NCBI RefSeq assembly: GCF_000708205.1
Contig: NW_014575557.1
Span: forward strand, 744,143 to 808,142
Origin: Mixia osmundae IAM 14324
Lineage: Eukaryota; Basidiomycota; Mixiomycetes; Mixiales; Mixiaceae
Direction: 5' to 3'
DNA: 64,000 nt
Shown: one piece after another, positions 1-64,000 of the stretch
How positions within the stretch are numbered: the first letter of the stretch is position 1
Layout of the letters: the number at the start of each line of letters is the position of its first letter
Program-made: the position numbers and the translations under genes
Notes under the pieces: generated by a model
What the model saw: the letters and a program-made list of their open reading frames with translations, nothing else
What the model was told of the DNA's origin: nothing
Database searches by the model: none

Positions 1-30
1 TGTCCGTGGAAAGATCGGCAGAGCGAGGAG

Positions 31-782
31 ATGTTGATCGCCCAATGTGGTGTAAAGCGGACGCTTCCCCCCAGCACTTTGTCTACCCTCCTGCACAGAT
101 CTGCCCGAGCGAGTGCGAGCCGATCTCGCTTTTTGCAAGAGCAGCCTCGGTGGATACCCCGCTCCACTTGGACCTCCTCGCCCTCTTACTCGACGCTATC
201 GTCAGGTCTGGTCGCTAGCTCATGGAGGGCTGCACCCTCGCTTGCGTACTCACGCGTCGGACTCGGTCTGTCTGCCGTGCTGCTAGGCGGTCTGCTCATT
301 CACACCTCGCCATCGAGGATAAAATGTGATAGCTTGTCTGCGCCCTATGTCTCATCTCGCTCCGGCTTGGATGAGCCAGAGCGAGTACAGCTCTCTTCGC
401 TGGGCTTCGGGACTGTCTGCGGCATATGTGCTGGCGTCTTCATCAAGAAGGGTCTCAAGACCATCGCATTCTTTCTAGGCGGACTCTTCGTCCTGGCTCA
501 AGTGAGCACATAATCAAACTCAACCCGACATGATGCTCATGAGATGTAACGCAGTACCTGGGTTCGCAGTCGCTCCTCAAAATGGACTGGGCCAGAATGT
601 CGACGCGCTATAATTCCGTCATCGACCGCGCCGCCGGTGGTCCGAACCCAGTGCAGGCACGAGGCTGGGCGGGCTCACGGCTAGGACGCATCGCCAATCG
701 GTTCGCCGACTTTCTCACTGCCGATTTCGGCCCAAGGGCGACCTTCCTTGCGGGACTTGCACTAGGTCTACGCATAGGCTGA
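31..782 (+). CDS. FUN14-family mitochondrial outer-membrane-type protein
   Basis: Two exons (31-501, 555-782) give 232 residues; the intron 502-554 has gtgagc...cgcag borders. The FUN14 domain lies in the second half: the block LGFGTVCGICAGVFIKKG, a hydrophobic helix (IAFFLGGLFVLAQ) across the splice site, and a last helix near the C-terminus. The first ~95 residues are rich in Arg/Ser and poor in acidic residues, as in a mitochondrial targeting region. Family members such as FUNDC1 sit in the outer mitochondrial membrane; no LC3-interacting motif is obvious here, so a mitophagy role is not shown. It converges on the phosphotransferase gene 55 bp downstream. The ATG at 31 is close to the window edge, so an upstream exon cannot be excluded. 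Confidence 0.85.
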
Positions 783-837
783 TGCATGCTACACGTTGTA
801 CAAACATACAAGCAAATATGTCTAGTGTGTGGGGCTA

Positions 838-2709
838 CTAGGTCGCATGGACGTGAATGGTACGATCCATCGTTGCGACTCTTCTATGCTGCGCAGGAGG
901 TTTGCCGGGATAGGGTATCGAGAGGCAACTGATCTCTAAGAAGCTGCAGAAGCGGTCCACGATTTCTAGCGAGGATCGTGTGTACGTCAATGCTGATACT
1001 GCGAGGCCAATGTGAAGGAAGCTCTGCTCAAGAATAGGCGTGAATAATTCCGGGCTGTGAATGAGCTTATATGAGTCGCGAGACGCCACGTTAGATACGA
1101 CTCACAGGCCCAATATGGGGAGGTTGACGAGTATGCAGCCTGCAACGAGTGGCCAGACCGCAGGCGTAATCATTGGAAATTCGCCCTTGGTGAGATGCGC
1201 AAGGATGATCTTTGTTGAGATTTGCCCGAAGATTGGACCTGATCGTCGCTGTCAGCGGCATACGCCATCCCAAGCAGAGCGACTGACAAAGTAGTAGAGC
1301 AAATTCCACCATATATTCGTCGACGAGCAGACTCGAGTAAGGCGAGATAATCCAGAGCAAGCTCGACGTGGTAAAGACCAGCATCGGCATGATTTGGTAC
1401 ACTGCGTCGAAGTAGGGCAGATTGTGCTTATTTCTGACTTGGTAGACGTTGTACAGACTGTGCGACAGGGCCTATTAGCCCTATAGCCGATGAAATTCCG
1501 GATGTTTACCATGCTGGAGCGTGTCCGACGAAGAGCGCTAACAAGACGAGGATCATGAACACTTCTTCGAGCCGCGTGTCAGCCCCGACCATTGACGAGA
1601 GGAAGCCCGGTAGCGCCTCGTCAGCAGTCGTCTGCCAGAACCAAGGGCCTGCGCGAGCGAACTTGCAAATCAGCATATATGCCATGGTTGTCACATGTCA
1701 AGCCTGCCTTGGAAAGCCGAGATCAGCATGACTCCCATGGCGAGGAGCAATCCCTCTGTAGGTCCATTGATGACGCCGAGATACAGTGTCTGCTGTTCGG
1801 TCAGACGTGTGTGTGGGGTCCGACGATGCACTTACGCCAGTATGATATTCTTCCCAAGCGCTCTGCAAGTCTGGTAAGCGGGCCCTCTGGCTGAGGGGGT
1901 GACGCACGAGATACATTGGCCAGCATGCTAGCACGACCATGCCTGCCGCGAGAGGCGTATGGCCCATACCGACCGCGGCAGCCTGCACGAGGCCGCCTAA
2001 TGCGCAATTGAGACTGTCTATGCCATGATCGAAGAGTTCGCCTGCTGTATCGCTCAGCGAGGGTCTCTTGCGCTGGTTGCGCGCTTGCCTAAGGGCGAAG
2101 AGGTGCCCGTCTTGCGTGCTTGCTTGCCATCGACATCTGTCAGGTCCATGAGCCTGTTGCTTTCGTCGCTCAAAGATAGTGCGTACTGTCCATCGTCTGC
2201 AAATCACTCAGAGATCAGCATCTATGTATACTGATCACCAGCATCGTCTGACCTGATAGAAAAAGAGACCAGCCGCAAAGCTACCAGCGGGTTCGTAAGC
2301 TCTCAAACTCCACGCGGTCACATGCAGCGTACCTGAAGTATAGTATAGCAGGCGCAGGACCTTCGAGATCCGGCAGGAAGACGATGACACAGATGACGTT
2401 GAAGACGATCGCCATGAAGCCAATGAGTGTAATTGCATTCGGCCTGCTGCATCGTCAGCGATCCTGAGCTCAGTCATCATTCAGAGCCTACGCGAGCCAT
2501 ATCGGCATCCTAGCAGCTACCCATTCCCACCACGGTCTGAGGATATACCGACTGACGGGCGAGAGATCGACAGCAGAATATCGATACTCTCTGTTGAGAC
2601 GGGCGATCAGCTCGCGCGACGGCGAGGCGTCAATCCAGACGAACCTGAGGGCCAACAAGTGCTCTTGATCGAGATAGTCGTCCGTCCATCGAGCTGGTCG
2701 CACGACCAT
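838..2709 (-). CDS. EPT1/CPT1: Choline/ethanolamine phosphotransferase (CDP-alcohol phosphatidyltransferase family)
   Basis: A multi-exon gene for the last step of the Kennedy pathway, transferring phosphocholine or phosphoethanolamine from the CDP-alcohol to diacylglycerol in the ER/Golgi membrane. The N-terminal exon carries the family block RYSAVDLSPVSRYILRPWW and MPIWLA, continued after an intron by PNAITLIGF. The catalytic CDP-alcohol signature is split over three exons: DGKQARKTGTSSPLG then ELFDHGIDS, with all the Asp residues of DGx2ARx8Gx3Dx3D present. Downstream exons give WEEYHTG and LYLGVINGPTEG, both typical of EPT1/CPT1, and several hydrophobic segments. The start is ATG at 2709; the stop is TAG at 838-840. 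Sequence alone does not separate choline from ethanolamine specificity. The C-terminal exons (below ~1700) are the least certain part. Confidence 0.88.
2042..2088 (-). other. GC-AG intron in the CDP-alcohol phosphotransferase gene
   Basis: The 47-nt intron has donor TTAG|gcaagc and acceptor cagcag, phase 1. Joining restores SSPLG-ELFDHG, the conserved core of the active site. No GT donor gives the right phase. Confidence 0.85.
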
Positions 2710-2841
2710 CGCCTCAAAATATCGTCAGGACTTGTCAAGACCACGACGACTCGGACAATCGCACGACGCGTATGTCGCACGAGAAGGCGTCTGCCCCTCG
2801 GCCGCTTCAGCAGTCGGTTCAGGGCGACGAGTATGCAATGT

Positions 2842-5515
2842 CTACGGGGACTCATCGGGGAGCTCGGCGTCCGATGCGTCACTGAGCACGATGAGCTCGG
2901 GCGCAATTCGTGCGCTTGTGCCTTTGCTCGGCTGTCCATTCCTGCCGGTCTGCGCTGGCTCGCTCTTTGCAAGCCAGTAGCTCTGTCTGGCTTCTGCTGC
3001 CATCTTGCGCGCTGCCTTGACCTCGTCAGATACTTTGGGAGACTTGCTCAGCCCGGGCAGGAGGATATCACTGCCGCCGTCGTCGCCTACGCCAAGATGG
3101 TCAAGTACAGACGGCCTTTTGTTTGAGCGTTGTACCTCATCCTCCGAATCGGACTCGGCATCGTTCGTGACATAGGTAAATTCGTTGCTCTGCTTTGAGC
3201 GCTGGCGTTTGCGCGAGGATGCTCGGGCAGATTTGAGAGCAGCACACCGACTGTCTGTCTCTTCGCCAGCCTCCGACTCGCTGGAGACAACGATCGGTTC
3301 GCCATCGACCAGTCCTGCGTTCTCCATGACGAGGGCAGAGGTTGCGCTGGTCGAATCCCCAAGTCGATCGGGTCCAATGGGCGTAGTGTCGCGGACGCCT
3401 AAAGACTGATATGCTTGCTCTGCGTTGGTAGCGCGCTGATCGATGACGGCTTGAGAAACGCCCATGATTGTACCGAGTAATGTCTCATGCATCAGCTTTC
3501 CGTCTGTGCTACTGCCTGGCGCTGCAGGAAGCGAAGCCGATAGAGCCGCATCCTGTCTTCTGTCACCTTGTGCATGTATCACAAGCTGACGATTGAAGAC
3601 TGAAGCTGTCAGGACCTCGTATGCGCCTGCGAGTGTGATTCGGATCTGTCGGATGTTGAACGAGCCGACAGATATATCATTTGTGGGATCGTTGGGATCT
3701 TCTATACTCAGTGCAAAAGGCTTCATAGCATTGTAGAATCCTCGATCCCATTTGTTGTAGTAGCCGCTCTCTTTGACGGTGATGCCAACAAGATCATAAT
3801 TGAAGTTGCGTCCGTACAGGTCGAAGAAGTCGATGAGCAACGGTCCCAGGCTTTCCATGAGATCGATACTGCCAGACTGAACTTTCGGATGGATCTGAAA
3901 GAAGGATATGACCATACAGATCAGACTGTACGAACCTAAGCCTCCTGTGAAGACCTCTGACATCCCTCTGATGCTGAGGTATAACTTGATACAGTAAATG
4001 AGCGTCCTTGCCGCTTCGCCTCCGTTATGATCTATCATTCGCTGTACGACTGTGCCAGCCCTGATGCCACCAGGCTGATTGAGTGAGATGTCGATGTTGA
4101 AGCCGCCGGTGGTCGAGATGAACTTGACAATCGGAACTTTGGCTCGGGAAATGACGACAAAGTCGTAACCGATGTTGGCGTCTCGCATGATCTGTGCAAT
4201 CCTATGCAGCACCCTACTCGGCGTCTGCGATGCCGCTGTAGCAGACAGCATGACCAGATCGATGTCCCTGCAACGAAGAAGCTCGCGTCAAGCGAAGCAA
4301 GACTGGCTGACGCGAGCGAGGACTTGCCCTCCGGGAAGATATAGTTGAGTGAGATAAGAGCCAAAAGGTTGCAGATCTGTGTCTGCCCAGATCTGTCGCA
4401 AGGCATTCCGGACCTGATCGATGACATGACCTCGAAATGCATGCTCGGCCCTTGAAGGCGTCACATATGCCTTGAACGCCTGCAGCTCCTTCGTCAACCT
4501 GTAGGGATATGTCAGCGCTTGTCTGCGAGGATGCTTCCATCCATACATCTGAATAGCAGAGGAGCAGCCATCCCAGTCGACATTGGCACACCAAGGTGTC
4601 TGACGCTGCTTAAACTTCTTCTCCTGTAGCGCTTGAACCTCTGTCCGCGAAAGTTTTGCTGCCTTTGCCTTGAAAGCCTTCTTACGTGCCGCAGTTGGAC
4701 CGTCGACGGGAGGCTCTGGCAGTTTCGGCCGGAGTCTCTCCTGTTTGTCGGGATCGAGGAGAAATCGTCCTCCCTTCTTGTTCGAGAATCTTTCTTCCTT
4801 GTCGGGATCAACAGGCGCTATCTTTCCAGCGAGTCGCTCGAGGAGAGGTTGATCAGGTACGATCGCATGCAGAGGTAGAGGTTCTGGCGCAGGCAAGGGT
4901 GAGTCAGGTGGCGAAAAGGCAAAGGCGATAAAATCGGATTGCTGCTCTATGCTGGCCGCTGGTCTGGTAGATGTACTGGCTACGGGTGGCTGTGTACTAG
5001 AATCAGACGTCTGTGCAGATGCTTGTGATGTCAGCTCTGCCTCCCTGCGCGCGCGCCGGCGGTCTCTCGCGCCCTGACTCGCTTTCTTGACCGGTTTGGA
5101 TGCCATCGAAGGCTGTACGGTGTGTACTAGCAGATTACCTGGGAGCGCCATGTCAGCTTCTACACGTTCATGCTGAGCAGACATGCTGACCTGGTGAGGA
5201 ATCGCTGCTGCTATCACTGTCACCGTCGCTGTTCAAGTCGGCTGCAACCGGTCTTTGCTTTGCTTTGCCGTGCCTGAGGGGTCCAGCAGTAGTCGCGACA
5301 AGCCGATTCTCTGCAGCAGCTCGGCTCTTTGCAATCGCTGGGCTGCCTCGCTTCTCGAGAGGTGAAGTAGGCGGCGGTCGAGGCCTGGATGCGCCTGCGA
5401 TTCGCGCTGCAAGGTTCGGTCTGGCAGCGGCCTGTGAGGGTTCTGTAGGAAAGCCGAGCGGTATAAAGTCATCATTGGTATCAAAGGATGCCACCGATGC
5501 GTGGGCCTTGGCCAT
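2842..5515 (-). CDS. TRF4: Non-canonical poly(A) polymerase, TRF4/PAPD5 type
   Basis: Three exons (5515-5191, 5138-4328, 4267-2842) give 853 residues. The protein is the nucleotidyltransferase of TRAMP-type nuclear RNA surveillance, which adds short oligo(A) tails to aberrant RNAs for the exosome. The nucleotidyltransferase core reads FGSYLTQLYLPGG-DIDLV, with the GS helix start and the DxD metal ligands present; the third carboxylate region VPIVKFISTTGGFNIDISLN and the PAP-associated domain (GSYSLICMVISFFQIHP, then GVTVKE-like GITVKESGYY) follow. Long Ser/Pro/basic low-complexity arms flank the core on both sides, typical of fungal TRF4. The reading frame extends beyond 5515 only through non-ATG codons, so 5515 was chosen. 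It is divergent from ATG5 with about 150 bp between starts. Confidence 0.9.
4268..4327 (-). other. GC-AG intron in TRF4
   Basis: The 60-nt intron has donor GG|gcaagt and acceptor gttgcag. Joining gives YLPGG-DIDLV, the metal-binding strand of the catalytic domain; the unspliced frame runs into a stop soon after. Confidence 0.88.
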
Positions 5516-5667
5516 GACCGTCTTCTGCAGCGTCGAGACAACGCCGCCGCCGACGCTTGCGTTTTGCTTTTCCCTGATTCGCGTCGACTTCGAGGCGACA
5601 GGCGACCGAGAGACTCGGCCGAGATGATGTTGGCATGCTGGCTGTAGAGAGACCTTTGCATGACGGG
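5516..5667. promoter_or_regulatory. Divergent TRF4-ATG5 promoter interval
   Basis: About 150 bp separate the two proposed ATGs, so TRF4 (minus) and ATG5 (plus) must share a very short bidirectional control region. No TATA box is evident in it. Confidence 0.5.
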
Positions 5668-6792
5668 ATGGAGAGAGACGATCAATCAAGCACGTCCATC
5701 GGCTCTGCGTCGACGACAGGCCGATCGCAGACTCGCTTGATCAGCGATTGTCGACAAGCAACTTTCAATGGATCCGTACCGCTCTGCATCTCCCTCGACT
5801 TGGCAGAGCTCCCAGCGGGCACAGATACGATGCCAACATCCTACTATGCACGTTGAGACATCGCGAGTGGCGTGCGAGACTGATCTGATCGCTCTCAATC
5901 GTGCAGGTACAAGCACCGCGGCTGTCTTATTTGCCATTGATCTTGCAAGATGCCAGACGACAACTCATAGAGATGGTCCTTGACGATAGCGCATTGGCTA
6001 CTCTCAAGGATGATCAGATCTGGTTTGAGTGCCAAGGTGTGCCCATGCGATGGCAAGTCATCCCTTTCATCATCCTCCTCGTCACCGCGTCCTCATCTCG
6101 GACAAACGCAGGCATTGGCCGATTGGGCTCCTGTACGACTATCACGTCCTCACGAAGCAGCCGCAGAGTACCCCCAGCACTTCCCAGCCGCCCGTGTTCG
6201 AGCTCAAGCTTCACCTCAGCTCACCGCCAAGTGACAAGCTGCTGATCAGCTCGTCTGTCGAGAAGTGCAAGGAGAATTACATGAACATGATCAAAGAGGC
6301 CGACTACCTGCGGCATGGCAATACCCGGCGCGTCACAGCCCTCAGAAAACAGGACCAAGACGCTCTCTGGGAAGCCATCATAAGACGTGCGCATTGACCC
6401 CCATACCACGCGCGCCGAGCTCATAGATAAAGGCAGATGACTATGACAGCTTTGCGAACGTCTCTGCCAAGTTGATGCCAGACAACATAGAGAGCATACG
6501 CTCACTCGCTGTACGGCTATACATGCCAGACACCCCCGTCATTCAGAACCTCGTTCCGCCGTTACAACAAGCTCAACCGATCACGATCTACCACATCCTG
6601 TCGACCGCCGTGCCTTCCCTGTTCCCTGCCAAGCCAGAGACGATGACGGCCAGCTTCGTTGGGTCGAAACCGCTTGGATATGCTCTTGTGCAAGGAATCA
6701 AGATCCCCTTTGATGCAGAGATGGACTGGCTCTGTGCTGCTCTCGCGGGAGCAGACGGATGGCTCGCCGTCGTCATTGTACCATCGAGGTAG
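5668..6792 (+). CDS. ATG5: Autophagy protein 5
   Basis: Four exons (5668-5847, 5907-6052, 6112-6386, 6437-6792) give 318 residues. ATG5 is conjugated to ATG12 and, with ATG16, acts as the E3-like complex for ATG8 lipidation on the phagophore. Visible family blocks are [58 protein letters not shown] (containing the ATG12-acceptor lysine in the position expected from human Lys130), ALWEAIIRHDYDSF and a C-terminal ubiquitin-like half ending GADGWLAVVIVP. The start exon is the weakest part: the first ~30 residues are Ser/Thr-rich and unlike the family. Two of the three introns use GC donors. Confidence 0.92.
5848..5906 (+). other. Probable GC-AG intron in ATG5 (first)
   Basis: Donor TAT|gcacgt (weak), acceptor cgtgcag, phase 0. 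It joins PTSYY to [10 protein letters not shown]. No GT donor in this stretch keeps the frame, but the donor is far from consensus. Confidence 0.6.
6053..6111 (+). other. GC-AG intron in ATG5 (second)
   Basis: Donor ATG|gcaagt, acceptor acgcag. Joining gives [13 protein letters not shown], the strictly conserved ATG5 block; the neighbouring GT would give the wrong frame. Confidence 0.9.
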
Positions 6793-7205
6793 ACGACATA
6801 CACGATGTTGTACTCGCTAGGAATCTGTTGTGCTTGTCAGCAATCTGTCTGCAGACTTTTCTTCTTTTCGCAGGTGCACAGGGGTCAGGTCTATATAGGC
6901 AATAAATCGGTTATCCGCTTTCGACCGAGTCAATTGACAAGGCCTCGTCAGATCAGGTCTGTAATTTCGATTCATCCGATGGGCAAGCATGGCGAGAATG
7001 GGTGGGATGAGGATCATATGAAGACTTACTTGTATTCTTCAGCTGTGCCTCTCGCAGGCGCGCGCGGCGCATCATGAAACTATTCAACTGTCAACATATT
7101 CGCTGGGCTCAGCGCAAAATCCGGGGTGCTGGCTAAAATTGCCTCCAGCTTTCTCCGCCTTTTGACGTGCAAGTCGCCGGCTCGAGGCAGTCGACGATTG
7201 CGCAC
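6793..7205. promoter_or_regulatory. Intergenic region between ATG5 and the secreted protein gene
   Basis: 413 bp without a supportable gene. It holds a TATA-like stretch (tctatatagg, about 6890-6899) some 310 bp before the downstream ATG. Short open frames here lack family resemblance. Confidence 0.4.
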
Positions 7206-7990
7206 ATGCGTAGCATCTGTCTCGGCCTGCTGATCGGCAGCGTACTGGCTGGTCCAGTGCGGCGACAGCTGCCCACTACGACGAGCATCGCCATCGGCGC
7301 GCCTAATGGTCACTGGGCTCCTTCCGATGTCACAGACACCATCACGACCACGACTGCACTTCTGACAGCTCAGCCTGCCGCGTCGACCTATGCGCTTCCT
7401 ATTGTGATCACATCTGACGACATCCCCTGCAAAGAAATCATCAATGCTTGTCAGTATCGTTATGTACAGATCAACCTCGACTTGTACGGCTTGTACTCCA
7501 ACACGACGATCGGTCATTGCGATTCGTCCGATCCTAGATGTGGCTGCCAGGCCTGGTACGATATGCTGAACTGTATGGGCACCTGCGCTGCCGAGTACAA
7601 TTTCAATGCGGCGAGCCCCGTCAATATACGCGCAGCTGCCGAGTAGGCACTCCTTTCTTCTGACATATGCAAAGCTCAACATTGGCATGCAGCTGTTTTG
7701 CCGCGAGCCCACAAGCCGTACCCAGCGTCGTCGATTTCGGCCCGGCGACGACGACGCTGGGCGGGACATTGATACCTACACAGACGACAGTCCTGCTCCC
7801 TCTGGGCGGAGGCTCAAGCATGCAATATACCTTTTCGACCTCTGTCAGAGTTGGAGCGACGCAGACGATTACCTACGAGCTGTACTTTAAGCAGCTCGGC
7901 TACCCGACAGCGACGGGTTCGATCGGCAACACCGAATTCTTTGCGTCTACAATGTCGCTACCCACAGTCACTCCCAGCCCGGTTCTTTGA
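7206..7990 (+). CDS. Secreted cysteine-containing protein of unknown function
   Basis: Two exons (7206-7642, 7693-7990) give 244 residues. The first ~17 residues (MRSICLGLLIGSVLAG) form a clear signal peptide. A Thr/Ala/Pro-rich stretch follows, then a compact block with eight cysteines between residues ~75 and 150 (spaced CKEIINAC, HC, RCGC, NC, TC, and a last one just after the intron), suggesting a disulfide-bonded domain. The C-terminal half is Thr/Ser/Gly-rich without a GPI-type hydrophobic end. I do not recognise the family. A cell-wall or host-interface protein is possible but is only inference from secretion and Cys content. It converges on PNO1 with 54 bp between stops. Confidence 0.75.
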
Positions 7991-8044
7991 GAGTCACTTG
8001 TATCTAATGCGAGACATGCATACACAGCGGGTGGTCTGCAGGAG

Positions 8045-8999
8045 TTACATGCGCTGGCGATTGCGAGATGCTACGTTCTGCAATCCGTGGTAGACTTTGC
8101 CAGGCGGCGAGCCCAAGATGAGCTGACAGACGGCATCTCTTGCAATCTTGATGCCCGAGAACGAGCCAAGAATGTGGATCTTGCTATCTGCCAGGACGAT
8201 ACGAGTCCGTGAGACGTTTTCGATCGTGAAGCGTGTTCTGCCATCTTTGCCTGCTATTCGCCCAATCGCTCGGCTGAGATGATCTCCATGGAGCGTCTTG
8301 ACGTCTTTGACCTGGTCGATAGTGTGAACGGGAGAATAGCAGCAAGTAGGCAGAACTTACTTCGAACGTCTCTACGTAGAGATCGTCAAGGCGAACGAGT
8401 GCGATCGCATCTTCCGCTGCAAAGCCGAGACAGTAGGCCGCCAAGAAGTCGACGGCCTTCTGCATGATCGTATTGGGCGGATTTGGCGTATGCTTGCTCG
8501 ACTTGAGCTCGACCGCCCTCCGTTTGACATTCATCCTGACCAGCAATCCTGCCTCTTCGACCAAGGGCGAGTAGATCTTCATCCAGTCTTTCTTGAGCGG
8601 CGTCATCCGATGAGGCGGTATGGCCACCTTTCTCGTCTGGGTCGCATGCTTTGTGGCTGTTTCCGAAGCTGACAGAGCCGGGAAAGAGAGCGACATCTCA
8701 GTGTCCTGGACGAGCTCGGCAGTCGTTGCAGAGTCGTCTCCTGCCCTCTCCTTGCCTTTGATCGATGGCGCAGTCTCAAATGTGACTTTTCCTCGCTCGG
8801 ACGGTGTGGATTTGATGACGGGATTGACGAGCGCAGAGCCCAAGGTGTTGGCAGGTGCCAAATCGATCACAATTTGATCCTCATCGTCGGATTCGTGCGC
8901 AGCGCCGGCCGTCACAGCCTGCGCGAAAGAGTTTGAGCCAATGCGGCCAGAGGTACGCACTGTAGCCGGGCTGCCCGACGTGCTAGGCATTGTCGACAA
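8045..8999 (-). CDS. PNO1: Pre-rRNA processing KH-domain protein Pno1/Dim2
   Basis: Two exons (8999-8361, 8311-8045; intron with gtaagt donor) give 301 residues. Pno1/Dim2 is a pre-40S assembly factor that binds near the 3' end of 18S rRNA and recruits Nob1 and Dim1. The C-terminal two thirds match the family closely: [62 protein letters not shown] (the KH GxxG-like loop), [15 protein letters not shown] and [11 protein letters not shown]. The first ~100 residues are acidic/Ser-rich and variable, as in other fungi. Confidence 0.95.
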
Positions 9000-9142
9000 T
9001 TCCTAGAAAACGCTGGGGGCGCTGAATTTTGCTGTCGCTCTGCCGGCTGTGCCCATTACCGAGAGGAATCAACTTGAATTGACTTGGGGGGAGATCGCGC
9101 GCCATCAAGCCGGCCGTCGTCCCATCTGCAGATTGAACAGTC

Positions 9143-10117
9143 ATGGCGTCACGCAAGAAAGTTCTGCTCAAGGTATGCCGCTTTGAGTCGCACGACAGCA
9201 CGTCTGATCTCGCCCTGTGCAGATCATCATATTGGGCGACTCCGGGTAAGCACAACAAGCGAGCGAGTGATACGCCCGACTGACGTAGATACCGAGCGAT
9301 GCAGCGTCGGCAAGACGAGCTTGATGGGTCAGTTCGTCAACAAACGCTTCAGCAACCAGTACAAAGCGACTATCGGTGCAGACTTCCGTCCGTTCAGACT
9401 GGCTGTCAGGCAGAGTGATGTCATGAATCTGATGGTGGTGTACTTTGGCGGCTGGCAGTGACGAAGGAGGTCATGATTGATGACCGGCTCGTGACGATGC
9501 AACTGTGGGATACAGCGGGTCAGGAACGATTCCAATCGCTCGGCGTACGCAGCTATATCATCAAGTGAGATGTGATGAGCTCAAAGCGCGCGATTGTAGG
9601 TCGCATTCTATCGAGGCGCAGACTGCTGCGTCCTCGTCTACGACGTCAACTCCGCAAAGTCATTCGAGACGTCCGTCTGCATGCCCTCAAACTCGTCGTA
9701 GCACAGCTGAAGACGCACCATCTCGGACAGGCTAGACTCTTGGAGAGACGAATTCTTGATTCAGGCTTCACCAAGAGATCCCGATCATTTCCCCTTCATC
9801 GTGCTTGGCAACAAGATTGACATGGAAGACTCGAAACGAGTCGTATCTCAGAAGAAAGCGATGACCTGGTGTCAAGCCAAGGGCGGCATTCCATAGTCCG
9901 TCGTGTCACACCGGCTAGTGTTGCCCGCGCTGACGTCCTGCTCACACTCGACAGCTTCGAGACAAGCGCCAAGGAGGCCATCAATGTCGAGCAGGCGTTC
10001 CAAGCGGCCTGCAAGGGCGCACTGGCCGCCGAGAGCGAAGTCGACATGTTTGCAGACTATCCAGATCCGATTCAGATCAACTCGACCAACGACCAATACT
10101 CTGGCTGTTCCTGCTAG
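9143..10117 (+). CDS. YPT7: Rab7-type small GTPase Ypt7
   Basis: Seven exons (9143-9172, 9223-9245, 9305-9387, 9459-9544, 9600-9670, 9731-9895, 9955-10117) give 206 residues, the normal Rab7 length. The GTPase controls late endosome and vacuole fusion through HOPS. P-loop GDSGVGKTSLM, switch region [40 protein letters not shown], and [14 protein letters not shown] are all intact, and the C-terminus is CSC for double prenylation. The small first exons interrupt the P-loop after Gly. Several donors are gtccgt, unusual but consistent in this window. Confidence 0.96.
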
Positions 10118-10630
10118 TCACGCGCATTCCTTCTGTCCTGTAGACACCTGTATGCATCCACATAGCAAACCTGTCCCATGAACCTCTATTGCTAGGCCAC
10201 GTTGACTTGGTCACCTGAGCAACGCGCGCCATTCTCTGACGGGAAGGCATCGCGATGAATTCGATGAAATGCGATGGCCGAGCCGATCGCTGGCAGCGAA
10301 GCAGCTTTCGGTGCTCGTCGAGATTGCAAAGGCCCATGTTGGCATTGGCTGGACAGCAGTCGGCCAGCATCAGCCCGTTCAGGATCATCAACCGAACTGC
10401 ACGGTCCGCATCAGCAAGACATTGAGAGAAGAGCAAGCCAGTCTCGTCCCTGGTGAGTCGGAGCCCGCAAAGAGCATCAACAGCCCTCCGGAGGAATACA
10501 GTCGATCCTTGGCGACCCCTCGTTTTTAGGCTGGACAGCCAGACCGTCAACGGGCAGCTCTCGAACCTTGAGCATCGGCGGGCGCACACTGGCAGTGAGC
10601 AGACTGTGCCCACTGTCTGAACACACGGCG
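10118..10630. other. Unassigned stretch upstream of the bZIP gene
   Basis: 513 bp. The bZIP reading frame stays open back to an in-frame TGA near 10454 without an ATG, and a gtgagt donor with a cag acceptor 30 nt later lies at about 10453-10483, so a 5' exon may begin near the ATG at 10255. That ATG frame is closed by a stop before the donor unless another intron exists. I leave the 5' structure open. Confidence 0.35.
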
Positions 10631-12075
10631 ATGGAGACCGATGCGATGCTCTGCGGTGGCAGCCATGCAGCGCTCTCAGGAACCAACATCAGACGAAGGG
10701 CCAGTCTCGAGATACTCACGCCCATCCGGTCAAGCATAGGATGTGCGGCCAGCAAGGTCGAGGAGGATACACGATCGGCCAAAAGAGCTCGACATGCTAC
10801 CACGTCGCTCACCTTGCCGAGCGAGGCTTTTGATGCCGCCGCTTTCGAGTTCTTCAGACTAGAAGAAGCTGCACGATCCTCACCTGGCGTCTGGACACCT
10901 TCTGGCTACACCGGATTGTCGACACAGCCCAGCTCGCCGTTGGTTCACTCCATCGGGAGGCCAAACATGTCTGTCAATAAGATCGCGCAGGGAACCAATC
11001 TACGCGAGCCTGTTGATCCACCCACGCGCACACAGTCGTCATCATCCGAGTCCACAGCTTCCTCACGCTCAGATTCAGCGCCTGGATCCGCTCGATCTGA
11101 TTCATCTGTACCCACATCCATCAGCTCAGCCTCGCCCGCCCTCTCTTCTGACAAGCTTGCGATCGCTTTGACAAGCAAAAGCGAGCCTGCGCAGGCTTAC
11201 ACCCACCAATCGACAGAGTCATATCAGCAGGAAGATGTCAGCGTGCCTGCCAACCTTCTTTTGCTCAAGGACAGCATCGCGTTCGATGACCTCGATCAGG
11301 ACTATTGGAATCGTTTTTACGGTCAGTTCACGCTCAATACTAGCATCGCCCACGCTGAGATAGGTTCATAGACAATGAAGACAGGCGGACTGCAGACAGA
11401 CCTGTCGATCAGACAACGGACAAGACTGAGCCTCCCGCACCCGCCGCAAACGCGCATTCGCTCTACGAGAGCCTGGCAAGATACCAAAGTGAACTGCAAG
11501 CACGCGTACCTGCCGCGACGCAACAATGGCGCCAACAGCAAGTCTATACACACAGTCGCCGGAACTCGCTGTCGGGTTCACAAGGACAGTCGCCGTCAGG
11601 CGATCAGAAACCTGTCGTCTACGTTCAGAAATCAGCCACGCCCGTCGTGCCTCAGCCTGCAACAATACAAGCGATGCAGACGTCGAGCAACGAACTCAAA
11701 TTAACTCCTCGCAAGAGCGCTTTGGGCCCCGTCACTAAAGCCAGAACGTATCGCAAACAGACATCCAAAGATCTCGCTGTCGAGCCTTGCTCCAGTGTAT
11801 CAGACGAGCAGATGCTCGAAGAGATGCCAACCTTGCCGGACGATGCCGACGAGGAGACCCGTCGCAAACATTTCCTCGAGCGCAATCGCATCGCTGCGCT
11901 GCGCTCAAGACAGAAGAAGAAGGAATTTATAGGCGATCTCGGCAAAAGGGCGGATCATCTCGCGAAACACAACGATGCACTTCGCAATCTCGTCGGAGAG
12001 CTCTTTAAGGAATGCCAAGAGCTCAAAGCGCTTTACAACGAGCATACCGATTGCATCAAAAGCCGCCAAGTTTAG
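10631..12075 (+). CDS. bZIP transcription factor (ATF/CREB-like)
   Basis: Two exons (10631-11321, 11372-12075) give at least 464 residues. The basic region KHFLERNRIAALRSRQKKK contains the NxxAAxxxR core in the form NRIAALRSR, and is followed by a short leucine zipper (heptads at FIGDLGKRADHL, NDALRNLV, LFKECQEL) ending near the C-terminus. The rest is Ser/Pro/Gln-rich, with a run of SSSSES and QWRQQQ segments, typical of activation regions. The basic region resembles fungal stress regulators Atf1/Sko1, but assignment to a specific orthologue is not possible. The start at 10631 is the first in-frame ATG; the true N-terminus may lie upstream. Confidence 0.8.
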
Positions 12076-12234
12076 TGGTTTGTAGCACGAAGAAATCCGC
12101 ATTGTAGTCAGAACGCATTGTAGATCAGTACAACAGACAATGAAAAAAGAAAGGTTGTAACAGCTAGGAAGCCGCACACATACACACACGAATGCATACC
12201 GCCTGCTGATGCGATGATGCGCGTTTCGGTCATG

Positions 12235-15008
12235 TCACTTGCAGCACTGAGATCGAACTGATTCTGCGATGGGCCACCGATGACCCATGGTGAGCATGAT
12301 CTGACTGAGATCCTCGATGACGCGCTCGCGACCGTCTTGCGTTGCGAAGGCGGGCATGTTCATCGCCGCCCAGGGTATATGGATGTCGAGCAAATTGTCT
12401 TCTGGCAGGGGCGAGCTTACGCTGGCACCGATTGTACAGATGGAGACATCTGACCAACGATCTTGCAAGAATAGGATCGCAATCGTGAAGATCATGGACA
12501 AATAGGGTGGCAAGCGTAAGGCTGCCGGGATGGGCAGGTTTTCCGCTTCGAGTAGATCTGTGACGATCTGCCAGATACCTGATAGGCTGTACAGGCAGCG
12601 CCGCAGGCTATACTCTCGAGACGCAACCGGTTCGATTCCGTGGCGTTCTTGTGTGTGAACGAGCGAAGGTGCGTGGAGGGTGAGTGCTACTCCGTGGATC
12701 GTGATGAGCGCGAGCGCGCGATCGATAGCGTATTTTGGTTTCGGTATAGCGAGTATGCGTTGCTCTTCTTCGAGCAGAGCACCATCGAAAAGGGAGATAC
12801 TATGCTCGCTGACCAGCTCGGATGTCAGAGGGCCACCTGGGCGAGGACCTGCGGGCAGAATCAGCAAAGCGATTGAGACGAAGCCATGATTGCAAATGAC
12901 CTGGGCTCCGGTATTTATGCGCAGCTATTCGACTACCCATAAGGCAAACTCTGCTAAGCACGGCAAAGTCGGACAGCTCGCAATCGGGCTGGTCTTCGTG
13001 CGGCCAAATTTCGACGTTGTGTTCGACGTTGCAAGATAGATCGACGTAAAGCTGCTCAGGACACGGTAGCAGCAGTCTGAGGAGGTTCTCGTCTAGCGCT
13101 GCCGGCCAAGCGGCGCAGGCGGATGTCCATCTATCGAGTATGAGGAGCGTCCACATTGTCCTGCGGCATTCTTCTCGCATGACGGCGTCTGTGGGCAGTT
13201 CTCCGACTGCTGGCGAGCGAAGGAGTGATTGTCGACGCTCCTTGACCGGCTGATCGCCGCCATGGCGGTCTATACTGCGCGAAGATATCTCTTCCTCGTC
13301 CATCTTATGTAATCCGATCATCGAGGCCAAGCGGGTAGCAATGCCTGTAGTGATGTATGCGCTCTGGTGCTGTTTATTACCGAACTCGATTATACTAGCA
13401 ATGCAGCTGGCCTGTATGACTTCAACATCCAACCTTTGACGATGCCTTGGCGAAGAGCTGTTGACGAGATCGCGTTCGGCTAGACCGGCGCCAGCGAACC
13501 GTTCGAGGTACTGGCGAAAGCGTCTATGATAGAACGAAGACATGTCTCTGACATGCTCGCTGTCGTGATACGGACTCGCGACAGCCATGATGGCGTATAT
13601 GAGCGCTGCCGACGGGCGCTCCGCTTGGTCCCATGCTCGCAGGGCGACTTTGAAGCGAGTCTCGTGCAAGAATGGCAAGATCTTATGCACGGTTTCAAAA
13701 TAGATGTAGATGAGCTCAGAAAACGTCGTCTCATCCGGCAGATCTGTGCCGAATGACGAAGCGCTAGATTCTCCTCCTGATGCCGGGAATCGTTCAGAGG
13801 TATGCAGCGGAAAGTTGCCCAGCCGTTGCTTTGCAGCTGGTAGGCTGTAGAGCCAGGTCAAGCCAGGCTTCCACAGTGGGTTGGTCATAGGGCTGGGCGG
13901 CATGTCTTCATTCTTGGGGGTGTCAAAGGTGCGCATCGCTTCTGGCGAATGGAGGCTGTTAGCAGAAGGCGTCGTGTCCGATTGTGTATAGCCTGACGGC
14001 AAGCCAGAACCGCGTGTATATGATTCTTGCTGATGCCGTGATGGACTTGATGCTTTGGAAGTAGAGATGCGCATCCGCTCGTCATCGCGAGGATAGGCGG
14101 CTATGGTCGGGTAAGCAGTCTCTGACTGATTACTCCGCGTGATGGCTCGCGAATAATGCGAGTCTGAGATCTTGAGACTGTTGGGATGATGCACGGTTGG
14201 CACAGGATCGAGCACCATGCCACCATTCACAGAGGCAAAAGGTGAGGGCGGTGCGGAGCCTGCGTTGTGCGCACGATTAAGCTCTTCTGTCAGTCGATTG
14301 ACCTTTTCCTCGAGCGAGCGTGTATATGCATCGAGGCCTTCTGCCACATCTGCTTTCTTCGTCAGGCGATAGGCCCAGGTGCAAAAATGTGAGAATGACG
14401 TACTTGCGTCATCGTAGCCGCACGGATGCTGTAGCCTGGCACATGTCGCACACTTGGGCCTCGCACCGTCGCATCTCTGCCGGCGTGATACATGTTCAGC
14501 ACGAGCGGTGTCATCAAGCAAGTCGTTGACCCACGAGCTTGCGTTTGCGGCAGGTCAGACAAGCGCTACCGCGAGGCAGGGGTGGCTTGGCGGATAGACT
14601 TCGCTTGTGCGAGCTGCTCGTGCTTGCGCTGGCGCTTTCGCTCACGTTCAGAGCGTTGTCGTTGTAGTCTGCATAGGTGGTCTCTGCATCGACCTGACTA
14701 TGTCGTCTCTTGCCATTGCTCGAAGCAATCGGTACACTGCCAGAAAGAGCATAATGCATCAGCGCAGGACTTGCTTCGCTGGCGGTCGTGCGGGCTGGAT
14801 GAGCCGAGCGCTCTAGAGATGATGTCTCGTGACCGGACGAGACAAGCGCAGGATCCAAATCGACAATGCGATCATCCGAGGATTGGGGCAACGGCGACCT
14901 GGCCGAACGAGCGGCTTCTCCGTGTTCTTGACGATCTGCAGCCATTGGCCGTGCAGGGCCCCCTTCCGCAGTCTTTCGCATCTCCACAGACTCGTCGAGC
15001 GACACCAT
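12235..15008 (-). CDS. Zn2Cys6 fungal transcription factor
   Basis: The DNA-binding cluster is split by an intron: ACLTCRKRKL / RCDGARPKCATCARLQHPCGYD give the six cysteines of the Zn(II)2Cys6 motif. A linker and a predicted coiled dimerisation segment (YTRSLEEKVNRLTEELNRA) follow, then the fungal-specific middle homology region with YFETVHKILPFLHETRF, VQASCIAS-like VIQASCIASII, ECRRTMWTLLILDRW. A later intron (around 12860-12960) joins the last exon, which ends at the TGA at 12235. Another probable intron (gtacgt...aaagcag) lies just after GYDDA. Start ATG at 15008. Target genes cannot be inferred; the GH12-like cluster beginning 200 bp upstream of its start is a neighbour but not evidence of control. 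Confidence 0.88.
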
Positions 15009-15207
15009 GGACGTGCTCTACCTCGATATGTCTGCCTTTGAAAACATGCCTCTTTGGGAAAATGTCGCTCGCTCCAAAGCGCGGGGTAAGGGCGAAGAGA
15101 TAGGAGAAGAACATTGTGTGCATTCTACAACGCCACGATAGGGCCCATGTCAGACATGAACTGCTCTACGCTGTGCTCATATCCTGCATCAAGCAACTCG
15201 CAAGAGA

Positions 15208-16560
15208 TCAGGCGAGATAGGCGACAACGAATCCGAGCGCCAGAGCAGTGGCTGCACCGGCTAAACTGCTCGTCTTGGGAGCCTTGAGCACATTGGCAGA
15301 TGACGTCGACTTGCCGGAAGCTGAAGCAGTGCTGTTGCTCGAACCCGAGCTGCCACAAATGCCAGCAGCCGATTTGAGTGTTGCATCGACGGTGCTGCAG
15401 GCGCCACCGGTGATCAAGTCTGCACCAAACGCATCGCATTGGAATGTGCCCTTGCCCGTCAAGATCTGAGCGCCTGCGCCCAGAGAGACGACATAGAGGT
15501 TTTGATCTATGCTCAGCGACTTGACCGTCGCTCTGACGAACGCACGCCGCAGAGTCATCAGCTCCATAGACAAAAGAAGTGAAGCGACTCACTGGATGAC
15601 GTCGAGCAAGTCACCTGACACGGATGACTGGCGACTTCGTGAGACGACCGTCACGAGATCGTAGCCCTTTGCAGCAGCTGACATGTGCACAAGTTTCTTC
15701 AGCCAAACGAGCACCCGATTTTCGCGCGACTGACACTTGTAGACGCTCCAGTTGGTGTCCATTGCAGTGATCGTGCCCGTTTTGGATCCGGCAGGCGTCG
15801 TCGTGCCCGAGTTGGAGAAGACAAACGCAACTTCGTACCTGACTCGCATAGCCATCAGACCTCGCGCGCGCCATGAGCTCGTCGAGCTCACTTGGAACTG
15901 CTGTCGCCTGCTTGACCGTTCGTGTTCGTACCAAGCCAGATAGTGACCATGTAATTGGCCTGAGCGGCCGAAGCAGGCTGGAACTTGAAGATGACAGGCA
16001 CTGATTTGAGATCAGCAATCTGTACGCTTTGTCAGCTTCCCGCGCGGCTGCATACGGAGAGGCACCCGCCTTGGCGCCTGGGTCGGAGATGGCAGAGTTG
16101 GGATAAGCGGCTACGGCGTCGGTATCGAAGTCAAAGCTGTGTCATCGAATTAACCAAAGGGATCCCGCGATGGCCAAGCGACTTGCTCGGTCTTCCACGA
16201 CAAGAGGCCATTGGTGCAGCCCAAACCATGTGTCCTGCGAGTGACACTCAGTCAGATGGCGCAACGTTGCTCGAGCGTCCTGCTCACGTGGCCGTCCCGT
16301 TCTGAAAGGTGTCTGTTTGGCCTCCCGATCAGCATGACTCTGGCTCCGGCAAGCTAGCGACTGACTGCTCGAGAGCACGTAATTCAGTGCGCAAACTGTC
16401 GGCCATGTCAGAAGGGGAAGCGACGACGCCGCCGTCACAGTCGCGACGTACGATTGTTCGCGATGCCTGCAATGCCTGTGAGGTCAGCGGTCGTGCCGCC
16501 TTGGGCGAGTGCGCGGGTGGCAATGGACAGCACGACAGCTTTGCGAGCGTGGCTCAACAT
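15208..16560 (-). CDS. GH12-like secreted protein, copy A (GPI-type tail)
   Basis: Multi-exon. A signal peptide (MLSHARKAVVLSIATRALAQ) is followed by blocks that align with family 12 glycoside hydrolases: LCALNYVLSSNTF, LGCTNGLLSWKT-DFDFDTD, AAYPNSAISDPGAK, IADLKSVPVIFKF, ANYMVTIWLGTNTNG, KYEVAFVF (nucleophile Glu position kept), NWSVYK, YDLVTVVSRS, GDLLDVIQ, NLYVVSLGAGAQILTGKGTF. In the last block the general acid/base Glu of the GTEPF motif is replaced by Gln. A Ser/Thr/Ala-rich linker and a C-terminal hydrophobic helix ([18 protein letters not shown]) fit GPI anchoring to plasma membrane or wall. Two introns use GC donors. It may be a glucan-binding protein rather than an enzyme; that is inference. 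Confidence 0.75.
16020..16069 (-). other. GC-AG intron in GH12-like copy A (after GAK)
   Basis: Donor AAG|gcgggt, acceptor gcgtacag, phase 0. The homologous intron in copy C (after VGAK) has a GT donor (gtatca) in the same phase. Confidence 0.78.
16137..16186 (-). other. GC-AG intron in GH12-like copy A (after SWKT)
   Basis: Donor GA|gcaagt, acceptor gacacag, phase 2. The homologous intron in copy D (after LLTWGT) has a GT donor (gtctct) in the same phase. Confidence 0.8.
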
Positions 16561-16772
16561 CGTCAGTGAGAGCTGAGAAGGCAGTGTCGAGAGGGCACGG
16601 CAGCAGGATAAGGGGAGGAGCTCGGCTCCTCGAGGCGGTGTCAGCACGAACGTCTGAAGATGGCCTCGGAGACAGCAGTCGCCAGGTCAACAGATTCTCA
16701 GCGCGCTCCTGACAAAGGCTGTTCGGGCCCCGACGCTCGGCAAGGATGCATTGATGCCTTTGTAATCGAATC

Positions 16773-18206
16773 TCACAAGAATGAAAGCATTGCCACCGTC
16801 AGGCCAGAGACGATGAGAGCGACGCGCTTCGCTGTTCGCGTGTCGAGCGGAGCCGCAAAGCCGATGCCCGCAAGCTTGTCTGAGCTGCTCACGTTGGTGA
16901 TGTTGCCGCTCTGCCCTTCGCATAGCAGAGATGCGGATCTGAGCTCGGACGAGATGCCTGCACAATCCTGACCCAAGTAGACCTGAGCGCCGAAGGACTG
17001 CACGGTCAGAGTCGAGTCGTCTCCCCAAGTGATCTGTGCACCGGCCTATACCGGAGTGATGTTCTTTAGTCCAGCCGACCAGAAACGCCGCCGACGTACG
17101 CCATAACTCGAGAGATACAAATCGCTGGCGAACGATGCAACGCCGGCCAGGCCGCTGCAGAGAGCATTCAGCATCTCTGCGGGAGCGCAGGACGATCGCG
17201 AAACTTGCTGGATGAGGGTTATCGCATCGATTGAGACGTTGATCAGTGTCGACTGACTCATGAGATTGTACGTCGTGTAATTCGGGTGGTCATCTGCGCT
17301 CGCAGATCATCTCGATGCTGTATCATCATGGTTCTGCGCGAACACAGACATTGGTAGACAGCCCACGAGAGTCCGTATGCGTTGATGGTGCTCTTCTGCT
17401 CTCCAAAGTCGAAGCCAAGTCCGCCGGTAGAGAGAACCGCCACAATTTCGATCCTGTGCTCCTCTAGGCCATGAGCACAGCGGCGTCGTTCGTCAGCATG
17501 TGCGAGTACCTTGAAGACGAGTCGCCCGGCTTGCTACTGGCCGAACTTGACAGCCAGGCGTCCAGCATGTAGACTGATTGCACGGCCAATGGTGCTTGGA
17601 ACGCATACACAGTCGGAATCGATGTGATTGACGATAGCTATAGACTGCATGCATGAGCTTCGTCTGACTGTCGATGACGTTGACTTTGCCCTAGCTGGTG
17701 CAGCTGAGACTGAAGAGGTGGGCGAGGATTTGAGATCGAGGGCACTCCCTACCCAAGAGAATCTGCAGAATATAGATGTCTAAGAACGAGGAGCTCGTCG
17801 AATCGGCAGTGCAGGAGCTCACGAGGTCTGCCATGACAGTAGACCGTCATGACAGCCGGTTCCTTGAGTGCTGCGCAAGTCGTCAAGTCAGGAGTCATCA
17901 TCATCGTGTCATCGTGAGCAAAGCTGCACACGTTTGGACTGTATCTCTCGATGTTGGCGTGGCGATGACGTCTGGGATCGAGTCAGTCTGGGATTCTGCC
18001 GACAGATCGAGACGTACTGCTCGCAAGAATGTAGTGATTGGCACAGACTGGCCGTTCGTGTCAATGCGGTCGCGGAGAGATCTCAGGAACGCACGCCCGG
18101 TGGCGATGTCATCGGATCCTGTCAGTTGCCTCGTCACGCCGTTCGACTGTTGTCTGCTGCGATGTGCCAAGCACAGTATGAGGCAGAGACGCCAAGCCAT
18201 GGTCAT
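16773..18206 (-). CDS. GH12-like secreted protein, copy B (GPI-type tail)
   Basis: Multi-exon paralogue of its neighbours. Likely start at the ATG at 18206 (MTMAWRLCLILCLA, signal peptide). Recognisable blocks: SITSIPTVYAFQ, VYMLDAWLSSSASSKPGD, RIEIVAVLSTGG (nucleophile Glu kept), LSWAVYQ, YNLMSQSTLINVSID, DLYLSSYG-AGAQITWGDDSTL (acid/base Glu replaced by Gln), SFGAQVYLGQDCAG. The last exon ends in a hydrophobic helix (VALIVSGLTVAMLSFL) as for GPI anchoring. Exon borders in the first third were not resolved; the assignment rests on block order and spacing shared with copies A, C and D. Confidence 0.65.
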
Positions 18207-18300
18207 GTCGAATCCGAAGCAAAAGGCTGAGCAAAGAGGGCGAAACATGACGACTGCGTGCATTCGGGCCGAGCGTCGCACTTGCGCCTCGCGACGTCTG

Positions 18301-19487
18301 CTAGAACAACACGGCAAGGAAAGCGAGCAGCATGACCGTCGTAGCTAGAGCGGGTCGATGGGCCGAGCTGACCTCTGCGCCGTTGTTGTTGCCACTCGTA
18401 CTGCACAGCTTGGATGCCGTCTTGAGAGATGCGTCTACGTAGTCGCACGAGTTGCTCGTCACGAGATCCCCGCCAAAGTGAGCGTCGAAGCTACCCTTGC
18501 CTCCTATGAGGGATACGCCAGCCTGTGCACGATGAGCGCTGTCTCCTCGCTCGCAGAGAGCACACAGACAGAATAAGAGACCACGTAGAGGTCATCAGAA
18601 ATACTGAGAGTCTGCACGGTCGAAGCGAGGACATCCAACAGATCACCAGTGAAATTCTTGTGTACTGAACGAGAGACTGCAGTGATGGTGTCGTACGAAG
18701 ACCCATTGGCTAGGGATGGCATGGCTTAGTCCGAGCACGCAAGACGCGCTCATCTTACCTTTATACAAGGTCCATTGATCCGAGAGTGCCGAGAACGAAC
18801 CCACTTTGTCACCGCCCGGGGCTGCGTTGCCGTCAGCGCCGAGGATGATGATGAGCTCCGCTTTGGAGGTCGCATCGGCGGTCTGGCCGTTCATGTTCGT
18901 GTTGAGCCACATGGAGATGACGTAGCTTGCGACCATGTCGGTCGCATCAGTAGCATATTGATAGATGCCGGGTACTGATTTGAGATCGCTCAGCTGGAGT
19001 ACCCAGATGCAGTCAGGCTGATAAGCTCGAATGAGCCGCCGATTGATACCTTTGCACCGACGGGGCTGATCTGAGCATTAGGATATGCGAGCACCACACC
19101 GCCATTGGCCCAGTCGAAGGTCATGTGCCAATGCAGCAGGCCACTCGTACAATCGAGTCCTTGCACACTGCGTTGCTCGAGATCAGCTGGGGTCACCAAG
19201 TGGAATGCGCAACGAACTGCTGGCTGCCGCTGCTATTCGCTGTCGAGACGAAGACATCTGCACGAGAGCTGCAGTGTATTCATGCTGAGCCGCAGCAAAT
19301 GGACGGACCACTTTGCAGGATATAATTCAGCTGACATACTGTTGTTCTGATCGATCAGTTCGATGGCAACGGGTTGTCGAGCGACGCGCTTACAACCGTT
19401 GGCTACACCGTTTGTGCCTTCGAGTTCGGGTGTAAGCTGAGCGTGTGCAAACGCGGCGAATGCTAGCGCGATCCAAATTGATATCAT
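18301..19487 (-). CDS. GH12-like secreted protein, copy C (GPI-type tail)
   Basis: Start ATG at 19487 with signal peptide MISIWIALAFAAFAHA. Blocks in order: LIDQNNS, LDCTSGLLHWHMTFDW, LAYPNAQISPVGAK, LSDLKSVPGIYQY, ASYVISMWLNTNMNG, KAELIIILGADG (nucleophile Glu kept), DQWTLYKG, YDTITAVSRSVHKNFTGDLLD, DLYVVSYS-AGVSLIGGKGSF (acid/base Glu replaced by Ser), a CDYVDASLKTASKLC pair of cysteines and a hydrophobic end LATTVMLLAFLAVLF. The intron inside the last barrel strand (phase 0, gtctgt donor) is at the same place as in copies B and D. Only ~90 bp separate it from copy B and from copy D. Confidence 0.75.
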
Positions 19488-19576
19488 ATCGGGCACGGAA
19501 GGTACCTAAGGAAAAGGACGAAGCTGGCGACGGGATGGGAAGCAGAAACATGTCGCAGGTGAGCGAAACGATGCAT

Positions 19577-20894
19577 CTAGATCGACAGAGCAGCAAAGAT
19601 AGCGGTCGAGAAGGCGAGCAACAGAGGGAGGCCCAGTCTGTGCGAGATTGCACCGGAAGAGTCGTCCTGCGAGCCGCAAAGTCGACTGGCGCTCTTGAGC
19701 GAGGCATCAACTTGGGCGCAGCTTGCTGCCGGGCCGGTGTAGTAGCCTGCACCAAAGCTTGACACGTTGTAGCTGCCCGAGCCGCTGTATAGCTCCACAC
19801 CGCCCTGCTGCAGCTTGAGACATGTTGAAAGACTGTGGTGTGCAAACATACACCGAATGACGCAAGATACAGCGACGACGGTATGTTGAGCGCAGTTACC
19901 GTCGCGCTGCCGTTCCTCCTGATGAGCTAACACTTCCTGACGCTTCAGTCAAGCGAGACTGACTTGAAAAGCTCATAAAAGTCTGCGCTCACGTCGACCA
20001 TGACGCGCTCGCTGACGAGTGTGACGGTTGTCAACTTGTCATCGGCCGCTGCACATCGCTCTAGCCCGTGATTAACAGTGTTTGTGCCTGAGCACACACC
20101 TTCGTAGACGTTCCAGGACGTGCCGAGAGAGCTCAAGAGAGCAGAACGATTGCCGGCAGGCAGGGTGTTTCCCGAGGATGACAGGACGATATTCAGCACG
20201 TATCTGTCGACCGATGAGCTCATACAGCGTCTCACTGCTCCTGACGGACTTGCTCGACGTGTCGTTCTGCTGTGAGCTTGCTGAAGTGCCGATCCATGCC
20301 GAGAGGAGGTTGTTCGAATTGATGTCGCCACCTGTCTGATTGTAATGGTAGATGGCGGGCATGGAAGCGAGGCTCGATATCTGCTGATCGTCAGCAATAC
20401 TCGCGTCGTAGCTGATGCCCATACTTGAGCAGCTTGCTGGTTGGTCGCCGCATTGGCGTGAGATTTGAGCGTCGTGAGATCGCGTTCCCAATCAAAGCTG
20501 AGATGGACATCAGCGACTTGCTGTCCGTCACGACGCTGGGAGAGACCTCGTGCCCCAGGTGAGCAGTCCGGCAGAGGTACAGCCGAGAGCTTGCGCGGTC
20601 TGGTTGAGCTCGTGGATCGATGTGTCGGCGAAAACATCTGCGCGGCAACGATCATGCAAGCCGGTCGCGATGAACGATTCACGCACTGCTGTAGAGAGCA
20701 TACGCCTGTTGACAGAGACCGTACGCTGCCCCTTCTGAGGGTGTTGTGGATTGGCCTCTCAGCTGGCCTGACCAGTCTGCCGACCAGTGTGGATCCGAAG
20801 CATTATTATCGGACGACGCTGTCTGAGCAGTCTGTCCAAGGCTGAAAGGCAGAGCAAGCAAGCCGAGCGTGCAGCCGAAAGCCCAGGCAGGCAT
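19577..20894 (-). CDS. GH12-like secreted protein, copy D (GPI-type tail)
   Basis: Start ATG at 20894 with signal peptide MPAWAFGCTLGLLALPFSLG. Blocks: LGCTSAGLLTWGT-SFDWERD, TTLKSHANAATNQQ, QISSLASMPAIYHY, LLSAWIGTSASSQQND, KYVLNIVLSSSG (the nucleophile Glu position is Val), SWNVYEG, DDKLTTVTLVSERV, SLYLASFG-GGVELYSGSGSY (acid/base Glu kept), CAQVDASLKSASRLC, and the hydrophobic tail LGLPLLLAFSTAIFAALSI. It is thus the mirror image of A-C with respect to catalytic residues. The cysteine pair before the tail is shared with copy C. It is divergent from the ASNSD1-like gene. Confidence 0.75.
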
Positions 20895-20906
20895 TGCCGA
20901 GTGTGT

Positions 20907-20932
20907 GAGGAGAGAGGGAGAGAGAGAGAGAC
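20907..20932. repeat. GA-rich microsatellite
   Basis: A purine run dominated by GA repeats lies in the 164-bp divergent interval between GH12-like copy D and the ASNSD1-like gene; an AT-rich stretch (aataatttatat) follows about 100 bp downstream. Confidence 0.7.
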
Positions 20933-21058
20933 GGTGGTTTCAAGAATGGTAGGACAGGGCAACGCTCGTTCGTTGCGTTGTTTCATGACGGACCGCCAAG
21001 CTCCAGCGCTCTGGCTAGCGTGATTCCTCAATAATTTATATCGCGTTGGCGCTGTTGG

Positions 21059-22969
21059 ATGTGTGGCATATGCTGCTCTATATCGACGCAGAGCAGCCAC
21101 GATGACTCTCAGTGGACTGATCTATGCAGCTTTGTCGATGCAAGAGGTCTGGTCCCTCAGCCTGGGGTTCTCGAGCCGTGCCTGACCATAGCTGTCGATA
21201 GGTCCAGATGCACACCAATCAGACCAATTTGAGCATGACGGCTGTCGTATCAGAGTCCACGCAGCTGTCCTACATCTCAGAGGTCACGAGCTAGCTCAGC
21301 AACCTTTCAAGAGTGCTCAGGGTGACTGGCTCTTATATGTAAGCTGATCGCAGCTAGCGAGCTGAGCCTTGCTGACGATGGCGACTCGCAGAACGGTGAG
21401 ATCTTTGACGGTCTGGAGGTGAGCATATCTCCGCATCCATTTGATGCGCTGAAACAAGACGGTAGGTCGAAGTCAGCACGAATGACGGCAGCGCACTCTT
21501 TGAACGCCTTGTCGAGTGCAAAGGCGACGCGACTTGCCTCGTGACGATGCTTGACAGCTTGGACGGACCCTTTGCAGTTGTCTTCTACTCGGTGCGCAGG
21601 CTGATCGTTCCTCCGGCACTGCTGAGCGTATCACAGGCAGCTTCACAAACAGTTTTCTGTGCACGCGATCCTCTTGGAAGGCGATCTCTACTGGTGCTAG
21701 TGGTAAGCCCAGGAGCGTATCCTCATAGGCATGCTGAGCCGCGTGCAGCGCCAAGATTGCGTTCTGATCACATCGTGTGTGCCCCAACATCTGCAAGCCA
21801 AGAGCTGGCAGGAGGTGCCCACGGACGTCATTCTCACCTTTGACATCCAACAGCGCGCCCCCTTCACCATCACGAAAATTCCCAGGCGTGGTCCGACACA
21901 GATAACGACTGAACTACCTATTAGTCTTGCCGCCGACACGTCGCTAGAGCAAGCGGCGCGCGCACTACTGGCCAGCTTGCGCGCAGCTACGCGTGCCAGA
22001 TGCACCAGCCTCGCCCGCGAACGTTCTGTAGCGATACTGTTCTCAGGAGGACTAGACTGTACGACGCTCGCACTGCTAGCCGATGAATACATCCATCCGA
22101 GCCGACCAATCGACCTCCTCAATGTTGCTTTTGAGAACCCTCGCACCGTCAGCCTTGCAAAATCTGCAAGCAGGCAGTGGGATGTGCCTGACCGACTCAC
22201 TGGCTTGGCAACACTGACCGAGCTGCGCAATAGAAGACCGAATCGCGACTGGCGTTTTGTTGCTGTCAATGTCCCGTTCGCCGAATACCAGAGCCATGTC
22301 AGCACGGTCCTAGAATTGATGTTCCCCTCTAATTCAGTAATGGACCTCGTCGGTTCCTTTCACACATGTTGAGACCCTGCCGCTGATACACTGTAGTCCA
22401 TCGCAATCGCGCTTTACTTTGCATCGCGAGGCATAGGACAGCTTCAGGCAAGAGATGGCAGCTCACAGCCCTACACGAGCGAGTCACGGGTCTTGTTATC
22501 TGGCTTGGGTGCAGACGAGCAGCTAGGTGGCTATGCACGTCATCGTCGGGCATTCGATCTTGGCACTATCAGTCAGAGCCCGGCCGAACCTTCTGAGCGC
22601 AATCATGCAAGCTCAAAGCAAGACTGGCTCGCGCTTGTTCAGGAGCTCCAGCTGGATCTCGACCGAATAGGTCACCGTAATCTAGGACGAGACGATCGCG
22701 TCATCTCTTCGCATGGCAAGGAAGTACGTTTCCCATTCCTGGCAGCCAATGTCATCTCAGCTCTTGCAAACACGCCCGTCAATCTGAAATGCAACCCTGC
22801 GCTAGGGCCCGGTATTGGCGACAAGCTAGTGCTACGCTATGCTGCGCGAGAGCTACTCGGTCTGCAGCATGCATCCAAGCTGCCAAAGCGGGCGATCCAA
22901 TTCGGCGCCAGAACAGCAAAGATGGACTCTAGTAAAGAACAAGGTCACCATGTTGTCGTACAACAGTAG
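21059..22969 (+). CDS. Asparagine-synthetase-domain protein (ASNSD1 type)
   Basis: Multi-exon. The protein starts MCGICCSI, so after Met removal Cys is the N-terminal nucleophile of a class II glutamine amidotransferase domain. LLYNGEIFDGLEV and ARDPLGRRSLL are the second and last parts of that domain. The C-terminal asparagine-synthetase-like domain has the PP-loop motif [37 protein letters not shown] and HGKEVRFPFL. Exon order and spacing match ASNSD1 (yeast YML096W) rather than true asparagine synthetase. Family members have no proven reaction. The gene converges on PRI2: its stop is only 4 bp from the PRI2 stop, so the transcripts must overlap. Confidence 0.88.
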
Positions 22970-22973
22970 AGTA

Positions 22974-24911
22974 TCATGCAGTGACATCGACGTCCATGCT
23001 TGCCTCGATGAGCTCCGATTTAGGCTCTGACTGGAGCTCTGATTTGACCGATGGCCTGGCGTCAGGAGGAGCCGGATCTGTCTTGATCTTCTTCATGCCT
23101 TGCTGAGCATTCGCCGGATCTTCAGATGCTTTCTCAAGCTCCATGGATCGGTCAAAGTATTTGTTCGGATGACTGACGCTCGCAGATTGTCCGATACCCT
23201 CGCCTTTCTTGATGCCATGCGTGATCTCGAAGACTCTTGTACACGCAACGTGAGGATGTCCGGTCTTGGCAAGCTCGAGGATCTCTCTCAGATCGACTGC
23301 GTTGGTGATACGATACGTCGAGCCAAGCGCTGACGAAAGAGAGGGCTCTGCGAAATGTCGGAAGGGACATCCGTGGGAGTCTTGCGGTCCAGGCTGATCG
23401 CTCGAGATGATTCGCTGGCAGCTATGACCGCGAGTCAGCCGTTGATCTGATGAAAAGGCAGCGCTTACTCCTTTGGAGGATAGTTCATTCGCTTGCCTTC
23501 CAGACCGTAGTTGTGTCGGATGTTGTACTTGTGCTCCTTATCGAATTTGTCGGCCGACATACTCGTGAAGCTTCTCCGCCAAAACACAATCGCTTCGTCG
23601 ACAGACAGTCCAACTCCCTGAGATGCAGCGACACGCTCAGTCATGATCACAGTGACAGAAAGCTTCACCCACTTTGAGGAAGAGATTGTACTGCTGACGC
23701 GCATGATGACGGAGATGCTTCTTCTCGCGCAGTACTGAGTGCAGGTTGCGCATACATAACGGAAAATGACGCTTCGCCAGGTCGTCGATCATGTCTGCAG
23801 TGATCGCGTTGCCGTCTTCGTCCTTGCGCATCGAGGTATATTCGGACGTCATGCCGGCCAGGAAGCTCATCGAGAGATGCTCGAGAACGGGCAGTAATCG
23901 ATCGTCTTCGTCCAATCGAGGCACAGCGCGCGCGGTCATCTGTGTAGACCTCTTCAGCTTCCGGCTGACTCGCAGACGTCGGACATACTTCGAGATTATG
24001 AGCCAGCTCGCGCTGAAACTCTTCTAAGACGAGTGAGGCTTGATCCCTCGCGGGCACATATGCTTCGCCGCGTTTGATATAGATGCGTCGCATACCAACC
24101 AGCGAAGCCACTTTAGTCCACGGTACCTGTAAGCCCATCAGCTAAGCTTGGCCATAGATAGTCCGACCGACCTTGAAGAATTGCTCTGCACGCACATCCT
24201 CGTGAGTACGGAGGTGAGAGTGTACCGCTATGAGGTGCTCGGCTATATCTAGCTTTTCTTCCATCGAGACCTGTGGGCATGTGAGTCATCGCCAACGACG
24301 AAACGCGTAGGACGGACGGTCTGCCACTCCATGTTGAGCGAGTTGATAAACTGCTGACGCTCTTGTGCATCATCGGAGTCAAATCTCGCTCGAAACAGCG
24401 ATGCTTCGGCCCGCACGAATCGCGTTCGTAGCTCATCAGACCGACAGAATGCTAGGCGTAGCACAAAGTGAGAGTAGTGATCTTTACGTCGTTCGCTCTC
24501 GATAGCGTGTTCCGGCGTGCCTGGCAACGGCAATCCGTTTTTGAATGCTGACCGGCTAGTTGTAGGCACGTAAGACGAAGAGAGCGGCAGGTATTGCTTC
24601 GCACGAGCAAGAATGATCTTATTGAGATCGTCATAAGATCGGTTTCGAGACGATTGGGCCTCTATCTCGGCCAGAACTTTCAGGCGATCGATTGCCCAAC
24701 ATTCGAATTCTTCGATGGTCACTTCTTGCGTCGGTGGCTTGCGATAGAAAGACAGTCTGAAGGGGTACTGCTTGGATCGATAGACCGCGCCTCCAGTCGG
24801 TTTAACACCATCATAGGCCTCTTGCTTGACACCGTTCCGGCTCGACAGCGCGTCTGAGCTTGTGTTGAGGCTCTTGGCGCCCAGCACAGCTCTGTCTTGC
24901 GTCCTGAACAT
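22974..24911 (-). CDS. PRI2: DNA primase large subunit
   Basis: Regulatory subunit of DNA primase in the Pol alpha-primase complex; it binds the RNA-DNA primer end through a C-terminal 4Fe-4S domain. The first exon (from ATG 24911) carries YPFRLSFYRKPPTQEV, FECWAIDRLKVLAEIE, DHYSHFVLRLAFCRSDELR and FVRAEASLFRARF, all hallmark PriL sequences. Four or so short introns follow. The last exons contain HGCPFRHFA and HPHVACTRVFEITHG, two of the four iron-sulfur cysteine contexts. The C-terminal tail is basic then acidic and ends ...DVDVTA with TGA at 22974. Confidence 0.93.
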
Positions 24912-25094
24912 CGCCCCTAAGAGCAGAGACTGTGCGTGTCGTCCGCAAATTGAACGCGTCGACTACCGCGTGCATCGAAAACTTGTGACGACCTTCAATC
25001 TGGTTTTAGACCGGGCCCCCTCACAGAGCGCGTCGACTTTGACGGCCCTCGGCTTTGCCGGCAGCCTGCAATCGAACATGCATTCTGCACTCAG

Positions 25095-27522
25095 ATGAAT
25101 AGCTCGGTGACACGAATGGCCATGAAGCGGCCTCCGCCTGTCATCATCATCGAGCCAGGCGAGGAAGATGAGTCAGAGGCAGATCTCTCCGGCTTCACAG
25201 CCTCGCATGCGAACCTTACGTCCTCGCTCTCAACCGAGTCAGACGACACTCGCACAGAGACAGACAACGAAGACGAAGACGAGAGCGAGGCTTTCTATGA
25301 CTTTGAGGTCGCAAGAGAAGGGAGTGTAGCCGCCTCATCAACAACAAGACGACACTCCACGGGAGATCTAGAGCTCGGCTGGACAAGCCCAAGCGAGGGC
25401 GCAAACATACTCCACGAGCAGACAGAGCTGGCTTCACTCTTGTCGGGCACCGCGATAGACGATAGCGATAATGAGGAAGAGGATGCAGCCGTGACTGCAG
25501 TATCGCCCGTGCTCAGTTCGCCCAGGAAGCGACGAGCCTCTGTCGCTTCTTCGGTACCTTCGAGCATCCACGAGCAGGGCCTCTTCCCGCATCTCCGTGT
25601 AGCCGCTGCTCGACGCTTCCCGCGCGCGTCTAAAGCGCTCCACAAAATCAACCTACATAGATTCTTAGATGATACGTCGCCAGCTCCACATACCTTTCAT
25701 GAGGGTATGACTCGCTCGATCGCTCCTCCCAATCATAGAGAGGTCGGTCGATCACCACTATCCTCGGCGAGCGCTGAGATGAGAGCACGCAGAATACTGC
25801 TTTGCACGCGATCAAGGATAGTCTGTCGTTGCCACATTTGCCGAGTATGCCTGAATGGCCTTTTACTGCTTCCCTATCGCTGCCGACTGCTATACGATCC
25901 TTCACATTTGGATCCAGTTCACTGAGCGCTGCTGTACCGCCTGTCGACAGTAGCTTGTATCCGCAGGTCCCTTCACCATCTGGCGCGACATTTGCTCGTA
26001 ACGGCCAATCAGCCTCGGATCTACAGCTCGATACGCTTTCACAGGACGCCTTCTCGGACTTGAGAGGGCCGGTCTTGCTCATGGGCGGCTACCGAGGCAG
26101 CGTCTTGCGCTCGACAGCTACCGGTCAGCGCTTATGGGTGCCTCTCAAGGTTGGCATCGGACTGCGCAAACCAGATCTCTCGATTGGTCTGTCGGAAGCA
26201 GACGAAGACGCAACGACAGAGTTTGTCCGACCCGACAAGATGGTCACCGCCGTCGCTGGCTGGATAGATCTCGGCCGGAGATTGAAGGACCGACTGCGCG
26301 AACTGAATAAAAAAGGCCAGATCCAGTTTGTCAACTGGGGTTACGACTGGCGAAGGTCACTGCATAAATCCTCCGCGTTGCTGTTGGAAGAGCTCAAGAG
26401 ACTCAAAGAGGAATCACCTGAAGGTCTTGGCACCATGGTCCTGGCTCACTCGATGGGCGGTCTCGTTGCTCTGCATGCGCTCAGCAGAACAGATGATCCA
26501 TCACTCTTTAGAGGGATCGTCTTCGCAGGTACGCCATGGGGTCCGACGGTCAACGCGCTCGGCCCTCTCCGACACGGCGACGGTGTGCTCTTCAACAAGG
26601 AGATTTGCAGTCCTTCTGTGGCCTTTTCCATGCGAAGCACCTTCTATTTCTTGCCTGGAAATGGCGACTGCTTTGAGGATGAGCACGGCAATGCCCTGCC
26701 CGTTGATTTCTTCAATCCGCAAGACTGGTCTCGGTACGGATTGTCGCCCATGACGGAAGGCATATACGATCGGCAAGATGCAGAGCAGCATGAGAAAAGG
26801 ATGGACAAAAAGGAAGAGGCACAGACTGCGGATGTCGATAGCCTTGTACCGGTCTCCGGACCAGACCTCAAGCCTTCAGCGTCACTTGCTTCTGGCTCAA
26901 CAAGCCCTTCGATTTCTATAGACTCGAGCAGACGGCCATCCGGCAACTCTCGTATCTCATCTGCTACCTCGCCATTCAGAAGAGCTGCAGGTATGGTCGA
27001 CCCTCGTGCCCGGCTCAGGAAGGAGAACAGCAGCAATGATCTCACCAAGGAAGGTCCGCCAGCCCCGCCAGACGCTGTCATCAAAGACTATCTCGAGCGG
27101 ACGCTTGCAAATGTGCAACAATTCAGACGAGAGCTCGAGGAACCATTCGATCCTAAGAAAGCATATCCGCCTATTGCATTGCTCGTCTCGAACAAGACTG
27201 CCACGGTGCGGGGCGTCATTGTCGACGGGGAAGAGGACATCCGTTCTGGCAATTTTACAAGACTGCTCTTCGGCGCTGGCGATGGCATCGTCCTCCATAG
27301 CAGCAGTCAAACAAAGGCCATGCCCGGCCAATGGTGTGTCTCGTCAGACAGGGTGCATGCGTCGTGCTGAATGACAAGATCAGGGCTTCACTCGTCAAAG
27401 CAGAAGTAAGAACTCATCATGGCCACGTGAGCCTACTGGGCGATCTGAGATCCGTCTCGGACGCGCTGGATGCAATAGAAGGCAAAAAAAGAGAGAGGAG
27501 ACCGAGCAGACACTTTCGTTAG
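25095..27522 (+). CDS. Lecithin:cholesterol-acyltransferase-like alpha/beta hydrolase
   Basis: Exon 1 (25095-25704) encodes an acidic, Ser-rich N-terminus; the intron 25705-25778 (donor gtatga, phase 1) joins it to the catalytic exon. VLLMGGYRGS, FVNWGYDWRRSL and the nucleophile elbow LAHSMGGLVALHAL (Ser in AHSMGG) place it among LCAT/PDAT-like hydrolases; GDGIVLHSS and GHVSLLGDL near the end supply the expected Asp and His regions. Substrate unknown. A Ser/Pro-rich insert of ~120 residues separates elbow and C-terminus. The last join is unresolved: the frame must shift between about 27300 and 27355; a short GC-AG intron (AAG|gccatg...cagacag, ~35 nt) would do it but is at the lower limit of intron size. 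Confidence 0.8.
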
Positions 27523-28602
27523 AAGACTGAGCCACGCTATGCTTCTGTTGTTGCAAGTATTCACGCCCTGTATCACTGACGCATCAGCGTCTGTCCCAAC
27601 GTCACCAAGACTGAGCGAGTCAGACGTGAAAGAGTGGTTTCATGCGCCTGTACTGACATCACCCGGCGAGGCAGTCCTCTGTTGCACAGTCGCAGATCAA
27701 ACGCAAATTATCATAGGTTGGATCATCAAGCTACTGAGACGGTAGATAGAGAAACATGCTGACCTACCGCCGATAGAAACGAAGCGCTCGAAAATGGGCA
27801 GAGCAAAAGGGAGATCGTGACGTGAGTCAGCGGAGCGTGAGAGAAAGCTGCGTGGCTCGGAACTGCAGCGAACAGACGGTTCACGAAGACGCTTGCACTT
27901 GTCAAGTGAGTAGCGCAGTGTGCTCGGGCAAGCCGCTGGAGCTGACTGAGACAAGACAGGCACGAATCTGTTCAAAGACTGTTATTGTCTGTATCGTAAG
28001 AAAAGACCGGCCAAGTGAACGAAAAGAGCAAACAAAACGTCTGCGGGACTTGTAGGCTGTCCAGACGAGGAAGAGAGGCGAAAAAGGGAGAGACCTTTTG
28101 TGTTGTGCACCAAGCTTGAACGACCATACCCTACGCAAGACCTGTCTGCACGCATTTCTGCCTCTTTCAGCCCTTACCAGCACTTTTCCTTCGTCAGCCT
28201 CTCGACTCGAACGGACTCGGTCTCGACCGGAGCAGGAGCCCAGCCTCGCTGTCACCCTCGCTTCCCTCTCTTGCACCGTCTGACTGGCACGGTACTTCCG
28301 TTCGTCCACGTCTCACAACGCCGAACGGGCTGTCATCAGACCTCCGTTGGCTCGCTCGCTCGCTCGTCCGCCCTGGTCGCATCTACCGATAACAACTCCC
28401 ATTGACTGTAGCCCTGATTATCACTCCTATCTCACGCATAAGCTGTATCTCGCTTAGCACGTCGACCGTCGCACCACAATCGCCCAAGGTGAGCTCCCTG
28501 AGATCAGCATATATCCCCAGCTTAGCCCATGAGGCCATCCAGATCAGAAGCTAGGCTAGCTCTACACTCACACGCTCGCTCACACGAGCGTCAAGCACCA
28601 GC
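27523..28602. promoter_or_regulatory. Long intergenic/leader region before the Pumilio gene
   Basis: 1,080 bp, the longest gap in the window. The 3' half (about 28080-28600) is pyrimidine-rich on the plus strand, with repeated ctcgctcg/cttcgtcag elements and tcgctcgctcgctcg near 28360, as in a long transcribed leader. A gtgagc...cag pair near 28490-28600 could mark a leader intron. A 68-codon frame at 27539 has no recognisable features. Confidence 0.5.
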
Positions 28603-31468
28603 ATGGCTAGCTCCAATATCCCATCAGCAGGAGATCCTGTCAACGATCAGACGACAACTCTGAACGGCAAGACCGACGCACCGGCTAGCTCGAGACGGTT
28701 CCCCGCCAGCTCGGTCGCCAGCAAGCAAGATGGTCACGACGCTACACAAAGCTCGACTACCGCTTCCGGATCGCCAGACGGCCTGCCGAGCTCAAAGGCT
28801 CAGTCCGGCAAGATGGAGGATTCCCTTGACCTTGCCGACGGGGGTGCCAACAAGCCTGCCGATCTTGCTGCAGTGAGTCGCCAATTGGCGATGCGGTGCA
28901 CGGCTAACGTCTATATGCCCAGCGAATCGAGAAAAAGCGTCTTGAGCACGAAAAGCAAAAGGCTCTACAGAAGAAAGCGTTCGAGGATAAGGCGAGCTGG
29001 ACAGCTGCAGTCTGCGCGTGCCCGCTGACATCATCGTGCTGCGCAGATGAAGGCCTTGGAAGAGCAGCACGAACGCGAAGAAAAGGCCCTCATGTCCTCA
29101 CGTCCCACGTCGCCTGCTACCGACGACAAAGCGACGCGTCGTCATAGTGCTGAAGGAGCGGACGCCGCTACTGCTGCTCTCAACAAGCTATCTCTTGCCG
29201 AAGGTAGCAACGCTGCTACTGCCGCTGCCCTTGCCAAGGCAAAGGGCGTCCCCATCCGCAGCGGTACTGCACCTGGCGACGCGCCTCTTCTTCAAGGCTT
29301 CGTCTTTGACGACGATCTCGATTCCGACTTGCAAAGTGAGTGCATCCATGTGCAGGGTCAACGCTAGTGCTGACATTTGACCAGACTCGGCCTATGGCGG
29401 CAAGTACCTAGCACTCAATACTGACGATGACAAGTTCCCCATCCTCGTCCGCAGAGACAGCTATCCTGGCATCGTGCGTTGCTCATATCTGAATAAAACA
29501 CTCTATTGACGCGCAGATGTAGCTGTCCGCATCATCCGCTGCCCTGGATCTCGCACCTCTTTCGCAGACTCCTCCAAGAGCTGGCGTACGCCCAGGCGCT
29601 GAGAATGCTCCCCGCGGCTCCGAATGGCCTCAGTTTGCCAACGGTCAGGTTGCGGCAGACGGCCGACAACGCGGTCAGACTCACAATGCTGCCGCCTCTG
29701 CAGCCCTCGAGAATGTCAAGGCCGCGGCTGTCACCGAGCGTGCCTCACCTCTGCCTCGTACGCTGCCCGCACCCCGTAGCGCATTGGGCGGAGCCACTGC
29801 GCCGACCCCAACAGAAGCTTCCCAGCCTGGCAAGTCGAGCTCACCCGAGCAGACGCGCAAGATCAATGGGGCCACGCCTGCGCAGCAAGGCGCCTATAAC
29901 GCTGATGGTCTCTCCACCCTAGGCGGCAATGGTTTTATGAGCCGTCCATTTGGTGGTCTTGATTCGTCTTCCATGAGCGGTCCCTTCGGGCAATATGGCG
30001 GTCTCGATAGCCTTAATGGCTCTGGCGTCTTCGCATACGATGGTGCTGCAGGAGCCGGCTATGGCAACAACGCCCTCTTTGGCATGAAGCCGAAGCGTGA
30101 TGTTGAAACCAACCGATTTGCTGGCCTTCGCCTCGAAGATCTCCAAGGCGATATGCCTGCCTTGTGCAAGGATCAGCATGGATGTCGCTTCCTTCAGCGC
30201 AAGCTCGAAGAGGGCAATCCAGAATATCGTGACATGATCTTCTCTGAGATTTTCCCTCACTTTGCTGAGCTCATGACGGGTGAGTGCCGTATCCAGCGCT
30301 CATTGCAATCTGCTGACAACTGATACCTCTACAGACGCTTTCGGCAACTACCTATCGCAAAAGCTCTTCGAATTTGCGACTGACGAGCAGCGAGATGCTC
30401 TGATTGATTCGATCTCTGGCGAGCTCGTTTCCATTTCACTCAACATGCGTACGCCCTCATCCCACTTCTGGCATGTTGGAGCTGACGTGATCATCAGATG
30501 GCACTCGCGCTGTGCAAAAGCTGCTCGACTTCTTGACTACACGCCGTCAAGTCCAGTCTTTGATCATGGCACTCAATCTCAACGTCGTCACGCTCATCAA
30601 AGATCTCAACAGCAACCATGTCATTCAGAAGTGTCTGAATCACTTGCCACCAGAGGACAACCAGTTCATCTACAATGCGGTCGCCACAAACTGCATTGAA
30701 GTCGCCACGCATCGTCACGGCTGCTGTGTCCTGCAGCGCTGCATCGACCATGCCTCGGAATCGCAGCGTATTCAGCTCGTCACAGAGATCACGTACAATT
30801 CGCTTATTCTCGTTGGCGATCCTTTCGGCAACTATGTCGTGCAGTACGTGCTCGATCTCAACGACAACCGCTTCATCGAGGCCATTGTCCGTCAATTCGT
30901 TGGCAACGTCTGCACCCTGTCGGCCCAGAAGTTCTCGTCCAACGTCGTTGAGAAGTGTATCCGGGTCGCTGATGCTGCCGGTCGCAAGGTGCTCGTGAAT
31001 GAGTTCCTCAATCGCAACAACCTCGAACGTATGCTTCGTGACTCATTCGCCAACTATGTCGTCCAGACAGCGCTCGACTGGGCAGAGCCTGCTCAGAAGC
31101 AAGAGCTCGTTCGCATGATCACGCCACTTATGCCTTCGATCCGCAACACGCCCTATGGCAAGCGCATCTCTGCCAAGATTTCGCGCGACAACGACATGTC
31201 ACGTGGCTCTGGCTTCCATCCTGGCATGATGCAAGGTCACTTCTACATGGGACCTCAGCCCGGACATCACTTCAACGGCAATCACCATGGCATGCCAAAT
31301 GATGCATTTGGTGCTCGCAGCCCGTACCCTCATCATCCAGGTCTCGCTGCCCATATGGGTGGCTCGCACGGCAGTCCTGCACTTGGCGGTCTTTACGGTC
31401 CTTATGGTCCTGCTGGCGGGGTCGCCATGGACTATGGCGCACCTTCGAACGGATTTGGCTTTATGTAA
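28603..31468 (+). CDS. Pumilio/PUF-family RNA-binding protein (Puf4-like)
   Basis: Cytoplasmic mRNA 3'-UTR-binding protein that represses or destabilises transcripts. About eight exons. The N-terminus is Ser/Thr-rich, then a charged helix (EKKRLEHEKQKALQKK ... KALEEQHEREEKAL) encoded across two introns, then low complexity. The PUF array at the C-terminus has all eight repeats, seen as CKDQHGCRFLQ, DAFGNYLSQ, MHGTRAVQK, NSNHVIQK, HRHGCCVLQ, DPFGNYVVQY, QKFSSNVVEK, DSFANYVVQT, plus the closing TPYGKRISAK. The repeat order and PALCKDQHGC start resemble yeast Puf4/Mpt5 rather than Puf3. The C-terminal tail is rich in Gly, His, Met and Pro. One acceptor near 29519 must be the second AG, since the first would leave an in-frame TAG. 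Confidence 0.95.
28992..29046 (+). other. Probable GC-AG intron in the Pumilio gene
   Basis: Donor AAG|gcgagc, acceptor ctgcgcag, phase 0; joins FEDK to MKALEEQ in one uninterrupted charged helix. An in-phase GT donor 24 nt later would give a 31-nt intron with ASWTAA-like residues inserted, which is less likely. Confidence 0.65.
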
Positions 31469-31674
31469 GCTGACAGCCCCGCAAATCGCTTCCGACACGA
31501 AGAAGCTTCACTTGACCTTGTCTTATGATCCAAACGCAACAAAGCATTGATACAATCAATCGTACAACTTACTGAAATCACTGTCAGCTGTATGCAAACC
31601 GTTTCGCTCCCTTGCGTACTGCAGGTCTTCAGTTGCGCCATTGAGTGACCAAACGCAACCGCGAGGCCGACGGA

Positions 31675-32774
31675 TCATCGGCCAATGACAAAGGGTGCGC
31701 CTTGCCAGGTGAGCTTCGGGTCAACAGGCTCGATTCGCTCGCCGTCATGCCTGAGCATGTGCCAGTAGAGCGTTTGGCCTGGTGAGACACCCGCTTGAGC
31801 CGAGACCTGACGCGGTAAAGTAGGCTTCAAAAGCCCGTCATCGTGTTGCAGACTAGCGCGCTGGATCCGCTCGTCATCTGAGCTACCGTGTGCTGGCGAT
31901 GACGATCGCACTGCGCCAGTGGGTAGGCGAGCGACTGCACGCGCCAGCACGCCAGGTTCACCTTGAACGTATCGCCGCTCGCTGGCTTCGACTTCGCCGT
32001 AGTGGTAGACATACCGATGATTGTTGGGTTGATTGTTCGGCTGAGGCTGTGAGCTGCTCGATCGCTGCGAATGACGCGCAACGCTTTGGGTGCACCTACT
32101 GCAAGGTGCGATGATCGAATAGCCGACTGTTGAGCCACAAAGACAACCTGTCCGTGTTGCTGTTTAGCGCGATCATCTCGACGCAGGTACTCCACTCACC
32201 CAATGACTGAGTGAGACATTCGCAGGTGCGCTCGACGGCCTTTTCGCCGTTGGCGGGCGCATCACAGTACATCGGCGCAGTGTTAGACGGCGGAGCATCG
32301 CTGGAAAATAGCACTATGTCTGGCTTGAGTAGCAAGACCTGATGATCAAGATAAGCGCGGCACCGACCAGCCTGGAGGAACAGCACATACAGCACGCATG
32401 CCACGATCGGACAGGAGCGCGTCGCATTTCGCGCAATGAAGCAGATAGACTTTGTGTCTCTGCACCGGAGGTTCTTCCCGCGGTCGCGGTGGCATCTCTT
32501 CGGCAGACATGCGAGGATGTAACACTGGCACTGATTGGCGGTGATGGTGCAAAGATTGGCGGCGATGATGCTCATGCTGTTGCGACATGCCGTGAGAAGC
32601 AAAGCTTATCCTTTGGCCGAGTGTAGTGAGCGCGTCCAGCCCTGTCGGGTGGTATGGCCAAGGCAGTGCGATGGGTTCCGGCAGGCTGGACGACATTGAG
32701 CTGTAATACGCAAGCGAGGGGTTCCCGGGGTCGGTCAAGCGGGCAACGCGATGCGAGCTTGACGATCCGACCAT
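31675..32774 (-). CDS. FAM72-domain protein
   Basis: Three exons. The conserved part reads VYLLHCAKCDALLSDRGM-RA / VLLLKPDIVLFSSDAPP / CECLTQSLG-CLCGSTVGYSII / APCSRC / NNHRYVYHYGEV, which matches FAM72 (human FAM72A blocks LLHCKFCDNIVCSRGMKAVLL..., C-x-K-x-GNIVGYHVI, PCSSC). The four Cys pairs suggest a zinc-binding beta fold related to Mis18/Yippee/cereblon domains. Introns: gtatgt...catcag after RGMRA, and gtgagt...ggacag after QSLG. The ~75 residues before the domain and ~90 after it are low in conservation. In mammals FAM72A binds and destabilises uracil-DNA glycosylase UNG2; whether a fungal relative does is unknown. Confidence 0.82.
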
Positions 32775-32841
32775 CTCGACAGAGTAGGCCCGGGCGTGCC
32801 TGTTCGTGTACTTCTCTTGCTGGAAGGGCTTATATCAGGAG

Positions 32842-33540
32842 TCACACGTAGATCTCCGAGCTTGACAGGCCTCTGGAGGTCCGAGCTTCAGGCGGCGGAA
32901 CACTTGTAAGCTTGGTCCGTCTGTGCACGCGGACGTGCTCGGGGTCGCAAGGGTCAAGTGAGATCCTGTCTTGCAGAGACTGAGAGCGAGACGTCGACGT
33001 CGACGACTTGACAGAGTGTGAATGAGCCAGTCCTTTGCGCGGTTTACCGGCTGCCAAGTCTTGCTTTGCCTATGTCGCAGATGTGTAAGCGGTGCAGACA
33101 AATTCTATGCTGATCCCTGGATGACATGCTCGCAAGAAGCGAGCCCGTCCACCTGGTCTTTGCCGCCAGTTCAGACGAGAATCTTGCAGTTTCGGTCGTC
33201 ATCTGGGCCGGCAAGTCTCGTCTGCCCACTCTGATCTGATCAACAATCTTGCTGCGCGATTCGGGTCGAAGAGATCGCTGGTCGTATTGTTGCTGTTGCT
33301 CGAGAGTTTCACGGGTCGCTCTGATCTCCAATAAGGTCTCGCCCAGTGTTCCGGTGCCATGTGTGCCCATAATCTCTTGCCGGGTCGCTCGATCACTTCC
33401 GCTGCTTTGGCCGACCACATCGCCGTCATTGCCGCTCAAAACTGGCTGTCACCTTCTTGTGTCATCTTACGTGGGCCCCCGGCTGCGGCAGTGTCCTGAT
33501 CAGGGCTCGTCCAGGGCACTTGCTTGCATCCGCGCGTCAT
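32842..33540 (-). CDS. Hypothetical protein, exon structure uncertain
   Basis: A frame with coding character (THGTGTLGETLLEIRATRE, then QQQQYDQRSL, RSKIVDQIR) runs from about 33430 to 33180 and a second basic frame (KPRKGLAHSHSVKSS ... SSSEIYV) closes with a stop at 32842. A gt...tag intron between ~33150 and 33090 could join them, but the phases do not fit cleanly. An upstream ATG at 33540 (MTRGCKQVPW) with a gtaaga donor could be the start. The middle part looks like a coiled coil. I do not recognise the family and cannot give a sure gene model; it could also be a mis-read pair of unrelated frames. Confidence 0.35.
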
Positions 33541-33675
33541 TTTCCTAAAAGAGAGATATCACGCTTTTATTGATTTTGACTTCGCGCCGGGTCATGACTG
33601 CCACGTCCGGTCACATGTTGGTCGTGTTGATGGTATGCAATACGATACAACAGTGTCGTCATGTGTAGCAGTCTC

Positions 33676-34710
33676 TCAGCGGAATACAGACCCGATCTTG
33701 GACTGCCATTCCGCAGCGCCCTCGAAGCCGTTCTTGCCTTGCTGGAAATCGTAGATCGTCTGTATCACATCTTCCCGACTACACATGACGAAAGGACCAT
33801 GCTGGTAGACTGTCTGATTGAGCGCTTTGCCAGCCACGACGAGCAGCCGAGCATCTGCTGACTTGCTGAGCAGTGTGATGCCGGTCTGATCTTGCGCTGA
33901 GCTCAGCACGGCTGTGTGATAAGTCTGGGTCGCAACACCGCCAATCTCTGCAGAGCCAGCAATGACATAGACAAAGGCAGTCCAGCCGACAGGCATAGAT
34001 TGAAAGTACGCCACTTGGCTCTCGCTGAAGCGCACGTCAAGATAGACAAGTCCGCCACCGCTGACTTCATGAATAGGTCCCTCAACGGCTGCGGTCGATT
34101 GGTCAGGACTCGCACCGGCTAGGACCTTGATCTCAATCCCGCCATGCTTTCCGAGAGGATAGGCTGCCGGTATCTCTTCTGCGTCAAGCTCGTGATAGGA
34201 TGGCGCATCGAGTTTGTTGGCTTTCGGCAAGTCTATCCAGAGCTGCATACCCTCCGGGTCTGGCTCACCCTCGACATGCACGGGCACTTCGGAATGCATG
34301 ATCCCTCGGCCCGCTTTCATGAATTGCACGCCACCCGTCTTGAGCTCGCCAGCGTGACCCTTTGAGTCCTCATGCCTCGACATTCCCTTGAGCATCATCG
34401 TGAGCGTACTGAACCCCCGATGGGGATGGTCGCCGAAGCCGGCCCCACGCGGTACGCGGAAGTGGTCGAGCATCAGGAAGGGTGACAAATTCTGCAAGGC
34501 TGCTGTGCCGATTGAGCGTCGCACACGAGCGCCAATGCCCTCTTCTTGCTCAATGGCCAGCACAGATTTGACCACTGTACGTGACGTTTGCTGCGTCGCC
34601 ATGCTCCTGGATGATGCCTGCCTGGCCTTCTGGAAAGGCGACCGAATTGCGATGGAGGCAAGGGAGAGTGCCAGGATGAGCAGGCTAGTCTTCAGACGCT
34701 GAGTCAGCAT
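33676..34710 (-). CDS. Pirin (cupin-superfamily iron protein) with N-terminal hydrophobic segment
   Basis: Single exon, 344 residues from the ATG at 34710. Pirins are non-haem iron bicupins; some act as quercetinases or as transcription cofactors. Iron-ligand motifs are visible: GFGDHPHRGFST, the second His in SRHEDSKG, and AGRGIMHSEVP with its Glu. WIDLPKANKLDAPSYHEL is the usual linker. Unusual is the first ~43 residues: MLTQRLKTSLLILALSLA is basic then strongly hydrophobic, followed by RSPFQKARQASSRS, which looks like a mitochondrial presequence or signal anchor. A second in-frame ATG (MATQQTSRT) just before the pirin core could give a cytosolic form. Confidence 0.93.
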   Translation of the reverse strand: MLTQRLKTSLLILALSLASIAIRSPFQKARQASSRSMATQQTSRTVVKSVLAIEQEEGIGARVRRSIGTAALQNLSPFLMLDHFRVPRGAGFGDHPHRGFSTLTMMLKGMSRHEDSKGHAGELKTGGVQFMKAGRGIMHSEVPVHVEGEPDPEGMQLWIDLPKANKLDAPSYHELDAEEIPAAYPLGKHGGIEIKVLAGASPDQSTAAVEGPIHEVSGGGLVYLDVRFSESQVAYFQSMPVGWTAFVYVIAGSAEIGGVATQTYHTAVLSSAQDQTGITLLSKSADARLLVVAGKALNQTVYQHGPFVMCSREDVIQTIYDFQQGKNGFEGAAEWQSKIGSVFR

Positions 34711-34823
34711 GCACGCTGTGTGCGTGGACACCGTGGGGATGCAGAGGGGACGTCGACGTCGACGGCTATTTGGCGACCACCGACGCGCCTCGCAGCTCGC
34801 AGCCGCCTTTAGCGATTGCTCGC

Positions 34824-36313
34824 ATGGGCGTCAGGCTCCTCTGGCAGGCCTGCGATGCGAAGAAGAAATCTCGCTCACTGCTCAAGCTGGGCGAGGAGTC
34901 CTATCGTTGTACTCAAAGGAGCATCAAGATCGGAATCGGTACGCCTCACATCCTCACCTTGCGCTTCATCTTGACGATCAAGCAGACACATCATGCTGGC
35001 TTATAGAAGCATTGCATCAGTCTGATGATGCAGACGAAGCCATGCTGAAACTCCACGCCCGTCTGTTGACGCTCCTCAAAGCGCCCTTCCAGCCACTCTT
35101 TGTCCTCGACGGTCCTCAACGTCCCAAAGTCAAGCGAGGTCATCAAGTCGCGGGATACAGCATTGCCCTGCAAGATCGCTTTCTCAAGCTGCTCGACATC
35201 TATGGCATGACTGCTCTCAAGGCCAAGGGTGAAGCAGAAGTCGCCCTGATACAGCTCGCAATCTATGAAGTGATCGACATGATCCTCACCACAGACTCGG
35301 ACGCGCTGCTGCTCGGATTGCCACTCGACGGTGATCCTCCTCTGAGCTCAGATGTGGTGATCGTGCGCGACTCCTTTGCACTTGACTTTTACCAGACAGA
35401 CAAGCCAGCGTTCAGTACCTATGTCGAGCGCGCGAAAGACTGGCTGCGGCTGCCACAAGATATCTACTCGGCGAAGCTCGTCGCAGATATCTTCAGTAAT
35501 CGTATTGCTGCCACCATCTTTGCTGCCATCACCGGCGGAGACTTTGCTCGGGGATTAGCTCACGATCTTGGCAAGCGAGATGTGCCGTTCTGTGTTGACC
35601 TTGCCAACTCAATCGCGCAAAATTACCGCTCTCAGCTGAAGGATACGCAAGAACGAAACACTCAAAGCATCTCGGGAGGAGAACTGCTCGCTCGAACGCG
35701 CACCCTCGACATGATCAGGGAGGCGATCGTCGTAGCGCTCGAGCGTCGTCATGGGATATCTGTCCGCGCATTTTCAGAGGAGGCTACCTCACCGTTGAGG
35801 CCCGACATACAGCAGCTCTATCTACTGCCTGTCTTCTCGCCAGAAGCCGATATCGAAGCAGCCAGGAAATCCCTGGAGTGGCCCTATGTGCCTCTGACGA
35901 GTAGCATCATTAGCAATATTGAGGAGCTCCTAGGTGACGCTAAGCGATATGCTGTCGTCTTTGAGCGATCAGTCAAAGACGTCGTCATTGCTGCTACCGC
36001 CCACGCCATTCTGCGTATTCGCATCGTGCGCGCCCAAGCTAGACAATCGCTGCCCCAACCCCAGCGCGAGCTCATCTTCAGAAAGAGCTTAGATCGCGAG
36101 GAGCTAGTCTACATCAGAGAGGAGGCCGCTACATCTAGCAGATCCTGCAATATCCTCCTGCGTCGACAGGCTGATCTGCCCCGCGACTCAAGGTCTATCC
36201 CGTCTCGGCGTCTCTCTGGCGCATCGCAGAAGAACAATCGGCAGTACATGTCACCCTCCATAGATTTGCAGAAGCCTAATCAAATTAGCACGTGCTTGTA
36301 CAACAACTGTTGA
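34824..36313 (+). CDS. XPG-family nuclease, GEN1/Yen1 Holliday-junction resolvase type
   Basis: Two exons (34824-34938, 34983-36313) give 481 residues. The start MGVRLLWQAC corresponds to the MGV-x-x-LW N-terminus of the family. XPG-N: IADTSCWLIEA and PLFVLDGPQRPKVKRG; XPG-I: KAKGEAEVALIQLA and DMILTTDSDALLLG, retaining the Glu and Asp residues of the two-metal site. The C-terminal basic part lacks recognisable domains; it is shorter than in human GEN1 (908 residues) or Yen1 (759). The FVLDGPxRPKxKRG block and length of the spacer favour GEN1/Yen1 over FEN1 or EXO1. It is divergent from pirin, 113 bp between ATGs. Confidence 0.85.
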
Positions 36314-36378
36314 TTGTGTCACAATTGCGCTCGTCTATGTGTTGTCGTGGCTAATTGTACATCGTCGCTTACTCTCGC

Positions 36379-38750
36379 TTATGCGTCTTCGTCTGTTGGC
36401 GTCCAGGACTCATCATGCGCAGTCTGGAGCGCGTCTAGGAAATCTGTCTCCTCATTCGTCAGCACGACTTGCCGCGACCACCGAGCCGCAAGGAGCGTCA
36501 TGACACTTCCGTACAGGAACACCCAGACGACGTCTTTGCTTTGCTTGGCAGGAGTCAGCCGCCTGCTCGTCTCGTTGTCTCCCTCGCCCAGCTCTACAAG
36601 CTTGAAAATAATGCTCGACACAACGGCGACGACAAGCTGAGGTAGGACGATTGATAGGTTCATGATGCCGATCATCACACCGCCCGTCTCTTGTGCAGTC
36701 GAAGTCGCGCCAGTATACGACTGCTGGCGAGCATGGCGATGTCTGGGCTCAAGTAGCGGCTGACACTCGTCCAGAGCAGCTCTTGTCCTTGCTCGATAAT
36801 CGAGCACGCCTGATTGATCAGAGCCTGATCTCGCATGTCCTTGTGTAGGCGTCGAGACCGACGGTTCGGCCTTGAAAGTCTCCTTGATCTCGCGAATATA
36901 TGCCATCAGGTAGGCAAAGGGCACCTAGATCTATTAATGTCAGTTAATCCGTTTAATGCTGGCAATTGACTTACCCAGCACGTGATTGCCCAAGGTACGC
37001 CAATAAGGGCGACGAGTGTGGTCGCGCCACGCGCAGAATCGACAAAGACCGTGATCAGCATGAGCAGTGAGAAAAGCAGGTGCGAGGCAGTCCATGCGTT
37101 TTTGAGCGTTGCGGAAGCGAGCGAATATCTCAGCAAGAAAGGCATTCTTCGCTTGCTCAGTGCCGCACCTCGAGCTGCAGCGAGCAAGGGAGGCAGCATA
37201 GCGCCTGTGCCCGCAGCGACGAGTGCGAAGAAGAGCAGCGCAAGGGCGCCAGCACGTCCGGCCTCCTCGTCGCTTTCGCCCGATGAGTGATGCAGATGAT
37301 CGTTCTTCCACGATTGAGCAACATAGGTTGAGGCATAAAATAAGAAGGGAAACCAGCCGGACCACGCCGCAAATTGGACAGAGCATAGCTTTCGAATGGG
37401 TACCGGTAGCATGACGATAGCATCCCATACTTCGATTAATGAGTGTTGAAACTGCCTGAATATCCCTCTTCGTGCGTGCTCACTCTTGTCGTCTTTGTCA
37501 TCTGTTTCTGGCTTTGCAGGTATCTCGGGCTGGGTGACGCAAGTGACCAAGATGCAGAGGCCACCCAGGACCAGTGAGATTATGCAGAGCTTGCGGAATT
37601 GCGAGCCTCCAAGCCAACGGAATACAGGCGCTCGCTGAAGGTTAGTGAAGCCGAGCGCATAACCGGCAACGTTGCCTATCTGGGTCATGCGCGAATGCCA
37701 GGCATTTGCATTGCCCTGCTGCCTGGAAGGCGCTCTATCGAGGATCAGCGAACGCGCTGAGGCTTGTAAGCCATTCAGGGCAAAGTCGAGGACGTAAAAG
37801 GCAGGGACTGCTACCCAACGCGCGACAGAGAGCAGATGCTCCCCCAGCGCAGGGTCCCAATCACCAACACCAAAGCCGAACAGATCGATCAGCCATCTCG
37901 CGATTTCCCCTGAAAAGGCGAGAAAGAGGGTCGAGATGACGATGAGAGCGTAGGAGGCCAATATGAAAGCTCTCCGTCTAAAGCGGGATTGGCTGCGATC
38001 AGAATATGCGCCAACGAGAGGCTGGACGATGAGGCCGCCCAAAGGTCCAGCTAGCCAGACGAGAGCTGTGAGCTGTTTCGAAAGACCGAGAGAGAGCAAG
38101 AAGGGCGTCCCGTAGCCGAGCTCGATGGACCAAGAAAGCTGTGCGGCTAAGATTGCGAGATTGAGATTGACCAGTTGAAGCTCGCTCAGCCGAGCAGTGA
38201 GGCTTCTTGAGCTCGCAGTCGATATTTGACTTGAGCGCAGCGGATCCGAGCTGTCGTCTTTAGGCGTCTGCGCTTGCTCCAGCATGCGACGGGTGTAGCT
38301 TAGATCGTCTGCAGATGGCGATGGCAAGGGCACGCTCGCAGCACGGGAAGCAGACTGTGCCCGCCTGGGTGGTGCAGCAGGCCGTCCGAAGCTTAGAGCT
38401 CCATATTGGGATGTGCTAGACGAAGATGGATCTGCGCTTCTGGGACTGGTAGGCTCCTCATCCGGCATCGTTCTGTGAGACTCGCTGAAGAAGCGGCCGA
38501 TAGCTCTTTGTTTGCCTTTGAAGCCTGCGCTGAGGCTAGGTATGCGACGGGCGAGGGCAGATGATTTGGGGCCCGTTGCTGAAGGTGAAAAGTGCGGAGT
38601 TGCAAAAGACTGATAGTGCTGCTGTAAGGGCTCCCTGGCGGGACTTTGCTGATTGTGCTCCCTTGTAGGTGTGCTCTGCTCGCCGACGCTTCTTTGCTCG
38701 CCAGCGTCCGGGCTCGTAGCCCTGAAGGGTGGTCCACTGCGAGCGGCCAT
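36379..38750 (-). CDS. SLC45/SUT-type sugar:proton symporter (MFS)
   Basis: Two exons; the intron near 36925-36970 (gtaagt...ctag) joins GVPWAITCW to VPFAYLMAYI, the conserved SLC45 motif between helices. Twelve hydrophobic segments are visible, starting with NLNLAILAAQLSWSIELGYG and SLGLSKQLTALVWLAGPLGG, followed by the MFS loop GAYSDRSQSRFRRRAFIL. Fungal relatives such as S. pombe Sut1 carry maltose/sucrose. The first ~190 residues are cytosolic and Ser/Pro-rich; the large central loop carries a charged insert (ETDDKDDKSEHARRG). ATG 38750 is the first in-frame ATG; the frame is open further upstream without one. Confidence 0.87.
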
Positions 38751-38919
38751 ATGTCTGTAGGTCGAGCGCTCAGGCCGGGTCAACGCTGCTGAACAGATGG
38801 ACGTCGGTGGATTTCCAAAAGGCCTGAGGCCAATGATGTCGTTATCGATCACGCGATCACGTGGGCAATCTCAGCGGTGGGCGTATATATGCACATGCGA
38901 AGTCAGTACGAGCAACCAG

Positions 38920-40188
38920 ATGGCACAAGCAGACCCCAAGGGCAAGCAGAGGACGATCTCGCCCACCATTGAGGAGACCCTGCTCGGCAATGAAAGCGAG
39001 ACGAGCTCAGGCGTCGAGTCTGATGACTCTGGCGACAACAGGCGACAAAAGTCGAGACGAAAAGGCAGTCACAGAGGCAAGGAGCGGCCGCAGTACCTCT
39101 ATCAGGGTCATCGTAGGAGCAGCTTCCTGACGGATGACATCAGCGAGCTGACAGAGCTCCGTGCAAGGTCTGTCAGCTCGTAGAAAGTTCAGATTTCTTG
39201 GCTCAGCGTTGCGAGCAGGCAACGCACTTTTGATGGTGCCTACTTTCGCACTGCCCTCGGAAGCATATCATATGCTCTCGTCATCCTGAAGGTGCGCTAC
39301 GTTTGCTTGGATTGATATGCTCACGCTGACGCTTGCATACAGATCTTCGACAATTCGTTCATCACCATTGGCTTGATCTATGTCATCGTGGCAGGCCTGA
39401 TCTTCTTGCTGTCCATCTTGCGACGACGACGGTCCAACCACGACTTTGCAGACGTACATCGCTTGGAGGTAGCAGCCGAGCTCGAGGCGGCAGCTCGGAA
39501 AGCTCAAACGCGACTCAAGAGAGATGTGCAACCACCCGAATCGGCTCGACTGCTACATCCGACGAGCTCGAGTCCCCGGATGATCTCATTCGCCATGCCG
39601 CCGTCGTTCGAACGAGATGCGCTCGCTCGCTCATGGACTGCGCCTGGCTCACCCCAGAACTATGGCAGTCTGTCCACGAGCAGGCGAGCGAGATCATTCA
39701 AGAGCAAGCTCAGCAGCAGCCTCAATCAGTTTATCGATGATTCCTTCGTCACTCAATCGCAGAGAGAGGCCGCCTTGCGCACTGAAGCAGAGGACGCGCG
39801 TCTCAGCGCACCGCCAGCCCGACCGCGTTCAGCTTGGCCCGATCTGCTTGCTCAGCCTGGCGAAGAGACCTTTCTCATGGATTCGCCAGAGCTACAGCAG
39901 AGTCAGAGCATACCCGAGGGCAGGACTGGCAGTCCGAAGCTATCGAATACGAGCAAGATACCGGTGGTGCGGCGCAGATTTGGTTCTTTGACCTCGCTCG
40001 CATCCCTTGGTCGGCGGTCATTGATGGGCAGGTCAGATTCGCCAACGCGTCAGTCACAGCCACAAGAGTCACAGCTGCCGAGAATCTTTGGACGCAACTT
40101 CCGGACGTCTGGCGATATCGTGGTGCTTCTCATTGTCTGCCTCATCGGACTCGAGCTCGCGTTGTTCATCCTGATCTTGAAGATTTGA
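38920..40188 (+). CDS. DUF202-type membrane protein with long cytosolic region
   Basis: Three exons (38920-39167, 39207-39291, 39343-40188) give 392 residues. Two helices after an Arg-rich start (RQRTFDGAYFRTALGSISYA, then FDNSFITIGLIYVIVAGLIFLL) match the DUF202 pattern RTFLAWxRTALxxI, a family related to the Vtc1 membrane domain. A ~200-residue Ser/Arg/Pro-rich hydrophilic region follows, and the protein ends in a third hydrophobic helix (GDIVVLLIVCLIGLELALFILILKI region). Function unknown; membranes of vacuole or plasma membrane are plausible from family. It converges on ARPC5 with 21 bp between stops. Confidence 0.78.
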
Positions 40189-40209
40189 CATGCTACAACA
40201 GGAGAGGCG

Positions 40210-40907
40210 TCACACCCTTCGATGATCAGACATGACTCGGACGATGCAGCCCGTGCCGGCAATCTCTGTCAGCTTTCACAGATCAGGCCCAGTCAGTTCA
40301 GAGGCAACGCGCGGTCATGTGAGAATGGCACACCTTTTCATGCCAGCTGAGCAAGACAGCGCAAGAGTTGCCAGGGATGATGTTGCCAACCGGTGCGCCT
40401 GCTCCGTACATGGCACCGCCGCTCGAGCTATCCTCGGGCTCTGACATGCCCTTGTAGAGATACTTCATGAGCGTGTCTTGCTGTTCGGGCGAGAGTGTCT
40501 TGATCGTCTTTGCAATCTCTGTCGAGCGGACTTGTGACAGTATGAGCAGGATGCAGGCGAGTGATGTTGTCTGTCGAGTTGGTGACCACATCAGCATAGG
40601 CACCACTTGATGGCTACGCCGCATTGGCTGACCTTTGCATCTGCGTGCTCGGGACCGTACGGCGGCTCGTTCAGCACGGTGACCAAGCTACTTGTGTAGT
40701 CTCCCCTGCAGCCGGACGCCTGACATGAGCACAAGTTGCTGATGAGCAAGGGCTGGCTCGCTTCTGTAGCAATGCACGGATATCCCTCTCTTTCCGCTTA
40801 GCCAAACTTGCGCTCTCCTGCGGCGAGTAAGGATAGGCATCGTAGAGATCCGACTCTTCCACTCTGTCGTCGTCAAACGCATCCACGTCTATCCTTCGAA
40901 AGGCCAT
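40210..40907 (-). CDS. ARC15: Arp2/3 complex subunit 5 (p16-Arc)
   Basis: Four exons (40907-40762, 40705-40633, 40570-40334, 40272-40210) give 172 residues. A non-motor subunit that bridges Arp2 to the complex for branched actin nucleation at endocytic patches. MAFRRIDVDAFDDDRVEESD is the standard N-terminus; NEPPYGP, RSTEIAKTIKTLSPEQQD, LMKYLYKGM, LLSWHEK-LTEIAGTGCIVRV follow in the right order. An insert of ~15 residues (SSSGGAMYGAGAPVG) after KGMSEPED is a species-specific loop. The first intron has a GC donor. Confidence 0.95.
40706..40761 (-). other. GC-AG intron in ARPC5
   Basis: Donor CAGAA|gcgagc, acceptor ggctgcag, phase 2. Joins RALLQK to GDYTSSL; no GT in the interval has the required phase. 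Confidence 0.82.
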
Positions 40908-41098
40908 CTCGCTGTCAGCCTCGAAGTGACGAAGGCGCGCGAGCTCAAGCGCTCATGAGATCGGCGCCAAGGTCTATCGGCCTCTGCTGTCACCTTGCTC
41001 TCACGACCCGGCGACGCTCAGCGACAAACAGCTCGGGAACACTCGATGCAGAACCAAAGTACAGCTTGCATGCGAGCTCCCTTGACACAGCACACGAC

Positions 41099-41674
41099 TT
41101 ATGCGTGCTTGGCCTTGACAGCGACGACGGGCGTGCCCTTGCCTTGGCTGAGCCCTGTCAGGCCCGAGCCGCGTCAGCTATGTATCAGTCGCTGACAGAA
41201 GAACAGGCTTGCACTTCTCCTGCACCATCTTGTACATCTCGCTCGTGTGAGGGTTGTAGACTCTACCGCCCTTCTTGGCGATAGGTTTGCCGGCGCGCTT
41301 GTCGAAGCCCAAGTCTGCCTTGACCTTGTCACCGACTGGCGACAGACAGCATAGATCAGAACGTCTGCGTGCGCTCCCTGGTGGAGCACCTACCTGACTT
41401 TATAGCCTCCTTGATGTCAAATCCACGCTCGACGTGCGAGCCATCGGCGGTTTCGACTGTTTGGCAAAGACGTCTCAGTCGTGCCAGTCAGCTCACCAAT
41501 GAGGCGCTTACATTTGGCATTGACCGCACGCTCTGCAATCTTGTACGCCTCCTCTGCTTGCTTGAACCTCTCAGCAACGACACGCCGTTGCTGAGGTAGA
41601 ATGGACGAGCCATTGGCAAAGGCAACGATTGCCATCGAGGCCACGCAGAGCAAGACGAAGAATTTAGCAAACAT
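41099..41674 (-). CDS. Small secreted lysine-rich protein, unknown family
   Basis: About four exons encode ~135 residues. Signal peptide MFAKFFVLLCVASMAIVAFA, then an amphipathic helix (RFKQAEEAYKIAERAVNAK) and basic blocks DGSHVERGFDIKEAIKS, GDKVKADLGFDKRAGKP, GGRVYNPHTSEMYKMV. Introns are gtaagc...aacag, gtaggt...gccag and a probable GC-AG intron (41155-41212) before the last exon, which ends VVAVKAKHA; without that splice the protein would stop after ~10 further residues. Almost no cysteines, so not a typical effector-like knot. No family recognised. Retention signals at the C-terminus (HDEL type) are absent. Confidence 0.65.
41155..41212 (-). other. Possible GC-AG intron in the small secreted protein gene
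   Basis: Donor AAGT|gcaagc, acceptor cctgacag, with a gctgac branch-like site upstream. Not anchored by homology. Confidence 0.5.
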
Positions 41675-41800
41675 GTTGTCGTATGTTACGATAGACTGCA
41701 AAGTCTGAGTCTTCGATGTCTCAACAAGTCGCTAGAGGAAGAATGAGGGTTGATGCATCATGGCAACAAAGGGGTTTCTGCCCCTCTCATGTTACAGGAG

Positions 41801-43203
41801 TCAAAGCTCGCTAAGCGACGCCGGCAGTTCCAGGATCCGACAGCGATGGGTCGACTCCAAGTTGCGCAACATGTCCACATCACCGGCCGAGCATGCGATC
41901 GAGATGACAGCCTTCAGAGCGGTATGGCTCGCAAGGCTCAGCACGCTACAAATGACGCGTCAGTCTGAAGGTTGCGCCTCCAATCGCATACGCACCGAGC
42001 TGAGTAGTCCTCGACGGCGCGTGGAAGATCGAAGTTGAGGATGAACTTGACGGTCACATCGGTCATCGTTTTGGCCAGGGCATCATACACCACGAGGCAG
42101 CGCTTTGCACCGAATCCTGATCGATAGCGCGACAAGACAGCCTGCCGGGCCGTCGAGCCCATATCGCCGCGCTACACGCTCGTCAGAGCAGTACATGTGC
42201 TGAGACGAAGACGAACCAGAGCGAGCGCATCGATTCCGACAGATTGCAGCTTGTACGAGATCGAGTCAACGGCGTCAATGCTTGAGCAATAGATGAGCGC
42301 TTCATCAAAGTCCGGATCGTCACACAGATCAAGCAGGGCGTCCAATTTGATGGCTCTCAACTCGTTGGCTTCCGTTCGTGCTGGATTCGGTGCGATGTAC
42401 AGAAAGTACTGCTTGGTCGTTCGGACATTGGGCGTGCTCTGAGCTCCATCGCGGCGAACCAGGACTCGGACAGGTTCGCGGAGGCGAAGGCAAGAAGCAA
42501 AGCTGAGCACATCTTGCGGCACAGTGCAGGACAAGACAGCTGTCTGACGCTCTCCAGAAGTCATTTCGCTTCCATTTGCGGGAAGCCATCGCGCGAAAGC
42601 GAGAACGGATTCGGCCATTCCTCGAGCGATGATCTGGTCGGTCTCATCGACGACAAACATGCGCACATTGGCGAGTGAGACGGTCTTGAGTCCGAAGATC
42701 TCTGTAAGACGGGCAGGCGTGCCGATCACAATGTGAGGCGTGAGAAGCTGCAGTCCCTGGTGCTCATCAGGCTGCCCCACGAGCGCAGCTGTCTCGACAC
42801 CAAGAGATCCACCGAGGATAGAGGCGAGGCGAGCAGCTTGCGTAGCTTGATCAACAGTCGCAGTGACGACCACAACAAGTACGCCTGCGCGTCGATTCGT
42901 CATCGTCTGCTGAGGCCAGACTGATCCGTGAGCCTCGCTGATGATGTTGGCGACGATCTGAATAGCAGGAACGATGTAGATTTGGATGCGTTCCTGCATG
43001 GGTGGCGACTGGGCGACGATGTCTTGACTTTCGAGTAAGCAAGGAATTGCGCGCGCGAGCACTTTTGAAGGCGGACGAAGACCATACTTGGTGATCGAAC
43101 GCAGCAGGTCGAGCGAGATGCCCAACTGCTCCCATTTGCCAGTCTGTGCAGATCCGTTGTTGGCGGAAGGAGCGTCTTGGTTGCGTGGTATGGGAAAGCT
43201 CAT
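41801..43203 (-). CDS. Degenerate eIF4A-like DEAD-box protein lacking the ATPase motifs
   Basis: Three exons (43203-42215, 42169-41996, 41945-41801) give 435 residues, aligning with eIF4A/FAL1 from Q-motif to C-terminus with almost no gaps. Motif I AQSGTGKT reads AQSPPMQE (no Walker lysine); the Q-motif Gln is replaced (PSKVLARAI); Ia PTRELA reads ATVDQAT; Ib TPGR reads TPAR; II DEAD reads DETD; III SAT reads SCT; V and VI (HRIGRxGR) are gone (SARVLSLASHTALK). In contrast, RSGFGAKR, NFDLPRAVEDY and the final LESTHRCRILELPASLSEL keep eIF4A spacing. The frame is open and introns are normal, so it is an expressed-looking gene, not a decayed copy. It cannot be a working ATP-dependent helicase as read; a scaffold or dominant regulator of translation or the exon-junction complex is inference. 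Confidence 0.85.
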
Positions 43204-43233
43204 CTGCGAGCGCGATCAGAGGGATCCTCAAAT

Positions 43234-44337
43234 TCATAGATATTGCGAGCTCACTTCCGGTACTTGTCCGCCGAGCGTCAAGGCAGCGAATGCTGCATCA
43301 CCAGCCTGCTCGGCGCCGATGTCGAAGCCGACTGAGCTGGGCGTAGTACTCGAGGCAAACATGCTCGGCAGGGCACTCGTCACGCTAGGGACTGGCATCT
43401 CGAGATGCTCAGGTCCGGGGGCAAAGGCAGTAGCAGGATCGTTCAGTCCAGATGCGAGCAGCACATTGGTTGCAAGATCCTGGGCTTCAGCACGCGTAGT
43501 GTCACGCACAGGCGTCTGAGCAGATAGGCAGCCGGAGAGAAAAGAAATGTCTCCCTCGAGCTTGGCGATCGTCTTCTGGCATTGTTCGAGACCGTAGCTT
43601 TGCATGATTGCGTCCTCTTCAAGCTGTCTGACGCGCTGCAGCAAAAGTGAGACTGTCTCTGCCAGATGTGGCCCGGGCTGATGTCTGTTTTGTGGATGGG
43701 ATGACAGTGTGGGTGACTGAGTGCTGCAGAAGCTGGTCGCGGAGGAGGTATAGCTCATGCTGCTTGCAGACAAGGCGCTCATGGAAGACACTGGCGAGAG
43801 CGATGCGCTTGTTGCGGGTGAAATTTGACCTGGCTTGCGGATCGCGACGGCTTTGCTTGGTCGGCTTGTGGGCAGTGTAGGACTGACGAGCGGCTCTTTG
43901 GTCGCCCAGCGACTAGCTGCAGTCCCGGGCTGATCGGCCAGTGAGCGTGTAGGGCGCTGATTTGTCTGCGTGACCGGATAGTCTGCAATCGTGCTGGGAT
44001 TTGAGGATACGACTGCATCCTTTGCGCTTGTGGCGAGAGCGGTGGTCGTGTCTGTGCTCGAGCTCGAGGGAGTGCTGCTAGCTTCGACACTCTTCTCGCT
44101 CGACTTGTCATCTAGGCTTATACTCGAAGCCACAGGCATACATGGCGAGGCAGAGCGTGAGCTGCTTGGCTCGAGAGGCTGGCTCTGCTCCTCGGCCGAT
44201 TGAAACGAACCACCTGAGAATGTGCCGATGGAGCTCATCGTGGGCAGCACACTGAGGAGGGCACCGTGCGCTGCGTCGGAACTGGCTGACTGTCGATCTT
44301 TGGGGACGTCGTCTAGGACACGCAAAGGGGGAAACAT
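43234..44337 (-). CDS. Ser/Thr-rich protein with short coiled coil, unknown function
   Basis: Single exon, 367 residues. Mostly low-complexity Ser/Thr/Ala/Pro sequence (SSSTDTTTALATSAKD, SMSALSASSMSYTSSATS), with one ordered-looking part near residue 230-270: LAETVSLLLQRVRQLEEDAI ... LEQCQKTIAKLEGDISFL, a predicted coiled coil. No signal peptide or membrane helix. Its stop lies ~30 bp before the start of the eIF4A-like gene on the same strand, so the latter's promoter must overlap this gene. Not recognised. Confidence 0.72.
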   Translation of the reverse strand: MFPPLRVLDDVPKDRQSASSDAAHGALLSVLPTMSSIGTFSGGSFQSAEEQSQPLEPSSSRSASPCMPVASSISLDDKSSEKSVEASSTPSSSSTDTTTALATSAKDAVVSSNPSTIADYPVTQTNQRPTRSLADQPGTAASRWATKEPLVSPTLPTSRPSKAVAIRKPGQISPATSASLSPVSSMSALSASSMSYTSSATSFCSTQSPTLSSHPQNRHQPGPHLAETVSLLLQRVRQLEEDAIMQSYGLEQCQKTIAKLEGDISFLSGCLSAQTPVRDTTRAEAQDLATNVLLASGLNDPATAFAPGPEHLEMPVPSVTSALPSMFASSTTPSSVGFDIGAEQAGDAAFAALTLGGQVPEVSSQYL

Positions 44338-44482
44338 CGTGAAACGATGAGGGACTTTTGCTGGTTTCGCAGTTTCGCTGCACCGCGACCGGCTTGCCCC
44401 TTCAATATCTCAATCGATTGCAGGCCACCGCCTCCTTCAGGTCTGCAGCGCGTCCGCCTACCGTTGCTTAGATGCTGCATCC

Positions 44483-47044
44483 ATGTCCGAGCCAGCGACA
44501 ACGTCGGGCCAGGCCGAACCTGCCCCTTTGCTTGACGAGCCGCGTCCAATCAGGCAGCTCTCAGAATCTGTCGTCAATCGCATAGCAGCGGGAGAGGTAA
44601 CACCTTGTCCGTCCCAGTGCCGCTTCTGCTCAGTTGGGGCAGGTGGTACAACGCCCCGCCAATGCAGTGAAGGAGCTTCTCGAGAACGCACTCGACGCAG
44701 GCGCGACGACTGTCCGAGTTGAAGTCAAGGATGGCGGTCTCAAGCGCATCGTTATCGTCGATGACGGTCTGGGCATACGCGTGCGTCCATCATGCGCACG
44801 CTGTTCATGCCTTACATCTGCGAAATGATGAGCAGCATGAGGACCTGCCGCTGCTGTGTCAGCGATTCGCGACATCAAAGATCTCAACGTTTGATGATCT
44901 GTCTAGTCTGAGCTCGTACGGCTTTAGAGGCGAGGCTCTGGCTTCCATATCCCACGTCGCGCATCTCACCGTCGTCACGAAGACGCGCCACGATCTCGCT
45001 GGTTGGAAGTCAGTGGCTCGATATAATTACCAAAGTTTGCTCAGTGTTGCAGCAGAGCCAAGTATGCTGACGGGATCCTCGTGCCACATTCAAGCTCGGA
45101 CACGTCGTCAGAGCCAAAGCGAGCTGCAGCAGTCAACGGAACCCAATTCATCGTTAGTCGGCTGAGCGAGCATGGCATAGACGCTGACAAAGGGACAGAT
45201 TGAGGATCTTTTCTACAACATACCCACCCGTCTGAGAGCGCTTAAATCAGCCAGTGACGAGTACGCTCGTATTCTAGACGTCTTGGGTAAATATGCGATT
45301 CAAAATGCATCAGTCTCGATCAGCTGTCGCAAGGTCGGCGCACGAGAATGGGATCTCAATACCGGCCTGCCCGCGTCTGTGTCGATTCTGTCAGATGCAA
45401 CGTCATCGCAGACTCAACAAGACCTCTCCCAACAATCAGACGTGATTGGCGGCATATACGGTCAAGCGATCAAGAAAGAACTCGTCGAGGTTTCGCTCCA
45501 AGAAGACACGTTGGCTCTATCCGCGCACGGATGGTTTTCAGGACTCAACTTTAGCGCAAAGAAGGCAGTTTACGTCATCTTCGTCAATAGTGAGTTGCGC
45601 TCCAACAACCATTGGTTCGTCCTGACCTTGCGAGGTCCCCAGATCGCTTGGTTGAGTCGAGGAGCATTCGCAAGTCGCTCGAAATCTTCTACGCGCCTCT
45701 ACTGCCGAAAGGCGGCTTTCCCTTTGTCTACATATCCCTCATGCTCGATCCAGCGACGATCGACGTCAATGTTCATCCTACGAAATCCGAGGTCGGCTTC
45801 ATGAACGAAGATGACATATCAGATGCGCTATGTACAGCGCTCGAAGCGAAGCTCGAAGAATCCAGGCAATCACGTGGCTTCAAGGTCATCTCTGCGCCTC
45901 GAAATAGCGCGAATACAGACCCGACGCAGCAAGATGCTCGTCTGCTCTCGCGAAACGTCCCACAGCACCAGATTCGCACCGATCATCAAGCACGAACGCT
46001 CACTAGTATGCTCGTCACGGATGGACAGGCGCTCGAAAGATCGCAGCTGCCGACTCAAGCACCCATTGAAGCCAGAAAGGGCAAAATCACCGAGTCGGCT
46101 TGCAATTTGACGTCTATCCAAGAGCTGCGCGCGGAAGTTGGCGACTCTAAACACGCAGGCAAGATTAATGTCAAAAATATAGGCGAGGAGCTCATGCAGT
46201 GAGCAGGCGCCAGTGCGATCTTTGCCGATCATACCTTCGTGGGCGTGGTCGACTCGGATCGCGGACTCTCGCTCATTCAGCACGCCACTAAACTCTACAT
46301 CGCGCGACATGATGAATGCTTGTGCGTCCGAACACTGATTGGCCACACGTAGGCTGACATACGTACACAGGGAGGAGCTCTTCTATCAGTTGGGCTTGCG
46401 TCAATTTGGCCAAATGGGGCGCATGCTGCTCGATCCGCCACCCAAGCTATCTGAACTCATACAGATCGCTGTCGATCACGAGCCGCAAGTAACAAACGCC
46501 CATCTGTCACCAGACGAGATTAAGGAAGTGCGCTCACATCAGTATCATATCTATTGATGCTAAACAGGCTATAGCGCGCCACTCGTCGCTGGCTGGAGCG
46601 CAGAGACATGGTCGCTGAGTATTTCGCGATCGACCTGGACGAGCTCGATCGAGTCGTCTCCGTGCCCTTGATTCTCCCTGGCTATACGCCACCGCTCGAG
46701 AATTTGCCGCGATGTCTGTCCCGCCATGCTCAAACTTGAAATTACTGAAACGCTCAGCAGTCTTCCTGCATGGTGCAGTGCAGATCGAGTGGACGTCGGA
46801 GCGAGGCTGCTTCGCAAGTATGCTACGCTCGATCGCTCGGATGTCACTTCCTCTGCCGCCAGAGCTCGAGACGATGCCGACGGGCGTCTCATTACCGCCC
46901 GAGACCGCGTACAGATGGCAGATCGAACACGTCCTCTTCCCAGCACTCAAGGCATATCTCGTTGCGCCAGTGTCGCTGCGGGATCAGGGCATAATTCACG
47001 TCGCATCGCTTTCCAATCTCTACAAAGTCTTTGAGCGTTGTTGA
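44483..47044 (+). CDS. MLH1: DNA mismatch repair protein MLH1
   Basis: MutL homologue, partner of PMS1/PMS2 in mismatch repair and meiotic crossover. About ten exons. GHKL ATPase motifs: [79 protein letters not shown]. Transducer: FVNNRLVES and [14 protein letters not shown]. Linker, then the C-terminal dimerisation domain [41 protein letters not shown]-like [17 protein letters not shown], and the invariant MLH1 ending VFERC. One GC-AG intron lies in the linker, and two acceptors are fixed by in-frame stops just before them. It converges on RAX1 with 27 bp between stops. Confidence 0.95.
46159..46206 (+). other. GC-AG intron in MLH1
   Basis: Donor GCAG|gcaaga, acceptor tgagcag. Joining gives [18 protein letters not shown]; retention meets a TGA a few codons before the acceptor. 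Confidence 0.87.
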
Positions 47045-47071
47045 AGCTGCCTGTATACCTTGTCGATGACA

Positions 47072-48841
47072 TTACAACTGCATCCAGTCAGCGATAGACT
47101 CCGTAGTTTTGTTAGTGAACTCACTCGATGACCCGGAAGGAGTGCGAAGATGGCAGTCAATATCGTGACGCCGCTTGCGATGAGAAATGTGACCCATAGC
47201 TGCAGCGATGATCAGCCGTGCCGTGCCGTGCCGAAATGTATACACATACTGCCCGTCCGAACAAAAGGCTCACGACGTATCTCTCTCGCATCTTGATAGT
47301 ACGGAAAGGTGTCTGCAGTCGTATGAGCTCCGTTTGGCGCATTGTGAGCTAGCTCACCGTCTCGGATCGTCCAGCAAAGATGAGTAATGGATCGAGATCG
47401 TACGCATGACTGAGTAACAGTGTCAATGCGCAGCTGAAGGGCAGGGCGACCCAGATTCGCTTGCTCCTTGGCTGGCTATCGAGAAAGATGAAAGACAATG
47501 ACAGCGAAAGAGCTATCCAGAGAGCGAGAAGGCCAAAAAGCAGGCGAACCAAGGCTGAGAGTGGCGTCAGATTGCCAAACGCTTTGCTACGCAAGAAGCG
47601 TGGAAAGCTTTCCTGCTCGAGCTGTGCGTACGCGAACGTCTGCAGGCCGGGCTTTGTCAGCACAGGCAGTCGGCGCAACGGTTTCCTCATGCCTTTTGCT
47701 TGTGGAACAAGTCGGGAAGACGGCCACCCGCGTCCGAGTCGCCATCGTCCGGGTCAACCGATGGCAGAGCGGCGACTTTGAGATACTCGGGTAGATAGAT
47801 CTCACGCTCCGCGCCTCGCAAGAGGTAGCGGGCGTAGATGCGTTCGGCTGACACGATGATATCTTCACGAGTGAGAGCGGCATTGCGATAGATTTTTGGC
47901 TGAACCGGCGTCTTTGATTTGCAAATCGATCCGGACCGCATAAGACGTGACGAAGCCGTACTGAATGCACTGAAGCGGGATGCGGCCCGACTCGGACTGC
48001 GCTGAAGGCGCTCAGAGTGGTTGTGGATAGGCTCATTGGTTGCGTTGGCTTCGTCGGGATAGAGCGCTCGCAGCGTCTGTGACATGACGGAAGAGCGGCT
48101 TGCCTGGCGACCCATCGTTGTAGCTGATTGCGATGTAAGCTGTGATGGTTGACGCGCTAGTGTTACGTCTCGAGCAGTTTGGTCGTCGCTCTCGACACGA
48201 ATGGCAGGCGTCGAGCCTGCATATCCTTCTCGCAATGCCTCGACGTAAAGGCCTGATGCCGGTTGAGGTGCATGACCTATGCCTAGACCTGCCAGCGCTT
48301 GTTCCTTGGTGTGTGCGTCCTTCTCGGGATTGCCCTGATAAAGCGGTCCAAGCAGGGATTCGTAGCAACTGGCCTGTATCAGGCATTGTCCGCTGAGAGT
48401 CACAGTTAAAGACATACCTGCCATTCTGTTGAGCGTAGCGCAGGTAAGCTGGCCAGTCTCGTTGCAGCGCTTGTCTTATCCTACTGGACTGATCGGGCGA
48501 AAGCTCGGCGAGACGGGGTGAGGTTGGCGCAGGGTCCTGAGCGCTTGAGTCACGGTGCTGCGTCTCGCTTGTCATACGAGGCGAGGTGACAGTCTGACGG
48601 GCCAAGTCCTTGAGATATGTACGGAAGAGCGACTCGTGCTGTTGCACGTCGAGCCAGAAATCAAGCACATCGACATTGTTCTCCCTCTGTCCTGATTGTC
48701 AGCCCTGTCGAGGCCGAGATACAGGGTCATGCTGACTTGGAGATAGATGTAGAAGCAGTACAGGTCAACTGGCGCCTTGGTCTGTCTCGACAGGACCTCC
48801 CTGAGCGTTGGCAGACGAGTGCGTCGCATGCTGCTCGTCAT
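47072..48841 (-). CDS. RAX1: RGS-domain membrane protein, Rax1-like
   Basis: Start ATG 48841. The first exons give TRLPTLREVLSRQTKAPVDL, YCFYIYLQ / RENNVDVLDFWLDVQQHESL, the split RGS domain typical of Rax1; a ~150-residue Ser-rich insert separates it from the second RGS part (REDIIVSAERIYARYLL, REIYLPEYLK). Then KQKAMRKPLRR and three hydrophobic segments: LVRLLFGLLALWIALSLSLS, RIWVALPFSCALTLLLSHA, LWVTFLIASGVTILTAIFALL, with the end PGHRL after a last intron (gtgagt...tgcag). In yeast, Rax1 with Rax2 marks the bud site; a polarity role here is by family. The very C-terminal joins are less certain than the rest. Confidence 0.85.
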
Positions 48842-49332
48842 CAGCGTCAGGTAGCGATTCTGTGCATATCCCGCACCTTTCGTCTGTGTGATCTGCCGCG
48901 TCTGGGTCTTGAGAGACGGCCGTTTTGCCGCTGGACGATGTCAAGATCCGTAGGGAACCGAGCAACGTCGAATCCGGTGATAGATCTCTGAGACCCCTCA
49001 TCGTGCGACAGGCATTCGTCGACAAGTTTCAGCTGGGCGCCAAAGCGGTGTTGCAGGACAGCCTGTGTCTCCCGCTTAAGCACGAGTCGTGATCGCTTCG
49101 CTTCAGTCGCTATCAGTCACCGTCAGGCACGAGGCACAGGTCGCAGGCTGGGCGTGCACGACGACGCGACAAACGCGATCGAACTCGTTTTCCGTTGTTT
49201 TTGACATCTCGAAGCGCGCTATCCGGTCACCTCACGCCCCGGTCGACAAAGGCAGTGACACGCCGATCGACTGCTCAGGGCGGCAGAGCATCTGCAGATC
49301 ACTCGTGCAGCGACGCACGACCAGCTTGCAAG
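48842..49332. promoter_or_regulatory. Divergent interval RAX1 / DUF4048-like gene
   Basis: 491 bp. Minus-strand frames continue upstream of the RAX1 ATG (e.g. one with ATG near 49000 that could splice by a gtgcgg...gagcag intron into the RAX1 first exon), but the RGS domain normally starts near the N-terminus, so I treat this as non-coding leader and promoter. Confidence 0.4.
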
Positions 49333-51289
49333 ATGGCCTCGCTCGACAAATCGCTGCCAGCGACTCCGGCTTGGCAAGATCAACGCTCGGGCCCTCCCGT
49401 GTCACGCCGTGCTGCCGTACCACATTCAAGGAGGATATCGCTCTCTCAGATTGGCTATCGCACTTCTTCACCGACTTCGACCGGGCCTGTGTCCGCCGGT
49501 GCATGCCAATCACGTCCCTCGCTGGACGCAGCCTTGCATTCGCCTGCCTCATTGAGCGCTCAGTCGCAGAAGCATCATGCTCGCCGGTTCTCTGCCTATC
49601 AGGATGGTCAAGCACGTCACAGTCTGGAGACGAGCACGCCGGCATCCAACCGCCGAGCGTCGATGTACTATTCGATCGATACACCGCCCGACAGCGGCTA
49701 CCTTAAGCAGCCCATCGCACCGCATACAACAGCAGAGTCACCTCTCGTGGCGCGCAGTCGACAGTCATCCATCAATGCCACAAGGAGCAGGCAGTCTAGT
49801 GCCAACACAATGAGAGATTTGCGCCGGCCCGCGCCTACACGCTATCACACAGCCCAGACCGAAGCCGACGATGACTCGCCGTTTGACTTGGAGCTGAGCC
49901 AGCCTTCGCCCAACAGCACTCCTGCTCACTCTCCGGTACTTGAGCTCGGCGCGTTCGAACATCTTTCGCCGACGCCTACCTTATCCATTGACACAAGACA
50001 CCGCACGCGCTCGCCCTCGCCCTCGCCACTCTCGTCGTCTACCTGCTCACCCGTACCCTCGCTCATTGCTTCGCCAGCATCCGTCTCAGGTCACAGTGTC
50101 CGCAAAGTCGGTCTAGCTGCAGGGCCCAAGACGATCATGGAGAGCCACAAGGATTTACTTGATCAGATTGCCGCGAGAGAGCGGCGTGTACTTGACCTCA
50201 AGCAGGAACTCCAAAGGGAGCAAGATGAGCTCCGGTCGCTCAAGATCAATTGGGAGATGACCGTAGCAAGGGAACTTGTCACCATGCGGACATCTAGCTC
50301 CGGCAATCCTGGAACAGCAGCGCCCGCGCCTGCACCTTCGCCTCGTCTAGCCAGCGGTCTCTTCACTGCTGCGCCTCTCGCTCTGCCTACACCACGAGTC
50401 GGCTCTACCACGCGGCCTAGACAGGAGGACGATCCTGGCAAATCGCACGGGGTCGAATCGGCGCGCAATTGGATAGCAAAGTCGATCGGACATATCGGTG
50501 CCGCACTCGAGACGCTCGCCACGCCAGACGAAGAGATCGAACAACCCAATCTGAATCGCTCACTTTCTGAAGGAGACACCCGACGTGAGAGCTACTCGTC
50601 CATTACGTCAACGAACTCGTCGTGTGCTTCGCTGGGTACAAGCGACAGTCACGCCACCAACTTGACAGACCCAGACCTCGCATCGCCTGTCAAGCATGAT
50701 CCAGCTATCGAGTCGACGCCAACATCGCCTGTCATGACGCGCCGGCGAAGTATCGCTCTGTCGGACGAAGCACTCGCAACGCCCACCAGCGCCACGCATC
50801 CGTCCTTCACGTCAGTCCAAGGGGAAACATCCAGCAGCATAGAAATGAGAAGGGCGGAGAAGCATGCGCGCCGCCGTTCGACGTTTGATATGCTAGGCGC
50901 GGCAGCCTCACACTGGAGCGCCGGTCTGAGCAAGAAACTTAATGAGGTGTCGCACAGCGAAACGTACGTCTTCGTTATCACATACTTATTCGCGCAGCCT
51001 GGACTGAGAAAACTTATGCAGGTTCAAGGCATCAAAGAGAGCGACGGTCTCGCTGATGAACGATCTCGAGAAAACCTTGGCGGATGCGATTGGTGAAACG
51101 GACGGTTCCTCTCGCGTAAATGTTGACGAGACAAGCCGACATGAGAAGCAGCACCGGCCGCTCGATCTGCTCACAGAAGAGGAAGAGGAGGAAGAGGAGG
51201 GCAAATCAGCCACCGCGACAGATCGGCCTGAGCTCTTGAGCCAGATCAGCGAGCTCAGCGACGACAGCGACCATCAGTGGGGCTGGTAG
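49333..51289 (+). CDS. Large low-complexity fungal protein, DUF4048-like
   Basis: Two exons; the intron from ~50964 (gtacgt) to 51021 (ttatgcag) joins SHSET to FKASKRATVSLMNDLEKTL. Mostly Ser/Pro/Arg-rich sequence with many SRRxS/RRxS sites, a coiled coil (SHKDLLDQIAARERRVLDLK onward), a short WIAKSIGHIGAALETL helix and, near the end, SKRATVSLMNDLEKTLADA, which resembles the fungal DUF4048 signature. An eight-Glu run precedes the C-terminal DDSDHQWGW. No membrane segments or enzyme motifs. Probably a phosphoregulated scaffold; that is inference. ATG 49333 is the first in-frame ATG. Confidence 0.72.
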
Positions 51290-51587
51290 ATGTGCATTGA
51301 CTTGCATCGTGAGACGCTATGCATGCCCTACATGTCTTGACCCGTGTACCGGATTGAAGCTGTCGTGAGACTGGTAAGGAGAATTGCCATCGTTCGAGTA
51401 TCAATACAACTCGTCAGGCCACTCCAGCTAGTCGCACTGTGTCGTTCTAGACACGCTGATAGAGTCTTCAAGCTGTAGGACTGGCCATTGACCCAGCACG
51501 AGGGCTACAAAAAGGTGTCAGAAATGAGTGAAGACGAACGATTCTGGGCGCGTCCCAGCGCAGCACAGGATCCTCCAGCCAGGCGGC

Positions 51588-52183
51588 ATGCCGCTCACTG
51601 CTCCGACAGCTCAGCTGCATGACTGGAGAGGCGCTACCATCGATGACCTTCAGCTCTCGCCGGCATTCTGTCTCAAGCCGGACGAGCCGGTGCAAGATGC
51701 CCTACAATGTACCCACGACATCTGCTCATGTATGTCACCTGCTGATCAAGGCAGCAGCTGCTATGATGCGCGACTTCAACATCCTGCCTGTCATCACGCC
51801 GAGCCGCTCGTTGCTCGGCTTTCTGGATGTCGCCGCCTTGCGTGATACGTCGAATGGACTCGTCAAGGACCACATGTCTCGCTTCCAGCGCACACGCGAT
51901 TACACTCGTCCGTCTGCGGAAGCCAACATTGCGTTACAAGCTGAATCTTACTTGCAGTCATTACGCCCTCGACCGAGCTCGAAGAACTGGAGGCATTCTT
52001 CGTAGTACACGCGTTTGCCATCGTCACAGATATCGGTGAGCCTCGTGACGCCCGCGCTACATCAAGACGCTCAGCATCATCCCTGCAGAGCGCAAATTCG
52101 TGCTCGGCGTAGTCACGCGAGAAGACCTGAAGCAGTCAGTCGGCAGCCTTGACGAGTGGGTCTTGCTGACGATGCAGAGCTAG
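51588..52183 (+). CDS. Small CBS-domain (Bateman) protein
   Basis: Four exons (51588-51708, 51755-51907, 51958-52035, 52089-52183) give 148 residues. DWRGATIDDLQLSPAFCLKP, NILPVITPSRSLLGFLDV, then TLITPSTELEELEAFF, HAFAIVTDI and RKFVLGVVTREDL form two CBS motifs of one Bateman module. Such modules usually bind adenine nucleotides or S-adenosyl compounds. No catalytic domain is attached, as in several fungal stand-alone CBS proteins. Introns are 46-53 nt. An earlier ATG at 51524 is in another frame that stops at the CBS start. Confidence 0.8.
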
Positions 52184-52292
52184 ATTTGGCGAGCGGTGGC
52201 TAGGCAAGCCGACTGCTTGATCCGGACGCAGGATATGCTTGTTGTAACATCGCTGCAGGAGCCTACAACAACATGGGCGGCCGGTTCGGGGT

Positions 52293-53832
52293 CTACTGCG
52301 AGAGCTGATGGATCCGGACAATGCCATCGTCACCCCCGCTGAGAATGCGTCCGTGAGGCAGAGCGACGCAGACATGAATGACATCCGTATGCCCTGTGGA
52401 TTCGTTGACCAGCTGACCCGTCCGGACGTCCCAGGTTTTCAGACTCGCCGAGGTTGATCCTGTTGTGAGGTAGGGCGTGCCAGCGTGATGTGCTACGGTT
52501 GATATTGCAGGCTGCCGCAGCAGTCAGCATGACCCAGGTTGATCGCAGTTTGCACACCTTGTGATCGCCTCGCCACCGTAAAGCACCGGTCGAAGCTTCC
52601 CAGACGCGCAGGTACCCATCACTGCCGGCAGAGTACCACAGACCTCCTGCGCCTCCCGAGCCATAACCGTCTAGGTATCCGACGCACTCTATGCTGTACC
52701 CTTTGAGTTCTTCGGTCTCCATCGCAGCATCCGCTGGGGCAGTACTGGCCGGCGGCGCCTTCGCAGACTCTGCTTCTTGCAGTGTGGCAATCAGAGTCCC
52801 TGAAGTCAGGTTGACAATCTTGAGACCACCATCGACGCCGCCGACGAGGGCCAATGTGCCGGCAGAATTCAAGCAGAGCGCAGAAATGCCGCCCTCCAGG
52901 AGGAACCGCACGTCTACACCCGTGAGCTTGAGGACCGGTGTCGGTACTGATGGGTTCCACAAGCATAGTGCCGATTCACCGTCACCCGTGAGCAGCCGTC
53001 TCCCTGCAATCCTGGGTATCAGAGCAGCCTGACAGGAGGTTGCCAATCGCTTGCCGTCTGGAGCCCATGAGCCACAAGTGACCGGGGCGATGTGAGATGA
53101 GAGTACAAAGGGCGATACGTCTTTGTTCGATACTGCCGCAGACATCAGCAGACGACTCGCTGTTGCCTTGCGAACCCACTTGGCCAGCACCATACTGAGC
53201 CATCGTTGCTGCCCGCCGCTAAGAACTTTGAGAGCTTGGGCTCGGGGTTCCATGCAATCCACTGCTCTGCTGGTGAGCGCAGGCAAGGCAGAAGCTCTGT
53301 TCTGGCTGACCATGATCTCATCTGGACCTTCTAGACGCTTGTAGGGTGACCACGTAGGCGGCGATTCTGCTGCAGCAGCAGACGTAGCTTTGTAAACTCT
53401 GACTATTCCGTCCATGCCGGCTGTGGCGAGCAACTCGCCGTCTGTGCTCCAGCTTGCAGCGATGATACTATCATCGTGCTTGTCAAGAACGGTAACAAGT
53501 TCGCTGTTGTCTGTCCTGAAGACAAACCCAATGTCGTCTGAGCCACCAGAGACGGCCAATTCGAGCGTAGGATGTCGTGCAAGCGCAAACACTGAAGCCT
53601 CTGCACCGTGACCGCCAAAGTGGAGCACCGCGGTGTCCTCAGGCAGTTCTTGAGGAGGCTCGTCTGTCTGTTGCCCGTCTTCCGGCAGTTCATCTGCTTC
53701 GTCATCTTCGTCCGCGTCCATTGCATCTCGATCGAGCTCGTACTCGTCGAGGACCTCGTAGGTCTGCCCGTCGTCTCCCTGGATGAACTGGGGCTCAAAC
53801 CTGTCGCCATCCTGGGGCTCTTCGCTCTGCAT
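52293..53832 (-). CDS. SQT1: WD40 protein, Sqt1/AAMP type
   Basis: Acidic N-terminus (YELDRDAMDADEDDEADELP) followed by WD repeats: ASVFALARHPTLELAVSGGSDD, DDSIIAASWSTDGELLATAGMDG, EWIAWNPEPKLSKFLAAGSND, APVTCGSWAPDGKRLATS, GGISALCLNSAGTLALVGGVDG, LWYSAGSDGYLRVWE, TSASLKTWDVRTGQLV and GHTDVIHVCVALPHGRILSGGDDG. The order and acidic start match yeast Sqt1 (chaperone of ribosomal protein uL16) and animal AAMP. Introns at about 53270, 53150 and 52515 are needed to join the blades. Start ATG 53832; the GTG nine bases upstream was not used. Divergent from the MATE gene, ~215 bp apart. Confidence 0.85.
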
Positions 53833-54048
53833 GAGGTGCACTTTGCGGTGTTGCCGGCTCTCACAGATTCTCGCGAAGATCGAGCGCTCCGCTCGACTGC
53901 TCCACTTTGTCGTCGATCAAGCCGATCGTCCACACTGTTCGGCGAATGACTCACTTTTGCTCATCATCGTCCTTCCACCCGTCCCTCGTCCGGCACCCAA
54001 ATCGATCGGACCTCCGGAACTCTCTATGCTATCGCGAGGGGCATCTTG

Positions 54049-55632
54049 ATGGCAGAGTATGCAGATGACAAACCTGGTCCGGCGGACTCCTTCGATCGCA
54101 GTGACGAGCGCAGGCAATCCGAAGAATGGCTCGGCCTGTTGGACGAGCACGATGTCAAGAATCCGCTGGAAACTCACAGTGACCCGTCGCACATCAAAGG
54201 CTTACTGCCGAGGGGAACAGATGCGAGAACGATTGCATGGAGCGAAGCTGTCATTATTGCGCGCAGCACGCGCACGATAGCCATCACACAGCTGCTCGAG
54301 TGGAGCTTGTACAGCATCAATCTGTTCATGTTGGGTCACTTGGGGACGAAATACTTGGCTGCAGCCACGCTCAGCAACACAACCTTCAATTTCTTGGCAA
54401 TGTCCATCATGATCGGCTTCTGTGGTGCCCTAGATTCACTGTGCACTCATTCCTGGTCTGCAAAGCCAAAGGAAACGAGTCTGCACGCTCAACGGATGGC
54501 TTTCCTTCTGCTCTGCATGGCAGTCGTCCAATGTACCTTCTTGTCTGTGGCTGCCGAACACATTTTCCGACTGCTGCGACAAGGCGAGGAGACCTCGCGT
54601 CTTGCAGCCCGATACCTACGCGTGCAATGCTTCGGCCTCATCCCGCTCGTGGGCTTTGAGACCCTGCGACGCTATCTGCAGAGCATGAATGTCATGAAAG
54701 CACCTGCGACTGTGATTGCGTGCGTTGTGCCCTTCAACATCGGACTTGCCGCCCTTCTGGTCTTTGGACCCGCCTCCGTCAATCTGGGCTTCCTCGGCGG
54801 ACCCGTTGCTTTCTTAATCAGCAGCACCTTGCTTTTCGCTCTACTGGCTACATACACATACTTATACGTGCCTCGCGATGGCCATGCAGGCTTCACGACC
54901 AAGGCGTTCACCAACCTGGGTCAGATCATCAGGCTTGGTCTCTTTTCGACAGCTCAGCTCATTTCGGAGTGGTATGCTTGGGAATGTCTGATCCTCATGT
55001 CAGCTCTTATAGGCGACACTAGCTATCTGGCAGCCATGAGCGTTTGTCTCAATACCGCTTCATTGCTGTATCAGTCGGCAATGGCGGTCAACATCTCCGC
55101 TGCCGTTCGTGTCGGCAATCTGCTAGGCTGCAACAGACCAGATCTTGCGAGGCTCTCAGCACGGACAAGCATTGCACTGTCTGCTTGTATTGGCCTCATC
55201 AGTGCCGTCATACTGGCAGCGAACAAGAGTTGGTGGGGCAAGGTCTTTGATGACGATCCTGTCGTCGTCGCCATCGTCGCCGAAGCATTGCCTGTCGTTG
55301 CCGTCTTTGTCACGCTGGACTGCTTGACTGGTGTCACGAATGGAATTCTCAGGGGAGCAGCATTGCCTCATCTAGGCGCCTACCTCAATATGACTTGCTT
55401 GCTAGGCGGTGCAGTCCCGCTCGCCGCGCTGCTGTGCTTCAAAGCCGACCTAAAAGTGACGGGACTATGTGCAGGCATGGCGATCGCATTGACGCTAAGC
55501 AGCTCCGGCGGAATTTTCATCGTGAGCAGAATACGATGGGAGGAGAGAGTCAATGTTGTTGCCAAGCAAGAATCAGCGGCTCTGTATCAGCTCTTAGATG
55601 TAGAAGACGTCACTGCAATGCATGTCGCTTGA
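54049..55632 (+). CDS. MATE-family multidrug/metabolite efflux transporter
   Basis: Single exon, 527 residues, one of the few intron-free long genes here. Twelve hydrophobic segments in two halves. Typical MATE blocks: LLEWSLYSINLFMLGHLGTKYLAA (helix 1-2), GFCGALDSLCTHSWSAK (the GxxxALxTLxxQxxGA motif), YLRVQCFGLIPLVGFETLRRYLQS, and in the second half AVNISAAVRVGNLLGCNRPDLAR and LDCLTGVTNGILRGAALPHLGAYLN. Closest known fungal relatives are the Erc1-type vacuolar/plasma-membrane exporters. The 60-residue N-terminus is acidic and cytosolic. Substrate unknown. Confidence 0.93.
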   Translation: MAEYADDKPGPADSFDRSDERRQSEEWLGLLDEHDVKNPLETHSDPSHIKGLLPRGTDARTIAWSEAVIIARSTRTIAITQLLEWSLYSINLFMLGHLGTKYLAAATLSNTTFNFLAMSIMIGFCGALDSLCTHSWSAKPKETSLHAQRMAFLLLCMAVVQCTFLSVAAEHIFRLLRQGEETSRLAARYLRVQCFGLIPLVGFETLRRYLQSMNVMKAPATVIACVVPFNIGLAALLVFGPASVNLGFLGGPVAFLISSTLLFALLATYTYLYVPRDGHAGFTTKAFTNLGQIIRLGLFSTAQLISEWYAWECLILMSALIGDTSYLAAMSVCLNTASLLYQSAMAVNISAAVRVGNLLGCNRPDLARLSARTSIALSACIGLISAVILAANKSWWGKVFDDDPVVVAIVAEALPVVAVFVTLDCLTGVTNGILRGAALPHLGAYLNMTCLLGGAVPLAALLCFKADLKVTGLCAGMAIALTLSSSGGIFIVSRIRWEERVNVVAKQESAALYQLLDVEDVTAMHVA

Positions 55633-55748
55633 GCAGGTCAGCCGACCAATCAAACGCGTCAATTTGAGTAGACCTCACGGCGCGCACTGCCGCGATTGCC
55701 GAGACGAGCCAGTCAGTCTTGTGATCGACATCAACAGAGCAGAGCAAG

Positions 55749-57586
55749 ATGACCTGTGCAGCCGCCTATGTTCCTGATCTCGTACAAGGCTCCAAGAAGG
55801 TCTTCAGCCGAGCCGAGGTTGCAAAGGTAAGCACGGTGCCTGACAACATCGTTATACTGTACTGACACGAGCCATAGCACGCCAAGGAGGACGACCTTTG
55901 GATCATCGTCGACACTGCGGTCTATGTACGCTTTCCTAGCTATGATGATGACAATTGGGCTGACGTCCTTTGGCAGGATCTGAGCGACTTTGTAAGCACT
56001 ACCCCGGATTGCGCTGTGTTGTGCTGACTTTTGCATAGATCGACATGCACCCCGGTGGTGCATCGATCCTGCTCGACCCGAAGATCGCCGGCAAAGATGC
56101 AACGCAGGTCTTCTTCGGCCTCCATCGCGGCGAGGTGGCATCGAAGTACGCCAGAATGATCATCGGCACGATTGAGAACGAGAAGCCCCAGGTAATCCTA
56201 CCGACACCAGGTAAGCGCCTCGACTGTCCATACTTGACGGCGCTCACCGGACGTCAATGTTGTGTAGGAACAATCTCTACAGTGCCACACGCAGAGCCTA
56301 TGTGGCTCGTCAAAGGCATGCAATCCGCCTACTTCAACGATTCCCACCGTGCACTGCAAAAGGCCATGCGCAATTTCTTCGATAACGAAGTCAGGGAAGA
56401 AGCCACAGAGCACGAGATCAGCAACGAACGACCCACCGTTGAGCTCATCAAGAAGATGGGCGCGAACCGTATCAATCACATGCGCATGGGACCAGGCAAG
56501 CACTTGCACGGCCTCACGCTCCCTGGCGGCGTCAAAGGGGAAGAGTTTGACTACTTTCACGAAATGATCATCACGCAAGAAGTCGCACGGGTTGTTGGAC
56601 GCGTCAGTGGTCCTTGCTTCTGCTGGCTTTGCATGCTAATATGTGATTCATAGGGCTACGGTGATGGCCTCCAGGGTGGATGCGTCATCGGACTCCCGCC
56701 TCTCAATTTTGGCAGCAAGGAACTGCAAAAGCGCATCGTTCCCGCGGTTCTGGCAGGCGACAAGTTCATCGCGCTCGCAGTCAGTGAGCCCGAAGCAGGT
56801 TCTGACGTGTCTGGCCTGCGGACGACTGCCACCAAGTCCGAAGATGGTCGCTTCTGGATCGTCTCTGGCCAAAAGAAGTGGATCACCGGCGGCAATTTTG
56901 CAGACTACTTCACCACTGCAGTGCGGACAGGCAAAAACGAATTGTCGATGCTCCTGATCGAAAGAGACTTTGGGGGTGTCGAGACCAAGATCATCAAGAC
57001 TGCTTATTCATCCGCGGCCGGTACTGCCTACATCACCTTCGACAACGTCAAAGTGCCCGTCGAAAATACTCTCGGCAAAGCGGGCGATGGCCTGAAGATC
57101 GTCCTGTCTAACTTCAATCATGAGCGCTGGGTGATGTGTTGCTCTGCCATTCGCGCCGCAAGAGCCGTTGTGGACGAGACATTCCGCTGGGCCTGCCTTC
57201 GACAGGTCTTTGGCAAGCCATTGATTGGCCAACCTGTCATCCGAGCCAAATTTGCCTCAATGTTCTCGCAAATCGAAGCCGGCCAATCTTGGCTCGAGAA
57301 CATCACCTTCCAGATGTGCAAGCTCAACTATTTCCAGCAAGCCGACTTGCTGGCCGGTCAAATTGCTTTGCTTAAGCGCTATCTGACGCGTATCGCCGCC
57401 GAATGCGCAGATCAGTGTGTCCAGATTGCTGGCGGGCGCGGCATCACCAAAGGCGGCATGCTTGGCTCAGTAGAAGCCTACATGCGTACATACAAATTCG
57501 ACGCCGTTCTTGGTGGCTCCGAAGAGATCCTGGGCGACCTCGGCGTGCGTCAGGCGATGCGCAAAATGACTCCTCATTCCCTCTAG
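55749..57586 (+). CDS. Acyl-CoA dehydrogenase with N-terminal cytochrome b5 domain
   Basis: Six or so exons. The first four encode a cytochrome b5 fold: EDDLWIIVDTAVY-DLSDF-IDMHPGGASILL with the HPGG haem ligand, and VFFGLHRGE with the second His. The rest is an acyl-CoA dehydrogenase: AVSEPEAGSDVSGLRTTA (FAD/substrate loop), FWIVSGQKKWITGG, NERW-like NHERWVMCCSAIRAAR, RQVFGKPLIGQ, QIAGGRGITKGGMLG and the late GGSEEILGDLGVRQAM segment. This fusion is known from fungi and from the ACAD10/11-like relatives; it probably oxidises long or branched acyl-CoAs using the built-in b5 as electron carrier, but no peroxisomal SKL is present at the C-terminus (ends PHSL). Confidence 0.9.
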
Positions 57587-57807
57587 ATTTCGTACCTCAT
57601 CCTCACGGCCACTCGGGTATCATCATAGCTGTCTCTCATCATAGACATTGCATGTAGACTCATTGCATCCCGGTCCACTCGCTATACACCCGAAGCGAGA
57701 CTTTGTGCGGTGCTGTCTTTCGACGTCGCGCGCACGCTGACGACACGCGGTCGAGCGCCTCGCCTGCGTTGAATTGACGGAGAGAGGAGACGCTAGACTG
57801 CCAAGAC

Positions 57808-60800
57808 ATGGTAGAGCCACCGCCTAGACAGGCACAAGAAGCGCTCGTCGATCCAGTGAGATCAGACGATGCGCCCAAGGACGACAAGAAGGACAAAAAA
57901 TCGATCGACAATGGGCCGACGAACGGGTTTGCGCCCGATGGCAGGGCCAAGGATGCCAAGGCAGAAGAGCTCGTGCGTTTCCTGACATCGTGACTCACAA
58001 GTCGTGCAGCTCCTGACGTGTGGCCGGACAGAGCGAGGAGGACGCTCAGCTCAAATCAGAATTGACGATGCTCGTCGAGCGACTGCAAGAGGATGACGCT
58101 CAGCTGCATCGGCCGGCACTCGAATCAATGCGAACTCTCATCAAGACGTCGACATCCTCCATGACGAGCGTACCCAAGCCACTCAAATATCTGCGACCAC
58201 TCTATCCTGATCTGCAATCACTCTACAGCCAATGGTCTGGACAATCCCTACAAGGCACTCCTGCAGAGCCTTCGCAGACTCTGGCCGGCCAGGCTATCCA
58301 AGGCATTAGCTCCTTCGTCAGCGATGCAGCAGCAGGCGCAGTCAACTTCACATTTGGCACCAATTCCCAGCCGGCGCCATCGACATCCTCTGCACCACCA
58401 CACAAGCCAAAAGCGGCTGGCTCAGACGTCGCACTGCTAGCTGACCTACTGTCAGTGCTGGCGATGACCTATTCTGACAACGGCAAACGCGAGACCTTGC
58501 TATATCGACTACGAGGCGGATCCCAAGAAGATCCTGGCTCGTGGGGTAACGAGTACGTTCGGCATCTGGCAGCGGAGATTGGCGAAGAGTACGAAGTCCG
58601 GAGGAGGGCCTCTTTAGCTACTCTTGATGCCCCGACGGATACTGCCGCGCCGACAGCGAGTGGCGCGGTGATGGAGTCACAAGCCAAAGATGCGATCGAA
58701 CCTACGCAGCCACCAACAACGACGGACACAAAAGAGCTCGAAGATTTAGCGCTCAAGCTGGTGCCCTTTTTCCTATCGCACAACGGCGAAGCAGATGCTG
58801 TTGACTTGCTGCTTGAAATCGAATCAATCGAGCAAATAGTGCCCTTTGTCGACGAAAACACATACGCACGCGTTTGCCTCTACATGGTCTCCTGCGTCAA
58901 TTTACTCGTACCACCCGACGATCGCCAATTCCTTCGCAGCGCTCGCGACATCTATCGAAAGCAAGGGCGATGGACAGAAGCTTTGACGCTCGCCATCAGA
59001 CTGAACGATCGAGACGCCATCCGAGCAGACTTTAACGGCCCAGAAAGCGCGTAAGTAGATCATCGTCAGAAACGCACGGAAGCTCATGTCTCTGATAGCA
59101 ACATGAAACGACAAATGGCATACATCCTCGCTCGGCAACAGATCAATCTAGAAACTGACGATCAAGATCTAATCGATATCCTGAACAATGCAAAGCTGAC
59201 AGAGCATTTCAAACTTTTCGGTAAAGAGCTCAGTGTCAGCGAGCCGAAGAGCCTCGAAGACATCTACAAATCGCACCTTGAAAACACTAGACCAGGCACG
59301 ATTGCAGCAGTCGACTCTGCAAAGCAAAATCTTGCAGGCACATTCGTCAACGCCTTTGTCAACGCAGGATTCGGCAATGACAAATTGATGGCAGCAGCAG
59401 AAGAAGGGCAATCGTGGATCTACAAGAACAAGGACCACGGCATGCTCTCAGCCGCTGCTTCGCTCGGCATGAGCCTGCTTTGGGATCCGGACATGGGTCT
59501 CAGTCAGATCGACAAGTACACCTATTCGTCGGAAGAGTATATCAAAGCAGGCGCGCTCCTCGCCAACGGCCTGATACACTCTGGCATTCGGACCGAGATG
59601 GACGCAGCGCTCGCTCTACTGTCTGAACATATCGAAAGTAGCAGTCCGACCCTACGCATCATGGCTACGATGGGCATCGGTATTGCCTATGCCGGATCTC
59701 AGCGCGAGGATATCCTAGAGCTTCTCTTGCCTGCCATCGCCGACACGTCGCTGTCAATGGAGATCGCGTCCGTCACCGCGCTTGCTCTCGGCTTCGTGTT
59801 CGTGGGCACTTGCAACGGAGACATCACGGGCACAATCCTGCAGACAATGATGGAACGCGAAGATAAGGAGCTTTCGGACAAATGGGCTCGCTTCATGGGT
59901 CTCGGCCTGGCGCTTCTCAACCTTGGCCGTCAAGATGATGCAGATGCAACGTTGGAGACGTTGAAAGCCATCGAAGTGCCACTAGGCAAGCAGGCGCAAG
60001 TACTCGTCGACATGTGCGCATTTGCCGGCACAGGCAATGTCCTCAAGATCCAGGACATGCTCACAGCTTGCACCCCCCATGTCGAGGAAGACTCGGACAG
60101 TGCGATCCATCAGGGCTTTGCCGTTCTCGCCATCGCTCTCATTGCGACAGGCGAGGATGTGGGAGCTGAAATGTGTCTACGGCAATTCTCCCATCTTGTG
60201 TGTGACTTGTCTATCGAATGGATGCAGCTGACCAAATCACATTTCAGATGCACTATGGCGATGCCGCGATACGACGAGCTGTGCCCCTGGCCCTCGGACT
60301 GATCAGCGCGTCGAATCCGAGCCTGTCGATTATGGACACACTCTCAAAGTATTCCCACGACAACGACCAGGAAGTCGCATTGAATGCGATCTTTGCAATG
60401 GGTCTCATCGGCGCAGGCACCAATCAAGCACGGCTCGCTCAGCTCTTGCGCCAGCTTGCGAGCTACTATGCCAAAGATCCGGAGGCGCTGTTCATGGTCC
60501 GAGTGTCCCAAGTGAGTCGCGATCCCCACTGCATCCGCGCTAGCTGATATAGACATCGTAGGGCCTGGTACACATGGGCAAGGGCACTATCGGGCTGGCA
60601 CCCTTCCACACTGATCGGTCTCTGATGTCGCCTGCAGCAATGGCCGGCTTGCTGTCGACTCTGCTCGCTTTCACAGACGTGAAAGGATTCATCCTAGACA
60701 AGTCGCACTGGCTTCTGTTCCTGCTTGCGCCGGCGATGTACCCTCGTTTCCTGATCACTTTTGATGAAAAGGGCGAGGTCTTGCCGGTCAGTGTCCGTGT

Positions 60801-61035
60801 CGGTCAGGCGGTCGATACTGTCGGGCAGCCGGGCAAGCCGAAATCCATCACTGGTTTCCAGACCCATACGACGCCTGTTCGACTCGCAAATACAGAGCGA
60901 GCAGAGATGGCGACAGAAGAGTGGTTCCCGTACACTCACGTACTCGAGGGCTTCGTCATTCTCAAGAAGAACGAAGGCTACGATCAAGAAGACAACGCTG
61001 CGACAGCGAGCACGGCTAAGATGGAGCTGTCCTGA
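57808..61035 (+). CDS. RPN1: 26S proteasome regulatory subunit RPN1
   Basis: Five exons. The base subunit that docks ubiquitin, UBL shuttles and Ubp6. The N-terminus is Lys/Asp-rich ([17 protein letters not shown]), then [21 protein letters not shown] joins across an intron whose acceptor is the AG at ~58032. [43 protein letters not shown], and the PC-repeat toroid ([69 protein letters not shown] region, [33 protein letters not shown]) are in order. An insert of ~50 Ser/Pro/Ala residues around 58330-58420 is extra. Ends with [18 protein letters not shown]-type RPN1 tail. Confidence 0.96.
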
Positions 61036-61063
61036 AATGCAAATGATGTCCAAGATGGCTCGT

Positions 61064-61455
61064 CTATTTCTTGAGCTGCTTCTTAGCCGCTTCTTCCCGT
61101 TCCATGTTCTCGACGTAGCTCCTGTAGATTTGAGCGAGGTCAGCGAGGCCGCAGGATGAGGTGGGCCTGACAGACTTGATGTAATTGCTCTCGTCACTGC
61201 GGTGGCTGGGGTCAGCCTGACGTGTCATCGTAAAGTGTCATTGACGGACCTGCTGTCTGCGGTGATGATAGGCTTTGGCTTGCCCGCTGCATCTTTCGCA
61301 GGACCGCCTCTCATGGACAGGTAGACTCCTAAGCCGGTGACGCCAAACGTTGCCAGCGCGAGCTATCGGGACGGACTCAGTACTGAGCACGGATGCCAAG
61401 CATGTACACATACATGCTCGTTGAGGACCTTGCGGCCTGCGATGACGTACGACAT
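61064..61455 (-). CDS. ATP19: Mitochondrial ATP synthase subunit k (Atp19)
   Basis: Four exons give only 77 residues. Read directly from the reverse strand: MSYVIAGRKVLNEH / LALATFGVTGLGVYLSM ... / DESNYIK / SYVENMEREEAAKKQLKK, with introns gtatgt...gatag, gtccgt...cgcag and gtctgt...tacag in phases 0, 2 and 2. The pattern (short N-terminus with xxIAGRxxxxHxLA, one membrane helix, hydrophilic tail with DExxFI..Y) is that of fungal subunit k, which sits at the F-type ATP synthase dimer interface in the inner membrane. Every splice keeps the frame and the TAG at 61064 ends a Lys-rich tail. Almost as much intron as coding sequence. Confidence 0.85.
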
Positions 61456-61661
61456 TGCGGTCTGACGGTCGGCCTGCGGATGCGCTGGGAACCGTTTTTC
61501 GCGCGAAGTTCGAGCTCGAGCGCTCGAGGCTCGAGGAGCTGTTGACCTTGTCCGGCTTGGCTGTCCGAGCACACTCGGACCATCCTCCCAATTCCTATCT
61601 CACGATGCAAAGGCCATACTGTCATCAAGATGTGCCATGCTGATCATCAGTCGATGCTGTC

Positions 61662-63230
61662 ATGGCCGAACAGCGCGAGCCTCTGCTAGAGTCAAGCGAC
61701 GTCCTCGAGGATGACAATCAGCAGTCTCCTGCTCATCCTGCTACCACATTAGCCAGCATGTTGGACCTTCGCATCACCCTGCCCCTCGTCTTCATGCTCA
61801 GCATCTGGCTCGTGCCGGTCCTGGGCGCGCGCGGTGTACCTGAGCCTGTGGAATCCGATCACATCTTCGCGACACCTTGGCTGCGAGTCACTTCATTCTC
61901 TCCGGCCTTGCATAGAGCTGAGATGAGACATCTCTCCGTACAGAGAGAGCTTCTGCAGGGCGCCACATGTCACACCCAGCACGTATCCGCCGGTGAAAGC
62001 ACGCACAGCCGCACTCGAACACGTCCTCATCTTCCAGCGCCATCATCGGCGCACGCCGGATAATCTGCTGCCTCGGGAGGCCACCTTCAATGAGACATGG
62101 TCGTGTGAAGATATCGCGACCACTTATGCCGCCGCTGTGGCTGGCTACGACGGCCCTCGCGTCCACACACATATCGCCACACCGGCTCGCCATCCTTTCA
62201 AGAACAGCATTCTACCCGGCACGTGTGACCAAGGCCAGCTGACAGCTGCAGGTCTGCGCGATGCTGTTCAGCACGGCAGAGACGTGCGAGCGACCTATGC
62301 CCATCTGTTTCCCGGTCGTATAACGCCTGACGATCTCCATATACGCACCTCGCCTGCTATTCGCACTTTCGAGGTCTCAGCTGGCTTTCTGGCTGGCTTG
62401 GAACCGAGTAGCATCGACAAGACGTGGCCAGTCTACGTTCAGCCCGTCGCAGTATGTGCCCGATGATTTGGTGTGCTCCTGTCTGATCATTCTGCATGAA
62501 TAGATCGACAACATTGTGCCTTCCTACGCTTGCCCTGCCGCAGATACTCAGAGGCAGCGCATCGAAGCCGAGCAGGCATGGCTCGATCATCTTGCTGCCA
62601 ACACTGCCTTGCAGAGGCGCCTAGACAGCGTGCTGGGCACCTCAAATCGCGCAAGTTGGCATAATTGGTGTCAGTGACATCGTCTGAACCTCGACATGGC
62701 TCACGCGACTGCGAACTTCAGATGATCACTACTTTGACGCACTGACGTCGCGGCAGTGCAACAGCCATTTCCTGCCCTGCCATCCCGTGACCGGCGAATG
62801 CGTCACCCAAGAGGATGCAGACAAAGTTTATGCGCTTGGGAGCTATGAATACGACTACATATGGCGAGCCTCCCCACTTGCACAAGACTATGTCGACCTC
62901 ACATTTGGAGCCATGTTTGAAGAACTGGCTGACAATTTGCTCGCAATGAACGCCAGCGGCAATGTTCCCAAAATGTTGCTCTATGTCGGTCACGATGGCT
63001 CGATGATCAGACTTGCAGCAGGTCTCGGCTTCCCTGCGCCGCTCGCATGGCCTGCGCTGGGCTCACAGATCGTCATTGAGGTATGGCGAGCTTCAGATGG
63101 TCTACAGACGCGCATCCTTCACAACGGTCAGCTCGTCGAGAAGTTCAGCTGGCAGCCACTTCAGCAGCTCGTTGCGATACTACAGGCTAGGGTGCCCGAC
63201 GATCTTGTCGCGCAATGTGAAAAGCTCTAA
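61662..63230 (+). CDS. Membrane-anchored histidine acid phosphatase (2-phosphoxylose-phosphatase-like)
   Basis: Type II membrane protein: acidic N-terminus, one helix (ITLPLVFMLSIWLVPVLG), lumenal catalytic part. The GC-AG intron 61883-61943 joins PWL to ESFCRAPHVTPSTYPPVK. Clade-2 histidine-phosphatase motifs are LIFQRHHRRTPDNLLP (phosphohistidine and two Arg; the usual RHGxRxP has His for Gly) and, near the end, LLYVGHDGSMIRL with the HD proton donor. ILPGTCDQGQLTAAGLRDAVQHG and DDLHIRTSPAIRTFEV are typical inner blocks. Relatives include human PXYLP1/ACPL2, which acts in Golgi glycosaminoglycan synthesis; the fungal substrate is unknown. Two further introns lie at ~62453-62504 and ~62670-62722. 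Confidence 0.85.
61883..61943 (+). other. GC-AG intron in the histidine acid phosphatase gene
   Basis: Donor GGCT|gcgagt, acceptor cgtacag, phase 2; restores the FCRAPHV block before the catalytic RH motif. The nearby GT gives the wrong frame. Confidence 0.82.
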
Positions 63231-63393
63231 AGCCGAACTGCATACTTTGGGGCAATGTTGAGTGCATTGATTTTCGTATTTTCTATCATGATGATACAAG
63301 CAAACGGACTGCGAGCGATCGATCTGCATTGGGGGCGTCCACCGTTGAAGGCTTTCTCTTTTCGTAGTCAGTACAGGCTGAGATGCGAGCTAC

Positions 63394-64000
63394 CTAGTAT
63401 CGGTAATGATTGGCCTTGAAGGGCCCAGTAATCGGCAGGTCCATGTACTCGGCTTGGGCGTCAGTCATGGTCGTCAGCTTCACGTTGAGCGACGCCAAGT
63501 GCGCCATGGCAACTTCTTCATCGAGAGCCTTTGGCAGCACATGGACGCCGAGCGGGTAAGAGGCAGTGTCGGTCCAGAGCGCAATCTGTGCAAGCACCTG
63601 GTTGGAGAAGGAGCAGGACATGACGAACGAGGGATGGCCGTGGGCACAGCCCAGGTTGACAAGACGGCCCTCGGCAAGCAAGATGACGTGGCGACCGCTA
63701 GGCATAGTGAAACGGTCGACTTGCGGCTTAATGTTGATGGCCTCCTTGGCCGTCTTCTTGAGCCATGCGACGTCGACTTCAATGTCGAAATGGCCAATGT
63801 TGCAAACAATGGCGTCTTCGGGCATAGCCTCGAAGTGCTTGCCGACGATGATGTCTCTGCAGCCTGTCGTGGTGACAAACAAGTTGGCTCTATAGGCTGC
63901 GTCTTCCATTGTGGTGACCTCGTAACCTGCCATGCAAGCCTGCAAGGCATTGATCGGATCGATCTCGGTAACGATAACGCGAGCACCGTATGAGCGGAGA
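63394..64000 (-). CDS. SAH1: S-adenosylhomocysteine hydrolase, C-terminal part (runs off window)
   Basis: Partial: the 5' end is beyond 64000. Reverses transmethylation product inhibition by splitting S-adenosylhomocysteine into adenosine and homocysteine, using bound NAD. The 202 residues seen begin in the NAD-binding Rossmann part ([20 protein letters not shown]), continue with [29 protein letters not shown], the [20 protein letters not shown] block and the invariant C-terminus [12 protein letters not shown] (Lys and Tyr that touch NAD of the neighbouring subunit). No intron in this part. Converges on the phosphatase gene, 163 bp apart. Confidence 0.97.

Follow-up and report, generated by a model that had tools for sequence, protein, structure and literature searches.

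Pseudohelicases have seldom been described, and those we found in the literature are Utp25 and Deinococcus PriA. Utp25/DEF, which belongs to the SSU processome, is a DEAD-box-like protein of this kind, its helicase motifs being dead and its N-terminal tail disordered (as described in the accessible part of PMC9539457). Deinococcus PriA is a pseudohelicase that no longer catalyses but still has a binding role (accessible parts of PMC9539457 and PMC4504706). In the available excerpts, Utp25 is called only the second pseudohelicase to be proposed in the literature.

Here we describe a gene of Mixia osmundae found in a stretch of 64,000 nucleotides, hereafter the window. On balance, we assign it to a basidiomycete-wide family of DEAD-box pseudohelicases whose members would serve as ATP-independent scaffolds or regulators on poly(A) mRNPs. 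A literature search leaving out most subscription journals returned nothing on this family. Loss of the ATP site before the basidiomycete subphyla split, followed by fixation of alternative motifs, would mean that a helicase fold can be retained for a role other than unwinding.

Gene structure

The gene lies on the minus strand, where four exons and three introns (51, 45 and 50 bases) join into a single frame of 796 amino acids. Exon 1 (44337-43255), with its start placed as in the public protein model P0001, encodes the N-terminal 361 residues. These include a coiled-coil-like stretch (aa 226-271; 43662-43525) in the region of a conserved family helix, for which a helix is predicted in the relative P0061 only, and a PAM2-like motif, LNDPATAFAP (aa 298-307; 43446-43417), identified by pattern match to the PAM2 consensus. 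Frame joining defines intron 1 (43254-43204; GTGAGC...CGCAG, phase 0) and, together with Pfam, exon 2 (43203-42217), which carries the RecA1 domain and the beginning of RecA2. Intron 2 (42216-42172; GTTCGT...GTGTAG) is unspliced in P0001. It is followed by exon 3 (42171-41996), with the RecA2 region of motifs IVa and V, intron 3 (41995-41946; GTGCGT...TTGTAG) and exon 4 (41945-41801), with the C-terminus of RecA2 and the stop codon (41803-41801), all three again placed by frame joining.

The first-pass annotation had described a 435-residue product encoded by 43203-42217, 42171-41996 and 41945-41801. We recover these exons exactly, as exons 2-4 of the present gene; their frame is open and the two introns between them, of 45 and 50 bases, are regular. 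The product itself is longer, since the Met at 43203 is preceded by an in-phase exon in which P0001 also starts. A gene fragment beginning at Met 43203 was accordingly rejected, exon 1 joining in phase through the intron at 43254-43204. P0001 (L969DRAFT_89027, Mixia osmundae IAM 14324) has the identical start Met and is 100% identical to the domain over the 76% that it covers. At 704 residues it lacks the RecA2 C-terminus because intron 2 is read through to a stop; splicing introns 2 and 3 brings back the C-terminal part of RecA2 that is common to relatives.

Divergently oriented on the plus strand, at about 44483-47044, lies a gene for mismatch repair, in which 45594-46199 matches Pfam DNA_mis_repair (E 8e-19). 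By eye it is MLH1-like, and the start codons of the two genes are some 145 bases apart. Directly downstream, at about 41417-41731 on the minus strand, is a small spliced-looking gene whose frame contains MFAKFFVLLCVASMAIVAFANG and which perhaps encodes a small secreted protein; a Pfam search of it gave no match. Elsewhere in the window, 34703-36313 (plus strand) gives an XPG_I match below the cut-off (20.6 vs 24.9 bits, E 0.0006), possibly a diverged XPG-type nuclease.

Domain identity and replaced helicase motifs

Residues 21-435 of the exon 2-4 product align end to end with residues 19-393 of the human eIF4A1 chain (123 bits, E 1.4e-34), in agreement with the whole-length eIF4A likeness noted earlier, and eIF4A3 is the second-best match. 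Pfam finds DEAD (E 7.6e-14) and Helicase_C (E 4.9e-8), each above its cut-off. Tandem RecA-like domains are thus indicated by Pfam in Mixia and also by the model predicted for the relative P0047, together with the PDB structures that it matches; the best sequence and structure matches are eIF4A and eIF4A3. Identity with Utp25 was rejected: PF06862 is absent (a Pfam search to E 1 gives only DEAD and Helicase_C) and a separate Utp25 is present elsewhere in the Mixia genome.

In the alignment the helicase motifs are occupied by other residues. Motif I reads QSPPMQERI (43011-42985), motif Ia TATVDQATQ (42864-42838) against PTRELAxQ, motif II DETDQ (42648-42634) against DEADE, and motif III SCTVPQ (42531-42514) against SATMP. 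The motif VI region, SARVLSLAS (42003-41927), has intron 3 inside it and is devoid of the arginine fingers. The earlier reading of DETD for DEAD and SCT for SAT, with HRIGRxGR absent, was thus correct throughout. Its AQSPPMQE segment without a Walker A lysine is likewise present as read, except that the alignment puts an Arg, not a gap, at the lysine position, with MQERI in Mixia and TQERI in most of the family standing against GTGKT (Walker Lys to Arg, Thr to Ile, Gly to Glu). Motif V residues are missing in addition to those of the P-loop, motif Ia and motif VI. The reported loss of the Q-motif Gln is true of Mixia, which has Leu, as does P0027; the family keeps this Gln in 149 of the 151 longer proteins listed. 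With the catalytic residues missing and the fold kept, the sequence supports a pseudohelicase, and the family proteins likely have no ATP cycle.

A shared alternative motif set

Three protein searches listed 120 of 275, 120 of 179 and 64 of 64 matches, respectively, amounting to 271 distinct proteins, 151 longer (including P0001) and 120 shorter. The search with all 64 matches listed used a length window of about 968-3080 aa and scored 7,993 candidates. Organism names accompany 132 of the 151 longer proteins listed, and all genera read as Basidiomycota; no member from outside this phylum was seen among the listed matches carrying an organism name. Lineages looked up for four species span Pucciniomycotina, Ustilaginomycotina and Agaricomycotina, and orthologues are therefore present, among the matches listed, in all three basidiomycete subphyla. 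A lack of conservation in relatives, by which the first-pass annotation would have been refuted, is contradicted by these orthologues.

The same replacements recur in all 151 longer proteins listed. Motif I is Q(A/S)PxxQER (QAPPTQER in 121, QAPAIQER in 24, QAPSIQER in five and QSPPMQER in one), motif II is DExDQ (with V in 119, C in 27, T in four and A in one) and motif III is S(N/C)T(V/I)P; the D-E pair and the second D of motif II are kept in every case. Among the 120 shorter proteins listed, QAPxxQER is found in 112 and QAAxIQER in two (P0161 and P0208), the stretch is absent from five, and P0267 does not match there. Neither GxGK(S/T) nor PTREL(A/C) occurs in any of the 151 longer or 120 shorter proteins listed. 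HRxGRxGR is also absent from both listed sets, most of the 120 being fragments that end before motif VI; P0001 too ends before it, and the spliced Mixia frame spans it. DEAD stands at motif II in one of the 151 longer proteins listed (P0151), and seven of them contain SAT with M or L after it, away from motif III; neither pattern is present in the 120 shorter proteins listed. The insert between motifs II and III is disordered in the models of P0047 and P0061 and short in Mixia. The motifs had earlier been called eroded, a description that does not hold, since the substitutes recur as a fixed set throughout the family members listed.

P0151 (1030 aa) is the most divergent member, with a branch of 1.43, and combines DEADQ at motif II with QAPPTQER at motif I. 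It could be a fast-evolving protein or an early lineage.

In databases, several family genes go under the names RNA helicase, eIF4A, FAL1 or translation initiation factor, which misleads the annotation of fungal genomes.

Conservation, copy number and phylogeny

An alignment of 54 family proteins contains 58 invariant columns. In 80 thinned rows, 70 of 209 RecA1 columns have one residue in at least 95% of rows, and 40 of these are unlike eIF4A1; the corresponding figures for RecA2 are 22 of 166 columns and four. This count omitted P0131, P0140, P0149 and P0150 by choice, as well as P0104, P0126, P0127 and P0151, which are without the start pattern, and the rows were then thinned from 142 to 79. 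A recount with six omitted rows restored (86 rows, including P0151 and Phaffia P0126) gave 66 columns with 37 unlike eIF4A1 in RecA1, and 17 with two in RecA2. Since the changed fixed residues lie mostly in motifs I, Ia, II and III and in the stretch after motif II, constraint within the protein is strongest on the former nucleotide face of RecA1, where new residues now stand. That 40 of the 70 near-invariant RecA1 columns are unlike eIF4A1 suggests that selection maintains a rebuilt site. The alignment thus shows a fold retained without its ATP-binding P-loop and arginine fingers, and a vestigial RecA1 nucleotide face remade with near-invariant residues. The near-invariant columns across three subphyla also support the earlier suggestion that selection acts on the fold.

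In a tree of Mixia and 16 relatives the family is monophyletic, its stem being 1.53 changes per column long and supported at 100/100. The Pucciniomycotina, Ustilaginomycotina-type (five rows) and Agaricomycotina groups match the species, the first of them weakly supported (87/53), and the Mixia branch has a length of 0.64. The family attaches beside eIF4A/FAL1 under a midpoint root, and because of this rooting and the long stem the exact point of attachment is uncertain. Judged from these sequences, the family diverged from the line of eIF4A and FAL1 ahead of the split into basidiomycete subphyla.

The close relative P0002, used as query against the Mixia genome, finds the two halves of the gene at 173 and 167 bits, eIF4A at 76 and FAL1 at 63. 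The genome thus holds at least one pseudohelicase copy, and one was found with this query. A normal eIF4A and a normal FAL1, which the first-pass annotation had proposed to look for, are both present with canonical motifs. Scored from exon pieces joined by hand, locus L004 is eIF4A (589 bits to human eIF4A1 vs 557 to eIF4A3) and locus L005 is FAL1 (671 bits to eIF4A3 vs 564 to eIF4A1).

The N-terminal tail

The PAM2 core consensus is given as xxLNxxAxEFxP in the accessible part of PMC4466420, and we used the relaxed pattern LN..[AS]..F.P. Mushroom-type proteins were defined as non-Tremellomycete Agaricomycotina (P0031-P0151 minus those assigned to Ustilaginomycotina or Tremellomycetes; 107 rows), and the 89 with more than 250 residues before the domain were scored. 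Such proteins start with sequences such as MARSAALNPASMPFFPGG. Among the matches listed, 72 of the 89 tails contain the pattern, vs 0.10 expected from shuffles, and 62 of these 72 matches are confined to residues 1-12. In the mushroom motif, Ser replaces the Ala of PAM2 and Pro its Glu. Several of the 17 non-matching tails are models starting at a later Met or show one-position differences. By pattern match, then, most mushroom-type members have a PAM2-like motif, set in a long tail that contains coiled-coil-type helices.

The same kind of tail is only hinted at in Mixia. LNDPATAFAP is the sole match to the pattern in 34,649 residues of window ORFs of at least 100 aa, and shuffled tails contained the pattern in 32 of 26,400 cases; the Mixia motif is placed elsewhere in the tail than that of the mushrooms and could be due to chance. 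Among the matches listed, Mixia alone shows the strict pattern in Pucciniomycotina, where 28 tails were scored (Mixia and 27 of its 29 relatives), and none of the nine tails assigned to Ustilaginomycotina or the five assigned to Tremellomycetes contains it. With a wider pattern, MLPTAASF(V/I)P opens two Microbotryum proteins, and Pucciniomycotina overall give a weak excess of five of 28 vs 1.26 expected. Because the strict pattern is missing from most non-mushroom tails, a tether to poly(A)-binding protein cannot be extended to the whole family. One place encoding an MLLE domain was found in the Mixia genome; affinities of MLLE domains for PAM2 are reported to span 0.2-40 uM (PMC9249222). The tail of P0061, in a model of this relative rather than of Mixia, is mostly disordered with a predicted helix.

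Five Ustilaginomycotina-type proteins (P0135, P0138, P0139, P0144 and P0145) have in common MSVSP(F/L)L..NSIW near their N-termini. From a loose likeness to the PFFPGG end of the mushroom motif, this may be a diverged form of it.

Eight database models among the matches listed have an RRM stretch before the family member: P0031, P0121 and P0122 (Tulasnella), and P0040, P0079, P0124, P0133 and P0150 (Agaricomycetes). The fused part of P0031 is PABPN1-like (118 bits), and that of P0079 is a different single RRM with weak PDB matches only. We set the RRM aside as part of the family architecture, taking these models as putative fusions of neighbouring genes; they suggest a conserved gene order.

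Alternative functions

It had been proposed from the Mixia sequence that the protein might bind eIF4G- or MIF4G-type partners without ATP and regulate translation or the EJC. On this reading it would mimic eIF4A or FAL1 on MIF4G proteins such as eIF4G or CWC22 and compete with the active paralogues. eIF4A and eIF4A3 are indeed the closest relatives, and six MIF4G matches were found by exon in the Mixia genome. We examined the corresponding surfaces by analogy with DDX6, for which mutations releasing NOT1 (Mut1) or partners of the FDF surface (Mut2) have their positions given in PMC11239181; of the 12 residues named in the accessible part of that paper, 11 fit our numbering and Q209 misfits. 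On this analogy, one of five CNOT1-facing positions retains its character in 80 rows: position 375 is basic throughout (K in 50, R in 30), but of the remaining four, 101 is no longer aromatic, 322 is mostly E/D, 324 varies, and 94 is likewise replaced or variable. RecA2, which bears much of the MIF4G face, is moreover conserved less well than RecA1 (22 of 166 columns near-invariant). The FDF surface is conserved at 316 (D in 79 of 80), 320 (D in 71), 341 (Y in 70) and 342 (K in 78), with residues at 320 and 341 that are absent from eIF4A1, and variable at 335 (A in 47). By analogy, the partner faces thus tell slightly against MIF4G binding and in favour of a short peptide docked on an FDF-type face, supplied perhaps by another protein or by the protein's own tail. 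The MIF4G proposal gains no help here and we consider it unlikely; the tail, with its coiled-coil-like stretch and PAM2-like motif, was missed in the first pass and is the better functional lead.

Since the D-E of motif II, the S and T of motif III and the Q-motif Gln are kept, the protein may still bind some nucleotide or other ligand. The adenine pocket, made up of an aromatic W and the Q-motif Gln, and the motif II acids might hold a nucleotide or adenosine-like ligand without hydrolysis, through the changed P-loop, and make the protein a ligand sensor. Consistent with this, the K-W start is invariant in the 54-row alignment and, among the matches listed, the Gln is kept in 149 of 151 and the motif II and III residues in 151 of 151. 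The P-loop replacements of Lys by Arg, Thr by Ile and Gly by Glu, the lost arginine fingers and the absence of the Gln from Mixia and P0027 speak against it, and we regard a sensor as decidedly unlikely.

Slightly less probable again is an ATP-independent RNA clamp or RNA-binding scaffold. In its favour, the GTP of motif Ib is invariant and the basic residues of VLVRR, which closes RecA1, are near-invariant. Against it, the RNA-contact motifs of DEAD-box proteins are for the most part altered here: PTRE has become TVDQ, TPGR is TPQK in most members, and QxxR and TTD are lost.

A decaying Mixia duplicate of eIF4A or FAL1, to which the Q-motif Leu (common to P0027), the deviant motif VI region and the branch of 0.64 might point, is hardly credible: the frame is open with regular introns, the altered motifs are found in 150 of 150 longer relatives listed, the family is monophyletic across three subphyla with 58 invariant columns among 54 aligned proteins, and the conservation of orthologues refutes recent decay.

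Discussion

We return to the pseudohelicase scaffold as our preferred explanation. With an altered motif set that hardly varies among mushrooms, smuts and their relatives, the protein has the look of a functioning component of the cell that no longer uses ATP, not of a dying copy. In mushrooms, and possibly in Mixia as well, the PAM2-like motif would tether the protein to poly(A)-binding protein; we infer this tether from the motif. Held in this way, a dead helicase could serve poly(A) mRNPs, in translation or deadenylation, as a scaffold or regulator that needs no ATP, rather than as an RNA unwinder.

A more specific proposal, which we hold as tentative, is that the dead ATP site of this phylum-wide pseudo-eIF4A has been rebuilt into an invariant docking site tied through PAM2 to poly(A)-binding protein. 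Here the P-loop would be closed by a helix and the Arg at the Walker lysine position would pair with the motif II acids, so that a helicase fold frozen in one state would provide a basidiomycete-specific control of poly(A) mRNA.

Compared with known systems, the family shares the two-RecA fold of eIF4A and eIF4A3 (FAL1) along its full length. It differs from them in being without the P-loop, motif Ia, motif V and motif VI residues, in having its own conserved motif set, and in the 361-residue tail of the Mixia protein and the motif II-III insert of the family, short in Mixia. With Utp25/DEF it has in common a helicase fold, dead motifs and a disordered N-terminal tail, but the family described here aligns with eIF4A over the entire length, keeps near-invariant substitute motifs and is seen only in Basidiomycota among the listed matches with an organism name. 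Deinococcus PriA, in contrast, is a bacterial DNA helicase from another family. If the PAM2-like motif is real, a tie to poly(A)-binding protein would be shared with PAM2 proteins such as PAIP1. PAIP1 joins PAM2 to an eIF4G-like domain, whereas here PAM2 would join a dead eIF4A-like domain in proteins that are not members of the PAIP1 family. As part of the docking-site proposal, and with the same reserve, the pseudohelicase family might then be the eIF4A counterpart to PAIP1.
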